From: Holophagaceae bacterium
GTDB taxonomy: Bacteria > Acidobacteriota > Holophagae > Holophagales > Holophagaceae
Length of the DNA stretch: 64,000 nucleotides
Assembly (NCBI GenBank): GCA_025363715.1
Contig: JANYLR010000082.1
Location: 1-64,000 of the forward strand
Reading direction: 5' to 3'
Shown here: piece after piece, positions 1 through 64,000 of the stretch
Layout of the letters: the number at the start of each line of letters is the position of its first letter
Position numbering within the stretch: the first letter of the stretch is position 1
Translations under genes and position numbers: made by a program
The notes under the pieces: model-generated
What the model was told of the DNA's origin: nothing
Database searches by the model: none
What the model saw: only the letters and a program-made list of their open reading frames with translations

Positions 1-10
1 CTTTAACCAT

Positions 11-35
11 CGGACGCGGCATTTAGCCGCGTCCG
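11..35. other. perfect 10-bp stem hairpin downstream of SRP RNA
   Basis: Ten bases (11-20) are exactly complementary to 26-35 around a five-base ATTTA loop. It lies about 30 bases beyond the 3' end of the minus-strand SRP RNA, so it may terminate or protect that transcript. No long T-run follows on the minus strand, so a classic intrinsic terminator is not proven. It could equally belong to a gene left of the window. Confidence 0.4.
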
Positions 36-61
36 ACTCGCGCTACGCGCTTGACGTAAAA

Positions 62-160
62 GGAGGGCCGGGCTTGCCACGGCACTCGGGGGAACGACTT
101 AGGGCTGCTTCTTCCGACCTGACCCGGTTCATCGCACCCCGATGCATGGGGCCCGGCTTG
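62..160 (-). ncRNA. ffs: signal recognition particle RNA (4.5S-type SRP RNA)
   Basis: Read on the minus strand, this segment contains the diagnostic SRP RNA core GGTCAGGTCGGAAGAAGCAG (complement of about 105-124), the apical loop and asymmetric loop that bind Ffh. Its ends pair: GCCGGGC (complement of 151-157) with GCCCGGC (complement of 67-73), giving the single long hairpin of small bacterial 4.5S RNA, about 95-100 nt. A short T-stretch follows the 3' arm. The RNA with Ffh and FtsY targets inner-membrane and secreted proteins to the translocon. The core match is strong; the exact ends are estimated from pairing. Confidence 0.88.
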
Positions 161-438
161 CATCCAGCCTAACCGCGATCCCCTTCCCGCCGCGAATTCG
201 GCGTCCGCGCAGGCGGTGTTGGCGCGGGAAACCCCTGATTTTCAAGGTGATTTTAAGCACTGGAAAAATCCGGTAGGCACCCCTTGACACCCCTACATGT
301 TGGGGCCATCCTTTTCTTCCGGCACAACCCATAGAGGTCAGACCACTTGTCCCCACCTCCCGGGGAAAGGTGTGTACACCTCTAGGGAATGCCCTGTCAT
401 CGAACAGCCCTTCCTCCCCCATTGCCCAGGACAGACAC
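161..438. other. intergenic leader between ffs and the ribonucleotide reductase gene
   Basis: This 278-base stretch separates the minus-strand SRP RNA from the plus-strand reductase gene and should hold both promoters. A near-palindrome CCCCTACATGTTGGGG lies at about 287-302, just after a TTGACA hexamer. I see no convincing -10 partner, no NrdR-box pair and no cobalamin-riboswitch core. No gene is supported here. Confidence 0.4.
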
Positions 439-3837
<3,399 letters not shown>

Positions 3838-3843
3838 TTATTT

Positions 3844-3850
3844 GTTAGCC
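3844..3850 (+). other. possible integron core site (GTTAGCC) at the left edge of the cassette-like island
   Basis: The heptamer GTTAGCC stands seven bases after the reductase stop codon and seven bases before the ATG of the Doc/Fic-type gene. Integron cassettes join at GTTRRRY, and cassette ORFs usually start within a few bases of it; this heptamer differs from that consensus at the sixth base. The base composition drops from GC-rich to AT-rich exactly here. By itself a heptamer is weak; it gains weight from the two attC-like elements downstream. Confidence 0.3.
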
Positions 3851-3856
3851 GCCACC

Positions 3857-4744
3857 ATGTTCTTCCTCGATAGCAATGTTCAACAGGAATACGAAAGATG
3901 GGCCGCTCTCATTGGCGAGCACGACCCGTACGCCTCAATTACCTCGCTTGGAATCCATGACGTTCTACGAGCGCACTTTCTAATCATCGATTTCTTCTCG
4001 CATGAAAGAGAAGGAGAAGGTTTTGGTGGAATTGGACCTAAGGATTTAAACCTTTTACATTCTGCAATCTATCGTCAGTTTATTTCTTTTGAGGGAAAAG
4101 ATAGATGGCCAACCTCCTTTGAAAAATGTGCCACGCTCATATTCGGAATTGTGAAAGACCATCCATTTCACGATGCCAACAAGCGGACTGGTTTTTTGGT
4201 CATGCTCTATTTTCTTGAACGCCTAGGCCGAGTCCCAAGAATCAAGCAGAGAGAATTTGAGAATTTTATCGTTGAAGTAGTCGAGAACAAATTAGATCTA
4301 TACCCGAGGTACCGAGAATTAAAGAAAACAGCCCAAGATCCGGAGATTCAATTCATTGCTGATTTCATTAGGAGGGGATCTCGTGAGTTAGATCGCCACA
4401 CCTACACTGTTACTTTTCACGAACTCAACCAAATTATCAAACCACATGGCTTCGAATTATTGAATCCAAAAGGGAACTACATAGATGTGGTGAAGATCGA
4501 ATACCAGCCCAAGTACCTCGGGTTTCTCGGACCTGAAGTGAGGAAAGAAACACGTATGGCGCAAATCGGATTCCCTGGCTGGAAGCGACAGGCAACAAAA
4601 GCCGCCTTGAAAACAGTGCGAGAATCTACAGGGCTCACACCAGAAAAAGGATTCGATTCAAAGGTGTTTTATCAAGGGGCAGACCCACTACACTCGCTCA
4701 TTGACATATATGCAGGCCCCCTCCAGAGGCTTGCTGATCGCTAA
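3857..4744 (+). CDS. Doc/Fic-family protein with HicA-like C-terminal segment
   Basis: A 295-residue protein with the Fic/Doc active-site motif HPFHDANKRTG at residues 102-112. The NKR form is that of Doc (death-on-curing), whose known member phosphorylates EF-Tu, rather than the GNGR form of AMP-transferring Fic enzymes. Doc is only about 126 residues, so there is a long C-terminal extension. Part of it (TFHELNQIIKPHGFELL...) resembles the HicA mRNA-interferase fold, a resemblance by eye only. ATG 3857 is preferred; an in-frame TTG lies at 3842. Codon use is AT-rich, unlike the flanking genes. No partner antitoxin gene is visible beside it. Substrate unknown. Confidence 0.78.
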   Translation: MFFLDSNVQQEYERWAALIGEHDPYASITSLGIHDVLRAHFLIIDFFSHEREGEGFGGIGPKDLNLLHSAIYRQFISFEGKDRWPTSFEKCATLIFGIVKDHPFHDANKRTGFLVMLYFLERLGRVPRIKQREFENFIVEVVENKLDLYPRYRELKKTAQDPEIQFIADFIRRGSRELDRHTYTVTFHELNQIIKPHGFELLNPKGNYIDVVKIEYQPKYLGFLGPEVRKETRMAQIGFPGWKRQATKAALKTVRESTGLTPEKGFDSKVFYQGADPLHSLIDIYAGPLQRLADR

Positions 4745-4747
4745 TCA

Positions 4748-4880
4748 GGCGGCAAACCCTCCGCTTAATTCGGCCCCCGCCGGCATTGTCTTCAGCTTTC
4801 TCTCAACTTCTCGCTTTCTCGGCTTCGCTCACCGCCTCGGTGCAGGCGTGGCCAGTAAGCTTCATTCGATGAGCCACACT
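4748..4880 (+). repeat. attC-like recombination element, copy 1 (degenerate)
   Basis: This segment is an imperfect direct repeat (about 75 % by eye) of 6327-6447; both share GGCATTGTCTTC/TGCATTGTCTTC, CTCTCAACTTC and a GCCTCGG-GCAGGCG block. The outer arms can fold back: the GCTTAATTCGGCC stretch near 4762-4775 pairs with GGCCAGTAAGC near 4859-4869, as in the L boxes of an attC site. The expected outer GTTRRRY box is missing (GATGAGCC is present instead), so this copy may be inactive. It ends about 30 bases before the stop codon of the minus-strand DUF5677-like gene. Confidence 0.5.
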
Positions 4881-4908
4881 AAATCCTCAAATGCCACAAC
4901 CGAAAGAC

Positions 4909-6192
4909 CTAGTTCACATTGTCTGCCCCAGATTTACCCATTTTTGCCAAACGCTTAGCTGCCCCGATGAATTTCAGTTCTACGTCGCGGCTCAACTTTC
5001 TAATTATTTCAACTTCTACCAATTGATCAATTGTTGGTTCCAAACATAGCAAGGCCATTGAAATCATGCAGTATGATCTCGCAGCCAGTACCCCTGGTAT
5101 TTCGAGTCCTACATTGCTTGGCCCAGCTAGTAACGCAGATCCCTGGCTGTGCCTCAACCCAAGCCGAGTTGAATCCCCCATAGGCCCCGCATGAACGTTG
5201 GTACTCGATAGGTGGTAATCCGCACGCAAAGGTTCGTGTTCCATTAACCTTTCCAACTTTTCGAAGGTAATGTGTGGATCAGTGATTTCGCCTGAAGCCC
5301 AGCCGTACCCTTTAGAAAAGGCTTTCCCAAATCGCGACACGACAGTGTCGTACGCCTCAACCAGGGTTTCAAATTCTTGGGCCGTTTCCGCGTCTGTCAG
5401 CATTTCTTTGTTTACTGCGATTTCATGGCGAGCACTCTTCATGTTCTCTACAATTTCGTGCAACAAATAACGCTCCGCCAATTCTTGATTATGTTTCGCT
5501 ATAAAGCCTGACACCACTGACATCTCGTGAAGACACCTCCATCGAGCATAGGCACCATCTGCGTATCCACTCTCAAGCAGAACACGAATTTCCTGAATTA
5601 CCTGGCATGCCCGCGCATGGATTCTTCGCAGAGCTTCCCTTTTGTAGTCTGGATGTTCTGGATCGTTTTTGGGTTCCATCGCATTCCGAGACCCGATTTC
5701 CACTCCAACATAGCCTAATGTTCTAATCGAATAGAATGCACTTCCCCAAACTCTGAACAAATTCTGTGCAAAGGCATCCTCTTCGTCTTGCCTACCTAAC
5801 AGTAATTCATCTGAATCACGTTTTATGAATTCCAATATGGCTTTTACAACACCCGCAATAGAACTCTTAACGGCCCTTGGCACTCGGTTCATTTTTCGAT
5901 TAAGCAGTCTCTCGGCTTCCTGGAATACCCGCCCTAAGGCTCTTTCAACCTTTTTCTTGATTTGAATTTCACTTAACGGCTTGAGCTGGTCGATTTGTTT
6001 GTCACTTATCTCTATATGCAATATTTTTCCCTCTTCACAATTCGCAATATCCTCTTTTAGCTTTTTTCGCTGGGTATTGGTAATCCTAATTCCAACCTTT
6101 CTTAAGCAATTTTCTACAGCCTCTAGTACGAGCACATTTGGCGCGGTCACCTTATGCAGTTCACGATCAAACAATTCCTGCAGGTTCGACAT
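4909..6192 (-). CDS. DUF5677-like protein of unknown function
   Basis: A 427-residue soluble-looking protein. The middle (about residues 175-270), with VLLESGYADGAYARWRCLHE and ...AERYLLHE, resembles the helical DUF5677 family often met in defence and mobile regions; its activity is not known to me. No signal peptide or membrane segment is seen, and the N-terminal 130 residues are charged helices. ATG 6192 is chosen because AGGGG lies five bases upstream; a GTG two codons earlier overlaps that site. It runs opposite to the presumed cassette direction, lies between two attC-like repeats and has AT-rich codon use, which points to transfer. Confidence 0.72.
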   Translation of the reverse strand: MSNLQELFDRELHKVTAPNVLVLEAVENCLRKVGIRITNTQRKKLKEDIANCEEGKILHIEISDKQIDQLKPLSEIQIKKKVERALGRVFQEAERLLNRKMNRVPRAVKSSIAGVVKAILEFIKRDSDELLLGRQDEEDAFAQNLFRVWGSAFYSIRTLGYVGVEIGSRNAMEPKNDPEHPDYKREALRRIHARACQVIQEIRVLLESGYADGAYARWRCLHEMSVVSGFIAKHNQELAERYLLHEIVENMKSARHEIAVNKEMLTDAETAQEFETLVEAYDTVVSRFGKAFSKGYGWASGEITDPHITFEKLERLMEHEPLRADYHLSSTNVHAGPMGDSTRLGLRHSQGSALLAGPSNVGLEIPGVLAARSYCMISMALLCLEPTIDQLVEVEIIRKLSRDVELKFIGAAKRLAKMGKSGADNVN

Positions 6193-6326
6193 CTTCACCC
6201 CTAGGCGCTGTCTCTTGATAACGAACTATTATTCATGTCGGTCGATGATCATAACCTCGAGATGTTTCCGACAGCATGCCTGAAATAGCTTATACCCACG
6301 CAGTTCCCTACCGAACAAAGGTCGGC

Positions 6327-6447
6327 CTAACCTCCCGCTCATTCGGACCCTGCCTGCATTGTCTTCCGCTCTCTCTCAACTTCCTGCTTCCGCAGATTCC
6401 CTCAGCGCCTCGGCGCAGGCGGGCCCCGTTTGCACCCTTCGTTAGGA
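6327..6447 (+). repeat. attC-like recombination element, copy 2
   Basis: This 121-bp element begins with GCCTAAC (6327-6333, fits RYYYAAC) and ends with GTTAGGA (6441-6447, one base off GTTRRRY); the two are complementary over six bases. Inside them, CGGACCCTGCCTGC near 6345-6358 pairs imperfectly with GCGCAGGCGGGCCCCG near 6414-6429, leaving a variable middle. That is the architecture and length of an integron attC (VCR-like) site. An ORF with its own AGGAG starts seven bases after the last box, as in gene cassettes. Integrase recognition cannot be judged from sequence by eye. Confidence 0.58.
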
Positions 6448-6453
6448 GCACCC

Positions 6454-6807
6454 ATGACACCGATGCTATTGGCACTCGCGTTGGGCCTGCTCCCTCCCCA
6501 GGAAACCTCTGATCTGTCGAGCCTGTTCAAGGCGTTCCGCAATTCCTTCGGCGCCTCCGCGTCCTCTCCGGTTCACAGGCCGAAGGAGCCGATCAGGCTC
6601 TACGCCACTGACGATGGTCATACCCAGATCTGCTACATCAACGGCGACAGGATCTTTATCTATGCGAACGGTCAAACGACCAGCCCCTTGTTCGCGAAGA
6701 TGTTCAACATCCAGGCCGTCAATCGCATCACCTATCGCAAAGCGGCTGTGGGCTGGGCTTTCCTCATCTGGATCGACGATGAACTCACCCTTTCGATCGG
6801 CGCCTGA
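6454..6807 (+). CDS. small secreted or hypothetical protein directly after attC-like site
   Basis: A 117-residue protein I do not recognise. It opens with a hydrophobic stretch (MTPMLLALALGLL) that could be a short signal peptide. The rest is mixed and ends with an apparent beta-rich part (YINGDRIFIYANGQ, AFLIWIDDELTLSIGA). ATG 6454 follows GTTAGGAGCACCC, so the ribosome site AGGAG overlaps the last attC box, a layout typical of cassette genes. Base composition is intermediate between the AT-rich island and the host. A long hairpin-forming repeat follows 30 bases after the stop. Confidence 0.5.
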   Translation: MTPMLLALALGLLPPQETSDLSSLFKAFRNSFGASASSPVHRPKEPIRLYATDDGHTQICYINGDRIFIYANGQTTSPLFAKMFNIQAVNRITYRKAAVGWAFLIWIDDELTLSIGA

Positions 6808-6838
6808 CCCTTCGCCCAAGAAGGGAAAAGGAATTTCT

Positions 6839-6925
6839 GCCGGGGATGAACGGGGATTGGCGGGGATAGAACGATACGAAGCCCGGTCGTTTTTCCATCC
6901 CCGTCCATCCCCGTCTATCCCCGGC
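6839..6925. repeat. inverted repeat built of 10-base CGGGGATnnn modules
   Basis: The left arm (6839-6870) has three tandem 10-base modules beginning CGGGGAT. The right arm (6894-6925) has three such modules on the other strand. The arms pair over about 30 bases around a 23-base loop. It lies between the small cassette-like gene and the convergent nudC gene, where it could act as a bidirectional transcription stop or be a mobile REP-like unit. Confidence 0.7.
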
Positions 6926-6958
6926 TAAATTGGCTTTTGCTTTTCCGCCAAAGTTTTC

Positions 6959-7699
6959 TCAACCCTGATCCGACTCCGCCAGTGCCGCATCCAGCATCCA
7001 CCGGGCGATGCTGAGGGCGCTGGGCAGCAGGGGCAGGTCGGCCCGGGTGAACCAGCGGGCATCCTCGATCTCGTCGGGATTGGGCTTCAGCTCGCCATCG
7101 AGGTAGTCGGCCGTGAAGCCCACCATGAGGCCGTTGGGGAAGGGCCAGGGCTGGCTGCCGAAGTAGCGCAGGTTCTGGACGCGGAGGCCCAGCTCTTCCG
7201 CCACCTCCCGGTGCACGGCCTGCTCCAGGGATTCCCCGGGCTCCGTGAACCCCGCCACGGCGCTGTAGACGCCAGGCTTGAAGTGGGGTGAGCGGGCCAG
7301 GGCCCAGGCCCGGGCCGATCCCTCGCCCCGCTGGATGAGCACGATGACGGCCGTCGCGTTCGAGGGAAAGACCGTGAGGCCGCAGGCCGGGCACTCGAGG
7401 CTGTGGCCCTCACCGGGCGCCAGCTCCCGGCCGCAGCCGCCACAGAAGCGGTGCCCCGCCTCCCATTCCAGCCACTGATAGGCGCGGCCCGCGCGGGCCC
7501 AGGCTTCCGGATCCAACCGGTCGAAGGCCTCCCGGAGCCCCAGGGCCTCCACGCCCTCGGGCAGAGGATGCTCCTCGGCCACCCGCTCCACCAGGATCCC
7601 CTCGGGCAGGGTCAGGCTGACCTCGGCCTGGACCTCCGGCAGTGGCCCGGCGAAGAGCCAGAGACGGTCTCCCTGGTAGACGATCCGCGCTTCACTCAT
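6959..7699 (-). CDS. nudC: NADH pyrophosphatase / NAD-cap hydrolase NudC-like Nudix protein
   Basis: A 246-residue Nudix hydrolase expected to split NAD(H) into NMN(H) and AMP, and in known NudC to remove NAD caps from RNA. In order: a divergent N-terminal domain, a zinc ribbon (CGGCG...CPACG), then the Nudix box GFTEPGESLEQAVHREVAEELGL. The NudC signature SQPWPFPNG follows 15-20 residues later, and this separates it from other Nudix proteins. ATG 7699 has GGAGGAGG just upstream; an extension of 11 residues is possible but lacks a ribosome site. It lies downstream of the cytochrome gene's stop codon on the same strand. Confidence 0.9.
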   Translation of the reverse strand: MSEARIVYQGDRLWLFAGPLPEVQAEVSLTLPEGILVERVAEEHPLPEGVEALGLREAFDRLDPEAWARAGRAYQWLEWEAGHRFCGGCGRELAPGEGHSLECPACGLTVFPSNATAVIVLIQRGEGSARAWALARSPHFKPGVYSAVAGFTEPGESLEQAVHREVAEELGLRVQNLRYFGSQPWPFPNGLMVGFTADYLDGELKPNPDEIEDARWFTRADLPLLPSALSIARWMLDAALAESDQG

Positions 7700-7750
7700 G
7701 CCTCCTCCGCTGCGGGGCCAACCCGGACCCAAAGGGTTGTGGGGTCCAAG

Positions 7751-8437
7751 TCAGGTCTTGTGGGCGTGGGCCTTCTTCAGCAGGCCGTCGTTCCAATTAT
7801 GCTTGTGGCAGGTCGTGCAGAAAGCGGGGCTGGGCGATACCAGGCCCGCGGCCCTGGCCTTGGCGGGATCCTTCATCACCCCCATGGCCTTGTACTCGCT
7901 CCCGGCTCCGTGACAGCTTTCACAGTCGAGGGGCGGGTTCCGCTTGGCGTGGGCCGACTCCGACCAGGACGCGAACTGGACCTTGTGGCACATCTTGCAG
8001 GAGGCCGTGCCGGCCCGCGAGAGGCCGGCCTTGGTGGGCTTCACGGCCACCTCGCCGCCGGGGTCGGAGATGGGGTTCAGGGCCGCAGCGGCAGGTTTTG
8101 GTTCGGGCTTTGGTTGGGGGGCCGGGGCTGCGGGCTTTGGTTCGGGCACCGGAGGGGCCGCCGCCGCGCCTGGAGTAGCGCTGGGAGCCTTCCCTTCCGG
8201 CGCCACCGCTGGGGCTGAAGGCTTGGCCCCCGTGGCGAGAGCGGGCGCCGGGGAAGCCGCTGGGGAGGCTGGCCCGGCCGTGGGGACGGGTTCGGATTTC
8301 ACCGCAGGCGGTGCGGCTGGCATGGCGGCAGCGGGGGCTGGCGGAACTTCCTTCGGGCCGCAGCCCAGGCTGAAGACCAGCCCCAGCAAGAGGCCAAGCA
8401 CGGCACGTCGGGACGAATGGATGGAATCTCTGACCAT
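7751..8437 (-). CDS. tri-haem c-type cytochrome, lipoprotein-like
   Basis: A 228-residue exported protein with three CxxCH haem sites (CKMCH, CESCH, CTTCH) in its last 85 residues. An N-terminal hydrophobic segment ends in a Cys (FSLGC) that may be lipidated, although the lipobox is not ideal. Between them lies about 95 residues of Pro/Ala/Lys-rich linker (PKPAAPAPQPKPEPKP type), which probably holds the haem domain away from the membrane across the periplasm. The haem domain resembles cytochrome c554/multihaem families in spacing. Its electron partner is unknown; no oxidase or reductase gene lies beside it. It reads toward nudC, 51 bases away. Confidence 0.85.
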   Translation of the reverse strand: MVRDSIHSSRRAVLGLLLGLVFSLGCGPKEVPPAPAAAMPAAPPAVKSEPVPTAGPASPAASPAPALATGAKPSAPAVAPEGKAPSATPGAAAAPPVPEPKPAAPAPQPKPEPKPAAAALNPISDPGGEVAVKPTKAGLSRAGTASCKMCHKVQFASWSESAHAKRNPPLDCESCHGAGSEYKAMGVMKDPAKARAAGLVSPSPAFCTTCHKHNWNDGLLKKAHAHKT

Positions 8438-8495
8438 TGGGAAGGCTCCGGCTGACCCAGGGGGGATCCCTCATGCTACTACCCTAGGAGCGTGC

Positions 8496-9605
<1,110 letters not shown>

Positions 9606-9606
9606 T

Positions 9607-9876
9607 TCAACCTCCGGAAAGGGCCTGCATGACATAGATCTCGGCGGCCGTGGACACGGGATCGCCCAGGGCCTTGCGGTCTGTGATGGCCTCACCGTTC
9701 ACGAAGATCGCCATGTGGAACCGCAGGGCGCCGTGCTCGTCCAGCACGTAGCCCTGGAGCTTCGGGTAGAGCGCGAAGGCCGCCTCCAGGCTCTCCCGCA
9801 CCGTCGCGCCAGCCACTTCGCAGGGTGGGCAAGGCACGTGGCGCTGAAGGTTCTGGGTGAACGCGACGCTGGGCAT
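9607..9876 (-). CDS. MoaD/ThiS-type ubiquitin-like sulfur-carrier protein
   Basis: An 89-residue protein whose N-terminus (MPSVAFTQNLQRH), ATVRESLEAAF helix and HMAIFVNGEAI strand fit the beta-grasp MoaD/ThiS fold. It ends exactly in Gly-Gly, the tail that family members need for adenylation and thiocarboxylate formation. A CPPC pair at about residues 16-19 is unusual. It is not in a molybdopterin or thiamine operon; its only partner is the downstream beta-propeller gene, whose ATG starts one base beyond its stop. No E1-like enzyme or JAMM protease is seen in the window. Carrier function is inferred from the tail. Confidence 0.75.
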   Translation of the reverse strand: MPSVAFTQNLQRHVPCPPCEVAGATVRESLEAAFALYPKLQGYVLDEHGALRFHMAIFVNGEAITDRKALGDPVSTAAEIYVMQALSGG

Positions 9877-9994
9877 GGAGCTCCGGGAAGGACCCGCCAA
9901 TGTGCCCCTGACCGGGCTTCCTGTCAAGACAGGTTTGTCGGCCTGAAATCGCCCCGACTCATGGGATGGTTCCAAGCCCTAAGGAAATAAAAGC

Positions 9995-10221
9995 GGAACA
10001 CAGAGGACACAGAGAGACGCAGAGGACACAGAGAACTGCCTTGGGTGAGTTCCACTGCAATTCTTCGCGAACACCAAAAGCTTGGCTGGTCACGGAAGAC
10101 ACGGAATGCCACGGAAGACACAGAAGGGGCCGTGGCCTTCGTCACACGGGCAATTCTGTGTCTTCCGTGACCAGCCCTTTTCTCTGTGTCCTCTGTGGGA
10201 TTTCTGTGTCCTCTGTGTTCC
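9995..10221. repeat. nested double palindrome, copy 1 of the cacagagg/cacggaag repeat family
   Basis: The outer arms (9995-10034 and 10181-10221) are made of CACAGAGGACACAGAG-type modules and pair almost fully. Inside, a second pair (10084-10106 with 10154-10176) is built of GGTCACGGAAGACAC modules. The 400-base gap between the MoaD-like gene and mdh holds this element and little else. Related copies occur at 16.2-16.4, 51.55-51.71 and 60.86-61.07 kb. No protein is encoded; the in-phase ORFs are low-complexity by-products. Confidence 0.8.
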
Positions 10222-10277
10222 TTCTTTCCCAAAAAAACAGGGGGTCTCCCCCCTGCTTCTCCGGTTGAATCAGAAAG

Positions 10278-11264
<987 letters not shown>

Positions 11265-11376
11265 GCGGGTTCCTCCTGGGTGATTTGGGTCATTCTATAC
11301 CCCGATGTCCACCTGAAAAGACTCCGACAGCGAATCGTGACAAAGGTCCAACTTCAATCCGTTGAATACCTACATG

Positions 11377-12096
11377 TCATGATTCGAGGTCCTTCACCAC
11401 CTGGGCGCCGCCCAGCATGCGCATCTGGTTGAGGATCCAGGCCTGCCGTCCGCGGACATACTCGCTGGGTGCGTTCGCGTGGAACTTCCGGGGATTAGGC
11501 AGGACCGCCGCCAGCAGCGCTGCCTCGGAAGGTGTCAGTCGTCTGGCTGGTTTGCCAAAGTAGGTGCGGGCCGCCGCTTCCGCCCCGTACACCCCATCTC
11601 CGAATTCCACGATATTCAGGTAGACCTCCAAGATCCGCTTCTTCGACCAGCCCGCCTCGATGAGCAGGGTGAACCAAGCCTCCAGGCCCTTCCGAGTCCA
11701 GGAGCGGCTGTTCCACAGGAAGAGGTTCTTGGCGGTCTGTTGGGACACCGTGGAGGCACCCCGCTTGCGACGGCTCTTCTCGTTGTGCTGGACCGCCTTT
11801 TCAATGGCCTGCCAATCGAAGCCGAAATGATCCGCGAAGTTCTGGTCCTCCGCCGCGATCACCGCCACACCCAGACTGGGCGAGATCTCCTCCAGGGGCA
11901 TCCAGCGGTGGCGGGAGGCGTAGGGCTTGCCGCCGGACCAGGATTCCACCCGCCGTTGCACCATCAGCCCCGAAACCGGCACCGGCACGAACCGGAAGAC
12001 CAGCACCAGCAGCAGGCTGAAAGCCAGCAAGCCCCCGGCCAGCCAGGCCAGCGCCAACAGAATCCGCCTTCGCCAACCAGCCTTCTGCTTCACCAT
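11377..12096 (-). CDS. mtgA: monofunctional biosynthetic peptidoglycan transglycosylase
   Basis: A 239-residue inner-membrane glycosyltransferase (GT51) that polymerises lipid II into glycan strands. One N-terminal membrane helix ([23 protein letters not shown] region) is followed by the GT51 domain. It has the catalytic Glu motif [14 protein letters not shown], then [17 protein letters not shown] and the [20 protein letters not shown] segment. There is no transpeptidase domain, which identifies MtgA rather than a class A PBP. ATG 12096 is chosen; a TTG six codons upstream is less likely. Divergent from the PilZ gene. Confidence 0.94.
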
Positions 12097-12202
12097 CGGG
12101 TTCGTTCCCCTCAAAACACCAGTCTGCCAGTCCGGACGCCGATGCGGTCCTGTGGACCCCAGGTTTCCCGGGATCCCCGTTCACCCCCGGAGCTGCGCCG
12201 CG

Positions 12203-12577
12203 ATGACCGTCCCGCACGACCAGCGGAAGTACCCCCGCATGAGCGTCTCCAGCGGGGACTACGGCATCCGCTTCCTGGTCAGCGGCGCTGAGATCCTCGA
12301 AGGACGCCTGGTCAACCTCAGCGCCGGGGGATGCGGATTGGAGGTGGCCATCACCGATGTATGGCTGCTGGACGTGGGCGATGTCCTGGAGAGCTTCCAC
12401 CTGGACCACCCCGATCTGCCCGCCGTGCCCCTGACGGCGCTGGTCGTGCGGATGCTCGGGAAGGTGGCGGGGAAGACCAGCGGGTACGTTCTCGTGGGAG
12501 TCGAGTTCCAGCAGATCACGCCCTTCGTGCGGAACCTCATCGCCGACCACGTGGCCACCCAGCTGCCCGAGGACTGA
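12203..12577 (+). CDS. PilZ-domain (c-di-GMP binding) protein
   Basis: A 124-residue, single-domain PilZ protein. The c-di-GMP signature is present: basic RKYPRM near the N-terminus (RxxxR) and NLSAGGCGL (N/DxSxxG) at about residues 37-45. Such small proteins change the activity of a partner when they bind c-di-GMP, for example in motility or surface behaviour. It is followed after 60 bases by a HEAT-repeat protein on the same strand, a plausible partner. The ATG is not preceded by a strong ribosome site, but the motif must be near the N-terminus, which supports it. Confidence 0.82.
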   Translation: MTVPHDQRKYPRMSVSSGDYGIRFLVSGAEILEGRLVNLSAGGCGLEVAITDVWLLDVGDVLESFHLDHPDLPAVPLTALVVRMLGKVAGKTSGYVLVGVEFQQITPFVRNLIADHVATQLPED

Positions 12578-12637
12578 CCCTAGGGTCATGGCAGGGTCCG
12601 CCAGTGCCGATGCGATTCAGGAGGTGATCGCCGGCCT

Positions 12638-14569
12638 ATGAAGCAATCTCCGTTCGAGATGTTTTTGGACCGGCTGGACCCCGCTTCGCGGGAGCACCAG
12701 CTGGCCTTCTTCCGGATCGTAGCGGCCGCGGGCCCCGATGCCGTGCAGGATCTGTCGGAGCGCGTCCTTCGGGTCTCCTGCCCGACGGGCCTTAAACAGC
12801 TGACCCTGGAGTTCAGCTTCTACTTCCCCTGGCCCGAATGGACCCCCGTCATCGACCGCCTGCTGAGGCACGAGAAAAACCTGGAGCTCTTCGACACCGG
12901 GGTGCGCGCCCTGGGAAGGATCGGCACCACCGAAGCCCTCAACTCCCTGCGCGACCTCTCCCTGAGCCGAGCCACGCCCATGTTCCGCCAGCTGGTGGAC
13001 CAGGCCCTCCGGGAATCCGATCCCGCCGAGGCCTTTCAGCATCACTTTTCACGGCTACTCCAGGGCAGCGCCCATCCGGCCGACGCCAACGAAGGCGCTC
13101 ACCAGCTCTCCAGGCTGCTGGGCCCCGACAGCCTGGAACCCCTCCAGGTCGGCGTCAGCCATCCGGATCCCCTGGTCTTCCGCCACGCCCTGCGGCTCAT
13201 CTGCCAGATCCCTTCCCGGTCGGCGGCGGCCTTCCTGCTCGAGTACCTCGAGGACATCCAGCGGGATGCCCTGGAAGATCGCGAAGCCCGGGGCATCCTT
13301 ACCGCCTTCCGGACCCTGCCCCGGCCCGAGGTCAGGGAGAAGGCGATTCAGCTCCTGTCCGCCCGCTGGGAGAAGCAGCAGCCCGGGGCCGTGGCGGACC
13401 TGGCCTCGGGCCAGGCCGACCGGATTGAATCAGCGGCCGCAGTGATCCGCAAGGCTGGCACTGGGATCCTGGATGCCCTGCTGGCGGACACCCTCGTCGC
13501 CGCCCTGGACGAGAAGCCGGCCCACCTGGCCAAGTTCCTCTCTCAGACGGGTGAAGCGGCTCACCATCGCACGCGGCGCCTGGATTTTGCCCTGCTCACG
13601 GCGGCTCAGGGCCTGGCGGATCTGGCGGGTCGGGGCCACGCGCGGGCCGATGCGCTGCTGCCAGCCCTGGCCGAACCCCTGCGGCAGGGCACGGGCAATG
13701 CCGGCGTGGCCAGCGCCCTCGCAACCCTGGTCCCCCCCGGGAACCAGGAGCTCATCGGCCTCCTCCTGGGGCAGGCCGAAGGGGCCCTGCGGAGCGCCGC
13801 TCTGGAGGTCCTCGGCGGCCGGAAGGACCCGGCCTTCCGCCCTGCCCTGCTGAGACTTTGCGGGGACGCCATCGCCGATATCGCCGACCGGAGCCTCTGG
13901 CACCTGGGGCAGCTGCCCGACGCTGAGGACACTGCCCGGATCCTCCTCGGAAACACGGATCCGGCGGAGGTCCAGGTGGGCCTCCGGTTCATCGCCATGC
14001 ACAAGCTGGCAGCGCTGGTGCCAGACCTCCTGGAGTTGGTGGTCAGGGAACAGCGGGAAGCCCTGCTGCTCGCCACCTACAGGACCTTGGGTGAAGTGGG
14101 ATCCCCCCAGGCCGTGGAACCCCTGCTGGGTTTCCTGCGGCTTGCCATGGCCCCGCCGATCCAAGTAGCCATCGCCGAAGCCCTTCGCGATCTGGGCGAT
14201 CCCTCGGGGGCGATCGCGCTCTGCGGGAGGGCTGGAGAGCTCAAGAGCCCCGAGCTGTGCACGGTGGGCTTGGAGGCCCTCGCCAGGGCCCACAACTCGC
14301 CAGACCGGCCCCTGCCTGCGGTGGAATCAGCCCTGCTGGTCACCATGACCCGGGGTGGCTGGTGCGCCCGGAACCCGTGGGCCCTCCGCCCGCGGATCGT
14401 CGATGCCCTGGTGTCCGTCCATGTTCCCGGCCGGAGTTTCTGGATGGAAGTATCCAACCTCGTTCAATCCACCCTCAGCGAGAAGCGCCCCACGGGGGCC
14501 GTCTCCACGGAGGATGCGGCCCGGATGCAAGCTGGGGCGAGGATCCTGGCCCAAAAGGCCCAGGGTTGA
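12638..14569 (+). CDS. HEAT-repeat protein
   Basis: A 643-residue, almost entirely helical protein. Repeats with the HEAT/PBS pattern can be seen, for example LFDTGVRALGRIGTTEALNSLRDL (about 88-111), LRSAALEVLGGRKDPAFRPALL and LLLATYRTLGEVGSPQAVEPLLGFL. It forms a curved scaffold for protein binding; no catalytic motif, signal peptide or membrane helix is seen. A perfect anti-Shine-Dalgarno match AGGAGGTGATC lies at 12620-12630, but about 14 bases before the ATG, rather far. It stands right after the PilZ gene, so it may be a c-di-GMP-responsive scaffold. That link is inference. Confidence 0.78.
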   Translation: MKQSPFEMFLDRLDPASREHQLAFFRIVAAAGPDAVQDLSERVLRVSCPTGLKQLTLEFSFYFPWPEWTPVIDRLLRHEKNLELFDTGVRALGRIGTTEALNSLRDLSLSRATPMFRQLVDQALRESDPAEAFQHHFSRLLQGSAHPADANEGAHQLSRLLGPDSLEPLQVGVSHPDPLVFRHALRLICQIPSRSAAAFLLEYLEDIQRDALEDREARGILTAFRTLPRPEVREKAIQLLSARWEKQQPGAVADLASGQADRIESAAAVIRKAGTGILDALLADTLVAALDEKPAHLAKFLSQTGEAAHHRTRRLDFALLTAAQGLADLAGRGHARADALLPALAEPLRQGTGNAGVASALATLVPPGNQELIGLLLGQAEGALRSAALEVLGGRKDPAFRPALLRLCGDAIADIADRSLWHLGQLPDAEDTARILLGNTDPAEVQVGLRFIAMHKLAALVPDLLELVVREQREALLLATYRTLGEVGSPQAVEPLLGFLRLAMAPPIQVAIAEALRDLGDPSGAIALCGRAGELKSPELCTVGLEALARAHNSPDRPLPAVESALLVTMTRGGWCARNPWALRPRIVDALVSVHVPGRSFWMEVSNLVQSTLSEKRPTGAVSTEDAARMQAGARILAQKAQG

Positions 14570-14611
14570 CCTGAGCCCGCTTCAGGGGTTCTGCTTGATC
14601 AGGAGCAGCCC

Positions 14612-16153
14612 TTGACCCCTGAGACCGTCCAGCCCCCCTCCCGCGATCTCCTCGACCGCATCCTCACGGCGCTGGTCTACGACGTGGCCATCGAATCCCC
14701 CCTGGAACCCGCGAAGCTGCTTTCGGCACGGCTCGGCGCTCCGGTCTGGTTCAAGCGGGAGGATCTACAGCCGGTGTTCTCCTTCAAGCTCAGGGGCGCC
14801 TACAACAAGATCGCCCACCTGGACGAGGCCACCCGCAGCCGTGGCGTCATCGCCGCCTCCGCGGGCAACCACGCCCAGGGCGTGGCCCTCGCCGCCCAGC
14901 GTCTGGGCTGCCGGGCCACCATCGTCATGCCGGTCACCACCCCCAGCATCAAGGTCGACGCGGTGCGGGCCCTGGGCGCCAATGTCGTGCTGCAGGGGGA
15001 CTCTTTCGAGCTGGCCTTCGCCCATTCCCAGGCCCTCGGGGCCGAGCTCGGCGCCACCTACATCCACCCCTACGACGACCTCGACGTCATCGCGGGCCAG
15101 GGCACCATCGGCATGGAACTGCTGCGGCAGATGCCCCGAGGCATGGAGGCGGTCTTCGTACCCGTGGGTGGCGGCGGGCTTATCGCCGGCATCGCCGCCT
15201 ACCTGAAGCGCCTGCAGCCGGGCATCCGCGTCATTGGTGTCGAGCCCGTGGACGCGGATGCCATGAACCGCTCCCTGGCGGCGGGGCACCGCGTGAAGCT
15301 CGACCAGGTGGGCCTCTTCGCTGATGGTGTGGCCGTAAGCCAGGTGGGCGAGCACACCTTCGAGCTCTGCCGCCAGTTCGTCGACGAGGTGGTACTGGTG
15401 AGCACCGACGAGATCTGCGCCGCCATCAAGGATGTGTTCCAGGAGAATCGATCGATCCTGGAGCCTGCAGGGGCCCTGGCCGTGGCGGGGCTCAAGGCCT
15501 GGTCGGAACGACACCGGAACCGGACCTCCCGCGGCAACCTGGTGGCGATCCTGTCCGGCGCCAATACCAACTTCGATCGCCTGCGTTTCGTGGCCGAGCG
15601 GGCGGAGCTGGGTGAACAACGGGAAGCCATCCTGGCGGTGACCATTCCGGAGCGACCGGGCAGCTTCCGGGCCTTCTGCGAGCGCATCGGGCAGCGATCC
15701 ATCACCGAGTTCAACTACCGCTACGCAGATCCCAGCCGGGCGCACATCTTCGTGGGTCTCCAGGTGGCGGACCGCACGGAGACCCAGCAGCTCCTGGCCC
15801 ATCTGCGGGCCGACGGCCTGGAAGCCGAGGACCTCAGCGATAACGAAATGGCCAAGCTCCACATCCGCCATCTGGTGGGTGGGCGCGCCCCCTCCGTCAC
15901 CCACGAGCGGGTACTGCGCTTCGAGTTCCCAGAGCGACCCGGCGCCCTGCTCCGCTTCCTCGACCGCATGAACGCGGGCTGGAACATCTCCCTGTTCCAC
16001 TACCGCAACCACGGCGCCGACTACGGGCGCGTTCTGGTGGGCATCCAGGTGCCGCCAGAGGATCAGGCCGAGTTCCAGGGCTTTCTGGATCACCTGGGCT
16101 ACGCCTGGGTGGACGAAGGCGCCAACCCCGCCTACCGGCTGTTCCTGGCCTGA
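14612..16153 (+). CDS. ilvA: threonine ammonia-lyase (biosynthetic threonine dehydratase)
   Basis: A 513-residue PLP enzyme turning threonine into 2-oxobutanoate, the first step to isoleucine. The PLP lysine is K59 in FSFKLRGAYNK. The glycine-rich phosphate loop VGGGGLIAG and ASAGNHAQG are clear. The C-terminus carries two ACT-like regulatory domains (about 335-420 and 430-513; both open with an ERPG motif), as in the long, isoleucine-inhibited form. Translation probably starts at TTG 14612, which has AGGAG seven bases upstream; no ATG fits the family N-terminus. Confidence 0.94.
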   Translation: MTPETVQPPSRDLLDRILTALVYDVAIESPLEPAKLLSARLGAPVWFKREDLQPVFSFKLRGAYNKIAHLDEATRSRGVIAASAGNHAQGVALAAQRLGCRATIVMPVTTPSIKVDAVRALGANVVLQGDSFELAFAHSQALGAELGATYIHPYDDLDVIAGQGTIGMELLRQMPRGMEAVFVPVGGGGLIAGIAAYLKRLQPGIRVIGVEPVDADAMNRSLAAGHRVKLDQVGLFADGVAVSQVGEHTFELCRQFVDEVVLVSTDEICAAIKDVFQENRSILEPAGALAVAGLKAWSERHRNRTSRGNLVAILSGANTNFDRLRFVAERAELGEQREAILAVTIPERPGSFRAFCERIGQRSITEFNYRYADPSRAHIFVGLQVADRTETQQLLAHLRADGLEAEDLSDNEMAKLHIRHLVGGRAPSVTHERVLRFEFPERPGALLRFLDRMNAGWNISLFHYRNHGADYGRVLVGIQVPPEDQAEFQGFLDHLGYAWVDEGANPAYRLFLA

Positions 16154-16193
16154 GCCCTACGCAGAGGCAACACCAAGGAAGGAAGAGCAAAGC

Positions 16194-16428
16194 GCTGGTC
16201 ACGGAAGCCACAGAAGGAAGCCGGAATACACGGAAAAAGACAGGGGCGTTCATTCCAAAAGCACGGGCTGCATCCCAAGGACGCCTGGGCGCGCTTCTTG
16301 GAACACGATCCAGGCACCCCTGGGATCACTTCCGGCTCTGCCGAAAGCCGCCTCCGGCGGGCCCGCGCGGCGAGGACCACGGCCTTTTCCGTGTCCTCTG
16401 TGAAGTTCTGTGTTTTCCATGACCAGCC
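16194..16428. repeat. copy 2 of the cacggaag nested repeat family
   Basis: GCTGGTCACGGAAGCCACAGAA (from 16194) pairs with the TTCTGTGTTTTCCATGACCAGC end (to 16428), the same inner arms as at 10.08-10.18 kb. Between the arms are two blocks shared with other copies: TTCCAAAAGCACGGGCTG (also at about 60919) and GCCTCCGGCGGGCCCGCGCG (also at about 51628). The 366-base gap between ilvA and the aminopeptidase contains this element and no gene I can support. Confidence 0.75.
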
Positions 16429-16519
16429 CATCTTGGAAGCCGGAGCGGAATTTCCTTTCTTTCCCTTTGCGGTCTTCGCGCCTTTGCGTTGATCATGTCC
16501 CCGTTTGGTGGAGTGGGGC

Positions 16520-17668
16520 ATGAGCGAGAAACTGACGGGACCGGAACTGGTGGCGCTGGTGCGGCGGGTGTTCCAGCCGCAACCCGATGAAACAGCCCTG
16601 GCCATCCTGGTGGACCTGCCGGATGCCAAGGTGCCCGACGACGCGGCCTGGGCCGCCCGCCGGGCCATCTCCGTGGAATGGGTGCAGGAGCTATCCGCGC
16701 GCCGCGCCGAGCTGGGCCTGGCCTCCCACCTAGTGGTGTACCCGAACATCCACACCAACAACGGCGACCTGCCGGAGCGGGCCTGGCTCCGGGGACCCGG
16801 CCCCCTGCCCGCCGCGGAAGACCTGGACCCGGCCGCCGCCATCACCTTTGCCGAGCTCTACGCCACCCATCCCATCCTCATCGCCATCACCAAGTTCTCC
16901 GCCACGGCGCCCCTGAAGCTGGCGGCCAAGAACCACCCCATCCGGGCCGCCACCATGCCGGGCTTCCGGGCGGACATGATTCCGGCCCTGCGCCTGGACT
17001 ACGTGGAGGTGAACCGCCGGGTGGACCTCCTGAAGGATCTGCTGGACCGGGCCGAGGGCGCGGATTTCCGCTTCGCCACGCCAGCCGGCCCCTGCGAGCT
17101 GCACGTGGATTTGCGCCACCGCACGGGCCACGCCTCGGGGGGCCTGCTGCCCAAGCCCGGCGTGGCGGGCAACCTGCCCTCCGGGGAAGCCTACATCGTG
17201 CCCTACGAGGGGGAATTCCCGGGCGACCCCAGCCGCACCCAGGGCGTGATGCCGGTACAGTTCGGCGCTGAGATCGTGCGCTACCGCATCGTGCAGAACA
17301 AGGCGTTGGAAGTGCTCAGCGAGGGGCCCAAATCCCGCGAAGAGTCGGCCCTGTTGGCCAAGGAACCCGCCTACGGCAACCTCGCCGAGATGGGCCTGGG
17401 TGTGCTGGCGGCCTTCGGTGTGAAGCCCATCGGCGAGATCCTCCTGGATGAGAAGCTGGGCCTGCACCTGGCCTTCGGCCGCAGCGACCACTTCGGCGGC
17501 CAGGTGGGCCCCGCCCAGTTCTCCGGCCCCGAAGCCGTCATCCACATCGACCGCGTCTACGTCCCCGAGACCCAGCCCGACGTGCAGATCCTGGCCGTGG
17601 ATTTGACGATGGCCGATGGCAGTACCGTTGCCCTGATGCGGGACGGGGAATACGCGGTGGGGTTCTGA
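16520..17668 (+). CDS. M29-family aminopeptidase (AmpS/PepS type)
   Basis: A 382-residue metallo-aminopeptidase that removes N-terminal residues from peptides in the cytoplasm. Family marks are the segment GNLPSGEAYIVPYEG (metal-binding Glu and the substrate loop), a Glu in AYGNLAEMGLGV, and the cluster HLAFGRSDHFGG...IHIDRVYV. The latter contributes His, Tyr, His and Asp ligands of the two-metal centre. The N-terminal 150 residues are the usual helical domain. ATG 16520 has GGAG upstream; a five-codon extension is possible. It fits with the amino-acid uptake and oxidation theme of the window. Confidence 0.85.
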   Translation: MSEKLTGPELVALVRRVFQPQPDETALAILVDLPDAKVPDDAAWAARRAISVEWVQELSARRAELGLASHLVVYPNIHTNNGDLPERAWLRGPGPLPAAEDLDPAAAITFAELYATHPILIAITKFSATAPLKLAAKNHPIRAATMPGFRADMIPALRLDYVEVNRRVDLLKDLLDRAEGADFRFATPAGPCELHVDLRHRTGHASGGLLPKPGVAGNLPSGEAYIVPYEGEFPGDPSRTQGVMPVQFGAEIVRYRIVQNKALEVLSEGPKSREESALLAKEPAYGNLAEMGLGVLAAFGVKPIGEILLDEKLGLHLAFGRSDHFGGQVGPAQFSGPEAVIHIDRVYVPETQPDVQILAVDLTMADGSTVALMRDGEYAVGF

Positions 17669-17922
17669 ATCCAGGCCCTGGCCATTTCCTTCCCCGACCC
17701 ATTGGGCTGACTTCAGTCATTAAGCCTTGGACTGGCACGTCTCGCCCAGGCCCTGTGAAACGGACCTGGCGGGCTGCTTGATTGACCTTAGTTAAAAAAG
17801 AAAAAATTCAATGTTTTTTCTACATCGATTTGCTAGGCTCGATCGATGCCCAGACCACCCAGGTCCTGAAGGAATCGGATGCACGGTGGGAAGGTTTCTT
17901 TTTGCTACGGAGGCACCCAGGA
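17669..17922. promoter_or_regulatory. AT-rich leader upstream of sensor kinase with small inverted repeat
   Basis: Between the aminopeptidase and the kinase is a local AT-rich patch (17790-17830). GAAAAAA (17800-17806) pairs with TTTTTTC (17814-17820) around seven bases. It may be the terminator of the upstream gene or a UP-like promoter element for the kinase. The kinase ORF is open through this segment, but the composition and the lack of a good ribosome site argue that translation starts only at 17923. Confidence 0.35.
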
Positions 17923-19857
17923 ATGACTCGGCTCAAGAGCATGGTGCTTTGGAAATCGATCCTGCTGACCGCGCTGTGCAGCCTAGCCATTTTTGGCCTC
18001 TGGTGGTGGGGGCTCGTCCACTCGGTGGAAACCCATGGCCATTCCCGCGCCGAGGATTCCCTCGCCCAGGTGAAACAGATCGTGGCTCGCGAGTTCAGGC
18101 GGGCGGAGGTGACCGGGACCGCCTTCGGCTCCTGGTGGACCCGGGAAGAGGGGCGCCTGGACGGGCCGGAAAGCCTCCAGAGCGTCATCCCCTTCCTGGA
18201 GAAGGGGGCCATCATCACCAATCTCATCCTGAGCCGCAAGAATGGGGATTCCGCCTGCGTCGTGCGGAGGGAGGGGGAATGGAACCTTCTGCTCTTCAAG
18301 GCCGGGCGAGATCCCAGGCGGTTCATGCTGGAAAAGGGACAGTGGGTGCTCGGCCCCGGGAATGAACGGGAACTCTACGACGCCCGTGAGCGTTTTTGGT
18401 ACAAGTTCGGAGCGACCCAGACGGCTCCCGCCTGGACGCCAGACGCCTACCGGTATTTCTCCTCCACAGTGGCGGGGTTCACCTTCACCGTTCCCATCCA
18501 CAACCCCAACGGCCTCCTGGAGGGCGTCATCGGGGTGGACGTCTCCCTGGAGGAGTTGACCCAGCTGATCTGGAAGAACCGGCCCACGCCGGATTCCCGG
18601 ATCATCATCACGGATCCGGCCGGGCGCCTGCTCGTGCCCCCGCATGTGCAGGGGATGATGGATCCAGCCACGCGGTTCACCTACCACCTGGTGCCCTTGT
18701 CGCCGACCCTCAAGGAAAATCTCATGAACGGCCACATGGCCGCCTCGCCCGGGGAGAGCCCAAGGCTCCTTGATCCAGACAAGGCCTATGTGGGCGCCTC
18801 GGGATCCTTCGCCTCCCATGGCGAGCCCCGTATGAATCTCCACATCGCCATTCCGAAGGACGACCTCTTTCCCGGTCAGCGACGCTACGCGGTATTCACG
18901 TTCCTCCTGGCCCTCGGTGCCGTCCTGGGGGTGGCCTGGACCCTGCTGGACCTCCACAGGCGCGTGGTCCGGCCGATGCACCAGCTCGCGGAGGAGGCGG
19001 CAGCGCGGCATGACGAACCGCCGGAATCCATGAACTTCAACTCAGATATATGGGAGCTGCAGCGCGTCGGCGAGAAATTGCATCTGGCTGGCCGAGCCGC
19101 TCATGAGCGGAAACGCCTCATGCACCAGGTGGAACAAAGCCAGCGGGTGGACTCCGTCGGGATCCTGGCGCCCGGCATCGTTCATGACGTGAACAACCAG
19201 CTGACCATGGTGCTTGGCCAGCTTGGGGTCTGCCGCACCCTGCTTCAGGACCATCCCGAGCTGCAGTCCCATCTTCACGCCGCTGAAGGAGCGACCACCA
19301 AGTGCGCAGAAGTGCTTCGCGCCCTCATGGACTACAGCCGCCCTGATCATGGCCATCGGGAACTGCTGAGCCTGAATGTCATCGTGGAGGAGGCGGCCTC
19401 GCTCCTGCGGCGGGTCCTGGGCAATTCCATCCGGATCGAGGAGGACCTTGCCCGCGATATCCCCTTGCTGTTTGGGGAGCCGATCAAGCTCCAGCAGGTG
19501 CTCATGAACCTCGGACTCAATGCCCGGGATGCCATGCCAAAGGGAGGCCTGCTTCTGTTCCGGACCTTTCGCTCCAACGATAAGGTCTGCCTCGAAGTGA
19601 AAGACACCGGCTGCGGCATGGGTGAGGAGGTGAAGCAGCGTATCTTCGAGCCCTTCTTCACCACGAAGGACCCCAACAAGGGCACCGGCCTCGGACTGGC
19701 CATGGTCGCCAATATCGTTGCGGCCCATGGCGCGGCCATCCAGGTGGACTCAGAGCCAACGGCAGGAACCCTGTTCAGGATCGAGTTCCCGCCCTCGCTC
19801 CGGAAGCGCACGACCCAGCCGGACGAACTGGCCAGTCTCGAATCCCCACAGGGGTAG
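17923..19857 (+). CDS. membrane sensor histidine kinase with periplasmic Cache-like domain
   Basis: A 644-residue two-component kinase. A first membrane helix (about residues 9-28) and a second (about 322-344) enclose a periplasmic domain of some 290 residues with the look of a double Cache sensor (PIHNPNGLLEGVIGVDVSLEEL). After a HAMP-like linker comes the phosphorylated His421 in IVHDVNNQ. The ATPase has the N box (NLGLNARDAM), G1 (VKDTGCGMG), F (FEPFFTTK) and G2 (GTGLGLAM) boxes. The H-box form HDVNN is that of NtrB-like HisKA_4-type kinases. No response regulator gene is adjacent, so it is an orphan here. Confidence 0.9.
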   Translation: MTRLKSMVLWKSILLTALCSLAIFGLWWWGLVHSVETHGHSRAEDSLAQVKQIVAREFRRAEVTGTAFGSWWTREEGRLDGPESLQSVIPFLEKGAIITNLILSRKNGDSACVVRREGEWNLLLFKAGRDPRRFMLEKGQWVLGPGNERELYDARERFWYKFGATQTAPAWTPDAYRYFSSTVAGFTFTVPIHNPNGLLEGVIGVDVSLEELTQLIWKNRPTPDSRIIITDPAGRLLVPPHVQGMMDPATRFTYHLVPLSPTLKENLMNGHMAASPGESPRLLDPDKAYVGASGSFASHGEPRMNLHIAIPKDDLFPGQRRYAVFTFLLALGAVLGVAWTLLDLHRRVVRPMHQLAEEAAARHDEPPESMNFNSDIWELQRVGEKLHLAGRAAHERKRLMHQVEQSQRVDSVGILAPGIVHDVNNQLTMVLGQLGVCRTLLQDHPELQSHLHAAEGATTKCAEVLRALMDYSRPDHGHRELLSLNVIVEEAASLLRRVLGNSIRIEEDLARDIPLLFGEPIKLQQVLMNLGLNARDAMPKGGLLLFRTFRSNDKVCLEVKDTGCGMGEEVKQRIFEPFFTTKDPNKGTGLGLAMVANIVAAHGAAIQVDSEPTAGTLFRIEFPPSLRKRTTQPDELASLESPQG

Positions 19858-20007
19858 GCTGAACGGCCGCCGGAGAACCGGGGGTCGTGCGAACCAGGCA
19901 ATGGCGGCAGGGTGCCAACGCAGGTGCGTCTTCCAGCCCTAGAGCTCATAACAGAACCCGACGATGCCGCGATGGCGCCAGCCGGGATGCGTCGCAAGGA
20001 AGGAGCT

Positions 20008-20451
20008 CTACTGGGCCACCTTGTAGAGGTTGCCCCGGCTGTCGAGGGCGACCCCCTGCATCGGCGAGTCCTTGATGGTGTCCCAGTAGGCCTCGAAGGA
20101 GAGGGTGGTGCCGCGGTCCCCCTTGAGCAGGACCTGGCCATGCCGCGCCGACCCCAGGACCCGAGCCAGGTAGAAGCCGGAACCGTAGATCGCATCCCAG
20201 GCGGCGGAGAGGCTTCCGGGAGCGGGCGTTCCAATGGGGTTGCCAAGCAGGGTTTCAGGCTTCACCTGGGACCAGTCCCCCGTGCAGTGCTCCCCGTCCG
20301 GAAGCTGCAAACGGATCACTGGCGGCATGCCCCCGGTGTAGGTGCCCTTGATGACCGGCACGGGGCCCTTCACGGGATAGAAGTACAGGGGCGTGGTGCA
20401 CCCCAGCGTCAGCACTGCCGCAAGCGAAAGGGCCGTGGGTTTGAGGCGCAT
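20008..20451 (-). CDS. predicted lipoprotein of unknown function
   Basis: A 147-residue protein with a lipoprotein signal (SLAAVLTLGC, lipidated Cys at residue 18). The mature part (PVPVIKGTYTGGMPPVIRLQLPDGEHCTGDWS..., FEAYWDTIKDSPMQGVALDSRGNLYKVA) has the pattern of small periplasmic lipoproteins that bind or coat envelope components. I do not recognise a named family. ATG 20451 has AGGAG upstream. It lies downstream of the tricorn-type protease on the same strand, separated by about 240 bases of AT-richer sequence. Confidence 0.75.
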   Translation of the reverse strand: MRLKPTALSLAAVLTLGCTTPLYFYPVKGPVPVIKGTYTGGMPPVIRLQLPDGEHCTGDWSQVKPETLLGNPIGTPAPGSLSAAWDAIYGSGFYLARVLGSARHGQVLLKGDRGTTLSFEAYWDTIKDSPMQGVALDSRGNLYKVAQ

Positions 20452-20688
20452 GTCCTGCTCCTTTTCCAGTCAGTTCATCACTCTGAAGGCAATCTGTGTG
20501 TCTCCATCTTTCCGAACAAAACGAAAGCCTGATGAAGTCCTTCTCAAGACAGACACCCCGGATTCGAAAAAAGTTACAGGCCTCCGATCTTGAAAAGGCA
20601 ATTCGAACCAGTTCCCCTCGGCCTCACGCAGTCCGCAGGAACCGGAATGAAATTGCCGGGGCAGAAAATTCATTCTCCCGGTCCCGCC

Positions 20689-23600
20689 TCAACGCTTCGG
20701 ATAGGCCGGTACCGGCGGAAACACCGGGGTTGGATTCTCGCGAAGCTGCTTCAGCAGGGTTTCGATGCCCACTTCGAGCTGGCGGTCGCGGCCCTGAAGG
20801 AGGCTGGCGGGATCGTTCTCCACGGTGAGGTCGGGGTCGGCGCCGTGGTTCTCTACCCACCACTGGCCCTCGCGGCCATAGAAGCCGTTGTTGCTCTGCT
20901 CCACGGTGCCGCCGTCGAGGGTGAACTGGGTGTTGATGATGCCCACCAGGCCGCCCCAGCTGGGCACGCCCACGATGGTGCCCAGCTGGCGGGCCTTCAC
21001 GTGCATGAGGAAGGCTTCGCCATCGCTGCCGTTCTGCTCATTGCTGAGGAAGACGTAGCGGCCGTCCGAGGCCGTGTTGGGATAGCGGTAGGGGGCCATG
21101 CCGCGCATGACGTTGAAGCCCACCTGCTTGCGTTCCAGCTTGTCGATCATGAAGTACTCGGTCCAGCCGCCGCCGTTGCCACGCACATCGATGACCAGGC
21201 CCTTCTTGTAGCGGAAGGCCCGCCAGTACTTGTCGAACTGGCCGATGTTCTGGTCCCCCATGGCGGTGATGTGCATGTAGCCCAGCTGGCCGTTGGAGGC
21301 CTTGTCCACGGCGGCGATGTTGCCTGCGATCCAGCGCTCGTAGCGGAGGGTCCAGTCGCTGGGGACCGGCTCCACTTCGATGGTGTGGGAGCCCTCCAGG
21401 GTGGGCTTGGCATTGACCGTAAGAACCACCTTCTGGCCCTTGATGACCTGAAGGCGCGACTGGATGGCCTCGGGGGCCCGCAGGGGCTGGCCGTCAATGG
21501 CCAGCAGGTACTCGCCTTCCTGTACCTTGGGCGCGGGATCCGCCAGGGGCGCCTTGAGGTCCCGGGCGTAGGCCGTGGGGCCGTAGACCTTCGAGAACCG
21601 ATAGACCCCGTTTTCGGCCGTGAAGTCGGCGCCGAGGTAGCCGGGGTACACGGGACTGGGCGCCAGCCGGGTGGGGCCGAAGTCGCCGCCATCCACATAG
21701 GTATGGCTCACGTTCAACTCGCCCACCATCTGGCTCAGCATCCAGTTCAGTTCCTGGCGCGAGTTCAGCTCCGGCACCCAGGCCCGGAACTTGGCGCCGA
21801 TGGCGTTCCAGTCGTTGCCGTTCATGTCCTTGTCGTAGAAGAAATCCCGGTACCAGCGCCAGGTATCCTCGAAGATCTGCTTCCACTCGGCGCGGGGATC
21901 CACGGTCAGGGACATGCGCTCCAGGTCCAGCTTCTCCGGCGGCAGGGCCTTGGATGTGAACACCGTAGCCGCCTCGCCGGTGTGGTAGCCGGGGCCCTTG
22001 CGGATGAGCAGGCGCTTGCCTTCGGTGTCGAAGGCCCAGTCGCTAATGGGCTCCGTCAGCACCGCCTCCTTGTCCTTCTTGGCAGCGGGATCATAGAGGT
22101 GCAGCTTCCACTTCTCTGCACCGCGGGGCCCGAAGACTTCTTCCACCATGCTGTCATCCCAGCCTTCGATCTCATCCCAGCCCACCAGGCCCTTGCCGGC
22201 CTTGAGGTGGAAGAGGTTGCCGGGCTTCACGGGCAGGGGCTCGATGCGCTCCGCCAAGCCCGCCACATCGATGCGGAAGGGGATGGAAGGCGAAAGCGAC
22301 GACCCACCCTTCTCTTCGCCGGCCCGCAGCTTCACAGCCATCACCTGCACGGGCGTGGGCTGGATGTGGTTGTCCTGGCTGGGGTCGAGCCGCGTGTGGA
22401 AGTTGCTGTAGCTGAGGTAGTAGAGGGTGCTGCCATCCAGGTCGAAGCGGGGATTCAGGCAGTCGTAGAAGCCATCCGTCAGCGCGACCTTCAGCTTCGA
22501 GGCGAGGTTGTAGAGGTAGATGCGGCTGTTGTGGTTGGGCTCCACGAAGCTGTAGGCGATCCACTGGGAATCCGGGGCCCAGGCGTAGTCGCTGACCTCC
22601 CAGGTGAACTCGTCGTTCTTCAGCTCGCGGGACTCATCGACCTTGGTGAGCTTCTTCGTGGCCACGTCCATGACATAGATGGCGAAGCTCTTGTCGCCAA
22701 AAAGGATTTTCGTGCCATCCGGGCTCCACTCCAAATGGTAGAGGGCGGTCTTGAGGCCCGTGGGCACGCGCTCGGTCACGCCATCGACGGGCTGCACGTA
22801 GAGATCGTAGTCGCCGCTGGCGTCGCTGAAGTAGGCCACCCGCTTGCCATCCGGCGACAGGCGCGGCATGCGCTCCCGCACGCCCGGCGTCTTCGTAAGG
22901 TTCCGGACGGGCTTGGCGGCATCGGTGGGCACCAGGAAGACCTCGCCCCGGGCCTCGAACACCACATTGGCCCCGGTCTGGCTCATGGACTGGATCCAGT
23001 CCTTGGGATTCACGGGACGAGGCGCGGCCTTCCAGCCATCGCTGCTGGTGCGGATCGCCACGGGGCGCAGGGCCTTGGTGGCCAGATCGAGCGCCTGGAG
23101 CTGGCCGCCCTGGACGAACACCACGGTGCGGCCATCGGTGCTGGGCTGCTGCGCGTCGAAGTCCTTGAGGTCCGTGAGGGGCTCCACGGCCTTGGTGCCT
23201 GGATCCAGGCTGAAGAGGTTCGTGATGCCGCTGCTGCCCCGGTCGGATTCGAAGATCACCTTATCGCCCGCCCAGATGGGTGCGCCATTGCGGCCCACAT
23301 AGTCCGTGAGCTTGTCGAAGCGGCCGGTCTTCAGGTCCGCCAGCCACAGATCCTGGGCTAGGCCACCCTTGTAGCGCTTCCAGTAGTACTCCACCCTGCC
23401 CTTGCTTCCATAGGCGAGCCGTTGGCCATCCGGGGAAAGCGTCCCCTGCACGGCCCGGGGCACGGGCAGGGCCTCGGGCTGGTGGCCGTCGAGGTCCACG
23501 GTGAGCAGCCGCTCGACCGGACGGCGATCGAAATCAGTGATGGTCCGGAAGAGGACCTTCCTGCTGTCCGGGGTCCAGCCCTGCACCACCGCCGCACCCG

Positions 23601-23910
23601 CCCAGGTGAGCCGCTTGGGCGCGCCGCCCTCCGCGGGCATCACGTAGACCTGGGTGCTGCCGCCGTACTGGCCGCTGAAGGCGATCCACTTGCCATCGGG
23701 ACTGAAGCGGGCCGCGGTCTCCAGACCCGGATGGGTCGTGAGCCGCCGGGCCGGGCCGCCTTTGAGCGAGCCCAGCCAGAGGTCATCCTCCCAGGTGAAC
23801 ACCACACGGTCGCCGTTCACGTCCGGCGAACTCACGAAACGGGGAGTGCGGTCCTGGGCCACCAGAGCCCAGGCAGCAAACAGCACAGCGGAAAGACGGA
23901 CGCTCGGCAT
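20689..23910 (-). CDS. tricorn-type S41 serine protease, exported
   Basis: A 1073-residue peptidase related to archaeal tricorn. A signal peptide (MPSVRLSAVLFAAWALVAQ) suggests a periplasmic location. In order: two beta-propellers with TolB/WD-like repeats (RFSPDGKWIAFSG, RLSPDGKRVAYFS, EWSPDGTKILFG), the helical C1 region, a PDZ-like domain (about 770-850), and the catalytic C2 domain. The nucleophile is Ser962 in QNGSDGEAF; the His lies in VSHTYVDGGD. Tricorn trims peptides from upstream proteases to di- to tetrapeptides. ATG 23910 has AGGAG six bases upstream. It probably works with peptide and amino-acid uptake. Confidence 0.93.
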   Translation of the reverse strand: MPSVRLSAVLFAAWALVAQDRTPRFVSSPDVNGDRVVFTWEDDLWLGSLKGGPARRLTTHPGLETAARFSPDGKWIAFSGQYGGSTQVYVMPAEGGAPKRLTWAGAAVVQGWTPDSRKVLFRTITDFDRRPVERLLTVDLDGHQPEALPVPRAVQGTLSPDGQRLAYGSKGRVEYYWKRYKGGLAQDLWLADLKTGRFDKLTDYVGRNGAPIWAGDKVIFESDRGSSGITNLFSLDPGTKAVEPLTDLKDFDAQQPSTDGRTVVFVQGGQLQALDLATKALRPVAIRTSSDGWKAAPRPVNPKDWIQSMSQTGANVVFEARGEVFLVPTDAAKPVRNLTKTPGVRERMPRLSPDGKRVAYFSDASGDYDLYVQPVDGVTERVPTGLKTALYHLEWSPDGTKILFGDKSFAIYVMDVATKKLTKVDESRELKNDEFTWEVSDYAWAPDSQWIAYSFVEPNHNSRIYLYNLASKLKVALTDGFYDCLNPRFDLDGSTLYYLSYSNFHTRLDPSQDNHIQPTPVQVMAVKLRAGEEKGGSSLSPSIPFRIDVAGLAERIEPLPVKPGNLFHLKAGKGLVGWDEIEGWDDSMVEEVFGPRGAEKWKLHLYDPAAKKDKEAVLTEPISDWAFDTEGKRLLIRKGPGYHTGEAATVFTSKALPPEKLDLERMSLTVDPRAEWKQIFEDTWRWYRDFFYDKDMNGNDWNAIGAKFRAWVPELNSRQELNWMLSQMVGELNVSHTYVDGGDFGPTRLAPSPVYPGYLGADFTAENGVYRFSKVYGPTAYARDLKAPLADPAPKVQEGEYLLAIDGQPLRAPEAIQSRLQVIKGQKVVLTVNAKPTLEGSHTIEVEPVPSDWTLRYERWIAGNIAAVDKASNGQLGYMHITAMGDQNIGQFDKYWRAFRYKKGLVIDVRGNGGGWTEYFMIDKLERKQVGFNVMRGMAPYRYPNTASDGRYVFLSNEQNGSDGEAFLMHVKARQLGTIVGVPSWGGLVGIINTQFTLDGGTVEQSNNGFYGREGQWWVENHGADPDLTVENDPASLLQGRDRQLEVGIETLLKQLRENPTPVFPPVPAYPKR

Positions 23911-23959
23911 CAAAGACTCCTGGAACTGGATCAATGTATATACCTCGTCTAACGAGGAG

Positions 23960-24664
23960 TCAAAAGAATTTCCCCACCAGGGCCGCCAGGGCTGTTTCGG
24001 TGCGGAGGATGCGCGGGCCCAGGTCCAGGGGTCGCATGCCCGCGTTCACTAAGCTCTGCACCTCGGCCTCGATCCAGCCCCCCTCGGGGCCGATGGCCAG
24101 GGTGAGGGGCATCAGCAGAGAGCTGGGGGCCGCGTCGGTACCCGGATGAGCCAGGAGGCCGGTGCCGCCGCCCAGCAACCCCGGCAGCTCGTCCTCCACG
24201 AAGGGCCGAAAGAGCCTGGCCAGGCGCAGCTCCGGCAGCACGGTATCTCTGGCCTGCTCCAGCCCCAGGAACAGTTGCTGACGCAGACTCTCGGGCTGCA
24301 GCTTCGGACTTGACCAGTAGGCCTTCTCCACCTTCCAGGCGTTCAGCAGCACGATGCGCGCGGTGCCCAGGCTGGCCGCCGCGGCCACCACGCGGTTGAG
24401 CACCTTGGGCCGCGGCAAGGCGACGACCAGGGTCAATGGCAGTTTGGCCGGCGGCGCCTGGTCCAGGCTCAGCGCCAAGTCCAGCAACCCGTCGTCCAGC
24501 CGCAACACCCTGCCCTTGCCCATGTTGCCGTTCAGCAGGCCCACCACCAGATCTTCGCCGACCTTGGCGCGGTGCACCTCGCGCACATGCAGCAGCCGCC
24601 GGCCTGTCAGGCACGCACGATCCGGGGCCACCAGATCCTCGGGATAGAGCAGCACCAGGTTCAA
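23960..24664 (-). CDS. rsmE: 16S rRNA m3U1498 methyltransferase RsmE
   Basis: A 234-residue SPOUT-class enzyme that methylates U1498 in helix 44 of 16S rRNA, using S-adenosylmethionine. The family fingerprint is the C-terminal knot IGPEGGW...LGPRILRTETA, preceded by the LPRPKVLNRVVAAAASLG region and an N-terminal PUA-like domain (HHVRxHRAKVGE-like: LLHVREVHRAKVGED). Start is TTG 24664, three bases after the stop of the TfoX-domain gene, with GGAAG upstream. The two genes are thus read as one unit. Confidence 0.93.
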   Translation of the reverse strand: MNLVLLYPEDLVAPDRACLTGRRLLHVREVHRAKVGEDLVVGLLNGNMGKGRVLRLDDGLLDLALSLDQAPPAKLPLTLVVALPRPKVLNRVVAAAASLGTARIVLLNAWKVEKAYWSSPKLQPESLRQQLFLGLEQARDTVLPELRLARLFRPFVEDELPGLLGGGTGLLAHPGTDAAPSSLLMPLTLAIGPEGGWIEAEVQSLVNAGMRPLDLGPRILRTETALAALVGKFF

Positions 24665-24667
24665 GGC

Positions 24668-25057
24668 CTACTTCCGTGGCGCCTTGGGCTTCGCCGCAGC
24701 CTTGGCTTTCGGCTTGGCCTTGGCCTTCGGCTTGGCGGCTTTCGCGGCCACGGCGATGGCCTTGGCCATCCATGGCCCCAGCTGGTCTGGATCCTCCAGG
24801 ACCTCCTCCGGCAGCTGGTAGTACTGCATGGGCTTCTCCGGTTCCCCAAAGGGCAGGAAGGGCCCCATGCCCACAGCCACGAAGTCGGGCCGGTTGCTGT
24901 CGTCCACCTTGAAGTAGAGCGTGTCCCCGGCCACCAGGGCGAAGGCGCGGCCTTCGGCGAAGAAGCACAGACCGCCGAACATGGGGCGGCAGGTGACCGG
25001 GCGGACCTGGCCAAGCTGCTCCAGGAGGTATGTGCGGAAGCTCACTGAGACGGCCAT
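24668..25057 (-). CDS. TfoX N-terminal domain protein with basic Lys/Ala/Pro tail
   Basis: A 129-residue protein. Residues 1-98 form a TfoX/Sxy N-terminal domain (RPMFGGLCFFAEGRAFALV, LYFKVD, YYQLPEEVLED). The last 30 residues are a repetitive Lys/Ala/Pro stretch (AKAKPKAKA type) like histone-H1 or topoisomerase tails, which should bind nucleic acid. TfoX/Sxy regulates competence in gamma-proteobacteria, but short TfoX-N proteins are widespread and their role is unclear. It is divergent from the phosphate butyryltransferase gene and coupled to rsmE. Confidence 0.82.
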   Translation of the reverse strand: MAVSVSFRTYLLEQLGQVRPVTCRPMFGGLCFFAEGRAFALVAGDTLYFKVDDSNRPDFVAVGMGPFLPFGEPEKPMQYYQLPEEVLEDPDQLGPWMAKAIAVAAKAAKPKAKAKPKAKAAAKPKAPRK

Positions 25058-25113
25058 GGGGGAATGCTACTCTCCTCGTCGCCGGTGGACCGGCGACTTT
25101 TGACAGGTACGCC

Positions 25114-26016
25114 ATGCGGATCCAGACTCTCGACGACCTGCTCAGCACCGTGAAGGCCCTTCCCCGCAGGCGGCTGGTGGTGGCCTGGGCCAACGACGCC
25201 CACACCCTGGAGGCCGTGAACGCTGCCGTGGAGGCCGGCCTGGTAGACGCCATCCTGGTGGGCGACGAGCCTCTCATGGTGCAGGTCTGCCTGGAGCACG
25301 GCTTCCCGAAGGAGCGCTTCCGGATGGTCCATGCGGCCACGGATACCGAGGCCGCGGCCAAGGCCGTGGCGATGGTCCGCTCCGGAGAGACAGACCTGCT
25401 CATGAAGGGTCTCCTCAGCTCGGACAAGTACATGCGGGCCATCCTGAACAAGGATCAGGGCCTGCTGGATTCCGGCGCCATCCTGAGCCACGTGACGGTG
25501 CTGGAGCATCCGGGCCATTCCAAGCTCCTGATCGTGGGCGACGTGGCCGTGATCCCCGAGCCGGAGATTAAGGAGAAGGTCGCCATCCTCGGCTACCTGG
25601 TGAAGACCGCCCAGGCCCTGGGCATCACCCAGCCCAAGGTGGCGGTGCTGGCGGCCTCCGAGCAGGTCATGCCCAAGCTGAGCGCCAGCGCGGATGCCGC
25701 CCTGCTTTCCAAGATGGCGGAACGGGGCCAGATCAAGGGGGCCCTGGTGGACGGCCCCATGGCGCTCGACTGCGCCATCGACCCCGAGTCCGCACGCATC
25801 AAGGGAATGGGCGGCCCCGTGGCTGGCGACGCCGACTGCCTGCTCTTCCCCAACATCGAAGCAGGCAATGTCTTCTACAAGACTTGCACCAAGCTGGGCG
25901 GCGCGGAACTCGCGGCGGTCGTGGCCGGAGCCCGAGTCCCCTGCATCCTGAGCAGCCGCGGCGACAGTGCCAGGACCAAGCTCAGTTCCATCGCCCTGGC
26001 GGCCCTGCTGGCCTGA
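25114..26016 (+). CDS. ptb: phosphate butyryltransferase / branched acyltransferase
   Basis: A 300-residue phosphate acyltransferase that exchanges CoA for phosphate on butyryl- or branched acyl-CoA. Length and motifs (LMKGLLSSDKYMRAIL, LSHVTVLEHPGHSKLLIVGDVAV, GPMALDCAIDPESA, GPVAGDADCLLFPNIEAGN) are those of Ptb rather than the longer Pta. The usual partner, a butyrate kinase, is not adjacent, but one is present as part of a fusion protein at 36455-38665. ATG 25114 is chosen by family N-terminus; the ribosome site is weak (AGGT). Confidence 0.92.
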   Translation: MRIQTLDDLLSTVKALPRRRLVVAWANDAHTLEAVNAAVEAGLVDAILVGDEPLMVQVCLEHGFPKERFRMVHAATDTEAAAKAVAMVRSGETDLLMKGLLSSDKYMRAILNKDQGLLDSGAILSHVTVLEHPGHSKLLIVGDVAVIPEPEIKEKVAILGYLVKTAQALGITQPKVAVLAASEQVMPKLSASADAALLSKMAERGQIKGALVDGPMALDCAIDPESARIKGMGGPVAGDADCLLFPNIEAGNVFYKTCTKLGGAELAAVVAGARVPCILSSRGDSARTKLSSIALAALLA

Positions 26017-26744
26017 TTCACTGGCAGCCTCGGTGGAGCATCACCCAAGGACGAGGTAGCCCAGATCGAAGGGGCTCCACAACAAGCGGAAAATGCTTGA
26101 TTTCCCGTACCATGGCATAATCCATTAGTAATATTTTGCTAAATCAAATTAATACTTAAATAAGAATTATTTATGAATCACTATAACCAAAATTATGAGC
26201 CATCCCCAGGCTATAGAGGGTTATTGCAGGTTTGATTGCGCATGGGCTTGCTGGGCCAGCGCGGTCATTGGACTGGTTATACCCCTTCCAGTAGCGCCGA
26301 CTCGACCTTGACTGGCACCAATGAAGCCAAATGCGAACAGTTCCAGCACTTCCTTATAAGCACCTGAGGCGGATCCCCCTTGGCACCCCGCTTGATGCAA
26401 CTGAACAACCCCTGCCTCTGCCCTGGCGTCCTGATTACGGAAGCTACCACTTCCCACCCTGGTCCGGCAGGCTCCCATTCCTGCCCCAGTCCACACCTCC
26501 ACACCCGAAAGTTCTGCTCCCGTGACGACCATCCCTCTCATCCAGAAGCCTCGGCTGGATGCCAGGAGCCGGGCCCACGACGAGATCATTACCTGCAAGC
26601 GGCAGGACCACCCCTCCGCATGAACAGATAAGGCCGGGCTCCATGCAGACAATAAAGTAAACTTCGCCAGCCAACCCAACCTTGGGCGATCCCCACTGAC
26701 AGCCGTTCCCCAGGAGTACAGTCCCCTCAACCAGCCCGAGGACC
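26017..26744. other. 728-base region without a supported gene
   Basis: The first 200 bases become strongly AT-rich (26090-26215, with TAATATTTTGC and TTAATACTTAAATAAG), unusual for this genome and likely to hold a promoter or an old insertion scar. From 26216 on, the sequence is of mixed composition. ORFs of up to 169 codons exist on the minus strand but have no ribosome site, no recognisable motif and poor codon bias, so I treat them as chance. The promoter of the kinase gene at 26745 must lie in this region. Confidence 0.45.
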
Positions 26745-28427
26745 ATGCGACATCTCCTATTCATCCTCTTGTGCAGCCTGCTCCCGTGCCAAGTCCCCGC
26801 GCTTCCCGGGGACAGCCGGGAAGCCGACGGCAGGCCGGTGATCATCGTGGGGGGCGACGTGAACTATCCCCCTTACGAATTCCTGGACAAGGCCGGCCGG
26901 CCTGCGGGGTTCAACGTCGAGATCACGCGGGCCATCGCTGAAGTCATGGACATGCGAGTGGACATCCGGCTGGGCGACTGGAACCTCATGCGTCAAGCAC
27001 TTGGGGATGGCTCGATCGATGTTCTGGAAGGCGTGGCGAACTCAAAAGAGCGAGAGCAGATTTTCGATTTTTCGATTCCACTCTGCACCATCCACCAGTC
27101 GATCTTCGCCCGTCGAGGATCTCCTCCGGTCAGTTCGCTCTGGGACCTGGCGGGCAAAGAAGTGGCCGTTCAGAGGGGCGGCATCATGCAGGACAGGATG
27201 GCCAACAGCGGCACCGAGATCAAACTCATCCTGGTTGATACCCATGCGGATGCCCTCCGACTGCTAGCGGCAGGCAAACTCGATTACGCTCTGGTCAATA
27301 CCCTCACCGGCATCAATTTCGGGCTGGACCGCGGGCTGACCAACATCGTTCCCGTCAGCGGGCCAGTGGCCGAAATGTCCTACGGGTACGCAGTCAAGAA
27401 GGGGAACCGCGAGCTTCTGGCCGAATTCGACGAAGGTCTCCAGATCCTGATTAACACTGGCCGCTATCAGCAGATCCACGATAAGTGGCTGGGTAGCCTC
27501 GAACCTGGTCCCAATCCCTGGCCCAAGGTCATGAAGTACGGGGCGGTCGGAGTAGTGACCTTGCTGGCCATCCTGGGAAGCATCGTGGCTTGGTCATGGT
27601 CCCTTCGAAAGAAGATCGATGCCTACATCACCGATTCCCAGGTCCGCCAGCAGGAACTGATCCAGGCGGGCAAGATGGCCTCGCTCGGGGTCCTCGTCGC
27701 GGGCGTCGCGCACGAGATCAACAACCCGACCAGCCTAATTCTCTACAACCTGCCCCTGCTCAGGAACGCCTACCGGGTGAGTGAAACCGAGCTCGAAGGG
27801 CGATATCAGGAAACAGGGGACTTCTCCATAGGGGGCTTAAGATACTCGGAACTCCGAGAGGAGATTCCGCGCATGTTCGATGAGATGCAGGGGGGAGCCA
27901 ACCGCATCAAGCGGATCGTCGAGGACCTGAAGGATTTTTCCCGCAAGGACACCACCAGCCTCAATGAAATGGTAGACCTCAACCAGGTCGTCCAGACTTC
28001 GGTGCGGCTGCTGGATAGTTCCATCAAGAAATCCACGTCCCGCTTCCATGCCCATTACCTGGACAACCTCCCGCTGGTTCGCGGCAATGCCCAGAGAATC
28101 GAACAGGTCGTGGTCAACCTCCTGCTCAATGCCTGTCAGGCCTTGCAGACCCCGAATCAGGGAATCTTCCTGTCGACCTGTTATGACGCTGAACAGAAAG
28201 TCGTGATGCTTTACATCAACGATGAAGGCGTGGGCATTCCGTCCGAGAATCTGGCCAGCTTGACGGATCCGTTTTTCACCACGAAACGGGAATCGGGTGG
28301 TACTGGATTGGGGCTTTCCGTCTCCGCCGGCATTGTGAAAGACCACAAGGGAAAACTGGAGTTCACCTCCGCTCTGGGTGAGGGAACCACCGCCGTACTG
28401 GCCCTGCCCGCCCTGGAAAGAGGATGA
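26745..28427 (+). CDS. sensor histidine kinase with periplasmic amino-acid-binding (SBP family 3) domain
   Basis: A 560-residue hybrid of receptor and kinase. A signal/anchor is followed by a family 3 solute-binding domain (about 32-255: DVNYPPYEFLDKAGRPAGFNVEI, LLAAGKLDYALVNT), which in relatives binds amino acids. A membrane helix at about 264-286 leads to a kinase with His323 in VAHEINNP, the N box LLLNACQAL, G1 NDEGVGIP and G2 GTGLGLSV. Four bases separate its stop from the regulator's ATG. Position in front of a porin and the liv transporter suggests it senses amino acids and controls their uptake; the ligand is inferred. Confidence 0.92.
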   Translation: MRHLLFILLCSLLPCQVPALPGDSREADGRPVIIVGGDVNYPPYEFLDKAGRPAGFNVEITRAIAEVMDMRVDIRLGDWNLMRQALGDGSIDVLEGVANSKEREQIFDFSIPLCTIHQSIFARRGSPPVSSLWDLAGKEVAVQRGGIMQDRMANSGTEIKLILVDTHADALRLLAAGKLDYALVNTLTGINFGLDRGLTNIVPVSGPVAEMSYGYAVKKGNRELLAEFDEGLQILINTGRYQQIHDKWLGSLEPGPNPWPKVMKYGAVGVVTLLAILGSIVAWSWSLRKKIDAYITDSQVRQQELIQAGKMASLGVLVAGVAHEINNPTSLILYNLPLLRNAYRVSETELEGRYQETGDFSIGGLRYSELREEIPRMFDEMQGGANRIKRIVEDLKDFSRKDTTSLNEMVDLNQVVQTSVRLLDSSIKKSTSRFHAHYLDNLPLVRGNAQRIEQVVVNLLLNACQALQTPNQGIFLSTCYDAEQKVVMLYINDEGVGIPSENLASLTDPFFTTKRESGGTGLGLSVSAGIVKDHKGKLEFTSALGEGTTAVLALPALERG

Positions 28428-28431
28428 ACCG

Positions 28432-29859
28432 ATGACCGAATCCCTCTATCCTCCCTATACCATTTTGCTGGTCGACGACGAGGAAGCCTGGCTCCGCAGC
28501 CTGAGCATGACCCTGTCGATGATGGCGGGCATCAACAACACCATCCGCTGTTCGGATAGCCGACAGGTCATGGGCTTCCTGGAGAAGAGTCAAATCGGGC
28601 TCGTCCTCCTGGATCTGAACATGCCCCACCTTTCGGGCCAAGCCTTGCTGCCATTGCTGCTGGAGAAGTATCCCGAGGTCCCGGTGATCATCATCAGCGG
28701 GCTGAACCAGGTGACGACGGCTGTGGAGTGCATGAAGCTCGGGGCCTTTGATTTCTTCGTGAAGACCGTGGAACAGGAGCGGCTGATCCAAGGCGTTCAG
28801 CGGGCGATCAAGATGATCGACCTGCAAATGGAGAACCGGGCGTTCAGCTGCCGAATGCTGGATGACCGGATCCTCCATCCCGAGGCTTTCGCCGGGATCA
28901 TCACCCAGAACCCCTCGGTGCGGGCGATCTTCCGCTACATCGAAGCCATTGCGGCCAGCAGCCAGCCCGTCCTGATCACCGGCGAATCGGGCGTGGGCAA
29001 GGAACTGCTGGCGAAAGCCATCCACCGGTTGAGCGGGAGAAGGGGCAAGATGGTCTCCCTGAACGTAGCCGGGCTCGACGACAACGTGTTCAGCGACACC
29101 CTGTTCGGCCATGTCAAAGGGGCCTTCACCGGCGCCGACGCCTCCCGCCGGGGCATGATCGAGGACTCCGCGGACGGCACCCTGTTCCTGGACGAGATCG
29201 GGGACCTGTCGACAGCCTCCCAGATCAAGCTCCTCCGGCTGCTCCAGGAAGGTGAGTACTTCGCTCTCGGCAGCGACGTGCCCAAGCGGCTGAGGTCGCG
29301 AGTCCTTTTCGCCACCCATCACGACCTGTCGTCCTTGCAGGCCTGCGGCCAGTTCCGGAAGGACCTTTACTACCGGCTTTGCGTACACCATCTAACGGTT
29401 CCCCCGCTCAAGGACCGGGCGGAAGACATCCCGCTGCTCCTGGACCACTTCCTCGAGGAAGTCTCCCGCGAGTTGGGGAAGAAAAAACCCACAGCCCCTC
29501 CGGAACTCTATGTCCTCCTCGCGAACCACACCTTCCCTGGCAACATCCGCGAACTCAAGTCCATGGTCTACGACGCCCTCAGCGTCCACCAGTCCAGGAT
29601 GCTTTCCATGGATTCCTTCAAGCGGGCCATCGACAGCCACCCCAACCAGCCGACCGCGGCGGCCGAGCAGCGAAGCGGTGAGGCCAGTCTCTTTTCCGCC
29701 ACGGAACCTCTGCCCCGGCTGCAGGAGCTTTCCGAGTTGGTCATCGCGGAAGCCATGCGGCGCGCCTGTGGCAATCAGTCCGTGGCGGCCCGGCTCATCG
29801 GCATTTCCCAGCCTGCCCTCAGCAAACGCCTAAAAAAGACCAATACGAACCAACCCTAG
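28432..29859 (+). CDS. sigma-54-dependent response regulator (NtrC family)
   Basis: A 475-residue regulator: receiver domain (DDEE acid pocket, phospho-acceptor Asp61 in LLDLNMP), AAA+ domain with Walker A GESGVGKE and the sigma-54 contact loop GAFTGA at 230-235, Walker B FLDEIGDL, arginine finger region, and a C-terminal Fis-type helix-turn-helix (NQSVAARLIGISQPALSKRL). It should open sigma-54 promoters after phosphorylation by the kinase just upstream. Likely targets are the porin-liv genes next door; I could not find a good -24/-12 box before the porin gene. Confidence 0.94.
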   Translation: MTESLYPPYTILLVDDEEAWLRSLSMTLSMMAGINNTIRCSDSRQVMGFLEKSQIGLVLLDLNMPHLSGQALLPLLLEKYPEVPVIIISGLNQVTTAVECMKLGAFDFFVKTVEQERLIQGVQRAIKMIDLQMENRAFSCRMLDDRILHPEAFAGIITQNPSVRAIFRYIEAIAASSQPVLITGESGVGKELLAKAIHRLSGRRGKMVSLNVAGLDDNVFSDTLFGHVKGAFTGADASRRGMIEDSADGTLFLDEIGDLSTASQIKLLRLLQEGEYFALGSDVPKRLRSRVLFATHHDLSSLQACGQFRKDLYYRLCVHHLTVPPLKDRAEDIPLLLDHFLEEVSRELGKKKPTAPPELYVLLANHTFPGNIRELKSMVYDALSVHQSRMLSMDSFKRAIDSHPNQPTAAAEQRSGEASLFSATEPLPRLQELSELVIAEAMRRACGNQSVAARLIGISQPALSKRLKKTNTNQP

Positions 29860-30477
29860 GCCCAGCGCACGCTTCTTGCCCCTGGTCCGGATCTTACCCG
29901 ACCTCCCTTTCCCATCCGAGACAGTCCCCAATGAAGCCATTTCGAACTCACCCCAAAGCCGGAAAATGCCTTCTGAGCCAAGGCTGATGGCATCCCCGAC
30001 ATGCCTCTGCGCCCCACAAGACGATGCTTAATATTACGAGGCAAGCACCAGCAGGACTCTAAGTCAAAAGCACGCGGGCAGTCCGGCCGAGAATCGGCTG
30101 TTGCAAGAACCGGATATTTGTTAATTAGCCTTAAAAAATCTTCAGGTCCTCTAGGCCGCGGGCATTCACTGGTCCACCACTGGGGCCACTTTGACCCAGC
30201 CTCGGGGGGCCTTGGCGCACTCGGTTTCTCCCCAGGCAAGAGGACTGCCAGCACCTTGAACGTCAGCAGAGTTAGGTTGAATTTTCGAATCAATAAGTGA
30301 ATTTATCTTGCTGGAAGTCAAAATACCCCTTAGAGTCCTGTTCATCCCTCACCTCTGCTTCACCCAACAAAAGTTCATCGCAAGTTCCACCCCCCCCCCA
30401 GAGCAGCTCGTTTCGAGATTGCTCACCTTCTCCCTAGCGCCACACCAACCCTGTGGCCCAATTGACAGGAGCTACAC
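29860..30477. other. 618-base intergenic region before the porin gene
   Basis: This gap must carry the promoter and operators of the porin-liv unit. It contains an AT-rich stretch at 30117-30140 and another at 30285-30315, and a homopolymer of ten C at about 30391-30400. I searched for TGGCAC-N5-TTGC-type sigma-54 sites and found none with both GG and GC at correct spacing. No gene is supported; the short ORFs lack ribosome sites and family features. Confidence 0.4.
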
Positions 30478-31782
30478 ATGGCTCAGAGTCGGTTCACGAG
30501 AAGGATGCTCACGGCATCCCTCTTCACCCTCCCCTTCGCACTGGTGGCTGCGGACGCCCCCGGGATGTTCAAGGTTCCGGGCACCAGCACGAGCATGAAG
30601 ATCTACGGGTTCGCCGAACTCAACGGCACCTACGACATGGGGACGCGCAACTCGGACATTGACGACTTCGACTGGGCGTCCTTCCTCCCCACCCAGCCCT
30701 TCGACAAGTCCTCCAAAAACCCCTCAGGTTCCCCTGCCAACCAGATGTACCTGACCCTCCGCACCTCCCGGATCGGGATCATGACCACGACCCCCAGCAG
30801 CCTGGGCGACATCGTGGCCGTGGTGGAAGCGGACTTCAACTCCCCGTCCCCCTCCAACTTCTCCAGCCCCGCCACCACCAATGGCAACACCTTCCGCCTT
30901 CGCAAGGCCTACGGCCAGATCGGCGGCTTCCTCTTCGGCCAGACCTGGTCCACTTTCTTTGATGGCGATTCCGTGCCGGACGGCGTGGACTTCAATCCCG
31001 TGGCCTCGGCCAACGCCACCCGCCAGGGCATGCTCGCCTACACGTGGCATCCCTCGAAGGAAGCCTCCTTCACCCTGGCCGTGGAAGCCCCCTTCAACCG
31101 CATGTTCCAGGGCCAGTCGGGACGCGTGGTCATCCAGGATGCGGGCGAGAACTACGCCGGCGATTCCTATGCCACCACCCCTGACCTCATCGGCAACTAC
31201 ACCTACAGCGACAAGTGGGGCCACGTGTCCCTCCGCGGTGTGGCCATGGAGTACAAGAATCTCAACCACAGCGCCAACGGCTTCGGCGGCGCCCTCTCCG
31301 GCCACTTCAACATCGGCAATGACAGCCTGGTCTGGAGCGTGCAGGGTGGCAACGGCATCGGCCGCTACATGCTCGGCAGCCTCCTCCAGAGCGCCCTCGA
31401 CGACGGCAAGCAGATCAACCTCTGGAAGGCCATGGGCTACCACGTGGGCTACACCCACGTATGGAACGCCGACTGGCGGAGCAATATTGTCGCCAGCCGC
31501 GTGAGCTTCACCGATCCCGGCTCCGGCACCCCCGGCGTGTCCCTGAACCGGTGGCTGCAGAACTATTCGGGCTACTGGGGTCCCGACGGCCAGCCCAACA
31601 AGACCCTCGACAACTACATGATCAATACCTTCTACAACATCTCCAAGACCGTCTACTGCGGCTTCGAATACAACTGGGGCAAGCGCACGACCATGGACAC
31701 CTACACGGGCGCCGTGGCCGGACCTGCCAACGAAGGCACCCAGAAGCGAATCAACTTCGTCTTCCGGGCCAGCTTCTTCTAG
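30478..31782 (+). CDS. DcaP-like outer-membrane porin
   Basis: A 434-residue outer-membrane protein: a signal peptide (cleavage near LVAADA), then alternating beta-strand pattern with aromatic girdles (SMKIYGFAELNGTYDMG, NQMYLTLRTSRIGIMTT, FRLRKAYGQIGGFLFGQTWSTFFD) and a terminal Phe needed for insertion by the BAM complex. The strand sequence FGQTWSTFxD is typical of the trimeric DcaP family, which passes negatively charged small solutes. AGGAG stands before ATG. Its place directly ahead of livJ suggests it is the outer-membrane entry for the same substrates. Confidence 0.85.
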   Translation: MAQSRFTRRMLTASLFTLPFALVAADAPGMFKVPGTSTSMKIYGFAELNGTYDMGTRNSDIDDFDWASFLPTQPFDKSSKNPSGSPANQMYLTLRTSRIGIMTTTPSSLGDIVAVVEADFNSPSPSNFSSPATTNGNTFRLRKAYGQIGGFLFGQTWSTFFDGDSVPDGVDFNPVASANATRQGMLAYTWHPSKEASFTLAVEAPFNRMFQGQSGRVVIQDAGENYAGDSYATTPDLIGNYTYSDKWGHVSLRGVAMEYKNLNHSANGFGGALSGHFNIGNDSLVWSVQGGNGIGRYMLGSLLQSALDDGKQINLWKAMGYHVGYTHVWNADWRSNIVASRVSFTDPGSGTPGVSLNRWLQNYSGYWGPDGQPNKTLDNYMINTFYNISKTVYCGFEYNWGKRTTMDTYTGAVAGPANEGTQKRINFVFRASFF

Positions 31783-31830
31783 ACCGGGGCACCCTGTGGA
31801 CCCCTTCAACCTTTCCATTACGGAGGCACT

Positions 31831-32958
31831 ATGAAGAAATCCTATCTGGTGGCCCTGGCCATCGTCGCAGGTACCGCGCTCTCCTTCATGGGGTGCGACA
31901 AGAACAAGAATGTGGTCGTGGGCGGTGTCGCCCCGCTGACCGGCGAGGCCGCCACCTTCGGCGCATCCACCAAGAACGGCTATGACCTGGCCGTTGCCGA
32001 GTGGAATGCCAAGGGCGGCGTGCTGGGCAAGCAGGTCCAGCTGGTCTTCGCCGACGACAAGGGCGATCCCGCCGAGGGCGCCACCGTCTTCACGAAGCTC
32101 ATCGAGCAGGACAAGGCCTGCGCGGTGCTCGGCACCGTCATGTCCAAGGTCTCCCTGGCCGGCGCTCCCATCTGTCAGAACGCCAAGATCCCCATGATCG
32201 CCACCGCGTCGACCAATCCCAAGGTCACGGGCGTGGGGAACTATGTCTTCCGCGCCTGCTTCATCGATCCCTTCCAGGGCACGGTGGGCGCCAAGTTCGC
32301 CTTTGACGATCTGAAGGCCAAGAAGGCTGCCTGCCTCTTCGACGTGGGCAACGACTACACCAAGGGCCTGTCCGAGTTCTTCAAGGCCAAGTTCGTCGCC
32401 CTGGGTGGCGAGGTCGTCGGCTTCGAGGGCCATGCCACCGGAACCTCCGACTTCAAGGCCCAGCTGACCAAGGTCCTCGCCAGCAAGCCTGACGTGCTCT
32501 ATGTCTCCGACTACTACGCTGACGTGGCGATCATCGCCAAGCAGGCCCGGGAACTCGGCTTCAAGGGGCCCCTGGTGGGCGGTGATGGCTGGGATTCCCC
32601 CAAGCTGACCGAGATCGCCGGTTCGGCCATCGAGGGCTGCTTCTTCACCAACCACTACGCCAAGGAAGACAAGTCCCCCATCGTCCAGGAATTCGTCAAG
32701 AAATACTCCGAGAAGTACAAGGCTTCCCCCGACGCCCTCGCGGCGCTGGCCTACGACGCAGCCAACATCATGCTGGACGCCATCAAGCGCGCCGGCTCCA
32801 CGGACGGCGCCGCCATCCAGGGAGCCATGGCCAAGACCGACCTCCGCGTCGTCACGGGCCAGGTGAAGTTCGACGGTGAACGCAACCCTGTGAAGTCCGC
32901 CGTCATCATCGAGATCAAGGGCGGCCAGCAGGTCTACAAGACCACTGTCGCTCCGTAA
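31831..32958 (+). CDS. livJ: branched-chain amino-acid ABC transporter substrate-binding lipoprotein
   Basis: A 375-residue periplasmic receptor of the Leu/Ile/Val-binding family (type I fold). The signal ends in LSFMGC, so it is likely lipid-anchored. Family marks are VVGGVAPLTGEAATFG, NGYDLAVAEWNAKGGVLGKQVQLVF and AYDAANIMLDAIKRAG. GGAGG precedes ATG. It is the first gene of a complete liv transporter; a G/C hairpin separates it from livH, which may let the receptor be made in excess. Substrate could be branched-chain amino acids or other amides. Confidence 0.94.
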   Translation: MKKSYLVALAIVAGTALSFMGCDKNKNVVVGGVAPLTGEAATFGASTKNGYDLAVAEWNAKGGVLGKQVQLVFADDKGDPAEGATVFTKLIEQDKACAVLGTVMSKVSLAGAPICQNAKIPMIATASTNPKVTGVGNYVFRACFIDPFQGTVGAKFAFDDLKAKKAACLFDVGNDYTKGLSEFFKAKFVALGGEVVGFEGHATGTSDFKAQLTKVLASKPDVLYVSDYYADVAIIAKQARELGFKGPLVGGDGWDSPKLTEIAGSAIEGCFFTNHYAKEDKSPIVQEFVKKYSEKYKASPDALAALAYDAANIMLDAIKRAGSTDGAAIQGAMAKTDLRVVTGQVKFDGERNPVKSAVIIEIKGGQQVYKTTVAP

Positions 32959-32979
32959 AGCAGAGCTGTCCTGTTCCAA

Positions 32980-33002
32980 GGGGGGGGCTCTGGCCCCCCC
33001 CC
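32980..33002 (+). terminator. intercistronic hairpin between livJ and livH
   Basis: Eight G (32980-32987) face nine C (32994-33002) around a six-base loop, 22 bases after the livJ stop. No T-run follows, so it is not a full terminator. Such hairpins after receptor genes commonly slow 3' exonucleases or stop a fraction of transcripts, raising receptor over permease levels. Confidence 0.55.
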
Positions 33003-33024
33003 AACGAAAGAAAGAGGTCCCCAG

Positions 33025-33933
33025 ATGGAGTCCATCTTCAGCCCGCAACAGATCGTGAATGGTCTTCAGCTGGGAGCGATCTATGCGCTCATCGCGCTTG
33101 GCTACACCATGGTGTACGGCATCGTGCGCCTCATCAACTTCGCCCACGGCGATTTCTTCATGGTCGGGGCCTATGCGGCCTTTGGCTCGTTCTTCATGTT
33201 CAATGTCTTCCTTCCCCGCGGCAATGGACTCGCCTTCATCGTCCTGATCCTCGCCATGGCCGCCGGCGGCGCCATCGCCGTCCTCACTGATCACTTCGCC
33301 TACAAACCACTTCGGTACAAGCCGAAGCTGTCTTCCCTCGTGACCGCCATCGGCGTGTCTATGTTGCTTGAGTACGCCTTTTCAGCCATTCCCATGATCG
33401 GCCCTTCGCCCCGGGGCTTCCCGGAGATCCTGCCTAAGAAGATGTACCACTTTGGCTCTGCGGAAGTATCCAACTACGTGATCGTCGATCTGGCCGTAGC
33501 CGCAGTGCTCATGATCGGCCTGACCTTCCTCATCCAGCGCACCTCCCTGGGCAAAGCCATGCGTGCCGTTTCCCAGGACAAGGATGCTGCCCGGCTCATG
33601 GGGATCAATGTCGACCGGATCATCTCCCTCACCTTCCTCATCGGCGGCGCCTTCGCCGGCGCTGCTGGGCTCCTTGCCGGACTTACCTATCCGAGAATCC
33701 AGCCCTACATGGGCATCCTGCCTGGCTTGAAGGCCTTCATCGCCGCCGTGCTGGGGGGCATCGGAAGCATCCCTGGAGCCGTGCTCGGGGCCTTCATCAT
33801 GGGAATCGCTGAAACCTGCGCCACTGCCTACAACTCGCTTCTGGGAGAGGGGATCGCCTTCGTGATTCTCATCGTCGTCCTCCTATTGAGGCCCAGTGGC
33901 ATTTTCGGCGAAAAAACGGCCGACAAGATCTAG
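33025..33933 (+). CDS. livH: branched-chain amino-acid ABC transporter permease LivH
   Basis: A 302-residue inner-membrane permease with about eight helices. The N-terminal IVNGLQLGAIYALIALGYTMVYGI and the LINFAHGDFFMVGAYAA segment are the LivH signature, and GKAMRAVSQDKDAARLMGIN is the cytoplasmic coupling loop that meets the ATPases. An 11-base gap leads to livM. Ribosome site AGAGG lies upstream. Confidence 0.95.
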   Translation: MESIFSPQQIVNGLQLGAIYALIALGYTMVYGIVRLINFAHGDFFMVGAYAAFGSFFMFNVFLPRGNGLAFIVLILAMAAGGAIAVLTDHFAYKPLRYKPKLSSLVTAIGVSMLLEYAFSAIPMIGPSPRGFPEILPKKMYHFGSAEVSNYVIVDLAVAAVLMIGLTFLIQRTSLGKAMRAVSQDKDAARLMGINVDRIISLTFLIGGAFAGAAGLLAGLTYPRIQPYMGILPGLKAFIAAVLGGIGSIPGAVLGAFIMGIAETCATAYNSLLGEGIAFVILIVVLLLRPSGIFGEKTADKI

Positions 33934-33943
33934 GGGGACTGGC

Positions 33944-34939
33944 ATGGACAAGTTAAAAAGTTTGAAACTGCTGATGGCAGGATTGATTTTCTACTTGATC
34001 GTTCAAATCCTTAGCGCCGTCGGGGTTCTGAACGGCTACTTCATGGTGATCATCAACCGGTCCCTCGTGTTCGTGATCCTCGCGGTTTCGCTCAACCTCA
34101 TCAACGGTGTCACCGGACAATTCTCCCTTGGGCACATGGGCTTCGCCGCCGTGGGAGCCTATGCCTCGGGCTCCATCACCACCCTCATTTTCAAACTCTC
34201 GCCCCACCATCCCCAGGATGCGGTGGTGTTCCTGATCGCGATCATCGTCGGCGGGTTTTTCGCCGCTCTGGCCGGATTTCTGATCGGGTTCCCTTCCCTC
34301 CGACTCAAAGGAGATTACCTGGCCATCGTGACCTTGGGGTTCGGGGAGATCATCCGCACCATTCTGAACAATATCCCCGCCGTGGGCGGCCCCCGTGGTC
34401 TTCTTGGCATCCCCAAATTCTCCAATTTCACCGTCATCTTCCTCTTCACGCTGGGCACCATCATCCTCATCCGCAATCTTGTCCAGTCCTCCATCGGCCG
34501 AACCATGATCTCGATTCGCGAGAATGAGCTGGCCAGCGAACTGGTCGGCGTTGATACCACGAAATACAAAGTCCTTGGTTTCGTCGTTGGCGCCTTCTTC
34601 GCGGGCATCGGTGGCGGCCTTCTGGCGCATCTGCTCCAGATCGCTCATCCAACCCAGTACGGGTTCTACGCCTCGGCCCTGATCCTCATCATGGTGTATG
34701 TGGGAGGCATCGGATCCTTGACGGGATCCATCGTCGCGGCCTTCTCCCTCACCTTCCTCACGGAGGGCCTGCGAGTCGGCATCGACTGGTTGCGAGATAC
34801 GGTAGGCATTCCCATCGGAACCGAGTGGACCATGGTGATCTACGCCGTGCTCCTGATCCTCATCATGCTTTACAAGACGGAAGGCCTCATGGGCATGCGT
34901 GAATCCTCCATCCTGGTGATCAAGGAGAAACAGGGATGA
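33944..34939 (+). CDS. livM: branched-chain amino-acid ABC transporter permease LivM
   Basis: A 331-residue permease, partner of LivH. Marks are LNLINGVTGQFSLGHMGFAAVGAYASG and the coupling loop GRTMISIRENELASELVGVDTTKYK, followed by FVVGAFFAGIGGGLLAH. GGGGG upstream supports ATG 33944. Its stop TGA overlaps the livG start (ATGA at 34936-34939). Confidence 0.95.
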   Translation: MDKLKSLKLLMAGLIFYLIVQILSAVGVLNGYFMVIINRSLVFVILAVSLNLINGVTGQFSLGHMGFAAVGAYASGSITTLIFKLSPHHPQDAVVFLIAIIVGGFFAALAGFLIGFPSLRLKGDYLAIVTLGFGEIIRTILNNIPAVGGPRGLLGIPKFSNFTVIFLFTLGTIILIRNLVQSSIGRTMISIRENELASELVGVDTTKYKVLGFVVGAFFAGIGGGLLAHLLQIAHPTQYGFYASALILIMVYVGGIGSLTGSIVAAFSLTFLTEGLRVGIDWLRDTVGIPIGTEWTMVIYAVLLILIMLYKTEGLMGMRESSILVIKEKQG

Positions 34940-35712
34940 GCGCCCTCCTTTCCGTCCAGAACATGTCCCACTATTTCGGCGGGCTGAAAGCCGTGTCCGA
35001 ATTTTCCTTCGATGTGCCCGAGGGCGTCATCTACGGTCTCATCGGCCCCAACGGTTCAGGCAAGACCACCTGTTTCAACCTGATCACGGGGATCTATACC
35101 CCCACCCAGGGGAAGATCCTTTTCAAGGGGGAGGAGATCCAGGGCAACAAGCCATTCCGCATCGTCCACAAGGGCATCGCCCGCACCTTCCAGAACCTCC
35201 GCATCTTCAACAACCTCTCCGTCATCGATAACATCCGGGTGGCAAGGCACTTCACCACCCGCTCCGGGGTGTTCAGCACCCTCCTCCGCCTTCCGAGCTT
35301 CAAGCAGGAAGAGGAGAAGGTCCGGGAAGAGGCCATGAATCTCATCCAGCTCATGAACCTGCACTCGCGCGCCACGGAAATGGCCAAGAACCTACCTTAC
35401 GGGGAGTTGCGTAGGCTCGAAATCGCCAGGGCCCTGGCCACCAAGCCCAAGCTCATCCTCCTGGATGAACCCGCGGCCGGCATGAACCCCAAGGAGACTG
35501 AAGATCTGATGAGGCTCATCCAGCGTGTGAGGGATGAATTCAAGGTCACGATCTTCCTGATCGAACACCACATGAAATTCGTGACTGGGATCTGCGAGAA
35601 GGTGAAGGTCATCGATTTCGGAACCACCATCGCAGAGGGCCGGCCGGAGGATGTCGTCAAGGATCCCAAGGTCCTCGAGGCCTATCTCGGACGGAAGGCG
35701 GTCGTATGCTGA
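34936..35712 (+). CDS. livG: branched-chain amino-acid ABC transporter ATP-binding protein LivG
   Basis: A 258-residue ATPase with Walker A GPNGSGKTT, signature LPYGELRRLEIARALA (the usual LSGGQ replaced by LPYGE, normal for LivG), Walker B LILLDEPAAGMNP and the switch His in LIEHHM. It starts within the livM stop and its own stop overlaps the livF ATG by seven bases, so the three are translationally coupled. Confidence 0.96.
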   Translation: MSALLSVQNMSHYFGGLKAVSEFSFDVPEGVIYGLIGPNGSGKTTCFNLITGIYTPTQGKILFKGEEIQGNKPFRIVHKGIARTFQNLRIFNNLSVIDNIRVARHFTTRSGVFSTLLRLPSFKQEEEKVREEAMNLIQLMNLHSRATEMAKNLPYGELRRLEIARALATKPKLILLDEPAAGMNPKETEDLMRLIQRVRDEFKVTIFLIEHHMKFVTGICEKVKVIDFGTTIAEGRPEDVVKDPKVLEAYLGRKAVVC

Positions 35713-36410
35713 GCGTCAAGAATCTCAAAGTCACCTATGGCAGCATTGCAGCCATTTCGGATGTGTCCTTCGAAGTTCCGGAAGGGAAAATCGTTTGCCT
35801 CATCGGGGCGAACGGCGCGGGCAAGACCACCACACTGAGGGCCGTCAGTGGGCTTGTGGCGCCATCGGCTGGCACAGTGACCTTCAAGGGTGCTGATATC
35901 ACGGGAGCCCCAGCGCACAAGCTGGTGGGCCTGGGTATGTCCCATGTGCCCGAGGGAAGGCGGATCTTCCCCATCCTGACCGTGAAGGAGAACCTCGAAC
36001 TCGCCGCCTGGACCATCAAAGACAAGACCGAGGTGAAGCGACGCCTGGAAGAAGTCTATGAAATGTTCCCCCGGATCAAAGACCGCATTGGCCAGTTGGG
36101 AGGCACCCTTTCCGGCGGCGAACAGCAGATGCTGGCCGTGGGGCGTGCCATGGTCACCGGTGGGGATATTCTTCTGCTGGATGAACCCAGCATGGGCCTG
36201 GCCCCTGTCCTGGTGGACGAAATTTTCGATAAAATCATCGCCATCAACAAGAAAGGGACAACCGTTCTCCTGGTCGAACAGAATGCCAGCGAGGCCTTGG
36301 AGATCTCCGACTTCGCCTATGTCCTCGAGGTTGGCTACAGCACCATCTCTGGACCAGCCAAAGAGATCGCTGCCGATGCCAGGGTTCGCGAAGCCTATCT
36401 CGGCGTCTGA
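35706..36410 (+). CDS. livF: branched-chain amino-acid ABC transporter ATP-binding protein LivF
   Basis: A 234-residue ATPase, the last gene of the transporter. Walker A GANGAGKTT, signature LSGGEQQMLAVGRAM, Walker B LLLDEPSMGLAP and switch LVEQNA are complete. The C-terminus REAYLGV is typical. It converges on the phosphate acyltransferase-butyrate kinase gene, with 44 bases between the stops and no strong terminator visible. Confidence 0.96.
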   Translation: MLSVKNLKVTYGSIAAISDVSFEVPEGKIVCLIGANGAGKTTTLRAVSGLVAPSAGTVTFKGADITGAPAHKLVGLGMSHVPEGRRIFPILTVKENLELAAWTIKDKTEVKRRLEEVYEMFPRIKDRIGQLGGTLSGGEQQMLAVGRAMVTGGDILLLDEPSMGLAPVLVDEIFDKIIAINKKGTTVLLVEQNASEALEISDFAYVLEVGYSTISGPAKEIAADARVREAYLGV

Positions 36411-36454
36411 AGGTAGGAACCCGGGCCCAGCCAAGACCTGCCAGCTCCCTTGCT

Positions 36455-38665
36455 TCAGTTTGAAGGTGGATAGTCCTTGGCGGCCTCCCGTCCCGACAGC
36501 ACCCGCAGGGCGCCCTTGGCCAGGGCCATCATTTCGTTCTCGCCGGGGTAGACCTTCACGTCGCAACCCAGGGCCGAGGTCAGCCGACAGAGTTCGCCTA
36601 CGAGCCGGGAGGAGCGGGCCATGCCGCCGGTGAGGAGGATGGCATCGAGGGGCGTACCTTCGAAGGCCGGCACCAGGCCCGTGATGGCCTTGGCGATCTG
36701 GTAGGTCATGGCCTCAAAGACCAGCCCGGCCTCGGCATCCCCAGCCTCCACCCGTCGCTCCACCTCCCGCAGATCCGAGGTGCCCAACAGGTCCACGAGG
36801 CCTCCGCGGCCCTTGTTCAGGAGCTTCAATTCGGCCTTGGTGTACTTGCCGGAGAAGCAGAGGTCGATGAGCTGGCCAGGAGGCAGGCTGCCCGTGCGCT
36901 GGGGCGAGAAGGGGCCTTCCCCATCCAGCCCGTTGTTCACATCGATGTAGCGGCCCTTGCGGTGGGCCCCCACGGTGATCCCGCCACCCATGTGGGCCAC
37001 GATGACATTGATGCGCTCGTAGAAGGTCTCATGCTCCTCGGCGTAGCGCCGGGCCGTGGCGATCTGATTGAGGGCATGGCTGATCACGCGGCGGGGCAGT
37101 TCCTTGAGGCCCGAGATCTTCACTTTGGGATCGGCCTCATCCACCACCACGGGATCCACGATGTAGGCTGGCTTGCCCGTACCGGCCACCAGTTCCGCGG
37201 CAATGAGGGCGCCCAGATTCGAGGCATGCTCACCGCGCCGCCCGGCTCTCAGGTCCTCCAGCATGGCGGGGCCGACGCTCCAGGTGCCGTGGGGGATGGG
37301 CCGCAGCAGACCGCCCCGCCCGGCGACGGCGTCGAGGTCTTCCAGGCCGAGGCCCTGGGCCGCCATTACCCGCAGCACGGCCTCCTTGCGGAAGGCGAAC
37401 TGCTCGGTGATGGGCCTGCCCTCGAAGCCCTTGAGGGCTTCGGCCGGATGCTGGATCTCCTCGCTGAAACGCTCCTCGTCGCCTTCGAAGATGGACGTCT
37501 TGGTGGAGGTAGAGCCGGGGTTCAGCACCAGCACGCGGTGGCGGCGGAAGAAGGTGTCCTTGGGCGTGCGTTGCCATTCGCCGTAGGCGTGTAGGCGCAT
37601 GACCGAGGCCTTCACCGCCAGGCGGATGTCCTCGGGCGTGCAGTCCATGGGCAGGTCCACGCCCTGGAACCGGAGGCCGAACATCACCGGAAACTTGCGG
37701 GCCCCCGGGAAGCGCGTGGCGTAGAGGTTGTAGAGCAGGTTGCCCATGTCCAGGTTGGGGCAGACGATCACGTTGGGGCCGCCCTCCCAGGGCAGGCCCT
37801 CCGCGTGGTAGAGGTCGGCGGAACGGCGGGAGAGGGCCACGCTCACCTTCACCTCGCCCCGGATGTGGATGCTGCCGTAGCGCGCCGAATGCTTGATGCG
37901 CTCGGCCAGGATCTCAGGCACCAGGTCGGCGGCCCGCCGCACCAGCTCGGGCGATGGCCCCTCGTCACTGCCACGGTTCGAGTAGGACACCATGGCGCAA
38001 CGGATCTCCGGCAGCACGTCCTCCGGGATGAGATCGCGGGCCACGGCGCAGGTGCCCACGGCCACTTCCGCCAGGGTGCGCGGGGTCATGCTGGCATTCA
38101 CGCCCACGTCACCGAACACCACGATGTTGTGGGGGTAGACCTCTTCGGGGTGTTCGTCGGGCAGCACGAAGACGCCGGTCTCGCAGGCCACACCCCGGTG
38201 GGCCAGCAGCTCCACCATGGGCCGAAAGAAGGCCTTGGGCTCGTGGATGGCGCCGCCCACCACCATGTCGGCATGGCCCAGTTTCACGGCCCAGATGCCG
38301 AAACGACCGGGCTCGGCGACGAGTTTCCGCGCAGCCTCGATGCACATGGGCCGCTCGTTGACCCGGCACCAGTCCAGGCAGGCCACGGCGAAAGCCTCGA
38401 TCAGATCGGGCCGCGAGGCCGGCTCCAGGTAGGCCGCCTCGGACAGGGTGTAGGCCACTCGGTCCGCGCCCAGATGGGCCAGCGCATGGGTGGCCAGGGC
38501 CCGCACCTCGGCCTCCGGGGCCAGGAAGACGGGCCGGATGAAGCGGCCCAGGAAGCAGGCGGCTTCGAGGGTCCGGGCATCCAGGGCCTCCGGGAACACC
38601 ACGGTGGGCCGGTTCCGGGGCTCCGCCAGCAGCCGGCTATCGAGGGAGGCTTCGATGTCAAACAT
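36455..38665 (-). CDS. phosphate acyltransferase-butyrate kinase fusion protein
   Basis: A 736-residue protein made of two enzymes normally encoded by separate genes. Residues about 1-350 are a phosphate acetyl/butyryltransferase domain (LGHADMVVGGAIHEPKAFF, VVFGDVGVNASMTPRTLAEVA, GPNVIVCPNLDMGNLLYNL). Residues about 377-725 are an ASKHA-fold butyrate kinase (VLNPGSTSTKTSIFEGDEE, GGLLRPIPHGTWSV, VIVAHMGGGITVGAHRKG, DAILLTGGMARS). Together they turn acyl-CoA, phosphate and ADP into acid, CoA and ATP. ATG 38665 has GGAG upstream. Acyl preference cannot be read from sequence. It is convergent with the liv operon, which fits energy gain from branched-chain amino acids. Confidence 0.92.
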   Translation of the reverse strand: MFDIEASLDSRLLAEPRNRPTVVFPEALDARTLEAACFLGRFIRPVFLAPEAEVRALATHALAHLGADRVAYTLSEAAYLEPASRPDLIEAFAVACLDWCRVNERPMCIEAARKLVAEPGRFGIWAVKLGHADMVVGGAIHEPKAFFRPMVELLAHRGVACETGVFVLPDEHPEEVYPHNIVVFGDVGVNASMTPRTLAEVAVGTCAVARDLIPEDVLPEIRCAMVSYSNRGSDEGPSPELVRRAADLVPEILAERIKHSARYGSIHIRGEVKVSVALSRRSADLYHAEGLPWEGGPNVIVCPNLDMGNLLYNLYATRFPGARKFPVMFGLRFQGVDLPMDCTPEDIRLAVKASVMRLHAYGEWQRTPKDTFFRRHRVLVLNPGSTSTKTSIFEGDEERFSEEIQHPAEALKGFEGRPITEQFAFRKEAVLRVMAAQGLGLEDLDAVAGRGGLLRPIPHGTWSVGPAMLEDLRAGRRGEHASNLGALIAAELVAGTGKPAYIVDPVVVDEADPKVKISGLKELPRRVISHALNQIATARRYAEEHETFYERINVIVAHMGGGITVGAHRKGRYIDVNNGLDGEGPFSPQRTGSLPPGQLIDLCFSGKYTKAELKLLNKGRGGLVDLLGTSDLREVERRVEAGDAEAGLVFEAMTYQIAKAITGLVPAFEGTPLDAILLTGGMARSSRLVGELCRLTSALGCDVKVYPGENEMMALAKGALRVLSGREAAKDYPPSN

Positions 38666-38742
38666 GGGACTCCAGTGGCCTTCGCAGGCCGAGTCTATCA
38701 GGGGCCATGCCGCTGTTTTCTACCTGTTGGTCACATTCCGGC

Positions 38743-39366
38743 TCAGTGGTCTGTCACGGTGGCCGATTCCACCCAGATCACCTCGCAGGAGCCATCCCCG
38801 GTATCCGTCCGCGTGAGGCTGCTGACCCAGTGCCAGCCATCCTTGCCCTCGGCCCGGATGAGCTGCCCCCGGAGCTCGACGACCTGTCCCGTCTTCACCG
38901 ACAGCAGGCGCCGTTTCACGGCATCGTTCGCCGGGATCATGTGCATGTTCGCGCTGTGGCTGATGATCTCGCCCGCGGGGATGGGCAGGAGGCCGGAGCT
39001 CCAGAAGTACCAACGGTCCTGCTGGCGGACGGTGATGGCTTCCAGAACCTTTGAATCGGACATGGGCCCCCAGCCCAGGGCGAAATCCACGGGGGACAGC
39101 TCCGCCGCCCGATCGAAGCGGTAGCGTTCCGTGCCCAGCACCCGGGCCCGGAGCTCGAAGCGGGCCAGAGGCGTGATCCGATGCTCCCGGTAGGTCCAGG
39201 AGCCCGGCGGCTGCGGCGTACCCTGGACAGGCTCCTGGGGCGCCAGGACGCCCGGGGGCTGGTCAAGGGGACGCCCCAGCCACCACCTGCCGCCCAGGAG
39301 GCCCGCCAGGGTCAAAAGCGCCAGGGTCCCCCAGCGTTCCCGGCACCATTCGAGCCATTCGTCCAT
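38743..39366 (-). CDS. hypothetical membrane-anchored protein
   Basis: A 207-residue protein with one N-terminal membrane helix (LALLTLAGLLGGRWWLG), a Pro-rich spacer and an extracytoplasmic domain. Segments such as YRFDRAAELSPVDFALGWGPMSD and SHSANMHMIPAN are conserved-looking and recall hypothetical proteins of other Gram-negative bacteria; function unknown to me. ATG 39366 is preferred over a TTG two codons earlier. It follows the Omp85-like gene by 18 bases on the same strand, so the two are probably cotranscribed. Confidence 0.72.
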   Translation of the reverse strand: MDEWLEWCRERWGTLALLTLAGLLGGRWWLGRPLDQPPGVLAPQEPVQGTPQPPGSWTYREHRITPLARFELRARVLGTERYRFDRAAELSPVDFALGWGPMSDSKVLEAITVRQQDRWYFWSSGLLPIPAGEIISHSANMHMIPANDAVKRRLLSVKTGQVVELRGQLIRAEGKDGWHWVSSLTRTDTGDGSCEVIWVESATVTDH

Positions 39367-39384
39367 CCCCAAGGCTACCCTGGC

Positions 39385-41037
39385 TCAGAACTTCACGAGG
39401 TTGCCGATGACGAACTGATGGTGGTCCGTGCCCAGATCCCGCACCAATGGGAAGGCGATAGTGATCAGGAACACCCGCCCGATGGAACTCTTCAGGTTGC
39501 CCAGGCGCAAACCCGCGCCCATATCCATGTAGGTGCGGCTCCAGCCGCCAGTGTCGGCCCGGCGGAGGGCCCCCGCATCCGCGTAGGCCACGAACCCGAG
39601 TTGCAGCAGCCCCATCCAGTTGACGCTGGTAGTGATGCGCTCCTCCAGCGAGGCCATCCACCGGCGGTCTCCCAGCAGCAGGTGGTTGCCGTACCCCCGC
39701 ATCCCATCCATTCCTCCCAGGTAGAGCAGCTTCTCGGGCTCCGGCTGGTGAACCGCGTCCAGCTGCAGGTAGGCGGCCTGGGTCTGGAACCGGAAACCCT
39801 GGTGATAGGCCGTGAAGCTGGCATTCGCGGAGGTATCCAGCCAGCCGGCGGGTTCGTGGCGGGCCTCGGCCTGGGTCCGGAACAGGAGGAGGCTTGCGTC
39901 TCCCGGGGCCCAGCCCTTGGAGACGCCGGCCCGGAAGAAGGGGGAGGAGACCTCGGTGCCGAGGCCCTTCAGGTAGGAGCCGAGGCTCAAATTCAGGTCC
40001 CAGCCGAGGCTGAAATCCTCGGGATGGGTCATGCCCGCGAGATCCTTGAAGGTCCTGAACCGGTCTTCGAAGAAGGCCCAGCTCAGGTGGACGCCCTGGA
40101 GCCGGCGATCCAGTAGCAGCGGCGCAGGCAGGCCGCCCGAGGCCAGGGTCTGCAAGGGACCGAACCGCGCCCGCTTCAGGTCCAGGCCCGCGCCCAGCCG
40201 GATCGCCCTGCCATCCGTCACGGCCGCAGCCCAGGAGCCCTCGACCAGAGCGTTTTCCCATCGGGAACGGAAGGAATAGGCGGTCTGCTCCAGGTTGTAG
40301 ATCGACTGCACGACATCCAAGGACTCGGCCTTGAAGGTCATGGACCAGGGCGTCTCCAGGCCGCGATAGGGCCGTGTCAGATTCAGAAACCGAGTCTTCC
40401 CGTCCGAGAGCACCTGGTACCGGGTGGCAAGCGTCCACTGGCTCCCCAGGAACTGCCGGTCCAGATAGTTCAGAGTGTCGATGGACCGCTCGGGGGTCTT
40501 CTCGTGGGCCAGCATCAGGTCCTTGCCGAAACCCAGGGAATTGGCCTCGTGGATGGCGAACCCGAAGTCCCGTTGCCCACCCACCTGGGAGAAGCCGGCG
40601 CTGACCTTCAGCGTCCAGGCATCCAGGGTGTGGACCACCGCGTGGACCGCACCCGTCTCATCCACCCGGGCCTCGATCCGGGCATCCTTCAGGAACCGGA
40701 AGGTCCGCAGGTTCCGCTCGGTTTCATGGATCAGCCGGGCGTTCACCTCTTCGCCAGCGCGGAACAGCAGCTCCCGGCGCACCACCTGCTCCCGGGTTTC
40801 GATGTGCAGGAAGTTTGCCGTGCGTCCCAGCCAATGGTTCTCGCGGGCGCGTGCGGGATCGAAGACATCATGAATGCGGATCTCGATGCCCACTAGGCGG
40901 GCCTGCCGGGCTTCCAGCTCCTCCCAGGTGGGCGGGACCTGGGCGGCAAGAGAAGATCCGGCCAAAAGGATGAATCCTGCCCCCACCCCCCTGCGGGGGC
41001 GGATCCAACCCCTGGCTGCGGCTCGGTGAAGGGACAT
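39385..41037 (-). CDS. Omp85/BamA-TamA-like outer-membrane barrel with POTRA domain
   Basis: A 550-residue outer-membrane protein. After a signal peptide (GAGFILLAGSSLAAQ) comes a POTRA-like domain (about 75-145: RRELLFRAGEEVNARLIHETERNLRTFRFLKDARI), then a beta-barrel ending in ...HHQFVIGNLVKF with terminal Phe. GGMDGMRGYGNHLLLG is the barrel motif of Omp85 members (RGY). Only one POTRA is visible, fewer than BamA (five) or TamA (three), so it is probably a reduced relative with an unknown client. ATG 41037 is chosen because the signal peptide follows; the ORF is open further upstream. Confidence 0.8.
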   Translation of the reverse strand: MSLHRAAARGWIRPRRGVGAGFILLAGSSLAAQVPPTWEELEARQARLVGIEIRIHDVFDPARARENHWLGRTANFLHIETREQVVRRELLFRAGEEVNARLIHETERNLRTFRFLKDARIEARVDETGAVHAVVHTLDAWTLKVSAGFSQVGGQRDFGFAIHEANSLGFGKDLMLAHEKTPERSIDTLNYLDRQFLGSQWTLATRYQVLSDGKTRFLNLTRPYRGLETPWSMTFKAESLDVVQSIYNLEQTAYSFRSRWENALVEGSWAAAVTDGRAIRLGAGLDLKRARFGPLQTLASGGLPAPLLLDRRLQGVHLSWAFFEDRFRTFKDLAGMTHPEDFSLGWDLNLSLGSYLKGLGTEVSSPFFRAGVSKGWAPGDASLLLFRTQAEARHEPAGWLDTSANASFTAYHQGFRFQTQAAYLQLDAVHQPEPEKLLYLGGMDGMRGYGNHLLLGDRRWMASLEERITTSVNWMGLLQLGFVAYADAGALRRADTGGWSRTYMDMGAGLRLGNLKSSIGRVFLITIAFPLVRDLGTDHHQFVIGNLVKF

Positions 41038-41300
41038 GATCCAGCATAGAACGCGGGTGGACCTCGCTACGGAGGGATCACCCACCTTCAAGGCGGGCTC
41101 ACAAGGAATGGTGATGGCCATCACGGCGCGAAGGGAGGATCGGCCTATGTTCGTCGACTTCACATGATTCTTTCTCCGCTGGATCCCCATGGCCCGCTTC
41201 CCCTGAAGCCGGGGCCCCGGACCGCGGGAAGAAACCAGAATTCAGGCGGGACGGCGCCCGAGATCGGTACACTTGCACACATCCGTCCCCTGGAGACTAC

Positions 41301-43337
41301 ATGGACTCTTCCTGGCTTACCGCCAACCCCGGCCTCTTCCTGCTGACCGTTTTCGGCACCGCCTTCGCTGTACTGCTTCTCAGCAAGTGGATCCGCTACA
41401 TCCCCAACAACCGCGTCGGCATCGTGGAAAAGCTCATCAGCGGCAAGGGGTCCGTGAAGACCGGTCTCATGGCGCTAAACGGCGAGGCGGGCTTTCAGCC
41501 TCAGCTCCTGCGCGGCGGCTGGCACTTCCTGACCCCCTTCCAATACCGCATCCACAAGATGCCCCTGGTGACCATCCCCCAGGGCAAGATCGGCTACGTC
41601 TTCGCCCGGGATGGCAAGGACCTGCCGCCCTCCCAGGCCCTGGCCAGCAATACCCGTGGCGCCGACTTCCAGGATGTGCTGGCCTTCATCCAGGGCGGCG
41701 GCGAGAAGGGCCCCCAGCGGCAGATCCTGCGTGAGGGCATGTACGCCATCAACCTCGTGCAGTTCGTGGTGCTGACCGAGGACCAGGTCTACTACCTGCC
41801 CCTGGACAAGAGCGAGCTGGAAACCTTTCAGAAGATGAGCGCCATCATCGCCGAGCGCGCGGGCTGGCGGCCCGTCATCATCCGCGGCACGGACGACGCC
41901 GTGGGCGTCGTGACGGTACATGACGGCCCAAGCCTTCAGAGCGGGGAGATCATCGCCTCCACCGTGGGCGAGGATCCCCAGAAGGCCTCGACCTACCACA
42001 ACAACTTCCAGGACGCCGACAAGTTCCTGGTGGCGGGTGGTCAGCGCGGGCGCCAGTACCAGGTGCTGGTGGAGGGCACCTACTACATCAACCGCCTCTT
42101 TGCGACCGTGGAGCTCATCCCCAAGACCGTGGTGGATGTGGGTACGGTTGGTGTCGTGGTGAGTTACACCGGCGCCCTGGGGACGGACGTCAGTGGCCTG
42201 GACTACCGCCATGGGGAACTCGTCGCCCCGGGCAGCCGGGGTGTGTGGAGCGATCCCCTGCTGCCGGGCAAGTACGCCTTCAACACCTATGCCGGCAAGG
42301 TGCTCATGGTGCCGACCACGAACTTCATCCTGAAGTGGACGAAGGGCGAAGTGGGCAGCCACAAGTTCGACGAGAACCTGAGCGAAGTGAGCCTCATCAC
42401 CAAGGACGCCTTCGAGCCCAACCTGCCGCTGTCCGTGGTGGTCCACATCGACTACCGCAAGGCGCCCCTCGTCATCCAGCGCTTTGGCGATATCAAGAAG
42501 CTGGTGGAGCAGACCCTCGATCCCATGGTCAGCGCCTACTTCAAGAACGTCGGCCAGACCCGCACCCTCATCCAGCTCATCCAGGACCGCAGCGCCATCC
42601 AGGAGCAGAGCGGCGTCCAGATGAAGGAGAAGTTCACCCACTACAACCTGGAGCTCCAGGAAGTGCTCATCGGCACCCCCACCAGTGGCGCGCCCGGCGG
42701 TCAGATCGAGCAGATCCTGGTGCAGCTGCGCAGCCGCCAGATCGCCAACGAGCAGGTGGAGACCTATGCCCGGCAGGAGACCGCCGCCGTGAAGGAACGG
42801 GAGCTGCGCGAAGCCGAGGCCCGGGCCAAGCAGCAGACCATGCTGACGGAATCCGCCATCAGCATCGAGGTGCAAAGCAACCAGGGCAAGGCCGACTACG
42901 CCAAGGCCCAGCAGCAGGCGGCGCAGATCCAGACCCTCGCTGGCGCCGAGGCCGAGAAGGTCCGCCTCATGGGCGAGGGGGAGGCCAAGCGCATCAAGGT
43001 CATGGCCGAGGCCCAGGCTGAGCAGGCCGCCCGCGTGGGCATCGCCCAGGCCATGGCCATCGAGGAGCAAGTCCGCGCCTACGGTGGCCCCCAGTTCCAG
43101 CTGGTGCAGCAGGTCATGAACCGCTTCGCCGAAGCCATCGAGAAGTCCCAGGTGGATGTGGTCCCCAAGATCCACATGGGCGGCGGTGACAAGGGCGGCG
43201 GCAGCCTCATCGAAAGCCTACTGGGCCTGCTGCTCAGCGAAAAGGCCGGGCAGCTGGCGGGCGTCGCCCTGCCCACGGCTGTGAACCCAGAAGCGGAAGC
43301 CCTGAAGACCGCCATGCGGCAGCACCTCACCAAGTAG
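41301..43337 (+). CDS. SPFH/flotillin-like membrane protein
   Basis: A 678-residue protein with an N-terminal membrane helix (LFLLTVFGTAFAVLLL), a long beta-rich SPFH (band 7) region to about residue 440, and a C-terminal coiled coil rich in Ala/Glu/Gln (EREL...AEARAKQQ, KADYAKAQQQAAQIQ, AEKVRLMGEGEAKRIKVMAEAQAEQ). Such proteins make ring-shaped cages on membranes and organise membrane domains. It is longer than common flotillins (about 430-500), with the extra mass before the typical SPFH core. No NfeD partner gene is nearby. Confidence 0.82.
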   Translation: MDSSWLTANPGLFLLTVFGTAFAVLLLSKWIRYIPNNRVGIVEKLISGKGSVKTGLMALNGEAGFQPQLLRGGWHFLTPFQYRIHKMPLVTIPQGKIGYVFARDGKDLPPSQALASNTRGADFQDVLAFIQGGGEKGPQRQILREGMYAINLVQFVVLTEDQVYYLPLDKSELETFQKMSAIIAERAGWRPVIIRGTDDAVGVVTVHDGPSLQSGEIIASTVGEDPQKASTYHNNFQDADKFLVAGGQRGRQYQVLVEGTYYINRLFATVELIPKTVVDVGTVGVVVSYTGALGTDVSGLDYRHGELVAPGSRGVWSDPLLPGKYAFNTYAGKVLMVPTTNFILKWTKGEVGSHKFDENLSEVSLITKDAFEPNLPLSVVVHIDYRKAPLVIQRFGDIKKLVEQTLDPMVSAYFKNVGQTRTLIQLIQDRSAIQEQSGVQMKEKFTHYNLELQEVLIGTPTSGAPGGQIEQILVQLRSRQIANEQVETYARQETAAVKERELREAEARAKQQTMLTESAISIEVQSNQGKADYAKAQQQAAQIQTLAGAEAEKVRLMGEGEAKRIKVMAEAQAEQAARVGIAQAMAIEEQVRAYGGPQFQLVQQVMNRFAEAIEKSQVDVVPKIHMGGGDKGGGSLIESLLGLLLSEKAGQLAGVALPTAVNPEAEALKTAMRQHLTK

Positions 43338-43352
43338 GATTCATCGTTTTCG

Positions 43353-43392
43353 AAGGGGCGTGGCGGCGCAAAGAATCGCCGGCACGCCCCTT
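43353..43392. terminator. bidirectional terminator-like hairpin between convergent genes
   Basis: AAGGGGCGTG (43353-43362) pairs with CACGCCCCTT (43383-43392); an inner GGCG/CGCC helix extends the stem. It stands 16 bases after the SPFH gene stop and 12 bases from the stop of the convergent membrane-protein gene. TTGTT follows on the plus strand, so it could end both transcripts. Confidence 0.6.
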
Positions 43393-43403
43393 GTTGGTGC
43401 GAC

Positions 43404-43790
43404 CTAGTTAGCCTGCTGTTCCGAACAAGCCTGGCCCGCGGTATTGGGTGCAGAGCTGGGTTGGCCGACCTTCCGGCTGCTCCACAGCAGCCAGGCCGAC
43501 CAGGCATTGAACAAAGCGACCCCCGCCAGGATCCCGGCCAGGCGGGACCAGGGCTCGCCGTAGGCCAGGCGCTCCTCCACCCGCAGCCAGGTCATGAAGC
43601 CCCAGATGGCCGCGCAAAGCCCCATCACCACCGTCATCACTGCCCGGACCTCGGACCAGGTCACCAGCAGGGTCACCATCAGCATGAGCGTCAGGGGCAC
43701 GATCATGATCAGCGGGAACCCCAGGCGCATGAACAGGGCGGCCAGCAGCAGCAGGCAGAACTGGGCGGGCAGAATGCGAAGAAAGGACAT
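43404..43790 (-). CDS. small integral membrane protein, unknown function
   Basis: A 128-residue protein with four predicted membrane helices (residues about 9-25, 28-45, 52-70 and 84-105) and a short polar C-terminal tail with one Cys. I do not recognise a family. The gene is convergent with the SPFH gene and divergent from the aldolase gene; a role in the same membrane domain is only a guess. ATG at 43790 has no strong ribosome site. Confidence 0.65.
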   Translation of the reverse strand: MSFLRILPAQFCLLLLAALFMRLGFPLIMIVPLTLMLMVTLLVTWSEVRAVMTVVMGLCAAIWGFMTWLRVEERLAYGEPWSRLAGILAGVALFNAWSAWLLWSSRKVGQPSSAPNTAGQACSEQQAN

Positions 43791-43900
43791 CGTGGCTCCG
43801 TCGAAGGTTAAATCATACCAAGTGCTCCGAAATACTAGATCACAACTCCCGGGGCCGGCCGTACGGGGCGACTCACCGCCGCATCCCTTACACTCTTCCC

Positions 43901-44548
43901 ATGTCCGACGCCCTGCTCCACGCTCTCCTCGACACCTGCCGCCGCCTCCATGCCGCTGGCCTGCTGGCGGCCTCGGACGGCAACCTGTCCGTGCGGCTGC
44001 CCAACGGCCTCATCGCCATGACACCCAGCGGCGTGCCCAAGGCCAAGGTTCAACTGGGGGATCTGGCCTACCTGCAGCTTGACGGCGCCATCGTCGAAGG
44101 CCTGCCCAGCAGCGAGCGGGCCATGCACCTGGCCATCTACAACGCTGTGCCCCAGGCCAAAGCCATCGTCCACGCTCACCCGCCCACGGCCATCGCCTGG
44201 TCCCTGGCCCGGCCCGAGCTGCAGGAGCTGCCCTCGGACGGGCTGCCGGAAGTCATCCTGGCCGCGGGCCGCATTCCCATCGTCCCCATGGCCATGCCGG
44301 GCACCGAAGCGATGGGCGCGAACCTCTTGCCCTTCCTGCCGGCGCACCGGCTCATGATCCTGGCCCGCCACGGCGGCCTCTGCTGGGGTGAGCACATGAA
44401 CGAGGCCGCTGGAGGCATGGAGCGCCTGGAACAGGTGGCCACCATTCTCTGGAAGGCCGAGACCCTGGGCGGCGCCAAGCCGCTGTCGCCGGCTGAGATC
44501 GAGGAACTGCGAGCGCTGAGGGCCAAGCTTGGACCAAGAATTATTTGA
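43901..44548 (+). CDS. class II aldolase/adducin family protein (probable 5-methylthioribulose-1-phosphate aldolase or dehydratase)
   Basis: A 215-residue zinc aldolase of the fuculose-phosphate aldolase fold. Seen are ASDGNLSVR and TPSGVPKAKV (phosphate site), the catalytic Glu in SSERAMHLAIY, zinc ligands in HAHPP and a third His in LARHGGLCWG. It lies 104 bases before mtnA on the same strand. That places it in methylthioribose salvage: either MtnB dehydratase or the aldolase (Ald2) of the DHAP shunt, which cleaves the ketose phosphate to DHAP and an aldehyde. No other mtn gene (mtnC, D) is here, which favours the aldolase reading. Confidence 0.85.
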   Translation: MSDALLHALLDTCRRLHAAGLLAASDGNLSVRLPNGLIAMTPSGVPKAKVQLGDLAYLQLDGAIVEGLPSSERAMHLAIYNAVPQAKAIVHAHPPTAIAWSLARPELQELPSDGLPEVILAAGRIPIVPMAMPGTEAMGANLLPFLPAHRLMILARHGGLCWGEHMNEAAGGMERLEQVATILWKAETLGGAKPLSPAEIEELRALRAKLGPRII

Positions 44549-44552
44549 TTTG

Positions 44553-44634
44553 AAACCGCAGATGGCGTAGATGACGCAGATTGGATTCACAAGCATCCAA
44601 CTTTTCATCTGCGAAATCTGCGTCATCTGCGGTT
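44553..44634. repeat. inverted repeat AACCGCAGATG...CATCTGCGGTT inside the methylthioribose unit
   Basis: AACCGCAGATGGCGTAGATG (from 44553) pairs imperfectly with CGTCATCTGCGGTT (ending 44634). The arms are built of GCAGATG/GACGCAGAT modules. It fills nearly all of the 104-base gap between the aldolase gene and mtnA. A hairpin here could separate expression of the two genes or be a mobile repeat. Confidence 0.7.
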
Positions 44635-44652
44635 AAAAAATAAAGGCATTCC

Positions 44653-45648
44653 ATGAACCCCTTCGATTCCCTCGGTCTCCGCCACGATGGCCGCACGCTC
44701 TGGGTGCTTGACCAGACGCAGCTGCCGGACGCGGAGGTGTGGCTGGACGGCAGTGATCCATCGGCCATGATTGCCATGATCAAGCGGCTGGCGGTGCGTG
44801 GCGCGCCCCTCATTGGCGTGGCGGCGGCGGCCAGCCTGGCCACCTTCGCCCAGCGCGGCGCCAGCGCCGGCGAGTACGCCGCCGCCTGCGGGGTCCTGCG
44901 GGCAGCTCGGCCCACGGCCGTGAACCTCATGTGGGCCATGGATCGCATGAAGGGCGCGACGGATCCGGTGGCCGAGGCCCAGGCCATCTTCGAGGAGGAT
45001 GTACGGCTCTGCGAGGGCATGGCCCGGCATGGCGCCGAGCTTATCCAGGATGGCGAAGGGCTGCTCACCCACTGCAACACCGGCGGTCTGGCCACTGCGG
45101 GCATCGGCACGGCTCTGGGCGTCATCCGCCGCGCCCACGAGCAGGGCAAGCGCATCCATGTCTACGCCGATGAGACCCGGCCCCTGCTGCAGGGCGGGCG
45201 GCTCACGGCCTGGGAACTGAAGAAGCTGGGCATTCCAGCGACCCTGATCACCGACAGCATGGCGGCCCTGCTGCTGCGGGATGGCAAGGTGCAGCGGGTG
45301 CTGGTGGGTTCCGATCGAGTGGCCGCCAACGGCGATTTCGCCAACAAGGTGGGGACCTACGGACTCGCCGTGCAGGCGCGGCACCACGGCGTGCCCTTCC
45401 ACCCCGTGGCGCCCTTCTCCACGGTGGATCTGGCCTGCCCCAACGGTGCTGCCATCCCCATCGAGGAGCGTGACCAGGCTGAAGTGCGCGGCTATGGCAC
45501 CCTGCGCTGGGCACCCACTGACACGCCCACCTGGAACCCGAGCTTTGATGTCACCCCCGTGGAACTCGTCACCAGCCTCGTGCTGGATCGGGGTGTATTC
45601 AATGCTGCGGAGCTTCTATCTGGCGCGCTATCGCAACGATTGCCGTGA
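44653..45648 (+). CDS. mtnA: S-methyl-5-thioribose-1-phosphate isomerase
   Basis: A 331-residue isomerase converting 5-methylthioribose 1-phosphate to methylthioribulose 1-phosphate, recycling the by-product of SAM-dependent reactions. The motifs RGAPLIGVAAA, THCNTGGLAT (catalytic Cys), YADETRPLLQG and GSDRVAANGDFANKVGTY (catalytic Asp) are all present. The ribosome site is weak (AAAGG). Its partner is the class II aldolase upstream. The C-terminus meets the stop of the convergent small transporter after nine bases. Confidence 0.96.
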   Translation: MNPFDSLGLRHDGRTLWVLDQTQLPDAEVWLDGSDPSAMIAMIKRLAVRGAPLIGVAAAASLATFAQRGASAGEYAAACGVLRAARPTAVNLMWAMDRMKGATDPVAEAQAIFEEDVRLCEGMARHGAELIQDGEGLLTHCNTGGLATAGIGTALGVIRRAHEQGKRIHVYADETRPLLQGGRLTAWELKKLGIPATLITDSMAALLLRDGKVQRVLVGSDRVAANGDFANKVGTYGLAVQARHHGVPFHPVAPFSTVDLACPNGAAIPIEERDQAEVRGYGTLRWAPTDTPTWNPSFDVTPVELVTSLVLDRGVFNAAELLSGALSQRLP

Positions 45649-45657
45649 ATCAGCCTC

Positions 45658-46035
45658 TCACTGTCCCCGCCCGCTCAGGGCCTGCAAGCCCACGCCAACG
45701 ACGATGACGCCGAGAGCCACCCAGCGCATGGGGGTCATGGCCTCGCCGAGGAAGGCCCGGGCCATCAGGGCATTGGCGATGAAGCCCAGCGCCAGAAAGG
45801 GGTAGGCGTAGTTCACCTGCACCATGGACAGGGCGCCCAGCCACACGATCACGCTCACGGCGTAACAGGCCAGGCCTGCGATCACCCAAGGTTCGAGCAT
45901 GAGGCGGAAGAGGGGGCCAGCGGCCAGTTGCATGCCCCCGGCCGCCTGCAGGCCCTTCTTCAGGCAGATCTGGGCCGCGGCATTGAGGAGTACGCCCAGC
46001 ACGATGAGGGGAATAGCTTTCAGGTTGGGGCTCAA
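45658..46035 (-). CDS. EamA/SMR-type small transporter (ArnE/ArnF-like)
   Basis: A 125-residue, four-helix membrane protein of the drug/metabolite transporter superfamily. The start IPLIVLGVLLNAAAQICLKKG and the VNYAYPFLALGFIANALMARAFLGEAMTPMRWVALGVIVVGV half resemble the ArnE/ArnF flippase halves for undecaprenyl-phosphate-aminoarabinose. It starts at TTG 46035, with GGAGG four bases upstream. An ArnT-like and an ArnA-like gene lie within 3.5 kb, which supports a link to glycolipid flipping. E. coli ArnE and ArnF form a pair, whereas only one is found here. Confidence 0.8.
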   Translation of the reverse strand: MSPNLKAIPLIVLGVLLNAAAQICLKKGLQAAGGMQLAAGPLFRLMLEPWVIAGLACYAVSVIVWLGALSMVQVNYAYPFLALGFIANALMARAFLGEAMTPMRWVALGVIVVGVGLQALSGRGQ

Positions 46036-46238
46036 GGGGCCTCCACGGGAGTCGGTCGTTTCTTCAACAGCAGGGTCTCATCCCCGCCCGTGGGCTCGGT
46101 CAACGGCAACGGCGCAGGGGTCGTGGACCAGTCCGCCAGGCTTGAGCGGATGGGCGTCTGAAGCTGGGTGGAGGATTCCTTCATCCCCCATCTTCCCCTG
46201 GAACAGGTGACCTCGCCCAGCGCGATAGAATGGGTCAT
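46032..46238 (-). CDS. possible small ORF coupled to the small transporter
   Basis: A 68-codon ORF whose stop TGA overlaps the TTG start of the transporter (TTGA), a common sign of coupling. The product (ending LLLKKRPTPVEAP) has no recognised motif and no hydrophobic segment. Its ATG shares a CATG palindrome with the start of the plus-strand gene at 46237, so at most one of the two starts can be used at a time. Overlap at the 3' end could be chance. Confidence 0.3.
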   Translation of the reverse strand: MTHSIALGEVTCSRGRWGMKESSTQLQTPIRSSLADWSTTPAPLPLTEPTGGDETLLLKKRPTPVEAP

Positions 46239-46518
46239 GATTCCCGTCCTCTTCAGCCTCTGCCTCCTCACCAGCCCCTCGGGCAACGCAGGCGCAGCCC
46301 GCGATCTGGGATCCGTGACCGTAGATGGGGTCAAAGAAGACCTCAAACAGGCGGGCAAGGAAATCGGCCGAGGCGTCAAGAAGGGCGCCAAGGCCGTGGG
46401 CCACGCGGCCAAGGAAGGGGGCCAGGCCGTGGGCCGCGGTGCCAAGACTGCCGGCAAGGGCATCGCCAAGGGCGGTAAAGAGGCGGGGCGTGGGGTGAAA
46501 GAGGCCGTGAAGAAATAG
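46237..46518 (+). CDS. small exported Lys/Gly-rich repeat protein
   Basis: A 93-residue protein. A signal peptide (MIPVLFSLCLLTSPSGNAGA) is followed by VTVDGVKEDLKQAG and then about 50 residues of short repeats: GRGVKKGAKAVG, AAKEGGQAVG, GAKTAGKGIAKGG and KEAGRGVKEAVKK. The pattern is an 8-11-residue period of Gly with Lys and Ala, basic and helix-prone, like LEA or histone-H1 tails. It could coat envelope polymers or DNA outside the cell. It stands just before the convergent ArnT-like gene. No family recognised. Confidence 0.6.
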   Translation: MIPVLFSLCLLTSPSGNAGAARDLGSVTVDGVKEDLKQAGKEIGRGVKKGAKAVGHAAKEGGQAVGRGAKTAGKGIAKGGKEAGRGVKEAVKK

Positions 46519-46530
46519 CCAGCCCGGCGC

Positions 46531-48195
46531 TCACTTCCTCCGTGCCACCACGGCCGATGGGTTCCGGGCCACTTCCTCCCAGCGCCCCCGCTCTTCTGGG
46601 CTCAGCTCCTTCCAGTTGGAGGTCTTCGCCAGCATCAGGACCGGCCGCGATGGATCCTGGGCTTTCATACGGTCGGCCATGGCGCCGAGGGCCTCGGTGT
46701 CCTCGTCGAACCAGCGGGATCGATCCGGCAGCCGGTCGCGACCATAGGCCAGCTCGCCCGTGCCCGCCACCACCACGACCCGGGTCCGGGCATAGAAGGG
46801 CAGTCCCTGAAAATAGTTGCCGTAGCTGATCCACTGGGCGTTGGCCGGGCTCCTGCGCAACAGCTCCGCCATGGACTTGCCCGGTCCCGCGGTCGCCTGC
46901 GCGGCTAGCACCAGCGCCCAGAGGGCTGCGCCGAAGGCCACCACGAGTCGGACCGGGCTAAGCCCCTTCGGGCGCTGGGCCCAGAGGCCCAATCCGGCGA
47001 AGGCGCCACCCAGGGCCAGGATCCAGCCGAATCCAGGCAGGTCCTTGAGAAACAAGAAACCACTCAGCAGGAAGAGGCCCCCCAAGAGGATCAATTCCCA
47101 GCCCATGCGGCGCAGCGCCAGGCCTTCCTCCCCATCCCGCTCGAAGGTGCAGGCCAGGGCGGCCAGGGGCACGATGGCGGGGAGAATATAAGGCGGCAGC
47201 TTGGAGCCGGAGAGGCTGAAGAAGGCCAAGGGCCAGAGGAAGGTGAGCACCGTGGTGCCAATGGTCCACCGGGCCAAGTGGTCCTGGCTCTGGGGCCCCC
47301 TTCCCCGCAGGAAGGTCCAGGTGCGGCGCAGGCCCACCACCGTGGCGGATAGCCAGGGCAGCAGTCCGAGAGCCAGGATCCCGATGAAGTAGAGCTTGTC
47401 GAGCAGCCAGTTGCTGGAGCCCTGTCGGGCGTGCTCATGGGTGAGGAAGCGCGTGAAGTGCTCGTGGATGAAAAAGAACTGGGCATGGCCCGGATTGGCC
47501 CGGTTCACCGCCCAGAACCAGGGCACTACCAGGATCAGGTAGAGCAGCCAGCCGAGGGGGTCCAGGGCCGTGCGCAGCACCGCCCCCCGCAGCCCCGCAT
47601 CCCGCCAGGCGAAGGCCAGGGAGAACAATAGGATGCCGCCTGTGAGGATCACCTCGGCCAGCCCCTTGGTGAGCATGGCGCCAGCCAGGAGGAAAAAAGT
47701 GAGGAGGGTCCAGGCCAGGGAGGCTGATCCTTCCCGTCGCCGGACGACGGCTTCCACAAAGGCGGCGATGGCCGCCACCAGGAAGGCGCTGAAGAGGGCA
47801 TCCAGCGTGAGCAGCTGGCCCACCAGGAAGGCCAGCAGGCCCGTGGCGGCCATGAAGGGCGCCCACAGGGGCTCCCGGGCACCGAGGCGCTTGGCCAGCC
47901 GCCAGGCCGCCCAGATCATGAGCCCCGAGGCCAGCGCCAGGGGCAGCCGGGCCGCAGCCCCGTTCAGGCCGAAGAACTTCATGCTGAGGGCCGAAAGCCA
48001 GTACTGCAGAGGTGGTTTCTCGAAGTAGAGCACCCCGTTCAGGTGCGGCGTCAGCCAGTCGCCGGTGGCCAGCATCTCCCGGGGGATCTCCGCATAGCGG
48101 GCCTCGTCCGGCTCCCATAGCGGGCGCACCAGCAGGGGGAGCAGACCGAGAAAAAACCAGAGGGCCAGGAGGGTGGAGCGTTCGCGGCGCGTCAT
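46531..48195 (-). CDS. ArnT-like lipid-linked glycosyltransferase (GT83/GT39 family)
   Basis: A 554-residue integral membrane enzyme with about 12 helices. The N-terminal RPLWEPDEARYAEIPREMLATGDWLTPHLNG and YFEKPPLQYWL match ArnT/PMT, with the acidic metal-binding DE motif in WEPDEARYAE. In other bacteria this class transfers 4-amino-arabinose, or another sugar, from undecaprenyl phosphate to lipid A. The ORF is open 12 codons further upstream (GTG); ATG 48195 gives the family N-terminus. The nearby ArnA-like gene is on the same strand. Confidence 0.9.
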   Translation of the reverse strand: MTRRERSTLLALWFFLGLLPLLVRPLWEPDEARYAEIPREMLATGDWLTPHLNGVLYFEKPPLQYWLSALSMKFFGLNGAAARLPLALASGLMIWAAWRLAKRLGAREPLWAPFMAATGLLAFLVGQLLTLDALFSAFLVAAIAAFVEAVVRRREGSASLAWTLLTFFLLAGAMLTKGLAEVILTGGILLFSLAFAWRDAGLRGAVLRTALDPLGWLLYLILVVPWFWAVNRANPGHAQFFFIHEHFTRFLTHEHARQGSSNWLLDKLYFIGILALGLLPWLSATVVGLRRTWTFLRGRGPQSQDHLARWTIGTTVLTFLWPLAFFSLSGSKLPPYILPAIVPLAALACTFERDGEEGLALRRMGWELILLGGLFLLSGFLFLKDLPGFGWILALGGAFAGLGLWAQRPKGLSPVRLVVAFGAALWALVLAAQATAGPGKSMAELLRRSPANAQWISYGNYFQGLPFYARTRVVVVAGTGELAYGRDRLPDRSRWFDEDTEALGAMADRMKAQDPSRPVLMLAKTSNWKELSPEERGRWEEVARNPSAVVARRK

Positions 48196-48312
48196 GAGGT
48201 AATGGTCATCCAAAAGAAAAAGATTCACCACTAAGACAGGAAATATCCCTTTGTCTCGCGTATTCGTGAAGCGGATACCGAGAAGACCACGAAGAATGAA
48301 ATGCTTTTCTAT

Positions 48313-48365
48313 CTCAGCGCGGCTTCACAACCGCGGTGTGGGTCGAGGTCAAGTGCCGCGCTGAG
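48313..48365. terminator. 11-bp stem hairpin after the ArnA-like gene
   Basis: CTCAGCGCGGC (48313-48323) pairs perfectly with GCCGCGCTGAG (48355-48365). The loop holds a second near-palindrome CACAACCGCGGTGTG. It lies 11 bases beyond the minus-strand stop of the ArnA-like gene. No T-run follows. Likely transcript end structure. Confidence 0.5.
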
Positions 48366-48376
48366 CAAATCGGGTC

Positions 48377-49429
48377 CTAGCCCTCCGTCTCCACCACCTT
48401 CTCCTGCGCCTTGTGCTCCTCCACGAAGAAGTCGAGGGTCTTCTTCAGGGAATCCTGCATGGAGACCTTGGGCTGGAAACCGAAGGTCGACCGCATGCGC
48501 TTGATGCTGGGGGTGCGGCGGGCCACGTCCTGGTAGCCCTTGCCATAGAATTCGCCGCTGCCGGTCTCCACCATGCGGCCCTCGGGGATGCCGCGCTCGA
48601 TGCGGAAGGGATGGTTCTTCCAGATGGCGATCATCTGTTCGGCAATCTCCCGCACGCTGAAGTCGTTCGCAGGATTGCCGATGTTGAAGATCCCCCCATC
48701 GGCCTTGCCACCCTCGTTGCGGAGGATGGCCATGAGGCCGTCCATGGCGTCGCTCACGTCGCAGAAACAGCGGTGCGCATGGCCGCCGTCCACCAGGTTC
48801 AGGGGCTCGCCATTGAACAGGTTCCAGCTGAACTGGGTCACCAGGCGGCTGCTGCCCTCCTTGGCGGTGTTCAGGCTGTCGAGCTTGGGGCCCATCCAGT
48901 TGAAGGGGCGGAACAGCGTAAACTTCAGGCCCTGCTGGAAGCCGTAGGCCCAGATCACGCGGTCGAGCAGCTGCTTGCTCGTGCTGTAGATCCAGCGGTT
49001 CATGGGGATGGGGCCGGTCACCAGGGGCGACTCGTGTTCATCGAATTCCTCGTCGGGGCACATGCCGTAGACCTCGGATGTGCTGGGGAAGATCACCCGC
49101 TTCTTGTACTTCACGCACTGGCGGACCACCCGGAGGTTCTCCTCGAAGTCCAGCTCGAAGACCCGCAGGGGATCGGTCACGTAGATCTTCGGCGTGGCGA
49201 TGGCCACCAGGGGCAGCACCACGTCGCACTTCTTGATGTGGTACTCGATCCATTCCTTGGAAATGGTCACGTCGCCCTCCACGAAGTGGAAGCGGGGATT
49301 GGCCATGTGCTCGGAGACCTTGTGGGCGCCAAGGTCCAGTCCGTAGACCTCCCATTCCGTGTCCTGCATGATGCGGTCCACCAGATGGGATCCGATGAAT
49401 CCGTTGACACCGAGAATGAGGACTTTCAC
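48377..49429 (-). CDS. ArnA decarboxylase-domain-like NAD-dependent epimerase/dehydratase
   Basis: A 350-residue short-chain dehydrogenase very similar to the C-terminal domain of ArnA, which oxidises UDP-glucuronate to UDP-4-keto-pentose with loss of CO2. Shared stretches include NGFIGSHL, EVYGLDLG, FHFVEGDVTI, KKCDVVLPLVAIATP, PLRVFELDFEENLRVVR, RVIFPSTSEVYGM and FRPFNWMGP. Tyr/Lys catalysis: RWIYSTSKQLLDR. The formyltransferase domain of ArnA is missing; length fits a stand-alone enzyme. Cytoplasmic. With the ArnT- and ArnE/F-like genes nearby, an aminopentose glycolipid is plausible, but ArnB, ArnC and ArnD are not in the window. Confidence 0.92.
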   Translation of the reverse strand: MKVLILGVNGFIGSHLVDRIMQDTEWEVYGLDLGAHKVSEHMANPRFHFVEGDVTISKEWIEYHIKKCDVVLPLVAIATPKIYVTDPLRVFELDFEENLRVVRQCVKYKKRVIFPSTSEVYGMCPDEEFDEHESPLVTGPIPMNRWIYSTSKQLLDRVIWAYGFQQGLKFTLFRPFNWMGPKLDSLNTAKEGSSRLVTQFSWNLFNGEPLNLVDGGHAHRCFCDVSDAMDGLMAILRNEGGKADGGIFNIGNPANDFSVREIAEQMIAIWKNHPFRIERGIPEGRMVETGSGEFYGKGYQDVARRTPSIKRMRSTFGFQPKVSMQDSLKKTLDFFVEEHKAQEKVVETEG

Positions 49430-49489
49430 AGGGGCTCCTTGCGCAAACGAATCAGTCTAACCGCTTTGCCTCTTCGGGTCGCCGGAAGA

Positions 49490-50392
49490 TCAACGAAGCC
49501 ACCCCTTCCGGCGGAACCAAAGCCAGATGGCCAGGGCCGTGAGGACCATGGCCGAGATGACGAGGGGATACCCCAGCCGGTGCTCCAGTTCAGGCATGCG
49601 CTTGAAGTTCATGCCGTACACCCCGGCGATGAACGTGAGCGGCAAAAAGAAAGCGCTGAAGATGGTGAGCACTCGCATGACCTCGTTGGTGCGTTGGCTG
49701 GCGAGGTTGATCTCCAGATTCATCAGGTGGGTGGCGCCTTCCAGTAACTCATCGGCCCAGGTCTGGAGGCGGTCCGCCTCCTCCACCACGTCCGCCAGCA
49801 GGCCCTGGTCATCCCGGGCATGTTCCTTGAGGTGCCTCAGCGCGGTGGTGATGTGGGCCAGGGTCCGCTTGATGACTGCGCAGCGTCGCTTGAGCCCGTA
49901 GACCTGTTTGATGCCCAGGTGGGGGATTCTGCGGCTGAACAGGGCTGCCTCGATGTGGTCGAGCTTGTCTTCGCTTTCCCGGAGGGGCTCATCAAACGAC
50001 TGGACGGCTCCGGCGCACAGGACCAGGGCCAGCTGCTCCGGCCGGAGGGCCGTCCCCGCGGCGACCTGTTGGGCCGCCTGATGGAAGAAGGGCTGCTCCC
50101 GGCGACGGACCGTGATGAGGACCCCCTCCATCATCAACACCACCAGGCGCCGGGTCATGGCCTGGATGGTGTCGCCGCGTTTGGCCACCTCGTCGTAGGC
50201 CCGCAGGATCAGCAGCTGCTGGCCCGGCAGCCGCTCGAACTTGGGCAGGTGGGGCTGGTTGAGGAAGTCCCGCACCACGGCCGGATGCAGGCCGTAGCGC
50301 CCGGCCACCTCGGCCATCTCGTCCTCGGTGGGATCCACCAGATCCACCCAGGAGAAGGTGGAGCCCTCGGGCAGCGGCAGGTTCCTGAGCAT
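49490..50392 (-). CDS. corA: CorA-type magnesium/cobalt transporter
   Basis: A 300-residue member of the CorA family, forming a pentameric Mg2+ channel in the inner membrane. A cytoplasmic funnel domain (residues 1-240) is followed by two C-terminal helices with the diagnostic YGMNF motif (GMN) between them and a basic tail (FRRKGWLR). The ATG overlaps the TGA of the upstream dehydrogenase gene (TGATG), so translation is coupled. The upstream gene is probably not functionally related. Confidence 0.94.
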   Translation of the reverse strand: MLRNLPLPEGSTFSWVDLVDPTEDEMAEVAGRYGLHPAVVRDFLNQPHLPKFERLPGQQLLILRAYDEVAKRGDTIQAMTRRLVVLMMEGVLITVRRREQPFFHQAAQQVAAGTALRPEQLALVLCAGAVQSFDEPLRESEDKLDHIEAALFSRRIPHLGIKQVYGLKRRCAVIKRTLAHITTALRHLKEHARDDQGLLADVVEEADRLQTWADELLEGATHLMNLEINLASQRTNEVMRVLTIFSAFFLPLTFIAGVYGMNFKRMPELEHRLGYPLVISAMVLTALAIWLWFRRKGWLR

Positions 50393-51456
50393 CAGGACAT
50401 CCCGCAGACGACCTTGCCAAAGCCGGTTCCGGCTTCGAGGTGGCGCTGGGCTTCGGGGTATTCAAATAGATCGAAGATCCGGTCGACGACCGGGCGGAAA
50501 GGCGGATTGGTGGGGTTCTTCTGGATGAGCGAGAGCAGGGTCCAGAGGTGTTCCCGGCGGCCCATGTACGAGCCGCGGATCTGGATCTGCTTGGCGAAGA
50601 GGGCCTGCAGGTTGAAGGGCGTTTCAGGCCCCGTGGTGGCGCCGCAGGTGACGATGCGGCCCCCGCGTGAGCAGACGGCCATGCTGGTGGGCCAGGTGGC
50701 GGCGCCGGTGTGCTCGAAGACCACGTCCACGCCCCGCTTGGCCGTCAGCTCGCGCACCTTGGCGGCCAGGGCTTTCATTTCGCCACGCACGATCACATGC
50801 TCGGCGCCCAGTTCCCAGCACTTCATGGCCTTGGCCTCGCTGCCCACCACGGCGATGGCCGTGCCGCCCAGGGCCTTGACCAGCTGGATGGCCGCGCTGC
50901 CCACACCGCTGCCGCCGCCCCAGACCAGCACGGTCTCTCCGGGACGCAGATTGCACTTGTGGACGAGCATCTCCCAGGCCGTGAGGAAGACCAACGGAAA
51001 CGCCGCCGCCTGCTCGAAGCTCCAGTTGCCGGGGATGGGCAGCAGATTCGCGGCGGGCACCAGCACGTGCGTGGCCGCCGTGCCGTCGCACACATGGCCC
51101 AGCACGCCGTAGGAAGCGCAAAGCATGTCATCGCCCCGCAGGCAGGCCGGACACACACCGCAGCTGAGGCCTGGCGCGATCATCACGCTGCCGCCCGGCT
51201 CCACCCCTGGAGGCAGCACCGTGCCTTCGCCCACGGCCTCCACCACGCCCGCGCCATCGCAGCCCGGCGTGAGTGGCAGCGGCAGAGTGAGGCCGGGAAT
51301 TCCCTCCGTGGTCCAGAGGTCGAGGCGATTCAGGGCCATGGCCTTCAGCTCAAGGCGTACCCAGCCAGGCTTGGGATCCGTGGGCGTGAAGGCCTCCCGC
51401 ACCGGCGATCCCGCCGGACCATGCTCCAGAATGCGGAAACGAAACGGCTCGGACAT
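50392..51456 (-). CDS. zinc-binding medium-chain dehydrogenase/reductase
   Basis: A 354-residue MDR oxidoreductase. The Rossmann part has VLVWGGGSGVGSAAIQLVKALG. A structural zinc site of four Cys (CGVCPACLRGDDMLC) is present. The usual catalytic zinc ligands seem changed: NRLDLWTTEG and PGCDGAG stand where C/H-E ligands occur in alcohol dehydrogenases, as in NADPH-dependent relatives. Substrate unknown. ATG 51456 follows a short leader. Downstream corA is coupled. Confidence 0.85.
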   Translation of the reverse strand: MSEPFRFRILEHGPAGSPVREAFTPTDPKPGWVRLELKAMALNRLDLWTTEGIPGLTLPLPLTPGCDGAGVVEAVGEGTVLPPGVEPGGSVMIAPGLSCGVCPACLRGDDMLCASYGVLGHVCDGTAATHVLVPAANLLPIPGNWSFEQAAAFPLVFLTAWEMLVHKCNLRPGETVLVWGGGSGVGSAAIQLVKALGGTAIAVVGSEAKAMKCWELGAEHVIVRGEMKALAAKVRELTAKRGVDVVFEHTGAATWPTSMAVCSRGGRIVTCGATTGPETPFNLQALFAKQIQIRGSYMGRREHLWTLLSLIQKNPTNPPFRPVVDRIFDLFEYPEAQRHLEAGTGFGKVVCGMS

Positions 51457-51551
51457 GGTGACTCCTGATGGATTTATGGAGAATGATCACCGCCAAGACG
51501 CCCAGACGCCAAGATTCTTGTGGTTCATCCGGGAATTCCGGGGTCAGAAAA

Positions 51552-51706
51552 GCGGAACACAGAGGACACAGAGCGCCGCAGAAGGCACAGAGAAAAGCAC
51601 TGGTCACGAAAGACCCGGAAGAAAGCTGCCTCCGGCGGGCCCGCGCGGCGAGGATCCTGGCCCCTTCTATGTCTTCCGTGGAATTCCGTGTCTTCCGTGA
51701 CCAGCC
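51552..51706. repeat. copy 3 of the cacagagg/cacggaag repeat family
   Basis: The left outer module (GGAACACAGAGGACACAGAG at 51554) and an inner TGGTCACGAAAGACC arm are followed by a GCCTCCGGCGGGCCCGCGCG block shared with the 16.3-kb copy, then the right arm TCTTCCGTGGAATTCCGTGTCTTCCGTGACCAGCC-type sequence (to 51706). The outer right arm is missing. The 330-base gap between the dehydrogenase and gpsA holds this element and no supported gene. Confidence 0.75.
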
Positions 51707-51786
51707 AATCTTTGGATGCCCAAGAAGAATTGCTCGAGGCCGAATGCCAGGTTCTTTTCTTGGCGCCTTGGCGGTGATTTTTTCAT

Positions 51787-52788
51787 TTACTCCGATTTCA
51801 GCGATCGGGTCATCAGCCGCCGCACGGCTTCCTGGGGGGATTCGCCGTTGAGCAGCTTCTGCACTTCAGCGGCGATGGGAAGTTCCAAACCATGCTCCCG
51901 GCCCAGGGCCAGGGCGGCTTCGCAGGTGAACATGCCCTCGATGACCTGGCCGCCCAGGGCGTCCCTGGCCGCGTCCACGCTCTGGCCCTTCCCCACCATC
52001 TCGCCGAAGGTGCGGTTGCGGCTCTGGGGCCCGGTGGCCGTGAGCAGCAGGTCGCCCATGCCGGCCAATCCCATGACTGTGGTGGGCTGGCCACCCAGCA
52101 CCTCGACGAGCCGCGACATCTCCGCCAGGCCGCGGGTGATGAGGGCGGCGCGGGCGTTGTAGCCCAGGCCCAGGCCATCCACCAAGCCCGCGGCGATGGC
52201 CAGCACATTCTTCAGAGCGCCGCAGAGCTCCGTGCCCACCACATCGCGGCTCAGATAGAGGCGCAGCTTCTCACAGGCCAGCTGGGCCTGCAGGGCCTTG
52301 GCGCGCTCATCCGCCACGGTGGCCGGCAGGGCCAGCACGATGGCAGTGGGCACACCCCGGGAGACCTCATCAGCGAAGGAGGGCCCCGACAGAGCTCCCA
52401 CGGGCAGGTCCAGCACGCCCGTGAGGGCCTGGGACAGGGTCTGGTGAGTGCTCTGCAGGATGCCCTTGCTCACATGGATCACCAGCTCGGGACGGTTCGA
52501 GGTGCGGGCCAGGAGTCCGCGCCAGGCCTCGGGCGTCACCTGGGTGGGCATGGCGGAAATCCACAGGGGCGCGGCGAAGGCATCGGTGGGGTCGTCGGAT
52601 ATCGATAGCCCCTCCGGAAACGCGACATCCTTGAGCCGCAGGTGCCGCCGAGTGGCGGCCATCTGGGCCATTTCCTCGGGGAAGTTCCCCCAGAGCGCCA
52701 CCTTGGCGCCCTTCCGGGCCCAGGTGATGGCCAGGGCCGTGCCCCAGGCGCCGGAACCGAAGACGCCGATATCCGCGTGGCTAGCCAT
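51787..52788 (-). CDS. gpsA: glycerol-3-phosphate dehydrogenase [NAD(P)+]
   Basis: A 333-residue cytoplasmic enzyme making sn-glycerol 3-phosphate from DHAP for phospholipid synthesis. Marks are the Rossmann motif VFGSGAWGTALA, the LSGPSFADEV catalytic region, KNVLAIAAGLVDGLGLG (catalytic Lys) and NARAALITRGLAEM. It starts inside the last codons of plsY (eight-base overlap), so supply of the glycerol phosphate and its acylation are made together. Confidence 0.96.
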   Translation of the reverse strand: MASHADIGVFGSGAWGTALAITWARKGAKVALWGNFPEEMAQMAATRRHLRLKDVAFPEGLSISDDPTDAFAAPLWISAMPTQVTPEAWRGLLARTSNRPELVIHVSKGILQSTHQTLSQALTGVLDLPVGALSGPSFADEVSRGVPTAIVLALPATVADERAKALQAQLACEKLRLYLSRDVVGTELCGALKNVLAIAAGLVDGLGLGYNARAALITRGLAEMSRLVEVLGGQPTTVMGLAGMGDLLLTATGPQSRNRTFGEMVGKGQSVDAARDALGGQVIEGMFTCEAALALGREHGLELPIAAEVQKLLNGESPQEAVRRLMTRSLKSE

Positions 52789-53407
52789 GGACCTGCTCCT
52801 TCTTCGCGCCCCAGAGCGGCGATTCGGTGCCCTTCAGGAGACGCCGGATGTTCTCGTGGTGCTTGAAGATGACGATGAGGGAGATGTCGGCCCACAGGAG
52901 CAGCACCAGTGGGGTTGCACCCTTCCAGAGGAGGACCAGAGGCAGGACCAGGGCGGCCATCACGCTGCCCAGGCTCACGTAGCGGAAGGCCAGCAGCAGC
53001 AGGATAAACACGCCCAGAGCCGGCAGCACCATGGAGGCGCGGAAGGCCAGGGCCACGCCCAGGGCCGTGGCCACGCCCTTGCCACCCTGAAATTTCAGCC
53101 AAGGCGTGAACACATGGCCCAGCACGGCGCAAAGGGCCAGCATGGACAGGGCGGATTCACTTAGCCCCAGCTGCTTCCCGAGAAACACCGGCAGGAAACC
53201 CTTGGCGATATCCAGCAGCAGCGTGACGATGCCCAGGGCCTTGCCACCCACTCGGCTCACGTTGGTGGCGCCGATGTTGCCACTGCCGTGGGCTCGCACA
53301 TCCCCCTTGCCCGCCAGCTTCACCAGCAAAAGGCCGAAGGGGATACTGCCGCACAAAAAAGCGCCAAGGCAGCCGAGAGCCAGGGTGGGGAGCGAAACCG
53401 GTGTCAT
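52781..53407 (-). CDS. plsY: acyl-phosphate:glycerol-3-phosphate acyltransferase
   Basis: A 208-residue inner-membrane enzyme with about five helices that transfers an acyl group from acyl phosphate to glycerol 3-phosphate. The PlsY signatures are present: GSIPFGLLLVKLAG, GSGNIGATNVSRVGGK and GHVFTPWLKFQGGKGVATALG. It overlaps gpsA by eight bases. PlsX is not in the window. Confidence 0.96.
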   Translation of the reverse strand: MTPVSLPTLALGCLGAFLCGSIPFGLLLVKLAGKGDVRAHGSGNIGATNVSRVGGKALGIVTLLLDIAKGFLPVFLGKQLGLSESALSMLALCAVLGHVFTPWLKFQGGKGVATALGVALAFRASMVLPALGVFILLLLAFRYVSLGSVMAALVLPLVLLWKGATPLVLLLWADISLIVIFKHHENIRRLLKGTESPLWGAKKEQVHG

Positions 53408-53473
53408 CCCGGAAGGTTATCAGCACCTGCCGCACTCCGCAGGGCTGGCCCTGTCTTCCCGGGCCTCCGCAGG

Positions 53474-54511
53474 TCAAGATCTCTGGATGGCATCCCCGGC
53501 CCAGCGGGTGCCTCGCAGGGGATCCGTCTTGGCACTCAGCACCGGCACTTCGATCCTGGTGCCGACCCGGACCTTTGAAAAAGCAGCGGGCGCAGCTCCC
53601 ACCGGGTTGAAGCGGGCTTCGGCCATCACGCTGGCCCCGTTGGCCAGGGTGCCTTCCACCTTCGCCCGGCTGTAGTCCACCTTGTAGGACATCAGGAGGA
53701 AAGTCTTCGCCACAGGATCGAAGCAGCTGATGGGGCCGCAGATTTCCAGGGTGGTTCCCGCCAGATCCTCCAGGCCGGTTTCGACCTTGACGCCGCTGGC
53801 CACGAGCGTCCTGCCGGAGAGCCTGCCCTGGACCTCCACCCTCGCGCCCGGGACCAGGGAGCCGCTGATCTGGGCCGACCTGAAGGAGATGACGCAGCCC
53901 CCAGCCATGGCCGTTCCCGCCAGGTTATTGAGGGCGCTGACCACTCCGTGGAAGGAGCCTTCGGGATCCGGAGAGGCCGGCACCAGCTCGATGCGGGTGG
54001 CTTCTACCGAGCCGTCCGTCGCCGAAAAGCCGTCCACTTCGATCCGGTCCCCGGCTTTCAGATCCGCCAGCTGGAGACTGCGACTGGTCGCGGCTGGCCC
54101 CTCCTCACCGATGTTCGTGTAGGCACCCACCAGCACGTTCTGACCCATCACCGCCAGCCTGGAACCGGACAGATCGACCCGTTCGATGATTCCCTCGATC
54201 TCGTGATGCGCCTCGGCGGACAAGAGTTCATATCCCTGGGGAGTCTTCGTGGCCGTGCCCCGCAGCACCGACCCGGGCCGGATCTTGGCGGGGGTGGTTG
54301 GTCGGCCCTGGACTGTCACCAGAGCGCTGCCCGTATGCAGGGGCAACCGGTTGAAGATCAGCGCCCCCGGCGAACCCGACACCGTCCCCGCCAGTGCGAC
54401 GGTGACCTCCGAACTGCGAGACTGCGGAGTTTGACTGCGATCCTCGATACCACAGGCCATGGCCAGGACGGCCAGACTCAGGATCACGAAAGAAGCGGAT
54501 CTCCCTTCCAT
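53474..54511 (-). CDS. DUF5666-type lipoprotein
   Basis: A 345-residue lipoprotein: signal ending in LAMAC. The mature part contains about four similar beta-barrel (OB-like) repeats with the pattern VSGSPGALIFNRLPL..., IERVDLSGSRLAVMGQNVLV, ADLKAGDRIEVDGFSATDGSVEATRIEL and VPGARVEVQGRLSGRTLVASGVKVE, which is the DUF5666 pattern (a nucleic-acid/ligand OB-like fold of unknown role). ATG 54511 has AGAGAGG six bases upstream and gives a proper signal peptide; the ORF is open 16 codons earlier. Function unknown. Confidence 0.8.
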   Translation of the reverse strand: MEGRSASFVILSLAVLAMACGIEDRSQTPQSRSSEVTVALAGTVSGSPGALIFNRLPLHTGSALVTVQGRPTTPAKIRPGSVLRGTATKTPQGYELLSAEAHHEIEGIIERVDLSGSRLAVMGQNVLVGAYTNIGEEGPAATSRSLQLADLKAGDRIEVDGFSATDGSVEATRIELVPASPDPEGSFHGVVSALNNLAGTAMAGGCVISFRSAQISGSLVPGARVEVQGRLSGRTLVASGVKVETGLEDLAGTTLEICGPISCFDPVAKTFLLMSYKVDYSRAKVEGTLANGASVMAEARFNPVGAAPAAFSKVRVGTRIEVPVLSAKTDPLRGTRWAGDAIQRS

Positions 54512-54618
54512 GCGGCACCTCTCTTGGACCTGGGGGTCCGCTGAAGAGATGCCTTTCATTGATGTGATGTTTCAAATTAATGTCGGACTACACGAATTCA
54601 AATATTGATATGAGTGGT

Positions 54619-55854
54619 TTAATAATTAAGAACTAGATCCAACTGACGCCTCAGGAAGTCCAGGGCCGCCCCACTGCCCCGCAGTTGGACATCCGATCGA
54701 TCGCCATGGATGGTGCGCCTGGCCGAGATCGTTCCACCGGGACTCGCCACGGCGAGGAAGACGGTACCCAGGGGCGCTGGACCTTCAGCCGTCGGACCAG
54801 CATTCCCCGTCACCGCCAGGCCCCAGGTGGCACCCAGCTTCGCCCTCACGGCCTCCGCCAGTGCCGTGGTGGTGGCCGCGGACACGGTGCCGTGCTCCGC
54901 CAGGAAGGCTTCTGAAAGACCCAACAGGGCGGACTTGGCCCCTTCCGTGTAGACCGTGGCACCGCCGAGGAAGGCGCGGCTCGCGCCGGGAATGGCCGTG
55001 AGCCGGGCCGACAGCAACCCGCCCGTCATGCTTTCGGCCACGGCGAGGCTGTGCCCACGTGCCTCTAGCCTTCGGAGCACCGCCTCCTCCAGGTTGCCCT
55101 GCCCCACCGACACGAGATCGTCCCCAAGCACCGGCCGCAGGTCCGCGGCCACCGCCTCCAGCGAGCCGGGGTCATCGCTGCGGACCAGCAGCTCCACCTG
55201 GGTGAGGCTGGCCAGGATGCTCCAATCGAGGTGGCCGTGCCGCTCGCGAACTTCCCGGATGCGCTCGTCCAGGGTGCTTTCGGGCACTCCGGCCACCACC
55301 AGGCGGAGCGTATGGGTGGGCTCACCGGCCAGGGAACGGAGCCGTGGCTCCACCTGCTCCTCCCACATGCGATTCATTTCGCGGGGTACGCCGGGCATCA
55401 TCACGATCCGCACCCCCGGATGCCCGGTGGGATCCTGCCACCACACGCCCGGCGCCGTGCCCACGGGATTCCGCAGGGGTTCAGCCCCTGCTGGAATGAG
55501 GACCTGCTTGAAGTTCGACTGGGCCGGCACGCGGTTGCGGGCGGTGTAGAAGGCCAGCATCTCGGCGCGGGCACCCGCGTCTTCCACCAGCTCTGCCCCC
55601 AGGATTTCCGCGAAGAGCTCCTTGGTGACATCGTCGAAGGTGGGTCCCAGGCCACCGGTGGTGAGGATCAGGTCCGAGCGCCCCAGCGCCTCCCGGATCA
55701 GCGCCGCCAGATCTGCCCGGTCATCCCCCACGGCGGTCTTGCGATGGAAGGCCAGCCCCAGGTCCGCCAGCCGCTCCCCCAGCCATACGGAATTGGTATC
55801 CAGGCGGCGGGTGGTGAGCAGCTCCGTGCCGATGGCGATGCATTCGATTCGCAT
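54619..55854 (-). CDS. cinA: CinA-family nicotinamide mononucleotide deamidase / ADP-ribose pyrophosphatase
   Basis: A 411-residue two-domain protein. The N-terminal MoaB-like domain (IAIGTELLTTRRLDTNSVWLGERL, LILTTGGLGPTFDDVTKE) hydrolyses ADP-ribose in relatives. The C-terminal PncC domain (about 250-411: SLAVAESMTGGLLSARLTAIPGAS, WGLAVTGNAGPTAEGPAPLGTVFLAV) deamidates NMN. It recycles pyridine nucleotides and is often linked with competence. ATG 55854. The extra segment between the domains is usual for the family. Confidence 0.95.
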   Translation of the reverse strand: MRIECIAIGTELLTTRRLDTNSVWLGERLADLGLAFHRKTAVGDDRADLAALIREALGRSDLILTTGGLGPTFDDVTKELFAEILGAELVEDAGARAEMLAFYTARNRVPAQSNFKQVLIPAGAEPLRNPVGTAPGVWWQDPTGHPGVRIVMMPGVPREMNRMWEEQVEPRLRSLAGEPTHTLRLVVAGVPESTLDERIREVRERHGHLDWSILASLTQVELLVRSDDPGSLEAVAADLRPVLGDDLVSVGQGNLEEAVLRRLEARGHSLAVAESMTGGLLSARLTAIPGASRAFLGGATVYTEGAKSALLGLSEAFLAEHGTVSAATTTALAEAVRAKLGATWGLAVTGNAGPTAEGPAPLGTVFLAVASPGGTISARRTIHGDRSDVQLRGSGAALDFLRRQLDLVLNY

Positions 55855-55896
55855 GGGAGAAATGGAACCACGGAGTGCGGGAAAGCTCCAGTCCTC

Positions 55897-56061
55897 TCAG
55901 GACTCCAGCCACCGCTGTGTGGCCCACCGGCCGAACCACAGCCCGGCACCCGTGCCCACCATGCTCAGGACCACGCCGGTGGTGAAGCCCACCAGGGCCC
56001 CCAGGTAATAACCCACCAGGCTCCCCACCGTGGCGCCGACGAATCCCATGAGCTTTTCCAT
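55897..56061 (-). CDS. 54-residue hydrophobic small membrane protein
   Basis: ATG 56061 is preceded by CGGAGG seven bases away. The product begins MEKLMGFVGATVGSLVGYYLG and is hydrophobic and Gly-rich, with two likely membrane helices (about residues 5-22 and 24-43), then a polar WFGRWATQRWLES end. Good ribosome site, codon bias and an uninterrupted frame support it; I know no family. It lies 42 bases upstream of the cinA ATG on the same strand. Confidence 0.6.
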   Translation of the reverse strand: MEKLMGFVGATVGSLVGYYLGALVGFTTGVVLSMVGTGAGLWFGRWATQRWLES

Positions 56062-56109
56062 GCCGCGGCCTCCGGGCTATAGGATGGGTGGACCGAACGA
56101 GGTGTTCCC

Positions 56110-56406
56110 ATGATCGTGCACGATCTCGATGACCTGGTGTTGGAATCCGACGAGGAATCCGGTATCCAGGAACTGGGCCGCCGCTTCCTGGCCCGCGGCC
56201 CCTGGACCACGGTGGCCTTCCTGGTCAAGACGAAGACGGACCCCGAGGGCGACTGGGAAGGTCCCTTCCTCTGGCTCCACCGCTATCAGAAGGTGGCCCA
56301 GGGCTGGAAGCTGGTGAGCCGCTTCCGCACCACGGAGGCCACCCAGTTGGAGAAACTGGCGGATGCTCTCGAAGGATGGAAAGGCTACTTCAGCCCCGGG
56401 AGATAG
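56110..56406 (+). CDS. 98-residue hypothetical protein
   Basis: A small soluble protein (MIVHDLDDLVLESDEESGI...) with a short beta/alpha pattern (TTVAFLVKTKTDPEGDWEG, FLWLHRYQKVAQGWKLVSRFRTT) and an acidic start. GAGGTG lies six bases before ATG. It is divergent from the 54-residue membrane protein and its 3' end overlaps the DinB-family gene by 22 bases tail to tail. No family recognised. A regulatory or binding role is only a guess. Confidence 0.6.
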   Translation: MIVHDLDDLVLESDEESGIQELGRRFLARGPWTTVAFLVKTKTDPEGDWEGPFLWLHRYQKVAQGWKLVSRFRTTEATQLEKLADALEGWKGYFSPGR

Positions 56407-56912
56407 CGTTCCCGGATGACGGCCAGGTGGTGGGCCGCGTGGCCCAGGCAGACGTAGGGGAGGGCGCGGGCGCTGAGGGGGCGACCGTTCGAAGTGCCCA
56501 CGTGGGCCCAGGCGGCATCGGACAGGCTGCGGAACAGCTCGAGGCTGGCCGCTCGCGTGGCCTGGAAATCCGCCAGCAGGTCCGCCAGGGCGCGCTCATC
56601 GGCCCTGGCCGCCAGGGCATAGTCATCTTCCTCCCAGCCCGGCAGCGGCGTGACATCCCCGCGACCGATGCGCAGGCAGCGGTAGGCGAAGATGCGCTCC
56701 GCGTCGCTGAGGTGCTGGAGCAGGTCCTTGAGGCTCCATTTTCCCGGCGCGTAGCGGTAGGTGGCCTGCGGTTCTGACATCCCTGTGAAGAGAGCTGTGA
56801 CCTCGCCCAGCTGGGCCTTCAGCAGGGCCAGCACATCGCCCTCGGGGGCCTCGGCGATGTAGGGCGCCAGGCCCGCGGAGTACTCATCTGGAAGTGGTCG
56901 TGTGATTCCCAT
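56385..56912 (-). CDS. DinB-superfamily protein
   Basis: A 175-residue four-helix-bundle protein. The three His metal ligands of the DinB/YfiT fold can be seen: His in LLQHLSDAERI and the pair in GHAAHHLAVI. YRYAPGKWSLKDLLQHLSDAERIFAYRCLRI is a typical stretch. Members include thiol-dependent transferases; substrate unknown. The stop overlaps the 3' end of the convergent hypothetical gene by 22 bases. Confidence 0.88.
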   Translation of the reverse strand: MGITRPLPDEYSAGLAPYIAEAPEGDVLALLKAQLGEVTALFTGMSEPQATYRYAPGKWSLKDLLQHLSDAERIFAYRCLRIGRGDVTPLPGWEEDDYALAARADERALADLLADFQATRAASLELFRSLSDAAWAHVGTSNGRPLSARALPYVCLGHAAHHLAVIRERYLPGLK

Positions 56913-56929
56913 ATCCTCCTCCTTGCAAT

Positions 56930-58363
56930 CTAGAAGGTCATCACCTTCATGGTGTTCGTCGTGCCGGATTTCCAGAGGGGCAGCCCCATGGTCATGACGA
57001 CGCGATCAAAGGCGCCGGCCTGGTGCTTGGCGATGAGCAGTCCGCGGACCGCCTCCACCATCTCGTCCGTGCTGTCAACCCTGGGGATGATGAGCGGGGT
57101 CACGCCCCGCAGGAGGCCCATACGCCGGGCCGTCAATTCATCCACCGTGGCGCCCAGAACGGGTGTGCGTCCGGCCAGGCGGCTCACCATGCGAGCCGTG
57201 CCGCCCCCTTCGGTGAAGGCCACGATCCAGCGGGCGTTGATCTCTTCCGCCGTGCGACAGGCGGCGAAGGCCACGGAGATGTCCGTACGGGCCAGGACCT
57301 TTTCCGCCAGGTCTTCCGGCAAGGTGGTGGTCCGCTGTTTGACGTTGGCATCTGCCTCGGCGGCGATGCGGGCCAGCCACTGGACGGCCTCCACCGGATG
57401 GGCGCCGGTGGCGCTTTCCGCGCTCAGCATCACGGCGTCGGTGCCATCCCAGATGGCATTGGCCACGTCGCTGGCCTCGGCCCGGGTGGGCTGGGAGTGC
57501 TCGATCATGCTCTCCAGCATCTGGGTGGCCGTGATCACGGGCTTGAGGGCCCGGCGGGCCGCCTTGATGATCTGCTTCTGCAGACCCGGAACCCGCTCGA
57601 CGCCCAGTTCCACGCCCAGGTCGCCCCGGGCCACCATCACGCCCCAGCTCACCTCGAGGATCTCTCCAAGGTTGCCGAGGGCGGCCGGGTGCTCGATCTT
57701 GGCGATGATGGGCTGGGTGCCACCCAGGTGATGAATGATGGCTTGGAGCTGCTGCACATCCGAGGCCCGGCGCACGAAGCTCTGGGCGAAGAGATCCACC
57801 TGGTGCTCCACGCCCCAGCGGATGTCGGCGTGATCCTTTTCGGTGAGGGGATCCATGACGATATCGAGGCCGATGGGATGGATGCCCTTACGCGACTTCA
57901 GCGGGCCACCGATGACGACCTGGGCCTTCAATACATCGAGTCCCTTGGCGAGGATCTTCACCGTGATGGCGCCATCATCCAGCAGCCAGTGCTGACCTGC
58001 TTCAGCGCCTTCGAAGAGCTCGGGATGGGGCAGCGGCGCCGCCCAGGCGAACCCGGCAGGGACTGGCGTTCCCGGCGCGTAGAAGATGCCCTCACTGCCT
58101 TCGGCGAGATCGAGCGCCGCGTCGAGGATGCCGATGCGCCACTTGGGTCCCTGCAGATCGAGGAACACGGGGATGGATCGACCCAGCTCGATGGCCAGGG
58201 CACGGACCAGTACCAGGGCCTGAGCCCGGGATTCCGGGTCCCCGTGGCTGGCATTCAGCCGCACCGCATCAGCCTCTTTCAGGGCTTCCCGCAGTCGATC
58301 GCCCTGCATGAGAGCAGGTCCCAAGGTCATCACGAGTTTGGTCTTGCGCACCATTTCTCCCAT
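56930..58363 (-). CDS. pyk: pyruvate kinase
   Basis: About 477 residues; transfers phosphate from phosphoenolpyruvate to ADP in the last step of glycolysis. Core motifs are KTKLVMTLGPA, ADAVRLNASHG, DLQGPKWRIG, IIAKIEHPAAL (catalytic Lys/Glu), VARGDLGVELG and TATQMLESMI, and the C-terminal allosteric domain ends TNTMKV. The start is uncertain: ATG 58363 or ATG 58354 (MVRKTK); the frame is open upstream. It is divergent from the Fis-like regulator gene, 128 bases apart. Confidence 0.95.
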   Translation of the reverse strand: MGEMVRKTKLVMTLGPALMQGDRLREALKEADAVRLNASHGDPESRAQALVLVRALAIELGRSIPVFLDLQGPKWRIGILDAALDLAEGSEGIFYAPGTPVPAGFAWAAPLPHPELFEGAEAGQHWLLDDGAITVKILAKGLDVLKAQVVIGGPLKSRKGIHPIGLDIVMDPLTEKDHADIRWGVEHQVDLFAQSFVRRASDVQQLQAIIHHLGGTQPIIAKIEHPAALGNLGEILEVSWGVMVARGDLGVELGVERVPGLQKQIIKAARRALKPVITATQMLESMIEHSQPTRAEASDVANAIWDGTDAVMLSAESATGAHPVEAVQWLARIAAEADANVKQRTTTLPEDLAEKVLARTDISVAFAACRTAEEINARWIVAFTEGGGTARMVSRLAGRTPVLGATVDELTARRMGLLRGVTPLIIPRVDSTDEMVEAVRGLLIAKHQAGAFDRVVMTMGLPLWKSGTTNTMKVMTF

Positions 58364-58491
58364 CGCTTGCACAGGCAATCCACACACTTTTCCACAGCCT
58401 GGGCCTAGGTTACAAATTTATCACGGGGCTTTTCCTCGCGTCATCGCGATGCTACCTTCGTTTTCCCGAGACGGTCATTGGAGAACCCGGA

Positions 58492-58716
58492 ATGCGTGAA
58501 AAGCTGCGAAATCTCGTAGCCGAGATGGTGCATGGTGGCATCCCCCTGGAATTGGCCCGCCGCGAGTTCGAGCGGGTCTATCTGGAGGAGGTGCTGGCGG
58601 CCCATGAAGGCAACCACAGCGCCGCCGCCCGGGAGCTGGGCATCCATCGCAACACCCTGGCCAAGAAGCTGGAGGCCCCCCCCAGCCGCCTCCGCCGCGT
58701 GAGCCTCGCGAGCTGA
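58492..58716 (+). CDS. small Fis-family DNA-binding protein
   Basis: A 74-residue protein with the Fis helix-turn-helix in the C-terminal half (NHSAAARELGIHRNTLAKKL, about residues 41-60) preceded by a helical dimerisation region (LARREFERVYLEEVLAAHEG). E. coli Fis has 98 residues, so this is a short form. It sits between pyk and the two gap genes and may regulate them; direct evidence is lacking. GGAGA precedes ATG 58492. An intrinsic terminator follows at 58740. Confidence 0.85.
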   Translation: MREKLRNLVAEMVHGGIPLELARREFERVYLEEVLAAHEGNHSAAARELGIHRNTLAKKLEAPPSRLRRVSLAS

Positions 58717-58739
58717 ATCCGTCTTGTCCTTCTGTCAAA

Positions 58740-58766
58740 GCCCGGCCCGGTGCCGGGCTTTTGTTT
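58740..58766 (+). terminator. intrinsic terminator after the Fis-like gene
   Basis: GCCCGGC (58740-58746) pairs with GCCGGGC (58752-58758) around a five-base loop and is followed by TTTTGTTT (58759-58766). It separates the Fis-like gene from the gap genes, which therefore need their own promoter. Confidence 0.85.
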
Positions 58767-58794
58767 CGACAGGATGCCTGGGGCCCGATACAAC
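58766..58794 (+). promoter_or_regulatory. sigma-70-type promoter of the tandem gap genes
   Basis: TCGACA (58766-58771, five of six to TTGACA) and TACAAC (58789-58794, four of six to TATAAT) are spaced by exactly 17 bases. The start of transcription would be near 58801, leaving a short leader with GGAGG at 58803-58807 ahead of ATG 58816. The preceding terminator makes a promoter necessary here. Confidence 0.5.
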
Positions 58795-58815
58795 AAGAAT
58801 TCGGAGGAAGTTGTG

Positions 58816-59823
58816 ATGAAGGTCGCCATCAACGGGCTGGGACGAATCGGGCGGCTCGTCCTGCGCCAGCTGATGCGGGTGCCCCAGGTCCAGGTGGTGG
58901 CCGTCAACGACCTCGCGGACGCGGCAACCCTCGCCCACCTGCTGAAGTACGACTCCGTGCATGGACGGGCAGGTTTTTCGGTGGCTTCCGAGGGCGCCTT
59001 CCTGGTGGTGGATGGCCGCCCCATCGAGGTCTTCGCCGAGAAGGAGCCATACCTCATTCCCTTCAGCGCCGCGGGCGCCCAGGTGGTGCTCGAATGCACG
59101 GGCTGGTTCACCGGGCGGGCCCAGGCCGCCGAGCACCTCCAAGGCGGGGTCGGCCACGTGATTATCAGCTCCCCCTCGGACGATGCCGACCGCACCGTGG
59201 TCCTGGGGGTCAATGAAAGCTCACTGGACCTGGCGAAGGATCGCGTCATCTCCGCGGCCAGTTGTACGACCAACTGCCTGGCACCCATGGCCAAGGTGCT
59301 CGACGACGCCTTCGGCCTGGACTACGGGTTCATGACGACGGTCCACAGCTACACCAATGACCAGCGCATCCTGGACTTGCCCCACGCGGATCTGCGCCGG
59401 GCCCGGGCCGCCACCCTCAGCATGATCCCCACCAGCACCGGTGCCGCCCGGGCGATCGGCCAGGTGCTCCCCCACCTGGGGGGCCGCCTGGATGGGATCT
59501 CCGTGCGCGTGCCCACCCCGGACGTGAGCATCATCGATCTCACGGCAATCCTGAAGATGGAAGCCACTCCGGAGGAAATTCACGAGGTCTTCCGGAGGGC
59601 TTCCACCACCGGCCCCCTCGCGCCCTACCTGGAGGTGCTGGACGCCGAGTTGGTGAGCGCAGACCTGGTGGGCAGCAGCGCCAGCTGCCTCTACGATCCC
59701 TTCCTCACCAAGGTGCTGGGGCCTCGGCTCGTCAAAGTCTTCGGCTGGTACGACAACGAGTGGGCCTACGCGGCACGGCTCAAGGACCTCTGCCTCCACG
59801 TCCTGGAAGGGGCCGGCCGATGA
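58816..59823 (+). CDS. gap: glyceraldehyde-3-phosphate dehydrogenase, canonical copy
   Basis: A 335-residue NAD-dependent GAPDH. N-terminal NGLGRIGRL with AVNDLAD (Asp selecting NAD), catalytic Cys150 in SAASCTTNCLAP, the His of TTVHSYTNDQ, phosphate-binding IPTSTGAAR and C-terminal FGWYDNEWAYAARL are all normal. Glycolysis and gluconeogenesis, cytoplasmic. GGAGG precedes ATG 58816. Its TGA overlaps the ATG of a second GAPDH gene. Confidence 0.96.
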   Translation: MKVAINGLGRIGRLVLRQLMRVPQVQVVAVNDLADAATLAHLLKYDSVHGRAGFSVASEGAFLVVDGRPIEVFAEKEPYLIPFSAAGAQVVLECTGWFTGRAQAAEHLQGGVGHVIISSPSDDADRTVVLGVNESSLDLAKDRVISAASCTTNCLAPMAKVLDDAFGLDYGFMTTVHSYTNDQRILDLPHADLRRARAATLSMIPTSTGAARAIGQVLPHLGGRLDGISVRVPTPDVSIIDLTAILKMEATPEEIHEVFRRASTTGPLAPYLEVLDAELVSADLVGSSASCLYDPFLTKVLGPRLVKVFGWYDNEWAYAARLKDLCLHVLEGAGR

Positions 59824-60830
59824 AGCGCATCGCCCTGAATGGCCTCGGCCGCATCGGAAGGCTGGCCGTCCGCACCCTGGGTGTGTCGCAACCCGAGCTG
59901 CTCTGCGCCGTGAACGACCCCGCGCCCCTTGACCAGGTAGTCCAGCTGCTCCGCTGCGATTCGGTCCATGGCAGCAGCGCCCTCCGCATCGACGGCCTGA
60001 CTGAAGGGGACCAGGACTATCTGGTGCTGGGGGAGCGGCGCATGCCCCTCTTCCATGCGGCGGATCCCGCCCAGATCCCCTTCCCCGCCGGCACCCGGCT
60101 GGTGCTGGAGGCCAGCGGCCGCTTCATACGCCGTGCCGACGCCGCCCGACATTTGAAGGAGCGAGTCTCACACGTGGTCATCAGCGCCCCCAGTCCCGAC
60201 GCAGACCTAACGATCATCGCCCCGGTGAACGGCGCCGACCTTGATCCCGCGAGACACCGGGTGGTCTCCAACGCCAGCTGCACCGCCCATGCCACGGCCC
60301 CCATGCTGAAGATCCTGGAGGACGCCTTTGGCCTCGAGCATGCTGGCATGAGCACCGTCCACGTGGTCACCAACGATCAGCGTTTGCTGGACCTGCCCCA
60401 CAAGGACCGCCGCCGGGGCCGGGCCGCCTTCCAGAGCATCATTCCTACGACGTCGAGCGCCTTCGGCGCCCTCCATCGCGCCATGCCGGGCCTGCCCCCG
60501 GGCTTCGATGGGGTCGCCCTGCGGGTGCCCCTGCTCAGCGTGAACCTCGTCGACCTGGTGGCCACCCTCCAGCGGGATGCGGACGTAGCCAGCCTCCGCG
60601 CCACCTTCGAGGCCGCGGCCTCAGGGCCCTGGCGCGGTATCGTGGCCCTCGCCGAGCCCCATACCGTCAGCTGCGACATCACGGGGCGGACCGAAAGCGT
60701 GGTCATGGACCTGGACCTCACCATGACCCTGGGCCCGCGCTTCGTGAAAGTCTTCGGCTGGCACGATAACGAGGTGGGCTACGCCGCGCGGCTTTGCGAG
60801 CTGGTGGTGGATCTGGCGGGGCGGATTTAG
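59820..60830 (+). CDS. divergent second glyceraldehyde-3-phosphate dehydrogenase paralogue
   Basis: A 336-residue protein clearly of the GAPDH fold (NGLGRIGRLAVR, AVNDPAPL, FGWHDNEVGYAARL) that starts within the stop codon of gap (ATGA). The catalytic Cys154 is kept, but the surrounding segment reads NASCTAHATAP instead of SCTTNCLAP. The His region is TVHVVTNDQ, and the phosphate loop is IPTTSSAF instead of IPTSTGAA. Those changes lie in the active site, so it may use another aldehyde phosphate (such as erythrose 4-phosphate), bind gap as a heteromer, or be regulatory. Confidence 0.9.
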   Translation: MKRIALNGLGRIGRLAVRTLGVSQPELLCAVNDPAPLDQVVQLLRCDSVHGSSALRIDGLTEGDQDYLVLGERRMPLFHAADPAQIPFPAGTRLVLEASGRFIRRADAARHLKERVSHVVISAPSPDADLTIIAPVNGADLDPARHRVVSNASCTAHATAPMLKILEDAFGLEHAGMSTVHVVTNDQRLLDLPHKDRRRGRAAFQSIIPTTSSAFGALHRAMPGLPPGFDGVALRVPLLSVNLVDLVATLQRDADVASLRATFEAAASGPWRGIVALAEPHTVSCDITGRTESVVMDLDLTMTLGPRFVKVFGWHDNEVGYAARLCELVVDLAGRI

Positions 60831-60859
60831 GTTCATCTGGGAATTCAGGAAAAGGAGAA

Positions 60860-61070
60860 GCGGAACACAGAGGGCACAGAGGAAAGCTGGAAACCACGAA
60901 AAAGGATGGGGTGTCTGTTCCAAAAGCGTGGGCTGTATCCCGAGGGCCACGGCCCCTTCCGTGTCTTCCCTGAAATTCCGTGTGTCCCGTGACCAGCAAG
61001 GACGTTGAAGATTGGCCAGAGCTGGTGGCGGAACCACACCGTGGCAGTTCTCTGTGCCCTCTGCGTTCCA
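60860..61070. repeat. copy 4 of the cacagagg/cacggaag repeat family
   Basis: GCGGAACACAGAGGGCACAG (60860-60879) pairs with CTCTGTGCCCTCTGCGTTCC (61051-61070). Inside is the TTCCAAAAGCGTGGGCTG block shared with the 16.3-kb copy and the right inner arm CCGTGTGTCCCGTGACCAGC. It fills most of the 270-base gap between the second GAPDH gene and the YhiN-type gene (convergent stops). Confidence 0.78.
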
Positions 61071-61099
61071 ACTCTCTTGAATCCCAAGATCGCCGGATT

Positions 61100-62329
61100 C
61101 TATAGGCTGCCAGCCGCGAAGCCGGTGCTGAAGGCGGCCTGGAGGTTGTAGCCGCCCACCGGGCCGTCGATATCCAGCAGCTCGCCACAGACCCGCAGGT
61201 TCTCCCAGCCCCGCAGGGCCATGGTGTGGGGATCCACGGCCCCAAGGTCCACGCCCCCGGCGGCCACCTCGCCCCGGGCCAGCGGCACCGTCTGTGGTTC
61301 GCCGAGCGGAAGATCCGTGGCCAGGTCCACTAGGGCCCTGCGCCCAGCTTTCGGTAGATTTTTCAGCATCATGGTCCGGTCCAGTCCGGCCTCCCGAAGC
61401 AAGGGCTCCACGAGCCGCTCCGGCAGGTATCGCTGGAGCCAGGTGGCCGCCAGGAGCCGTGGGTTCGTGCGCTGTTCGGCCTGGAGCGCCAGGTCCAGGG
61501 ATTCAGGCGGATCCAACAGCGAGGCATAGGTGAGCCAGGCCACGCTTTCGCGGCGGGCTCGCTCCGTGCCCTGGCTCAGTTCCAGGGCCGCGGGACCGCT
61601 GATCCCGCTCTTCGTGAAGACGACATCGCCCGCGAAGGCCGCCAGACGGCGTCGCCCGGGACCGGCGCTGAGGCGCAGTTCCCCGCCGCGCAGGGACACT
61701 CCTTCCCAGGCGGGCTGGGGCCGTTGCAGCGGGATGGGCGCCAAGGTCGGGAACCAGGGTTGTGCGGGCACCCCCAGAGCCCTAAGCCAGCCCAGGACCT
61801 CGCCCCGGGTGCCGGTTTCCGGATAGCTGGCCCCACCGGTGGCGAGGATGTACGCCTCCGCCGTGAGTCGTTCCTGGTCCAGCAGCAGCCCGTCCAGTCG
61901 CGGCGCGCGGCCTCGCAGGGCGGTCACGCGGGCACCGGTACGAAGCTCCACGCCAGCCCGCCGGGCCAGCTCCTCGAAGGCGGCCACCACCAGTCCGGCG
62001 CTGCCGGGACGATCGAGGGGAAACACCCGGCCGTTGTCGCGGGTGTAGGTCTCCACCCCTTCCCGGCGCAGGAGTTCCAGCACAGCACTGTTGTCGAAGG
62101 CATGCAGCGAAGGTCGCAGGAACCGCGCCTGGTCCTTGGCGAAGGCCGCCAGCAGGGTCTTCGGCGGTCCGTCATGGGTGATGTTGCACTTGCCCCCGCC
62201 GCTGATGCGGAGCTTCACGCCGAGGCGGCCGTTGGCTTCCAGCAGCAACACCGCATGGCCTAGCGAGGCCGCCCGCCAGGCCGCCACCAGCCCAGCCGCG
62301 CCGCCACCTACCACGATCACCTTTGACAT
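61100..62329 (-). CDS. YhiN/HI0933-type flavoprotein (NAD(P)/FAD-dependent oxidoreductase)
   Basis: A 409-residue flavoprotein. The N-terminal VIVVGGGAAGLVAAWRAA binds FAD; LRISGGGKCNITHD and the AYILATGGASYPETGT motif are family marks, and the C-terminal NLRVCGELLDIDGPVGGYNLQAAFSTG closes the FAD site. The reaction is unknown in the family. The gene is divergent from the LipB-Nudix fusion gene, 31 bases apart, so promoters overlap. Confidence 0.92.
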   Translation of the reverse strand: MSKVIVVGGGAAGLVAAWRAASLGHAVLLLEANGRLGVKLRISGGGKCNITHDGPPKTLLAAFAKDQARFLRPSLHAFDNSAVLELLRREGVETYTRDNGRVFPLDRPGSAGLVVAAFEELARRAGVELRTGARVTALRGRAPRLDGLLLDQERLTAEAYILATGGASYPETGTRGEVLGWLRALGVPAQPWFPTLAPIPLQRPQPAWEGVSLRGGELRLSAGPGRRRLAAFAGDVVFTKSGISGPAALELSQGTERARRESVAWLTYASLLDPPESLDLALQAEQRTNPRLLAATWLQRYLPERLVEPLLREAGLDRTMMLKNLPKAGRRALVDLATDLPLGEPQTVPLARGEVAAGGVDLGAVDPHTMALRGWENLRVCGELLDIDGPVGGYNLQAAFSTGFAAGSL

Positions 62330-62360
62330 CCGACCATCATGGCCGAGGTAGACTCATCAC

Positions 62361-63488
62361 ATGTCGAACATCGGCTTTTCCATCCCCCGTCCGGCCCAGC
62401 TCCGCCGCTTCCAGCGGGTCTTCTACCCAGCGGGTCTGCGCCTGCAGAAGGCCCTGGCGGAGTACGTCAACGATGCGGGACGACCCGACCAGCTGGTAAT
62501 CCTGGAGCACGATCCCGTCTTCACCCTGGGCCGCAATGCCACCCCCGCCGATATCCACATGAGCGAGGACTTCCTGGCCACCCAGGGAGTCAGCGTCCAT
62601 CGCACCGACCGGGGTGGCGAAGTCACCTACCATGGCCCCGGCCAGATCGTGGTCTATCCCATTTGCAACCTGCGGGGCGGTCGCGAGGACGTGGGGCGGC
62701 TGGTGCGCGGACTGGAGGAGGCCATGATCCGCACGGCGGCGGACTTCGGGGTGGTGGCCGACCGCCTCCATGGCGCGCCCGGGATCTGGGTCGAGACATC
62801 ACGGGGCCCAGAGAAGCTCGGCGCCATCGGCCTGCACCTCAGCAAGTGGATCAGTACCCACGGCCTCGCCTTCAACGTGCGGCCCAATCTGGATCACTTC
62901 CGTTGGATCACGCCCTGCGGCTTCGCGGATAAGGGCGTCTGCAGCCTGACCTCCCTGCTGGGCGACGGGGCGCCGACCTGGGTGGAGGCCGCGGACCGCC
63001 TCCAGGCTCACCTCACCGATGGTCTGGCCATGGACCTGCAGCCCACCCAGGCCCCCAGCCGCAGCGTCTCTGCCCTCACCTGGCGCCGGGGACCGAGCGG
63101 TCCCCAAGTCCTCATGATGCTGCGGATCCCCTCCCATGGTTTCTGGTGGCAGAGCGTCACCGGCATGATGGAACCTGGCGAAGAGCCGGAGCAGACCGCC
63201 CACCGGGAACTGCTGGAAGAGACCGGGCTCACGGGCACGCTGCGGCCCTTGGGTCTCACCCACAGCTTCTGGGTGGATTCCAGCATCGTCCGCTTTCCCG
63301 ATCCCGAACCCCGCTTCAACACCGAGATCTGCTTCTCCATGGAAGTTTCGCTCGAGGCCGAGGTCAAGCTGGAACCCTTGGAACACAGCGAGTACCTGTG
63401 GTGCAGTCTGGACGAAGCCCACGAGCGCATGAAGTGGGAAGGCTCCAAGGCCGCGGTGGTGCTGCTGAAGAAAGCCCTGGGCCTCTGA
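62361..63488 (+). CDS. lipB: lipoyl(octanoyl) transferase fused to a NudB-like Nudix hydrolase
   Basis: A 375-residue fusion. Residues 1-225 are LipB, which moves octanoyl from acyl carrier protein to lipoyl domains: RGGEVTYHGPGQIVVYPI, catalytic Lys152 in KLGAIG, and catalytic Cys186 in ITPCGFADKGV. Residues about 235-375 are a Nudix domain with box GMMEPGEEPEQTAHRELLEETGL (268-290). FWWQSVTG before the box and EYLWCSLDEAHERMKWEGS after it recall NudB (dihydroneopterin triphosphate hydrolase). The frame is continuous, so the join is not a sequencing frameshift. E. coli LipB and NudB are separate proteins. Confidence 0.9.
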   Translation: MSNIGFSIPRPAQLRRFQRVFYPAGLRLQKALAEYVNDAGRPDQLVILEHDPVFTLGRNATPADIHMSEDFLATQGVSVHRTDRGGEVTYHGPGQIVVYPICNLRGGREDVGRLVRGLEEAMIRTAADFGVVADRLHGAPGIWVETSRGPEKLGAIGLHLSKWISTHGLAFNVRPNLDHFRWITPCGFADKGVCSLTSLLGDGAPTWVEAADRLQAHLTDGLAMDLQPTQAPSRSVSALTWRRGPSGPQVLMMLRIPSHGFWWQSVTGMMEPGEEPEQTAHRELLEETGLTGTLRPLGLTHSFWVDSSIVRFPDPEPRFNTEICFSMEVSLEAEVKLEPLEHSEYLWCSLDEAHERMKWEGSKAAVVLLKKALGL

Positions 63489-63511
63489 ACGGATGAGCGC
63501 TCGGATTTGAG

Positions 63512-63625
63512 AAAAAGCATAGATAAGCAGAGGCGAGCGGAGCTGCGGAGGAAAGCGGGGAACAATGCATTTTTCTCCGCTCTCCTCAGTTCCTCAGCCC
63601 TCCTCCGCTTATCAATAGCTTTTTG
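63512..63625. repeat. imperfect inverted repeat with GATAAGC-CTTATC ends
   Basis: AAAAGCATAGATAAGCAGAGG (from 63512) pairs with CCTCCGCTTATCAATAGCTTTT (to 63624), and the inner halves GCGGAGGAAAGCGG and CCGCTCTCCTCAG also pair. The arms are about 46 bases around a 20-base loop. It is unrelated in sequence to the cacagagg family. It lies after the LipB-Nudix gene and may end its transcript. Confidence 0.7.
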
Positions 63626-63717
63626 GGCCGTCCAACTTCGGCGGTCTGTAGTCTGACGCAGCACCGGACGCCAGGTATCCTGCAGCCCTGTAATCTGATA
63701 GAAATCCCGGAGTGCCC

Positions 63718-64000
63718 ATGTTCCCCCAGTTCACTGAGGACCAGTCCGCGATCCGCGAAGCGGCCCGCGCCTTCTCTATGGCGGAGATCGACCCGGGCGC
63801 CGCCGCCCGGGATGCCAGTGGTGAGTTCCCCACGGCCATCCTGAAACAGCTGGGCGATATGGGCTTCTTGGGCATGTGCGTGCCGGAGGCCTACGGCGGC
63901 GGCGGCGCGGACTTCCTCAGCTACATTCTGGCCCTGGAGCAGATCGCCTACGCGGACGCCTCCGTGGCCGTGACCATGAGCGTGAACAACTCCGTGGCCT
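63718..64000 (+). CDS. acyl-CoA dehydrogenase, N-terminal part (runs off the window)
   Basis: The first 94 residues are present: MFPQFTEDQSAIREAARAF, IDPGAAARDASGEFPTAILKQLGDMGFLGMCVPEAYGG and LSYILALEQIAYADASVAVTMSVNN. These match the N-terminal helical domain of FAD-dependent acyl-CoA dehydrogenases, which introduce the alpha-beta double bond in fatty or branched acyl-CoA. The catalytic and FAD-binding regions lie beyond the window, so chain specificity is not known. GGAG precedes ATG 63718. It fits the acyl-CoA theme of the ptb and acyltransferase-kinase genes. Confidence 0.92.
   Translation, partial: MFPQFTEDQSAIREAARAFSMAEIDPGAAARDASGEFPTAILKQLGDMGFLGMCVPEAYGGGGADFLSYILALEQIAYADASVAVTMSVNNSVA

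Follow-up and report, generated by a model that had tools for sequence, protein, structure and literature searches.

Behind the class II ribonucleotide reductase gene of a draft Geothrix/Holophagaceae genome (3.43 Mb in 121 contigs, 84% complete, 3.45% contamination), the usual next host gene is displaced by a short stretch of foreign-looking DNA. The locus raises the question of whether this island consists of integron cassettes, and if so, by which integrase, and at what kind of target site, they came to be inserted. The window analysed here comprises 64 kb of contig C46 of this genome. An initial annotation, made from the sequence of the window, had read the island as integron-like cassettes behind a ribonucleotide reductase gene, in a cluster of attC sites lacking integron-integrase (CALIN). 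The foreign base composition that it ascribed to the inner genes is borne out by the G+C contents, which are 45% for the fic gene and 45% for the DUF5677 gene versus 68% for nrdJ. The features are collected in Table 1. Pfam confirms the identity of the left-flank gene, whereas the right-flank gene is one that we take to be NUDIX-like from reading the protein by eye, without a family search. An Rfam scan of the window had a small bacterial SRP RNA gene (63-158, minus strand, 64.9 bits) as its sole match, and did not match the attC sites.

Table 1. Coordinates of the island and of its flanking host genes in the window
Feature	Position	Strand	Evidence and remarks
nrdJ-type class II (B12-dependent) ribonucleotide reductase	370..3837	+	Left-flank host gene; Pfam Ribonuc_red_lgC 8.6e-118, Ribonuc_red_2_N 6.8e-35
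Left edge, GTTAGCC core	3844..3850	+	Read directly; 6 bp past nrdJ stop codon; proposed crossover G/TTAGCC
Cassette 1 gene, Fic/Doc-family protein (fic)	3857..4744	+	Motif HPFHDANKRTGF; Pfam Fic 1.6e-12; NCBIfam DOC_P1 2.2e-11, above cut-off
attC1, decayed	4751..4874	+	R'' GGCAAAC, R' GATGAGC; covariance match 105.3 bits, bottom strand, 6e-28
Cassette 2 gene, DUF5677 family, inverted	4909..6198	-	Pfam PF18928 1.1e-23
attC2	6325..6447	+	R'' GCCTAAC, R' GTTAGGA; covariance match 95.4 bits, 4e-25
Small ORF, probable third cassette	6454..6807	+	ATG 6 nt past attC2 core
NUDIX/NudC-like gene (nudC), presumed	6959..7732	-	Right-flank host gene; tblastn synteny

The two repeats that flank the AT-rich DUF5677 gene had been judged about 75% alike by eye, and they are indeed 76% identical over 119 nt in an ungapped alignment (4750-4868 and 6323-6441). 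When aligned with the copies elsewhere in the genome, they extend to the full sites of Table 1 and show the plan of attC sites, with R boxes on the outside, L boxes inside them that have an extra base on one side (GCTCAA versus TTAGC), a long stem, and a middle that varies. The second repeat has the ends that the initial annotation gave it, and conforms to the R''/R' consensus RYYYAAC ... GTTRRRY in all but the last base. In attC1, both R boxes are mutated, so that the site is off consensus on both sides. The annotation had suggested a covariance model as a check. We built one from 12 attC sites on other contigs of the same genome, leaving out the window sites. At E<=10, the model has exactly two matches in the 64 kb window, which are attC1 and attC2. 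Since it was built without the window sites and finds these two alone, the matches are not due to chance. The pairs of the model are kept in 91% of cells, compared to 22-46% in slid controls; there is little covariation, because the sites are too alike.

The two sites differ in their predicted folds. For one array site (L024:1686-1810), the bottom strand folds into a textbook attC hairpin (z -4.24). For the bottom strand of attC2, R''/R' pairing over 6 bp and part of the L pairing are kept (z -0.71), and for attC1 the attC hairpin is not predicted from its sequence. As attC1 lacks both R boxes and does not fold as attC, the island is partly decayed. Judging from its sequence, attC1 is probably inactive and can no longer be recombined, and its decay fits a cassette that is no longer being moved.

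The genes are arranged around these sites as in cassettes. Fic and the small third ORF each begin 6 nt past a 7-nt core. In this respect the annotation, which had all genes start near cores, is right for these two and wrong for the DUF5677 gene, which is inverted, with its stop instead of its start adjoining the core. In the arrays of the complete Geothrix genome G032, an ATG is found within 8 nt of the core in 22 of 52 cases and within 20 nt in 33 of 52 (about 24% are expected for 20 nt). The island spans 3844 to about 6807, and the third ORF at its right edge, which is not followed by an attC site, is probably a cassette whose recognisable attC was lost or never present. Searches of 46 congeneric genomes identified no homologue of fic (E<=1e-10) or of the DUF5677 gene (E<=1e-8), and no homologue of the third ORF was found in 59 relatives searched. 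As the three genes thus have no counterparts in bona fide arrays of congeners, their status as cassettes rests on the sites and not on shared genes. Scans for promoters and terminators returned sites no more numerous than in shuffled sequences.

With two attC sites 1.57 kb apart and no intI nearby, the island is a CALIN. The locus is not a complete integron, in view of the lack of an intI above the TIGR02249 cut-off on C46 and of an attI at the left flank. The absence of an integrase, as claimed by the annotation, is correct for the neighbourhood of the island, but not for the assembly. Contig C44 encodes an integron integrase of 378 residues, which covers all 315 positions of TIGR02249 (454.7 bits, cut-off 265) and is the only match above the cut-off in the genome. 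Its nearest named relatives come from Geothrix and uncultured Holophagaceae. Beside the gene, in the direction of an array, lies CCGTCCAAGTCTA, directly followed by GTTAGGC. A blastn search of the genome with attC2 finds 16 places. The first 4.6 kb of C72 hold a head-to-tail array of eight attC sites (weaker blastn matches included), and others are found on C7, C37, C104, C52 and C16. The mfd gene, as a shared flank that would link C44 and C72 into one array, was not found in the examined sequence beside array A of G032. Since intI is missing locally but full on C44, the genome does bear an integron, and the island is one of its outlying cassette clusters.

The comparison with related genomes, also proposed in advance, shows by tblastn synteny that the island is absent from several congeners, in which nudC directly follows nrdJ. 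In five of them (G007, G026, G006, G015, G008), the two genes are 107-145 bp apart, as opposed to 3.1 kb here. This conservation bears on the possibility that an array contig was misjoined to nrdJ during assembly. The assembly is a fragmented and incomplete draft, and attC repeats are a known difficulty for assemblers (PMC9024848). However, the genes that border the island on both sides are neighbours in the relatives, and fic and the DUF5677 gene occur nowhere else in the genome. We therefore regard an artefact as very improbable.

Other congeners carry different insertions at the same place. G028 has a different single cassette behind the same nrdJ, with a gene of 35% G+C and a clean attC at its end. 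In G034 there is another DUF5677 gene, and in G018 and G025 a DUF3800 gene, all without recognisable attC, and G019 has an insertion with a transposase-like ORF. Across these last four genomes, the DNA downstream of nrdJ contains low-GC genes (DUF5677, DUF3800 and others) and no attC that can be recognised. The variety of inserts indicates that foreign genes have been taken up repeatedly behind nrdJ, at least twice with attC, and the nrdJ 3' region looks like a general insertion hotspot. The attC-less low-GC inserts of G034, G018 and G025 suggest that the locus may also draw insertions by other routes. The hotspot lends some weight to the idea that the cassettes were already part of a segment acquired from a different strain, through homologous recombination or on some other mobile element, and that no integrase acted at this locus. 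However, the left edge of the island is an integrase core, the gene spacing is that of cassettes, and none of the island ORFs was seen to encode another recombinase. An acquisition of this kind thus appears quite unlikely. The exact pre-insertion sequence was found in no genome (the closest nrdJ genes are 90% identical, each with a downstream sequence of its own), and the crossover base is therefore inferred.

It is instructive to view the island against the layout of integrons in the genus. At the thresholds used, attC matches are present in 46 of 47 Geothrix genomes, and an integrase match in 32 of the 47. G032, a single contig with one intI, has 35 attC sites beside intI (556-581 kb), 36 at 1528-1547 kb, and 11 elsewhere. 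The intI-linked array and the array about 0.95 Mb away have two cassettes in common, at 100% identity, which suggests that IntI may act on distant places in Geothrix chromosomes. The distant array (G032:C1:1526000-1553000) has an attI-like head. In G063, likewise one contig with a single intI, large arrays occupy 702-714, 1970-1982 and 2165-2182 kb, and there are smaller ones as well; the arrays of G002 are located at C2:621-638, C1:846-861 and C1:1576-1596 kb. These three genomes, which are complete or nearly so, thus each have a single intI and between two and four arrays, with about 20-36 attC sites per array. A single intI with several separate large arrays is an unexpected layout for complete Geothrix genomes.

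Among the secondary arrays whose heads were read, attI-like heads are found in array B of G032, arrays 2-4 of G063 and arrays 3-4 of G002, and a partial match lies near array 2 of G002. An example of such a head is aataggcgaactcaccccctccccagccagttcgtctaattacta, directly followed by GTTAGGC. An upstream box similar to TAGGCGAAC is present in most of the secondary-array heads of G063 and G002, and the heads of arrays 3 and 4 of G063 are nearly identical. Near intI, within the intI-linked array, at least five genomes carry a cassette-like segment of 215 bp that begins with GTTAGGCCGCCCAACCAGCG and has a second attI at its far end, in place of an attC. The attI half of this segment is also matched at the heads of two distant arrays, array B in G032 and array 3 in G002. 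We infer that such attI-ended cassettes seed new platforms. It is tentatively proposed, at somewhat less than even odds, that the Geothrix integron is polycentric, with one integrase, several attI-headed platforms dispersed along the chromosome and seeded by the mobile cassette of about 215 bp, and many small outposts of which the window island would be one.

Small clusters away from intI can be conserved in position. On C7 of the present genome and in G067 (G067:C1:907000-914500), attC clusters lie behind the same gene, presumably for an aldo/keto reductase, and share a cassette gene that we assume to be VOC-like; both names were read off the proteins by eye. This is a conserved outlying cluster across two distant species. 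The integrase of G067 (G067:C1:772500-781000) matches in two pieces, and is thus probably broken by a frameshift; 14 attC sites remain in this genome, scattered over about seven loci.

The left edge of the island is informative about the type of target. The GTTAGCC core that the annotation had placed there is present just past the nrdJ stop codon, and is one base off GTTRRRY. The 12 nt upstream are weakly attI-like, ranking in the top 1.5% of GTT sites in the window and in the top 9% of the AT-rich ones. An attI head for the island was considered and rejected, as the TAGGCGAAC box found upstream in Geothrix attI sites is absent and the PWM score is weak. As the left flank is only weakly attI-like and lacks this box, the target would count as attG-like. 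In favour of an attG-type insertion are the core at 3844 and the empty sites of the relatives, the latter known by synteny and not to the exact base.

The island could also be what is left of the end of an old, once larger array at this locus, which had its own attI, and perhaps intI, in front of it; this array would later have disappeared from the relatives and decayed in the present genome. The decay of attC1, the conserved CALIN position at the aldo/keto reductase locus in the genus, and the attI-like heads on several secondary arrays are all compatible with such a history. In contrast, the left flank has a weak score and lacks the attI upstream box, and nrdJ and nudC are tightly spaced, without relics, in relatives at several distances, which makes a former array unlikely.

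We consider it probable, at roughly two chances in three, that the island is a small dispersed CALIN of a Geothrix chromosomal integron, with cassettes placed by a trans-acting integrase at an attG-like site behind nrdJ. In such an insertion, the integrase encoded on the other contig would recognise a free circular cassette by its attC, through the folded bottom strand of the site. The cassette attC would then be recombined with a short double-stranded G/TT target behind the nrdJ stop codon, which would serve as an attG-like secondary site. Successive insertions, or a single circle with multiple cassettes, could have produced the order fic-attC1, inverted DUF5677-attC2, third ORF. The expected pre-insertion allele would read TGATTATTTG directly joined to TTAGGA, with the island absent. 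As the cassettes lie directly behind nrdJ, at the position of a terminator-like hairpin in the relatives, transcription of nrdJ could extend into fic.

CALINs, dispersed CALINs and insertion at attG are already known, and the island is therefore of a known type. IntegronFinder 2.0 reports CALINs from two attC sites upward without a nearby integrase (PMC9024848). The window island resembles these in having two attC sites, no nearby integrase and cassette-like genes, but differs in that an intact intI is present elsewhere in the genome and one site is decayed. In Xanthomonas, CALINs are found away from the intI locus in about half of the genomes (PMC12444791). As in Geothrix, the genus has an ancestral integron, the clusters are separate from the intI locus, and some positions are conserved. 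However, Geothrix adds large secondary arrays (about 20-36 attC sites) and attI-like heads, which we did not find described for Xanthomonas. Insertion of cassettes at attG is known from experiments (Loot et al. 2024 Nat Microbiol, as cited in PMC12444791 and PMC11023631), and off-target GTT sites have been reported (PMC10127599). The window island is similar in that cassettes are joined to chromosomal DNA at a G/TT core outside attI, but it would be a natural, partly decayed instance. Cassettes that end in a full or partial attI are known from clinical integrons (PMC12901181). Models of attC exist for several taxa, Acidobacteria included (PMC8352920). Our literature search found no paper on Geothrix integrons, which is weak evidence of novelty.

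In Acidobacteriota, integrons have been recorded but little described, and the island provides a natural, synteny-supported case of cassettes outside the integron in this phylum. With complete genomes that combine one intI with several arrays, Geothrix is a natural system for the reach of integrases in trans and for the mobility of attI.

What the first reader, a model, noticed from the sequence alone, without database searches (positions are those of the whole stretch)
3857..4744. Doc-type kinase-like protein fused to a HicA-like tail
The active-site motif is the Doc version (HPFHDANKRTG), but the protein is more than twice Doc length and its C-terminal part resembles the RNA-cleaving HicA fold. 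A double toxin in one polypeptide, without a visible antitoxin gene, would be unusual.
Basis: inference. Interest (0 to 1): 0.5.

Follow-up and report, generated by a model that had tools for sequence, protein, structure and literature searches.

The report
Doc-type toxin carrying HicA-like tail
A single bacterial gene joins a Doc-type protein-modifying toxin to a tail that looks like another toxin (HicA) but lacks that toxin's cutting residue; several relatives sit on phages, so it may be a one-gene toxin with its own built-in control or aiming part rather than a double toxin.

Summary
The gene at 3857-4744 is real: 295 aa, a Doc-subfamily Fic domain (PF02661, TIGR01550; motif HPFHDANKRT) plus a 137-residue tail without a Pfam match above cut-off. 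"Double toxin" does not hold: in 24 aligned relatives none has His at the HicA G-S-H site and no tail column has His in 8 or more. The Doc motif is kept in 22 of 24. No Phd-type (PF02604) or HicB-type (PF15919) gene lies beside the gene in 21 genomes or records searched. All 18 fused Fic domains in a 53-row tree fall in one group, with 2 unfused. Carriers: filamentous phages, other prophages, a type I R-M locus with an integrase and, here, a low-GC insert between nrdJ and a NUDIX gene that is empty in four congeners. Best reading: a mobile one-gene Doc-type enzyme whose HicA-derived, RNase-dead tail controls or aims it; that role is inferred. A 2024 survey of HicA contexts has neither "Fic" nor "Doc" in its main text.

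The parts
3857..4744 (+). fic-tail gene, 295 aa (Doc-type Fic domain plus HicA-like C-terminal domain)
3956..4216 (+). Fic/Doc domain, residues 34-120
   Evidence: PF02661 E 1.6e-12; best structural row is Doc 3dd7, Z 13.2, 121 aligned, rmsd 2.3
4160..4192 (+). active-site motif HPFHDANKRTG, residues 102-112
   Evidence: HxFxx[GA]NKR kept in 22 of 24 aligned relatives
4415..4630 (+). HicA-like core of the tail, residues 187-258 (alpha-beta-beta-beta-alpha)
   Evidence: AlphaFold2 models; HicA chains among the best PDB rows; hhalign against HicA above 200 of 200 shuffles
4472..4480 (+). G206-N207-Y208, the place of the HicA G-S-H motif; no His
   Evidence: hhalign register; 0 of 24 His, read off the rows
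4634..4672 (+). conserved stretch after the core, residues 260-272 (LTPEKGFDSKVFY; L260, G265, D267, F271)
   Evidence: pLDDT under 50 at 265-274
430..3837 (+). class II (B12-dependent) ribonucleotide reductase nrdJ, left border of the insert (start codon not resolved)
   Evidence: PF08471, PF02867
4909..6198 (-). DUF5677 protein, convergent neighbour in the same low-GC insert
   Evidence: PF18928 E 1.1e-23; GC 41-50%
3838..6958 (.). insert between nrdJ and the NUDIX gene; 41-54% GC from about 3800 to 6350, 55-61% from there to about 6950, flanks 64-76%
   Evidence: in four congeners the matches to the two genes end 106-157 bp apart
6959..7732 (-). NUDIX / NADH-pyrophosphatase-like gene, right border of the insert
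   Evidence: PF00293, PF09297; homologue found beyond nrdJ in 12 of 20 congener regions

Best explanation
A one-gene, mobile toxin or effector. The N-terminal domain is a Doc-type Fic enzyme which, by its NKR motif, most likely phosphorylates a protein (EF-Tu is the precedent for Doc, from recall). The C-terminal domain descends from the HicA/dsRBD-like fold but has lost the RNase residue; it acts in cis as a control module that keeps the enzyme in check until a trigger, and perhaps presents the target, so that no separate antitoxin gene is needed. Phages and islands would use it for host takeover, superinfection exclusion or abortive defence. Shown here: domain content, Doc motif, predicted tail fold, absence of the His, grouping of the fused proteins in one tree, carriage by phages and islands. 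Inferred: descent from HicA, kinase activity, target, cis control, biological role.
For: Doc domain and motif, Doc the best structural row (Z 13.2). Tail predicted as a-b-b-b-a, core pLDDT about 90. PDB rows 1whz, 6hpb, 6g26, 5yrz and 4p78 aligned over 70 of 70, 57 of 57, 60 of 60, 57 of 58 and 62 of 66 residues (1whz and 5yrz are HicA proteins from recall, the titles of the other three say HicAB or HicA3). hhalign score 28.2, E 1.5e-4, against at most 16.9 in 200 column shuffles. 0 of 24 His at the catalytic site. No PF02604 and no PF15919 match beside the gene in 21 genomes or records. Among small ORFs around 17 loci the only ones shared are between L038 and L042 and between L031 and L043. 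18 of 18 fused Fic domains in one group with 2 unfused, support 94/94. Two pairs of homologues have dN/dS under 0.1 in both parts. Carriers: filamentous phages, prophages with repressor-like or tail genes, a type I R-M locus with integrase, the insert here. Precedents for control in cis: CapRel and EzeT as described in PMC10865869 section 11.
Against: No biochemical evidence for activity, target or inhibition. L038 and L042 have a second Doc gene directly upstream, preceded by a small conserved ORF. Enteric filamentous phages carry a co-directional 60-aa ORF of unknown family 152 bases upstream that could be an antitoxin, although it is absent from the L032 region, whose protein is 92.6% identical. 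Two relatives with a broken Fic motif (L005, L012) still have dN/dS 0.056 (Fic part) and 0.092 (tail), so the tail may do more than restrain a toxin. In Sofic, deleting the C-terminal domain abolished toxicity (PMC12249575 section 2.4), so such a domain may be needed for activity. HicA scores are modest: hhalign probability 51.5% at best, 23.8% with 23 tails, 6.1% with the full-length profile; Foldseek E 0.18; two chains of human p32 rank between the HicA rows.
Confidence: 0.45

Rival explanations
1. Targeting module: the HicA-like tail does not inhibit but docks the Doc-type enzyme on its substrate or on RNA (for example a ribosome- or tRNA-bound factor).
For: [quoted passage not shown] PMC10865869 abstract). 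The dead-Fic relatives L005 and L012 keep the tail under selection. The Sofic C-terminal domain is needed for toxicity.
Against: Tail net charge runs only from -3 to +10 in 13 proteins, +3 in the window: no general basic signal. No RNA-binding motif was identified.
Confidence: 0.28
2. Ordinary two-gene toxin-antitoxin system in which the antitoxin is an unrecognised small protein or acts from elsewhere; the tail is accessory.
For: Small ORFs lie upstream in enteric filamentous phages and in L038/L042. PF02604 lay beside only 1 of 20 stand-alone Docs used as control, so absence of that model is weak evidence.
Against: The enteric 60-aa ORF was found in L033, L037 and L194 only among 19 loci searched. 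At the window the upstream gene is nrdJ. No co-directional small ORF is shared beyond L038/L042.
Confidence: 0.17
3. True double toxin: both a Doc kinase and a HicA-type RNase are active.
For: Fold likeness.
Against: No His at the G-S-H position in 24 of 24 proteins and no other tail column with His in 8 or more of 24.
Confidence: 0.05
4. Decaying cargo gene without function in this genome.
For: Homologues are broken elsewhere: an ISL3-type transposase gene lies inside the gene in L002, frameshifts in L031 and L199. No other genome of the genus gave a full-length match or a tail match (G190 matched the Fic part only).
Against: The window ORF is intact over 295 codons with the motif and conserved tail residues in place.
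Confidence: 0.05

Closest known systems
Doc toxin of the Phd-Doc module (TIGR01550, PF02661)
   Same: Fic fold, HxFxx[GA]NKR motif, best structural row (Z 13.2 to 3dd7)
   Different: About twice the length, extra HicA-like domain, no Phd gene recognised beside it
HicA toxin (PF07927)
   Same: Predicted a-b-b-b-a fold of the tail; profile aligns in the same register over 64 columns
   Different: No Pfam match; His of G-S-H absent in 24 of 24; extra conserved C-terminal part (L260 to L292-A293); fused to a Doc domain. The survey of 14 HicA contexts, PMC10865869 (abstract, outline, section 11 and a term search seen), has no occurrence of 'Fic' or 'Doc' in its main text
phrog_18015 (phage protein family, unknown function)
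   Same: Same two-part architecture: the 244-aa enteric phage protein matches it end to end (E 5e-175) and the window protein over residues 58-276
   Different: Window protein is longer at the N-terminus and between the second and third tail strands; PHROGs gives no function
Sofic (Fic plus C-terminal domain, single-protein anti-phage defence with small antitoxin AS1)
   Same: Fic enzyme with a C-terminal domain that sets toxicity (PMC12249575: abstract, introduction and section 2.4 seen)
   Different: Described there as a class 2 AMPylase with an inhibitory helix; homology of its C-terminal domain to this tail was not tested
Fused toxin-antitoxins CapRel and EzeT
   Same: Toxic domain and control domain in one chain (as described in PMC10865869 section 11)
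   Different: Other domains; an analogy only

Membership tests
Fic/Doc family, Doc subfamily | PF02661 / TIGR01550 match above cut-off | tested here: met
   48.5 vs 24 bits; 44.0 vs 38.65 bits
Fic/Doc family, Doc subfamily | HxFxx[GA]NKR motif with Lys in place of the second Gly | tested here: met
   HPFHDANKR at residues 102-110; 22 of 24 relatives keep the motif
Fic/Doc family, Doc subfamily | Kinase activity on a target such as EF-Tu | not testable with these tools
   inference from the motif; a passage of PMC4454073 says Doc domains catalyse phosphorylation
Phd-Doc toxin-antitoxin module | Phd-type antitoxin gene adjacent | tested here: not met
   PF02604: the match in this genome is on another contig (C81); 6 of 21 genomes or records have matches, none beside the gene. 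Weak test: control with stand-alone Docs 1 of 20
HicA (PF07927) | Pfam HicA_toxin match | tested here: not met
   not listed at E up to 1 for the window protein nor for 8 relatives, nor at E up to 10 for 4 others
HicA (PF07927) | HicA/dsRBD-like a-b-b-b-a fold | tested here: met
   a predicted model with modest scores (Z 4.5-5.9)
HicA (PF07927) | catalytic His in G-S-H | tested here: not met
   G206-N207-Y208; 0 of 24 His
HicA (PF07927) | adjacent HicB antitoxin | tested here: not met
   PF15919: 4 of 21 genomes or records have matches, none beside the gene; the same search finds a HicB-like match beside the genome's own HicA-like place on contig C23. Other HicB models (such as PF05534, from recall) were not searched
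Class 2/3 Fic with inhibitory helix | [ST]xxxE[GN] motif | tested here: not met
   SHEREG at residue 48 of the window protein fits the pattern, but 10 of 11 homologues have no match and the other has one elsewhere, at residue 221: not conserved

The most novel reading that the evidence does not exclude
A sparse but widely spread one-gene toxin-antitoxin or phage-sensor protein in which an old toxin fold (HicA) was stripped of its RNase residue and turned into the built-in brake or sensor of a second toxin (Doc kinase), spread by filamentous phages, other prophages and defence-type islands, and kept in two genomes of the window's own family even after the Doc active site was lost.
Probability: 0.33. 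Interest if true: 0.7.

Novelty: new variant of a known kind. Interest (0 to 1): 0.5.

Why it matters
How Fic/Doc enzymes without a recognised antitoxin gene are held in check, and what filamentous phages gain from cargo genes, are open questions. A toxin fold reused as the control or aiming part of a different toxin would be an unusual route to a one-gene system. The enteric phage version sits in E. coli prophages (at least 5 of 5,426 genomes by megablast), so it can be tested in a laboratory strain. It also gives a domain reading for a phage protein family without a function (phrog_18015).

Tried and rejected
Second active toxin: rejected on the missing His. Inhibitory helix motif in the window protein: not conserved, probably chance. 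Separately translated tail as antitoxin (as in Rpn, seen only as the start of an abstract in a search listing): in-frame ATG/GTG/TTG codons in 16 loci show no shared start with a ribosome-binding site at the tail border. RNA binding by charge: net -3 to +10 in 13 tails, no clear signal. PADLOC: matches lie in the Fic part of PDC models only. Viral structure library with the full model: 2 of 471 listed matches at E <= 0.001, both without names. Weak DUF7787 match to the tail (18 bits, cut-off 25): below cut-off and not listed for 8 of 8 relatives. The whole-genome tail scan with A5 used two patterns and gave 3 loci, so it is no count of the family. The G095 hit is a 37-column match inside a 451-aa frame: set aside as spurious. 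L003 was left out of the tree because the motif pattern did not match it; L203-L206 were found later and are not in the tree; L086 was left out of the tail alignment A8 (present in A7) and of the 23 tails. The 8 HicA proteins of A9 were chosen from 30 loci by a G-S-H-like pattern, so that profile is not a random sample. Four of six pairs for dN/dS were saturated at synonymous sites. Literature: no paper in the held library has Fic domain, HicA, fusion and toxin-antitoxin together; 'Fic-HicA', 'Doc-HicA', 'HicA-Fic', 'HicA-Doc' and 'HicA-like fold' occur in none and 'HicA-like domain' in one paper on archaeal persisters (listing only); most subscription papers are not held.

Full report
Observation. 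The ORF at 3857-4744 (+) encodes 295 aa from an ATG. It scores as a Fic/Doc protein (PF02661, residues 34-120, 48.5 bits against a cut-off of 24) and as the Doc subfamily (TIGR01550, 44.0 against 38.65), with HPFHDANKRTG at residues 102-112. No Pfam family passes its cut-off in the tail. The search of its own genome gave one match.

The tail. AlphaFold2 on an alignment of 11 full-length proteins gave mean pLDDT 83.4, pTM 0.67, and a tail of helix 187-197, strands 199-205, 208-218, 227-238 and helix 248-258. The tail alone (14 rows; mean pLDDT 77.5, pTM 0.62) gave the same order with a core near pLDDT 90. Among PDB chains re-aligned to the tail model the first seven rows are 1whz (Z 5.9, 70 of 70 residues, rmsd 3.1), 6hpb (5.7, 57 of 57), two chains of human p32 (4.8 each, rmsd 10.7 and 2.9), 6g26 (4.7), 5yrz (4.5) and 4p78 (4.5). 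6hpb, 6g26 and 4p78 are titled as HicAB or HicA3-HicB3 complexes; that 1whz and 5yrz hold HicA proteins is from recall. The whole model gave 1whz (Z 5.8), 6g26 (4.7) and 4p78 (4.4) beside Doc (Z 13.2) and other Fic proteins. The tool's note warns that Z under 8 may mean only a common arrangement. Plain Foldseek was weak (1whz first, E 0.18, probability 0.82). A profile of 14 tails against 8 HicA proteins from the same phylum gave E 1.5e-4, probability 51.5%, score 28.2 over 64 columns. 200 column-shuffled HicA profiles reached at most 16.9 and the reversed one 10.1; the window-like six tails alone scored 23.7 (maximum of 100 shuffles 18.65) and the phage-like eight alone 20.5 over only 30 columns (15.84). 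With 23 tails the score was 24.6, probability 23.8% (maximum of 200 shuffles 19.7), and with the full-length profile 22.4, probability 6.1%, placed on the tail in the same register. I take the HicA-like fold as supported and homology as likely, not proven.

Catalysis. In that register HicA G-S-H corresponds to G206-N207-Y208. In 24 aligned relatives (20 with intact motif and full length, two with a degenerate Fic motif, two partial) none has His there, and no tail column holds His in 8 or more. The Doc motif is kept in 22 of 24; the exceptions L005 and L012, from the same family as the window genome, read LPFYDGNAQT. Conserved tail residues after the core: L260 (24 of 24), G265 (23), D267 (22), F271 (21), L292 (24), A293 (21); in front of or inside it R176 (22), L190 (22), G241 (21).

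Family and carriers. Full-length relatives came from IMG/VR (among 71 loci), 3 species genomes (Rhodanobacter, a Phycisphaerae MAG, Acetobacter lambici), plasmid records of Salmonella and Klebsiella (5 of 290 matching records cover at least 80% of the enteric protein) and Vibrio filamentous phages (3 of 47 matching records; there the gene is frameshifted and annotated as two CDS). The Salmonella record and the E. coli locus are annotated filamentous phage units; at least 5 of 5,426 E. coli genomes carry the gene (megablast). L043 and L086 lie beside a Zot-type assembly gene (PF05707). L038/L042 carry it between a second Doc gene (PF02661) and a Peptidase_S24 repressor-like gene. L105 lies near collar and baseplate V genes. 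L108 lies directly after type I specificity and HsdR genes and before a phage-integrase gene. L032 has a TIR-domain gene about 2.7 kb upstream. Tail matches occurred in 6 of 392 genomes of the own phylum (two doubtful: G029 frameshifted, G095 spurious) and in 5 of 398 of the phylum of the Rhodanobacter genome, one of them that genome itself; the other four have a Fic domain in front. A tree of 53 Fic domains puts 18 fused and 2 unfused rows (L049, L067) in one group with support 94/94 and 33 unfused rows on the other side. The label needs 2 changes, and one origin is seen in 10% of bootstrap trees: a single fusion fits but is not shown.

Selection. Between the Salmonella and Klebsiella proteins dN/dS is 0.023 (Fic part) and 0.042 (tail). 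Between the two dead-Fic proteins it is 0.056 and 0.092. The other four pairs were saturated at synonymous sites. The window protein itself was not in any pair.

Antitoxin. PF02604 matches exist in 6 of 21 genomes or records, none beside the gene; PF15919 matches in 4 of 21, none beside the gene. The virus records may be fragments. The PF02604 control is weak: among 20 genomes with a stand-alone Doc only G037 has such a match beside that Doc. Small ORFs (35-160 aa within 700 bases) around 17 loci are shared between L038 and L042 and, as an opposite-strand phage regulator-like ORF plus a 13-residue match, between L031 and L043. The 60-aa ORF upstream in enteric phages matches no Pfam family and, among 19 loci, is found only in L033, L037 and L194 and not in the L032 region.

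Window context. The gene starts 19 bases after the nrdJ stop. GC falls from 64-76% in the flanks to 41-54% between about 3800 and 6350. In four congeners (G065, G142, G150, G236) the matches to nrdJ and to the NUDIX gene end 106-157 bp apart. Of 20 congener regions fetched (some cut short by contig ends), 12 reach the NUDIX gene; two of these, L149 and L157, hold a 945-947 bp low-GC insert with a DUF3800 gene, and L145 has a DUF5677 gene right after nrdJ. Others carry higher-GC inserts. The site is a small insertion hot spot.

Mechanism. The best-supported reading is a mobile one-gene Doc-type enzyme with a HicA-like, RNase-dead domain acting in cis. Control is preferred over targeting because no antitoxin is shared by the different carriers; the dead-Fic relatives and the Sofic result (PMC12249575 section 2.4) argue for a more active role, and I hold 0.45 against 0.28.

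Literature. The HicA survey PMC10865869 (outline, abstract, section 11, term search) lists 14 contexts, four of them fused (section headings: hicAB/hicBA fusions and an SMC fusion), with no occurrence of Fic or Doc in the main text. PMC12249575: abstract, introduction and section 2.4. PMC2701414, PMC4454073 and PMC7307601: passages only; the last describes UPphi filamentous phages with a variable accessory region and has no occurrence of Fic or Doc. Searches found no report of a Fic/Doc-HicA fusion in the held library.

Noticed in passing
window 3838-6958; L149, L157, L145: The junction downstream of nrdJ is an insertion hot spot in this genus: empty in four congeners, elsewhere filled with low-GC genes (DUF3800, DUF5677, fic-tail) that begin soon after the nrdJ stop codon.
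   Followed up: partly
L005 1471-2343 (-), L012 933-1805 (-): Two relatives in the same family have lost the Fic catalytic His, Lys and Arg, yet both parts have dN/dS under 0.1; possibly a non-catalytic version kept for the tail.
   Followed up: partly
L038 3231-4648, L042 3130-4648: Phage loci with a small ORF, a second stand-alone Doc and the fic-tail gene in a row, next to a Peptidase_S24 repressor-like gene on the other strand.
   Followed up: partly
L033 3582-3764; L194 692-874 and 8666-8848: 60-aa ORF of unknown family, co-directional and upstream of the fic-tail gene in enteric filamentous phages; it looks like an RHH regulator or antitoxin (from recall, no Pfam match).
   Followed up: partly
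L002 5-2217: In a same-family genome the homologue is interrupted by an ISL3-type transposase gene on the opposite strand, between its N-terminal and C-terminal parts.
   Followed up: partly
L206 649-1887: A homologue with an additional N-terminal stretch of roughly 150 residues in front of the Fic domain.
   Followed up: no
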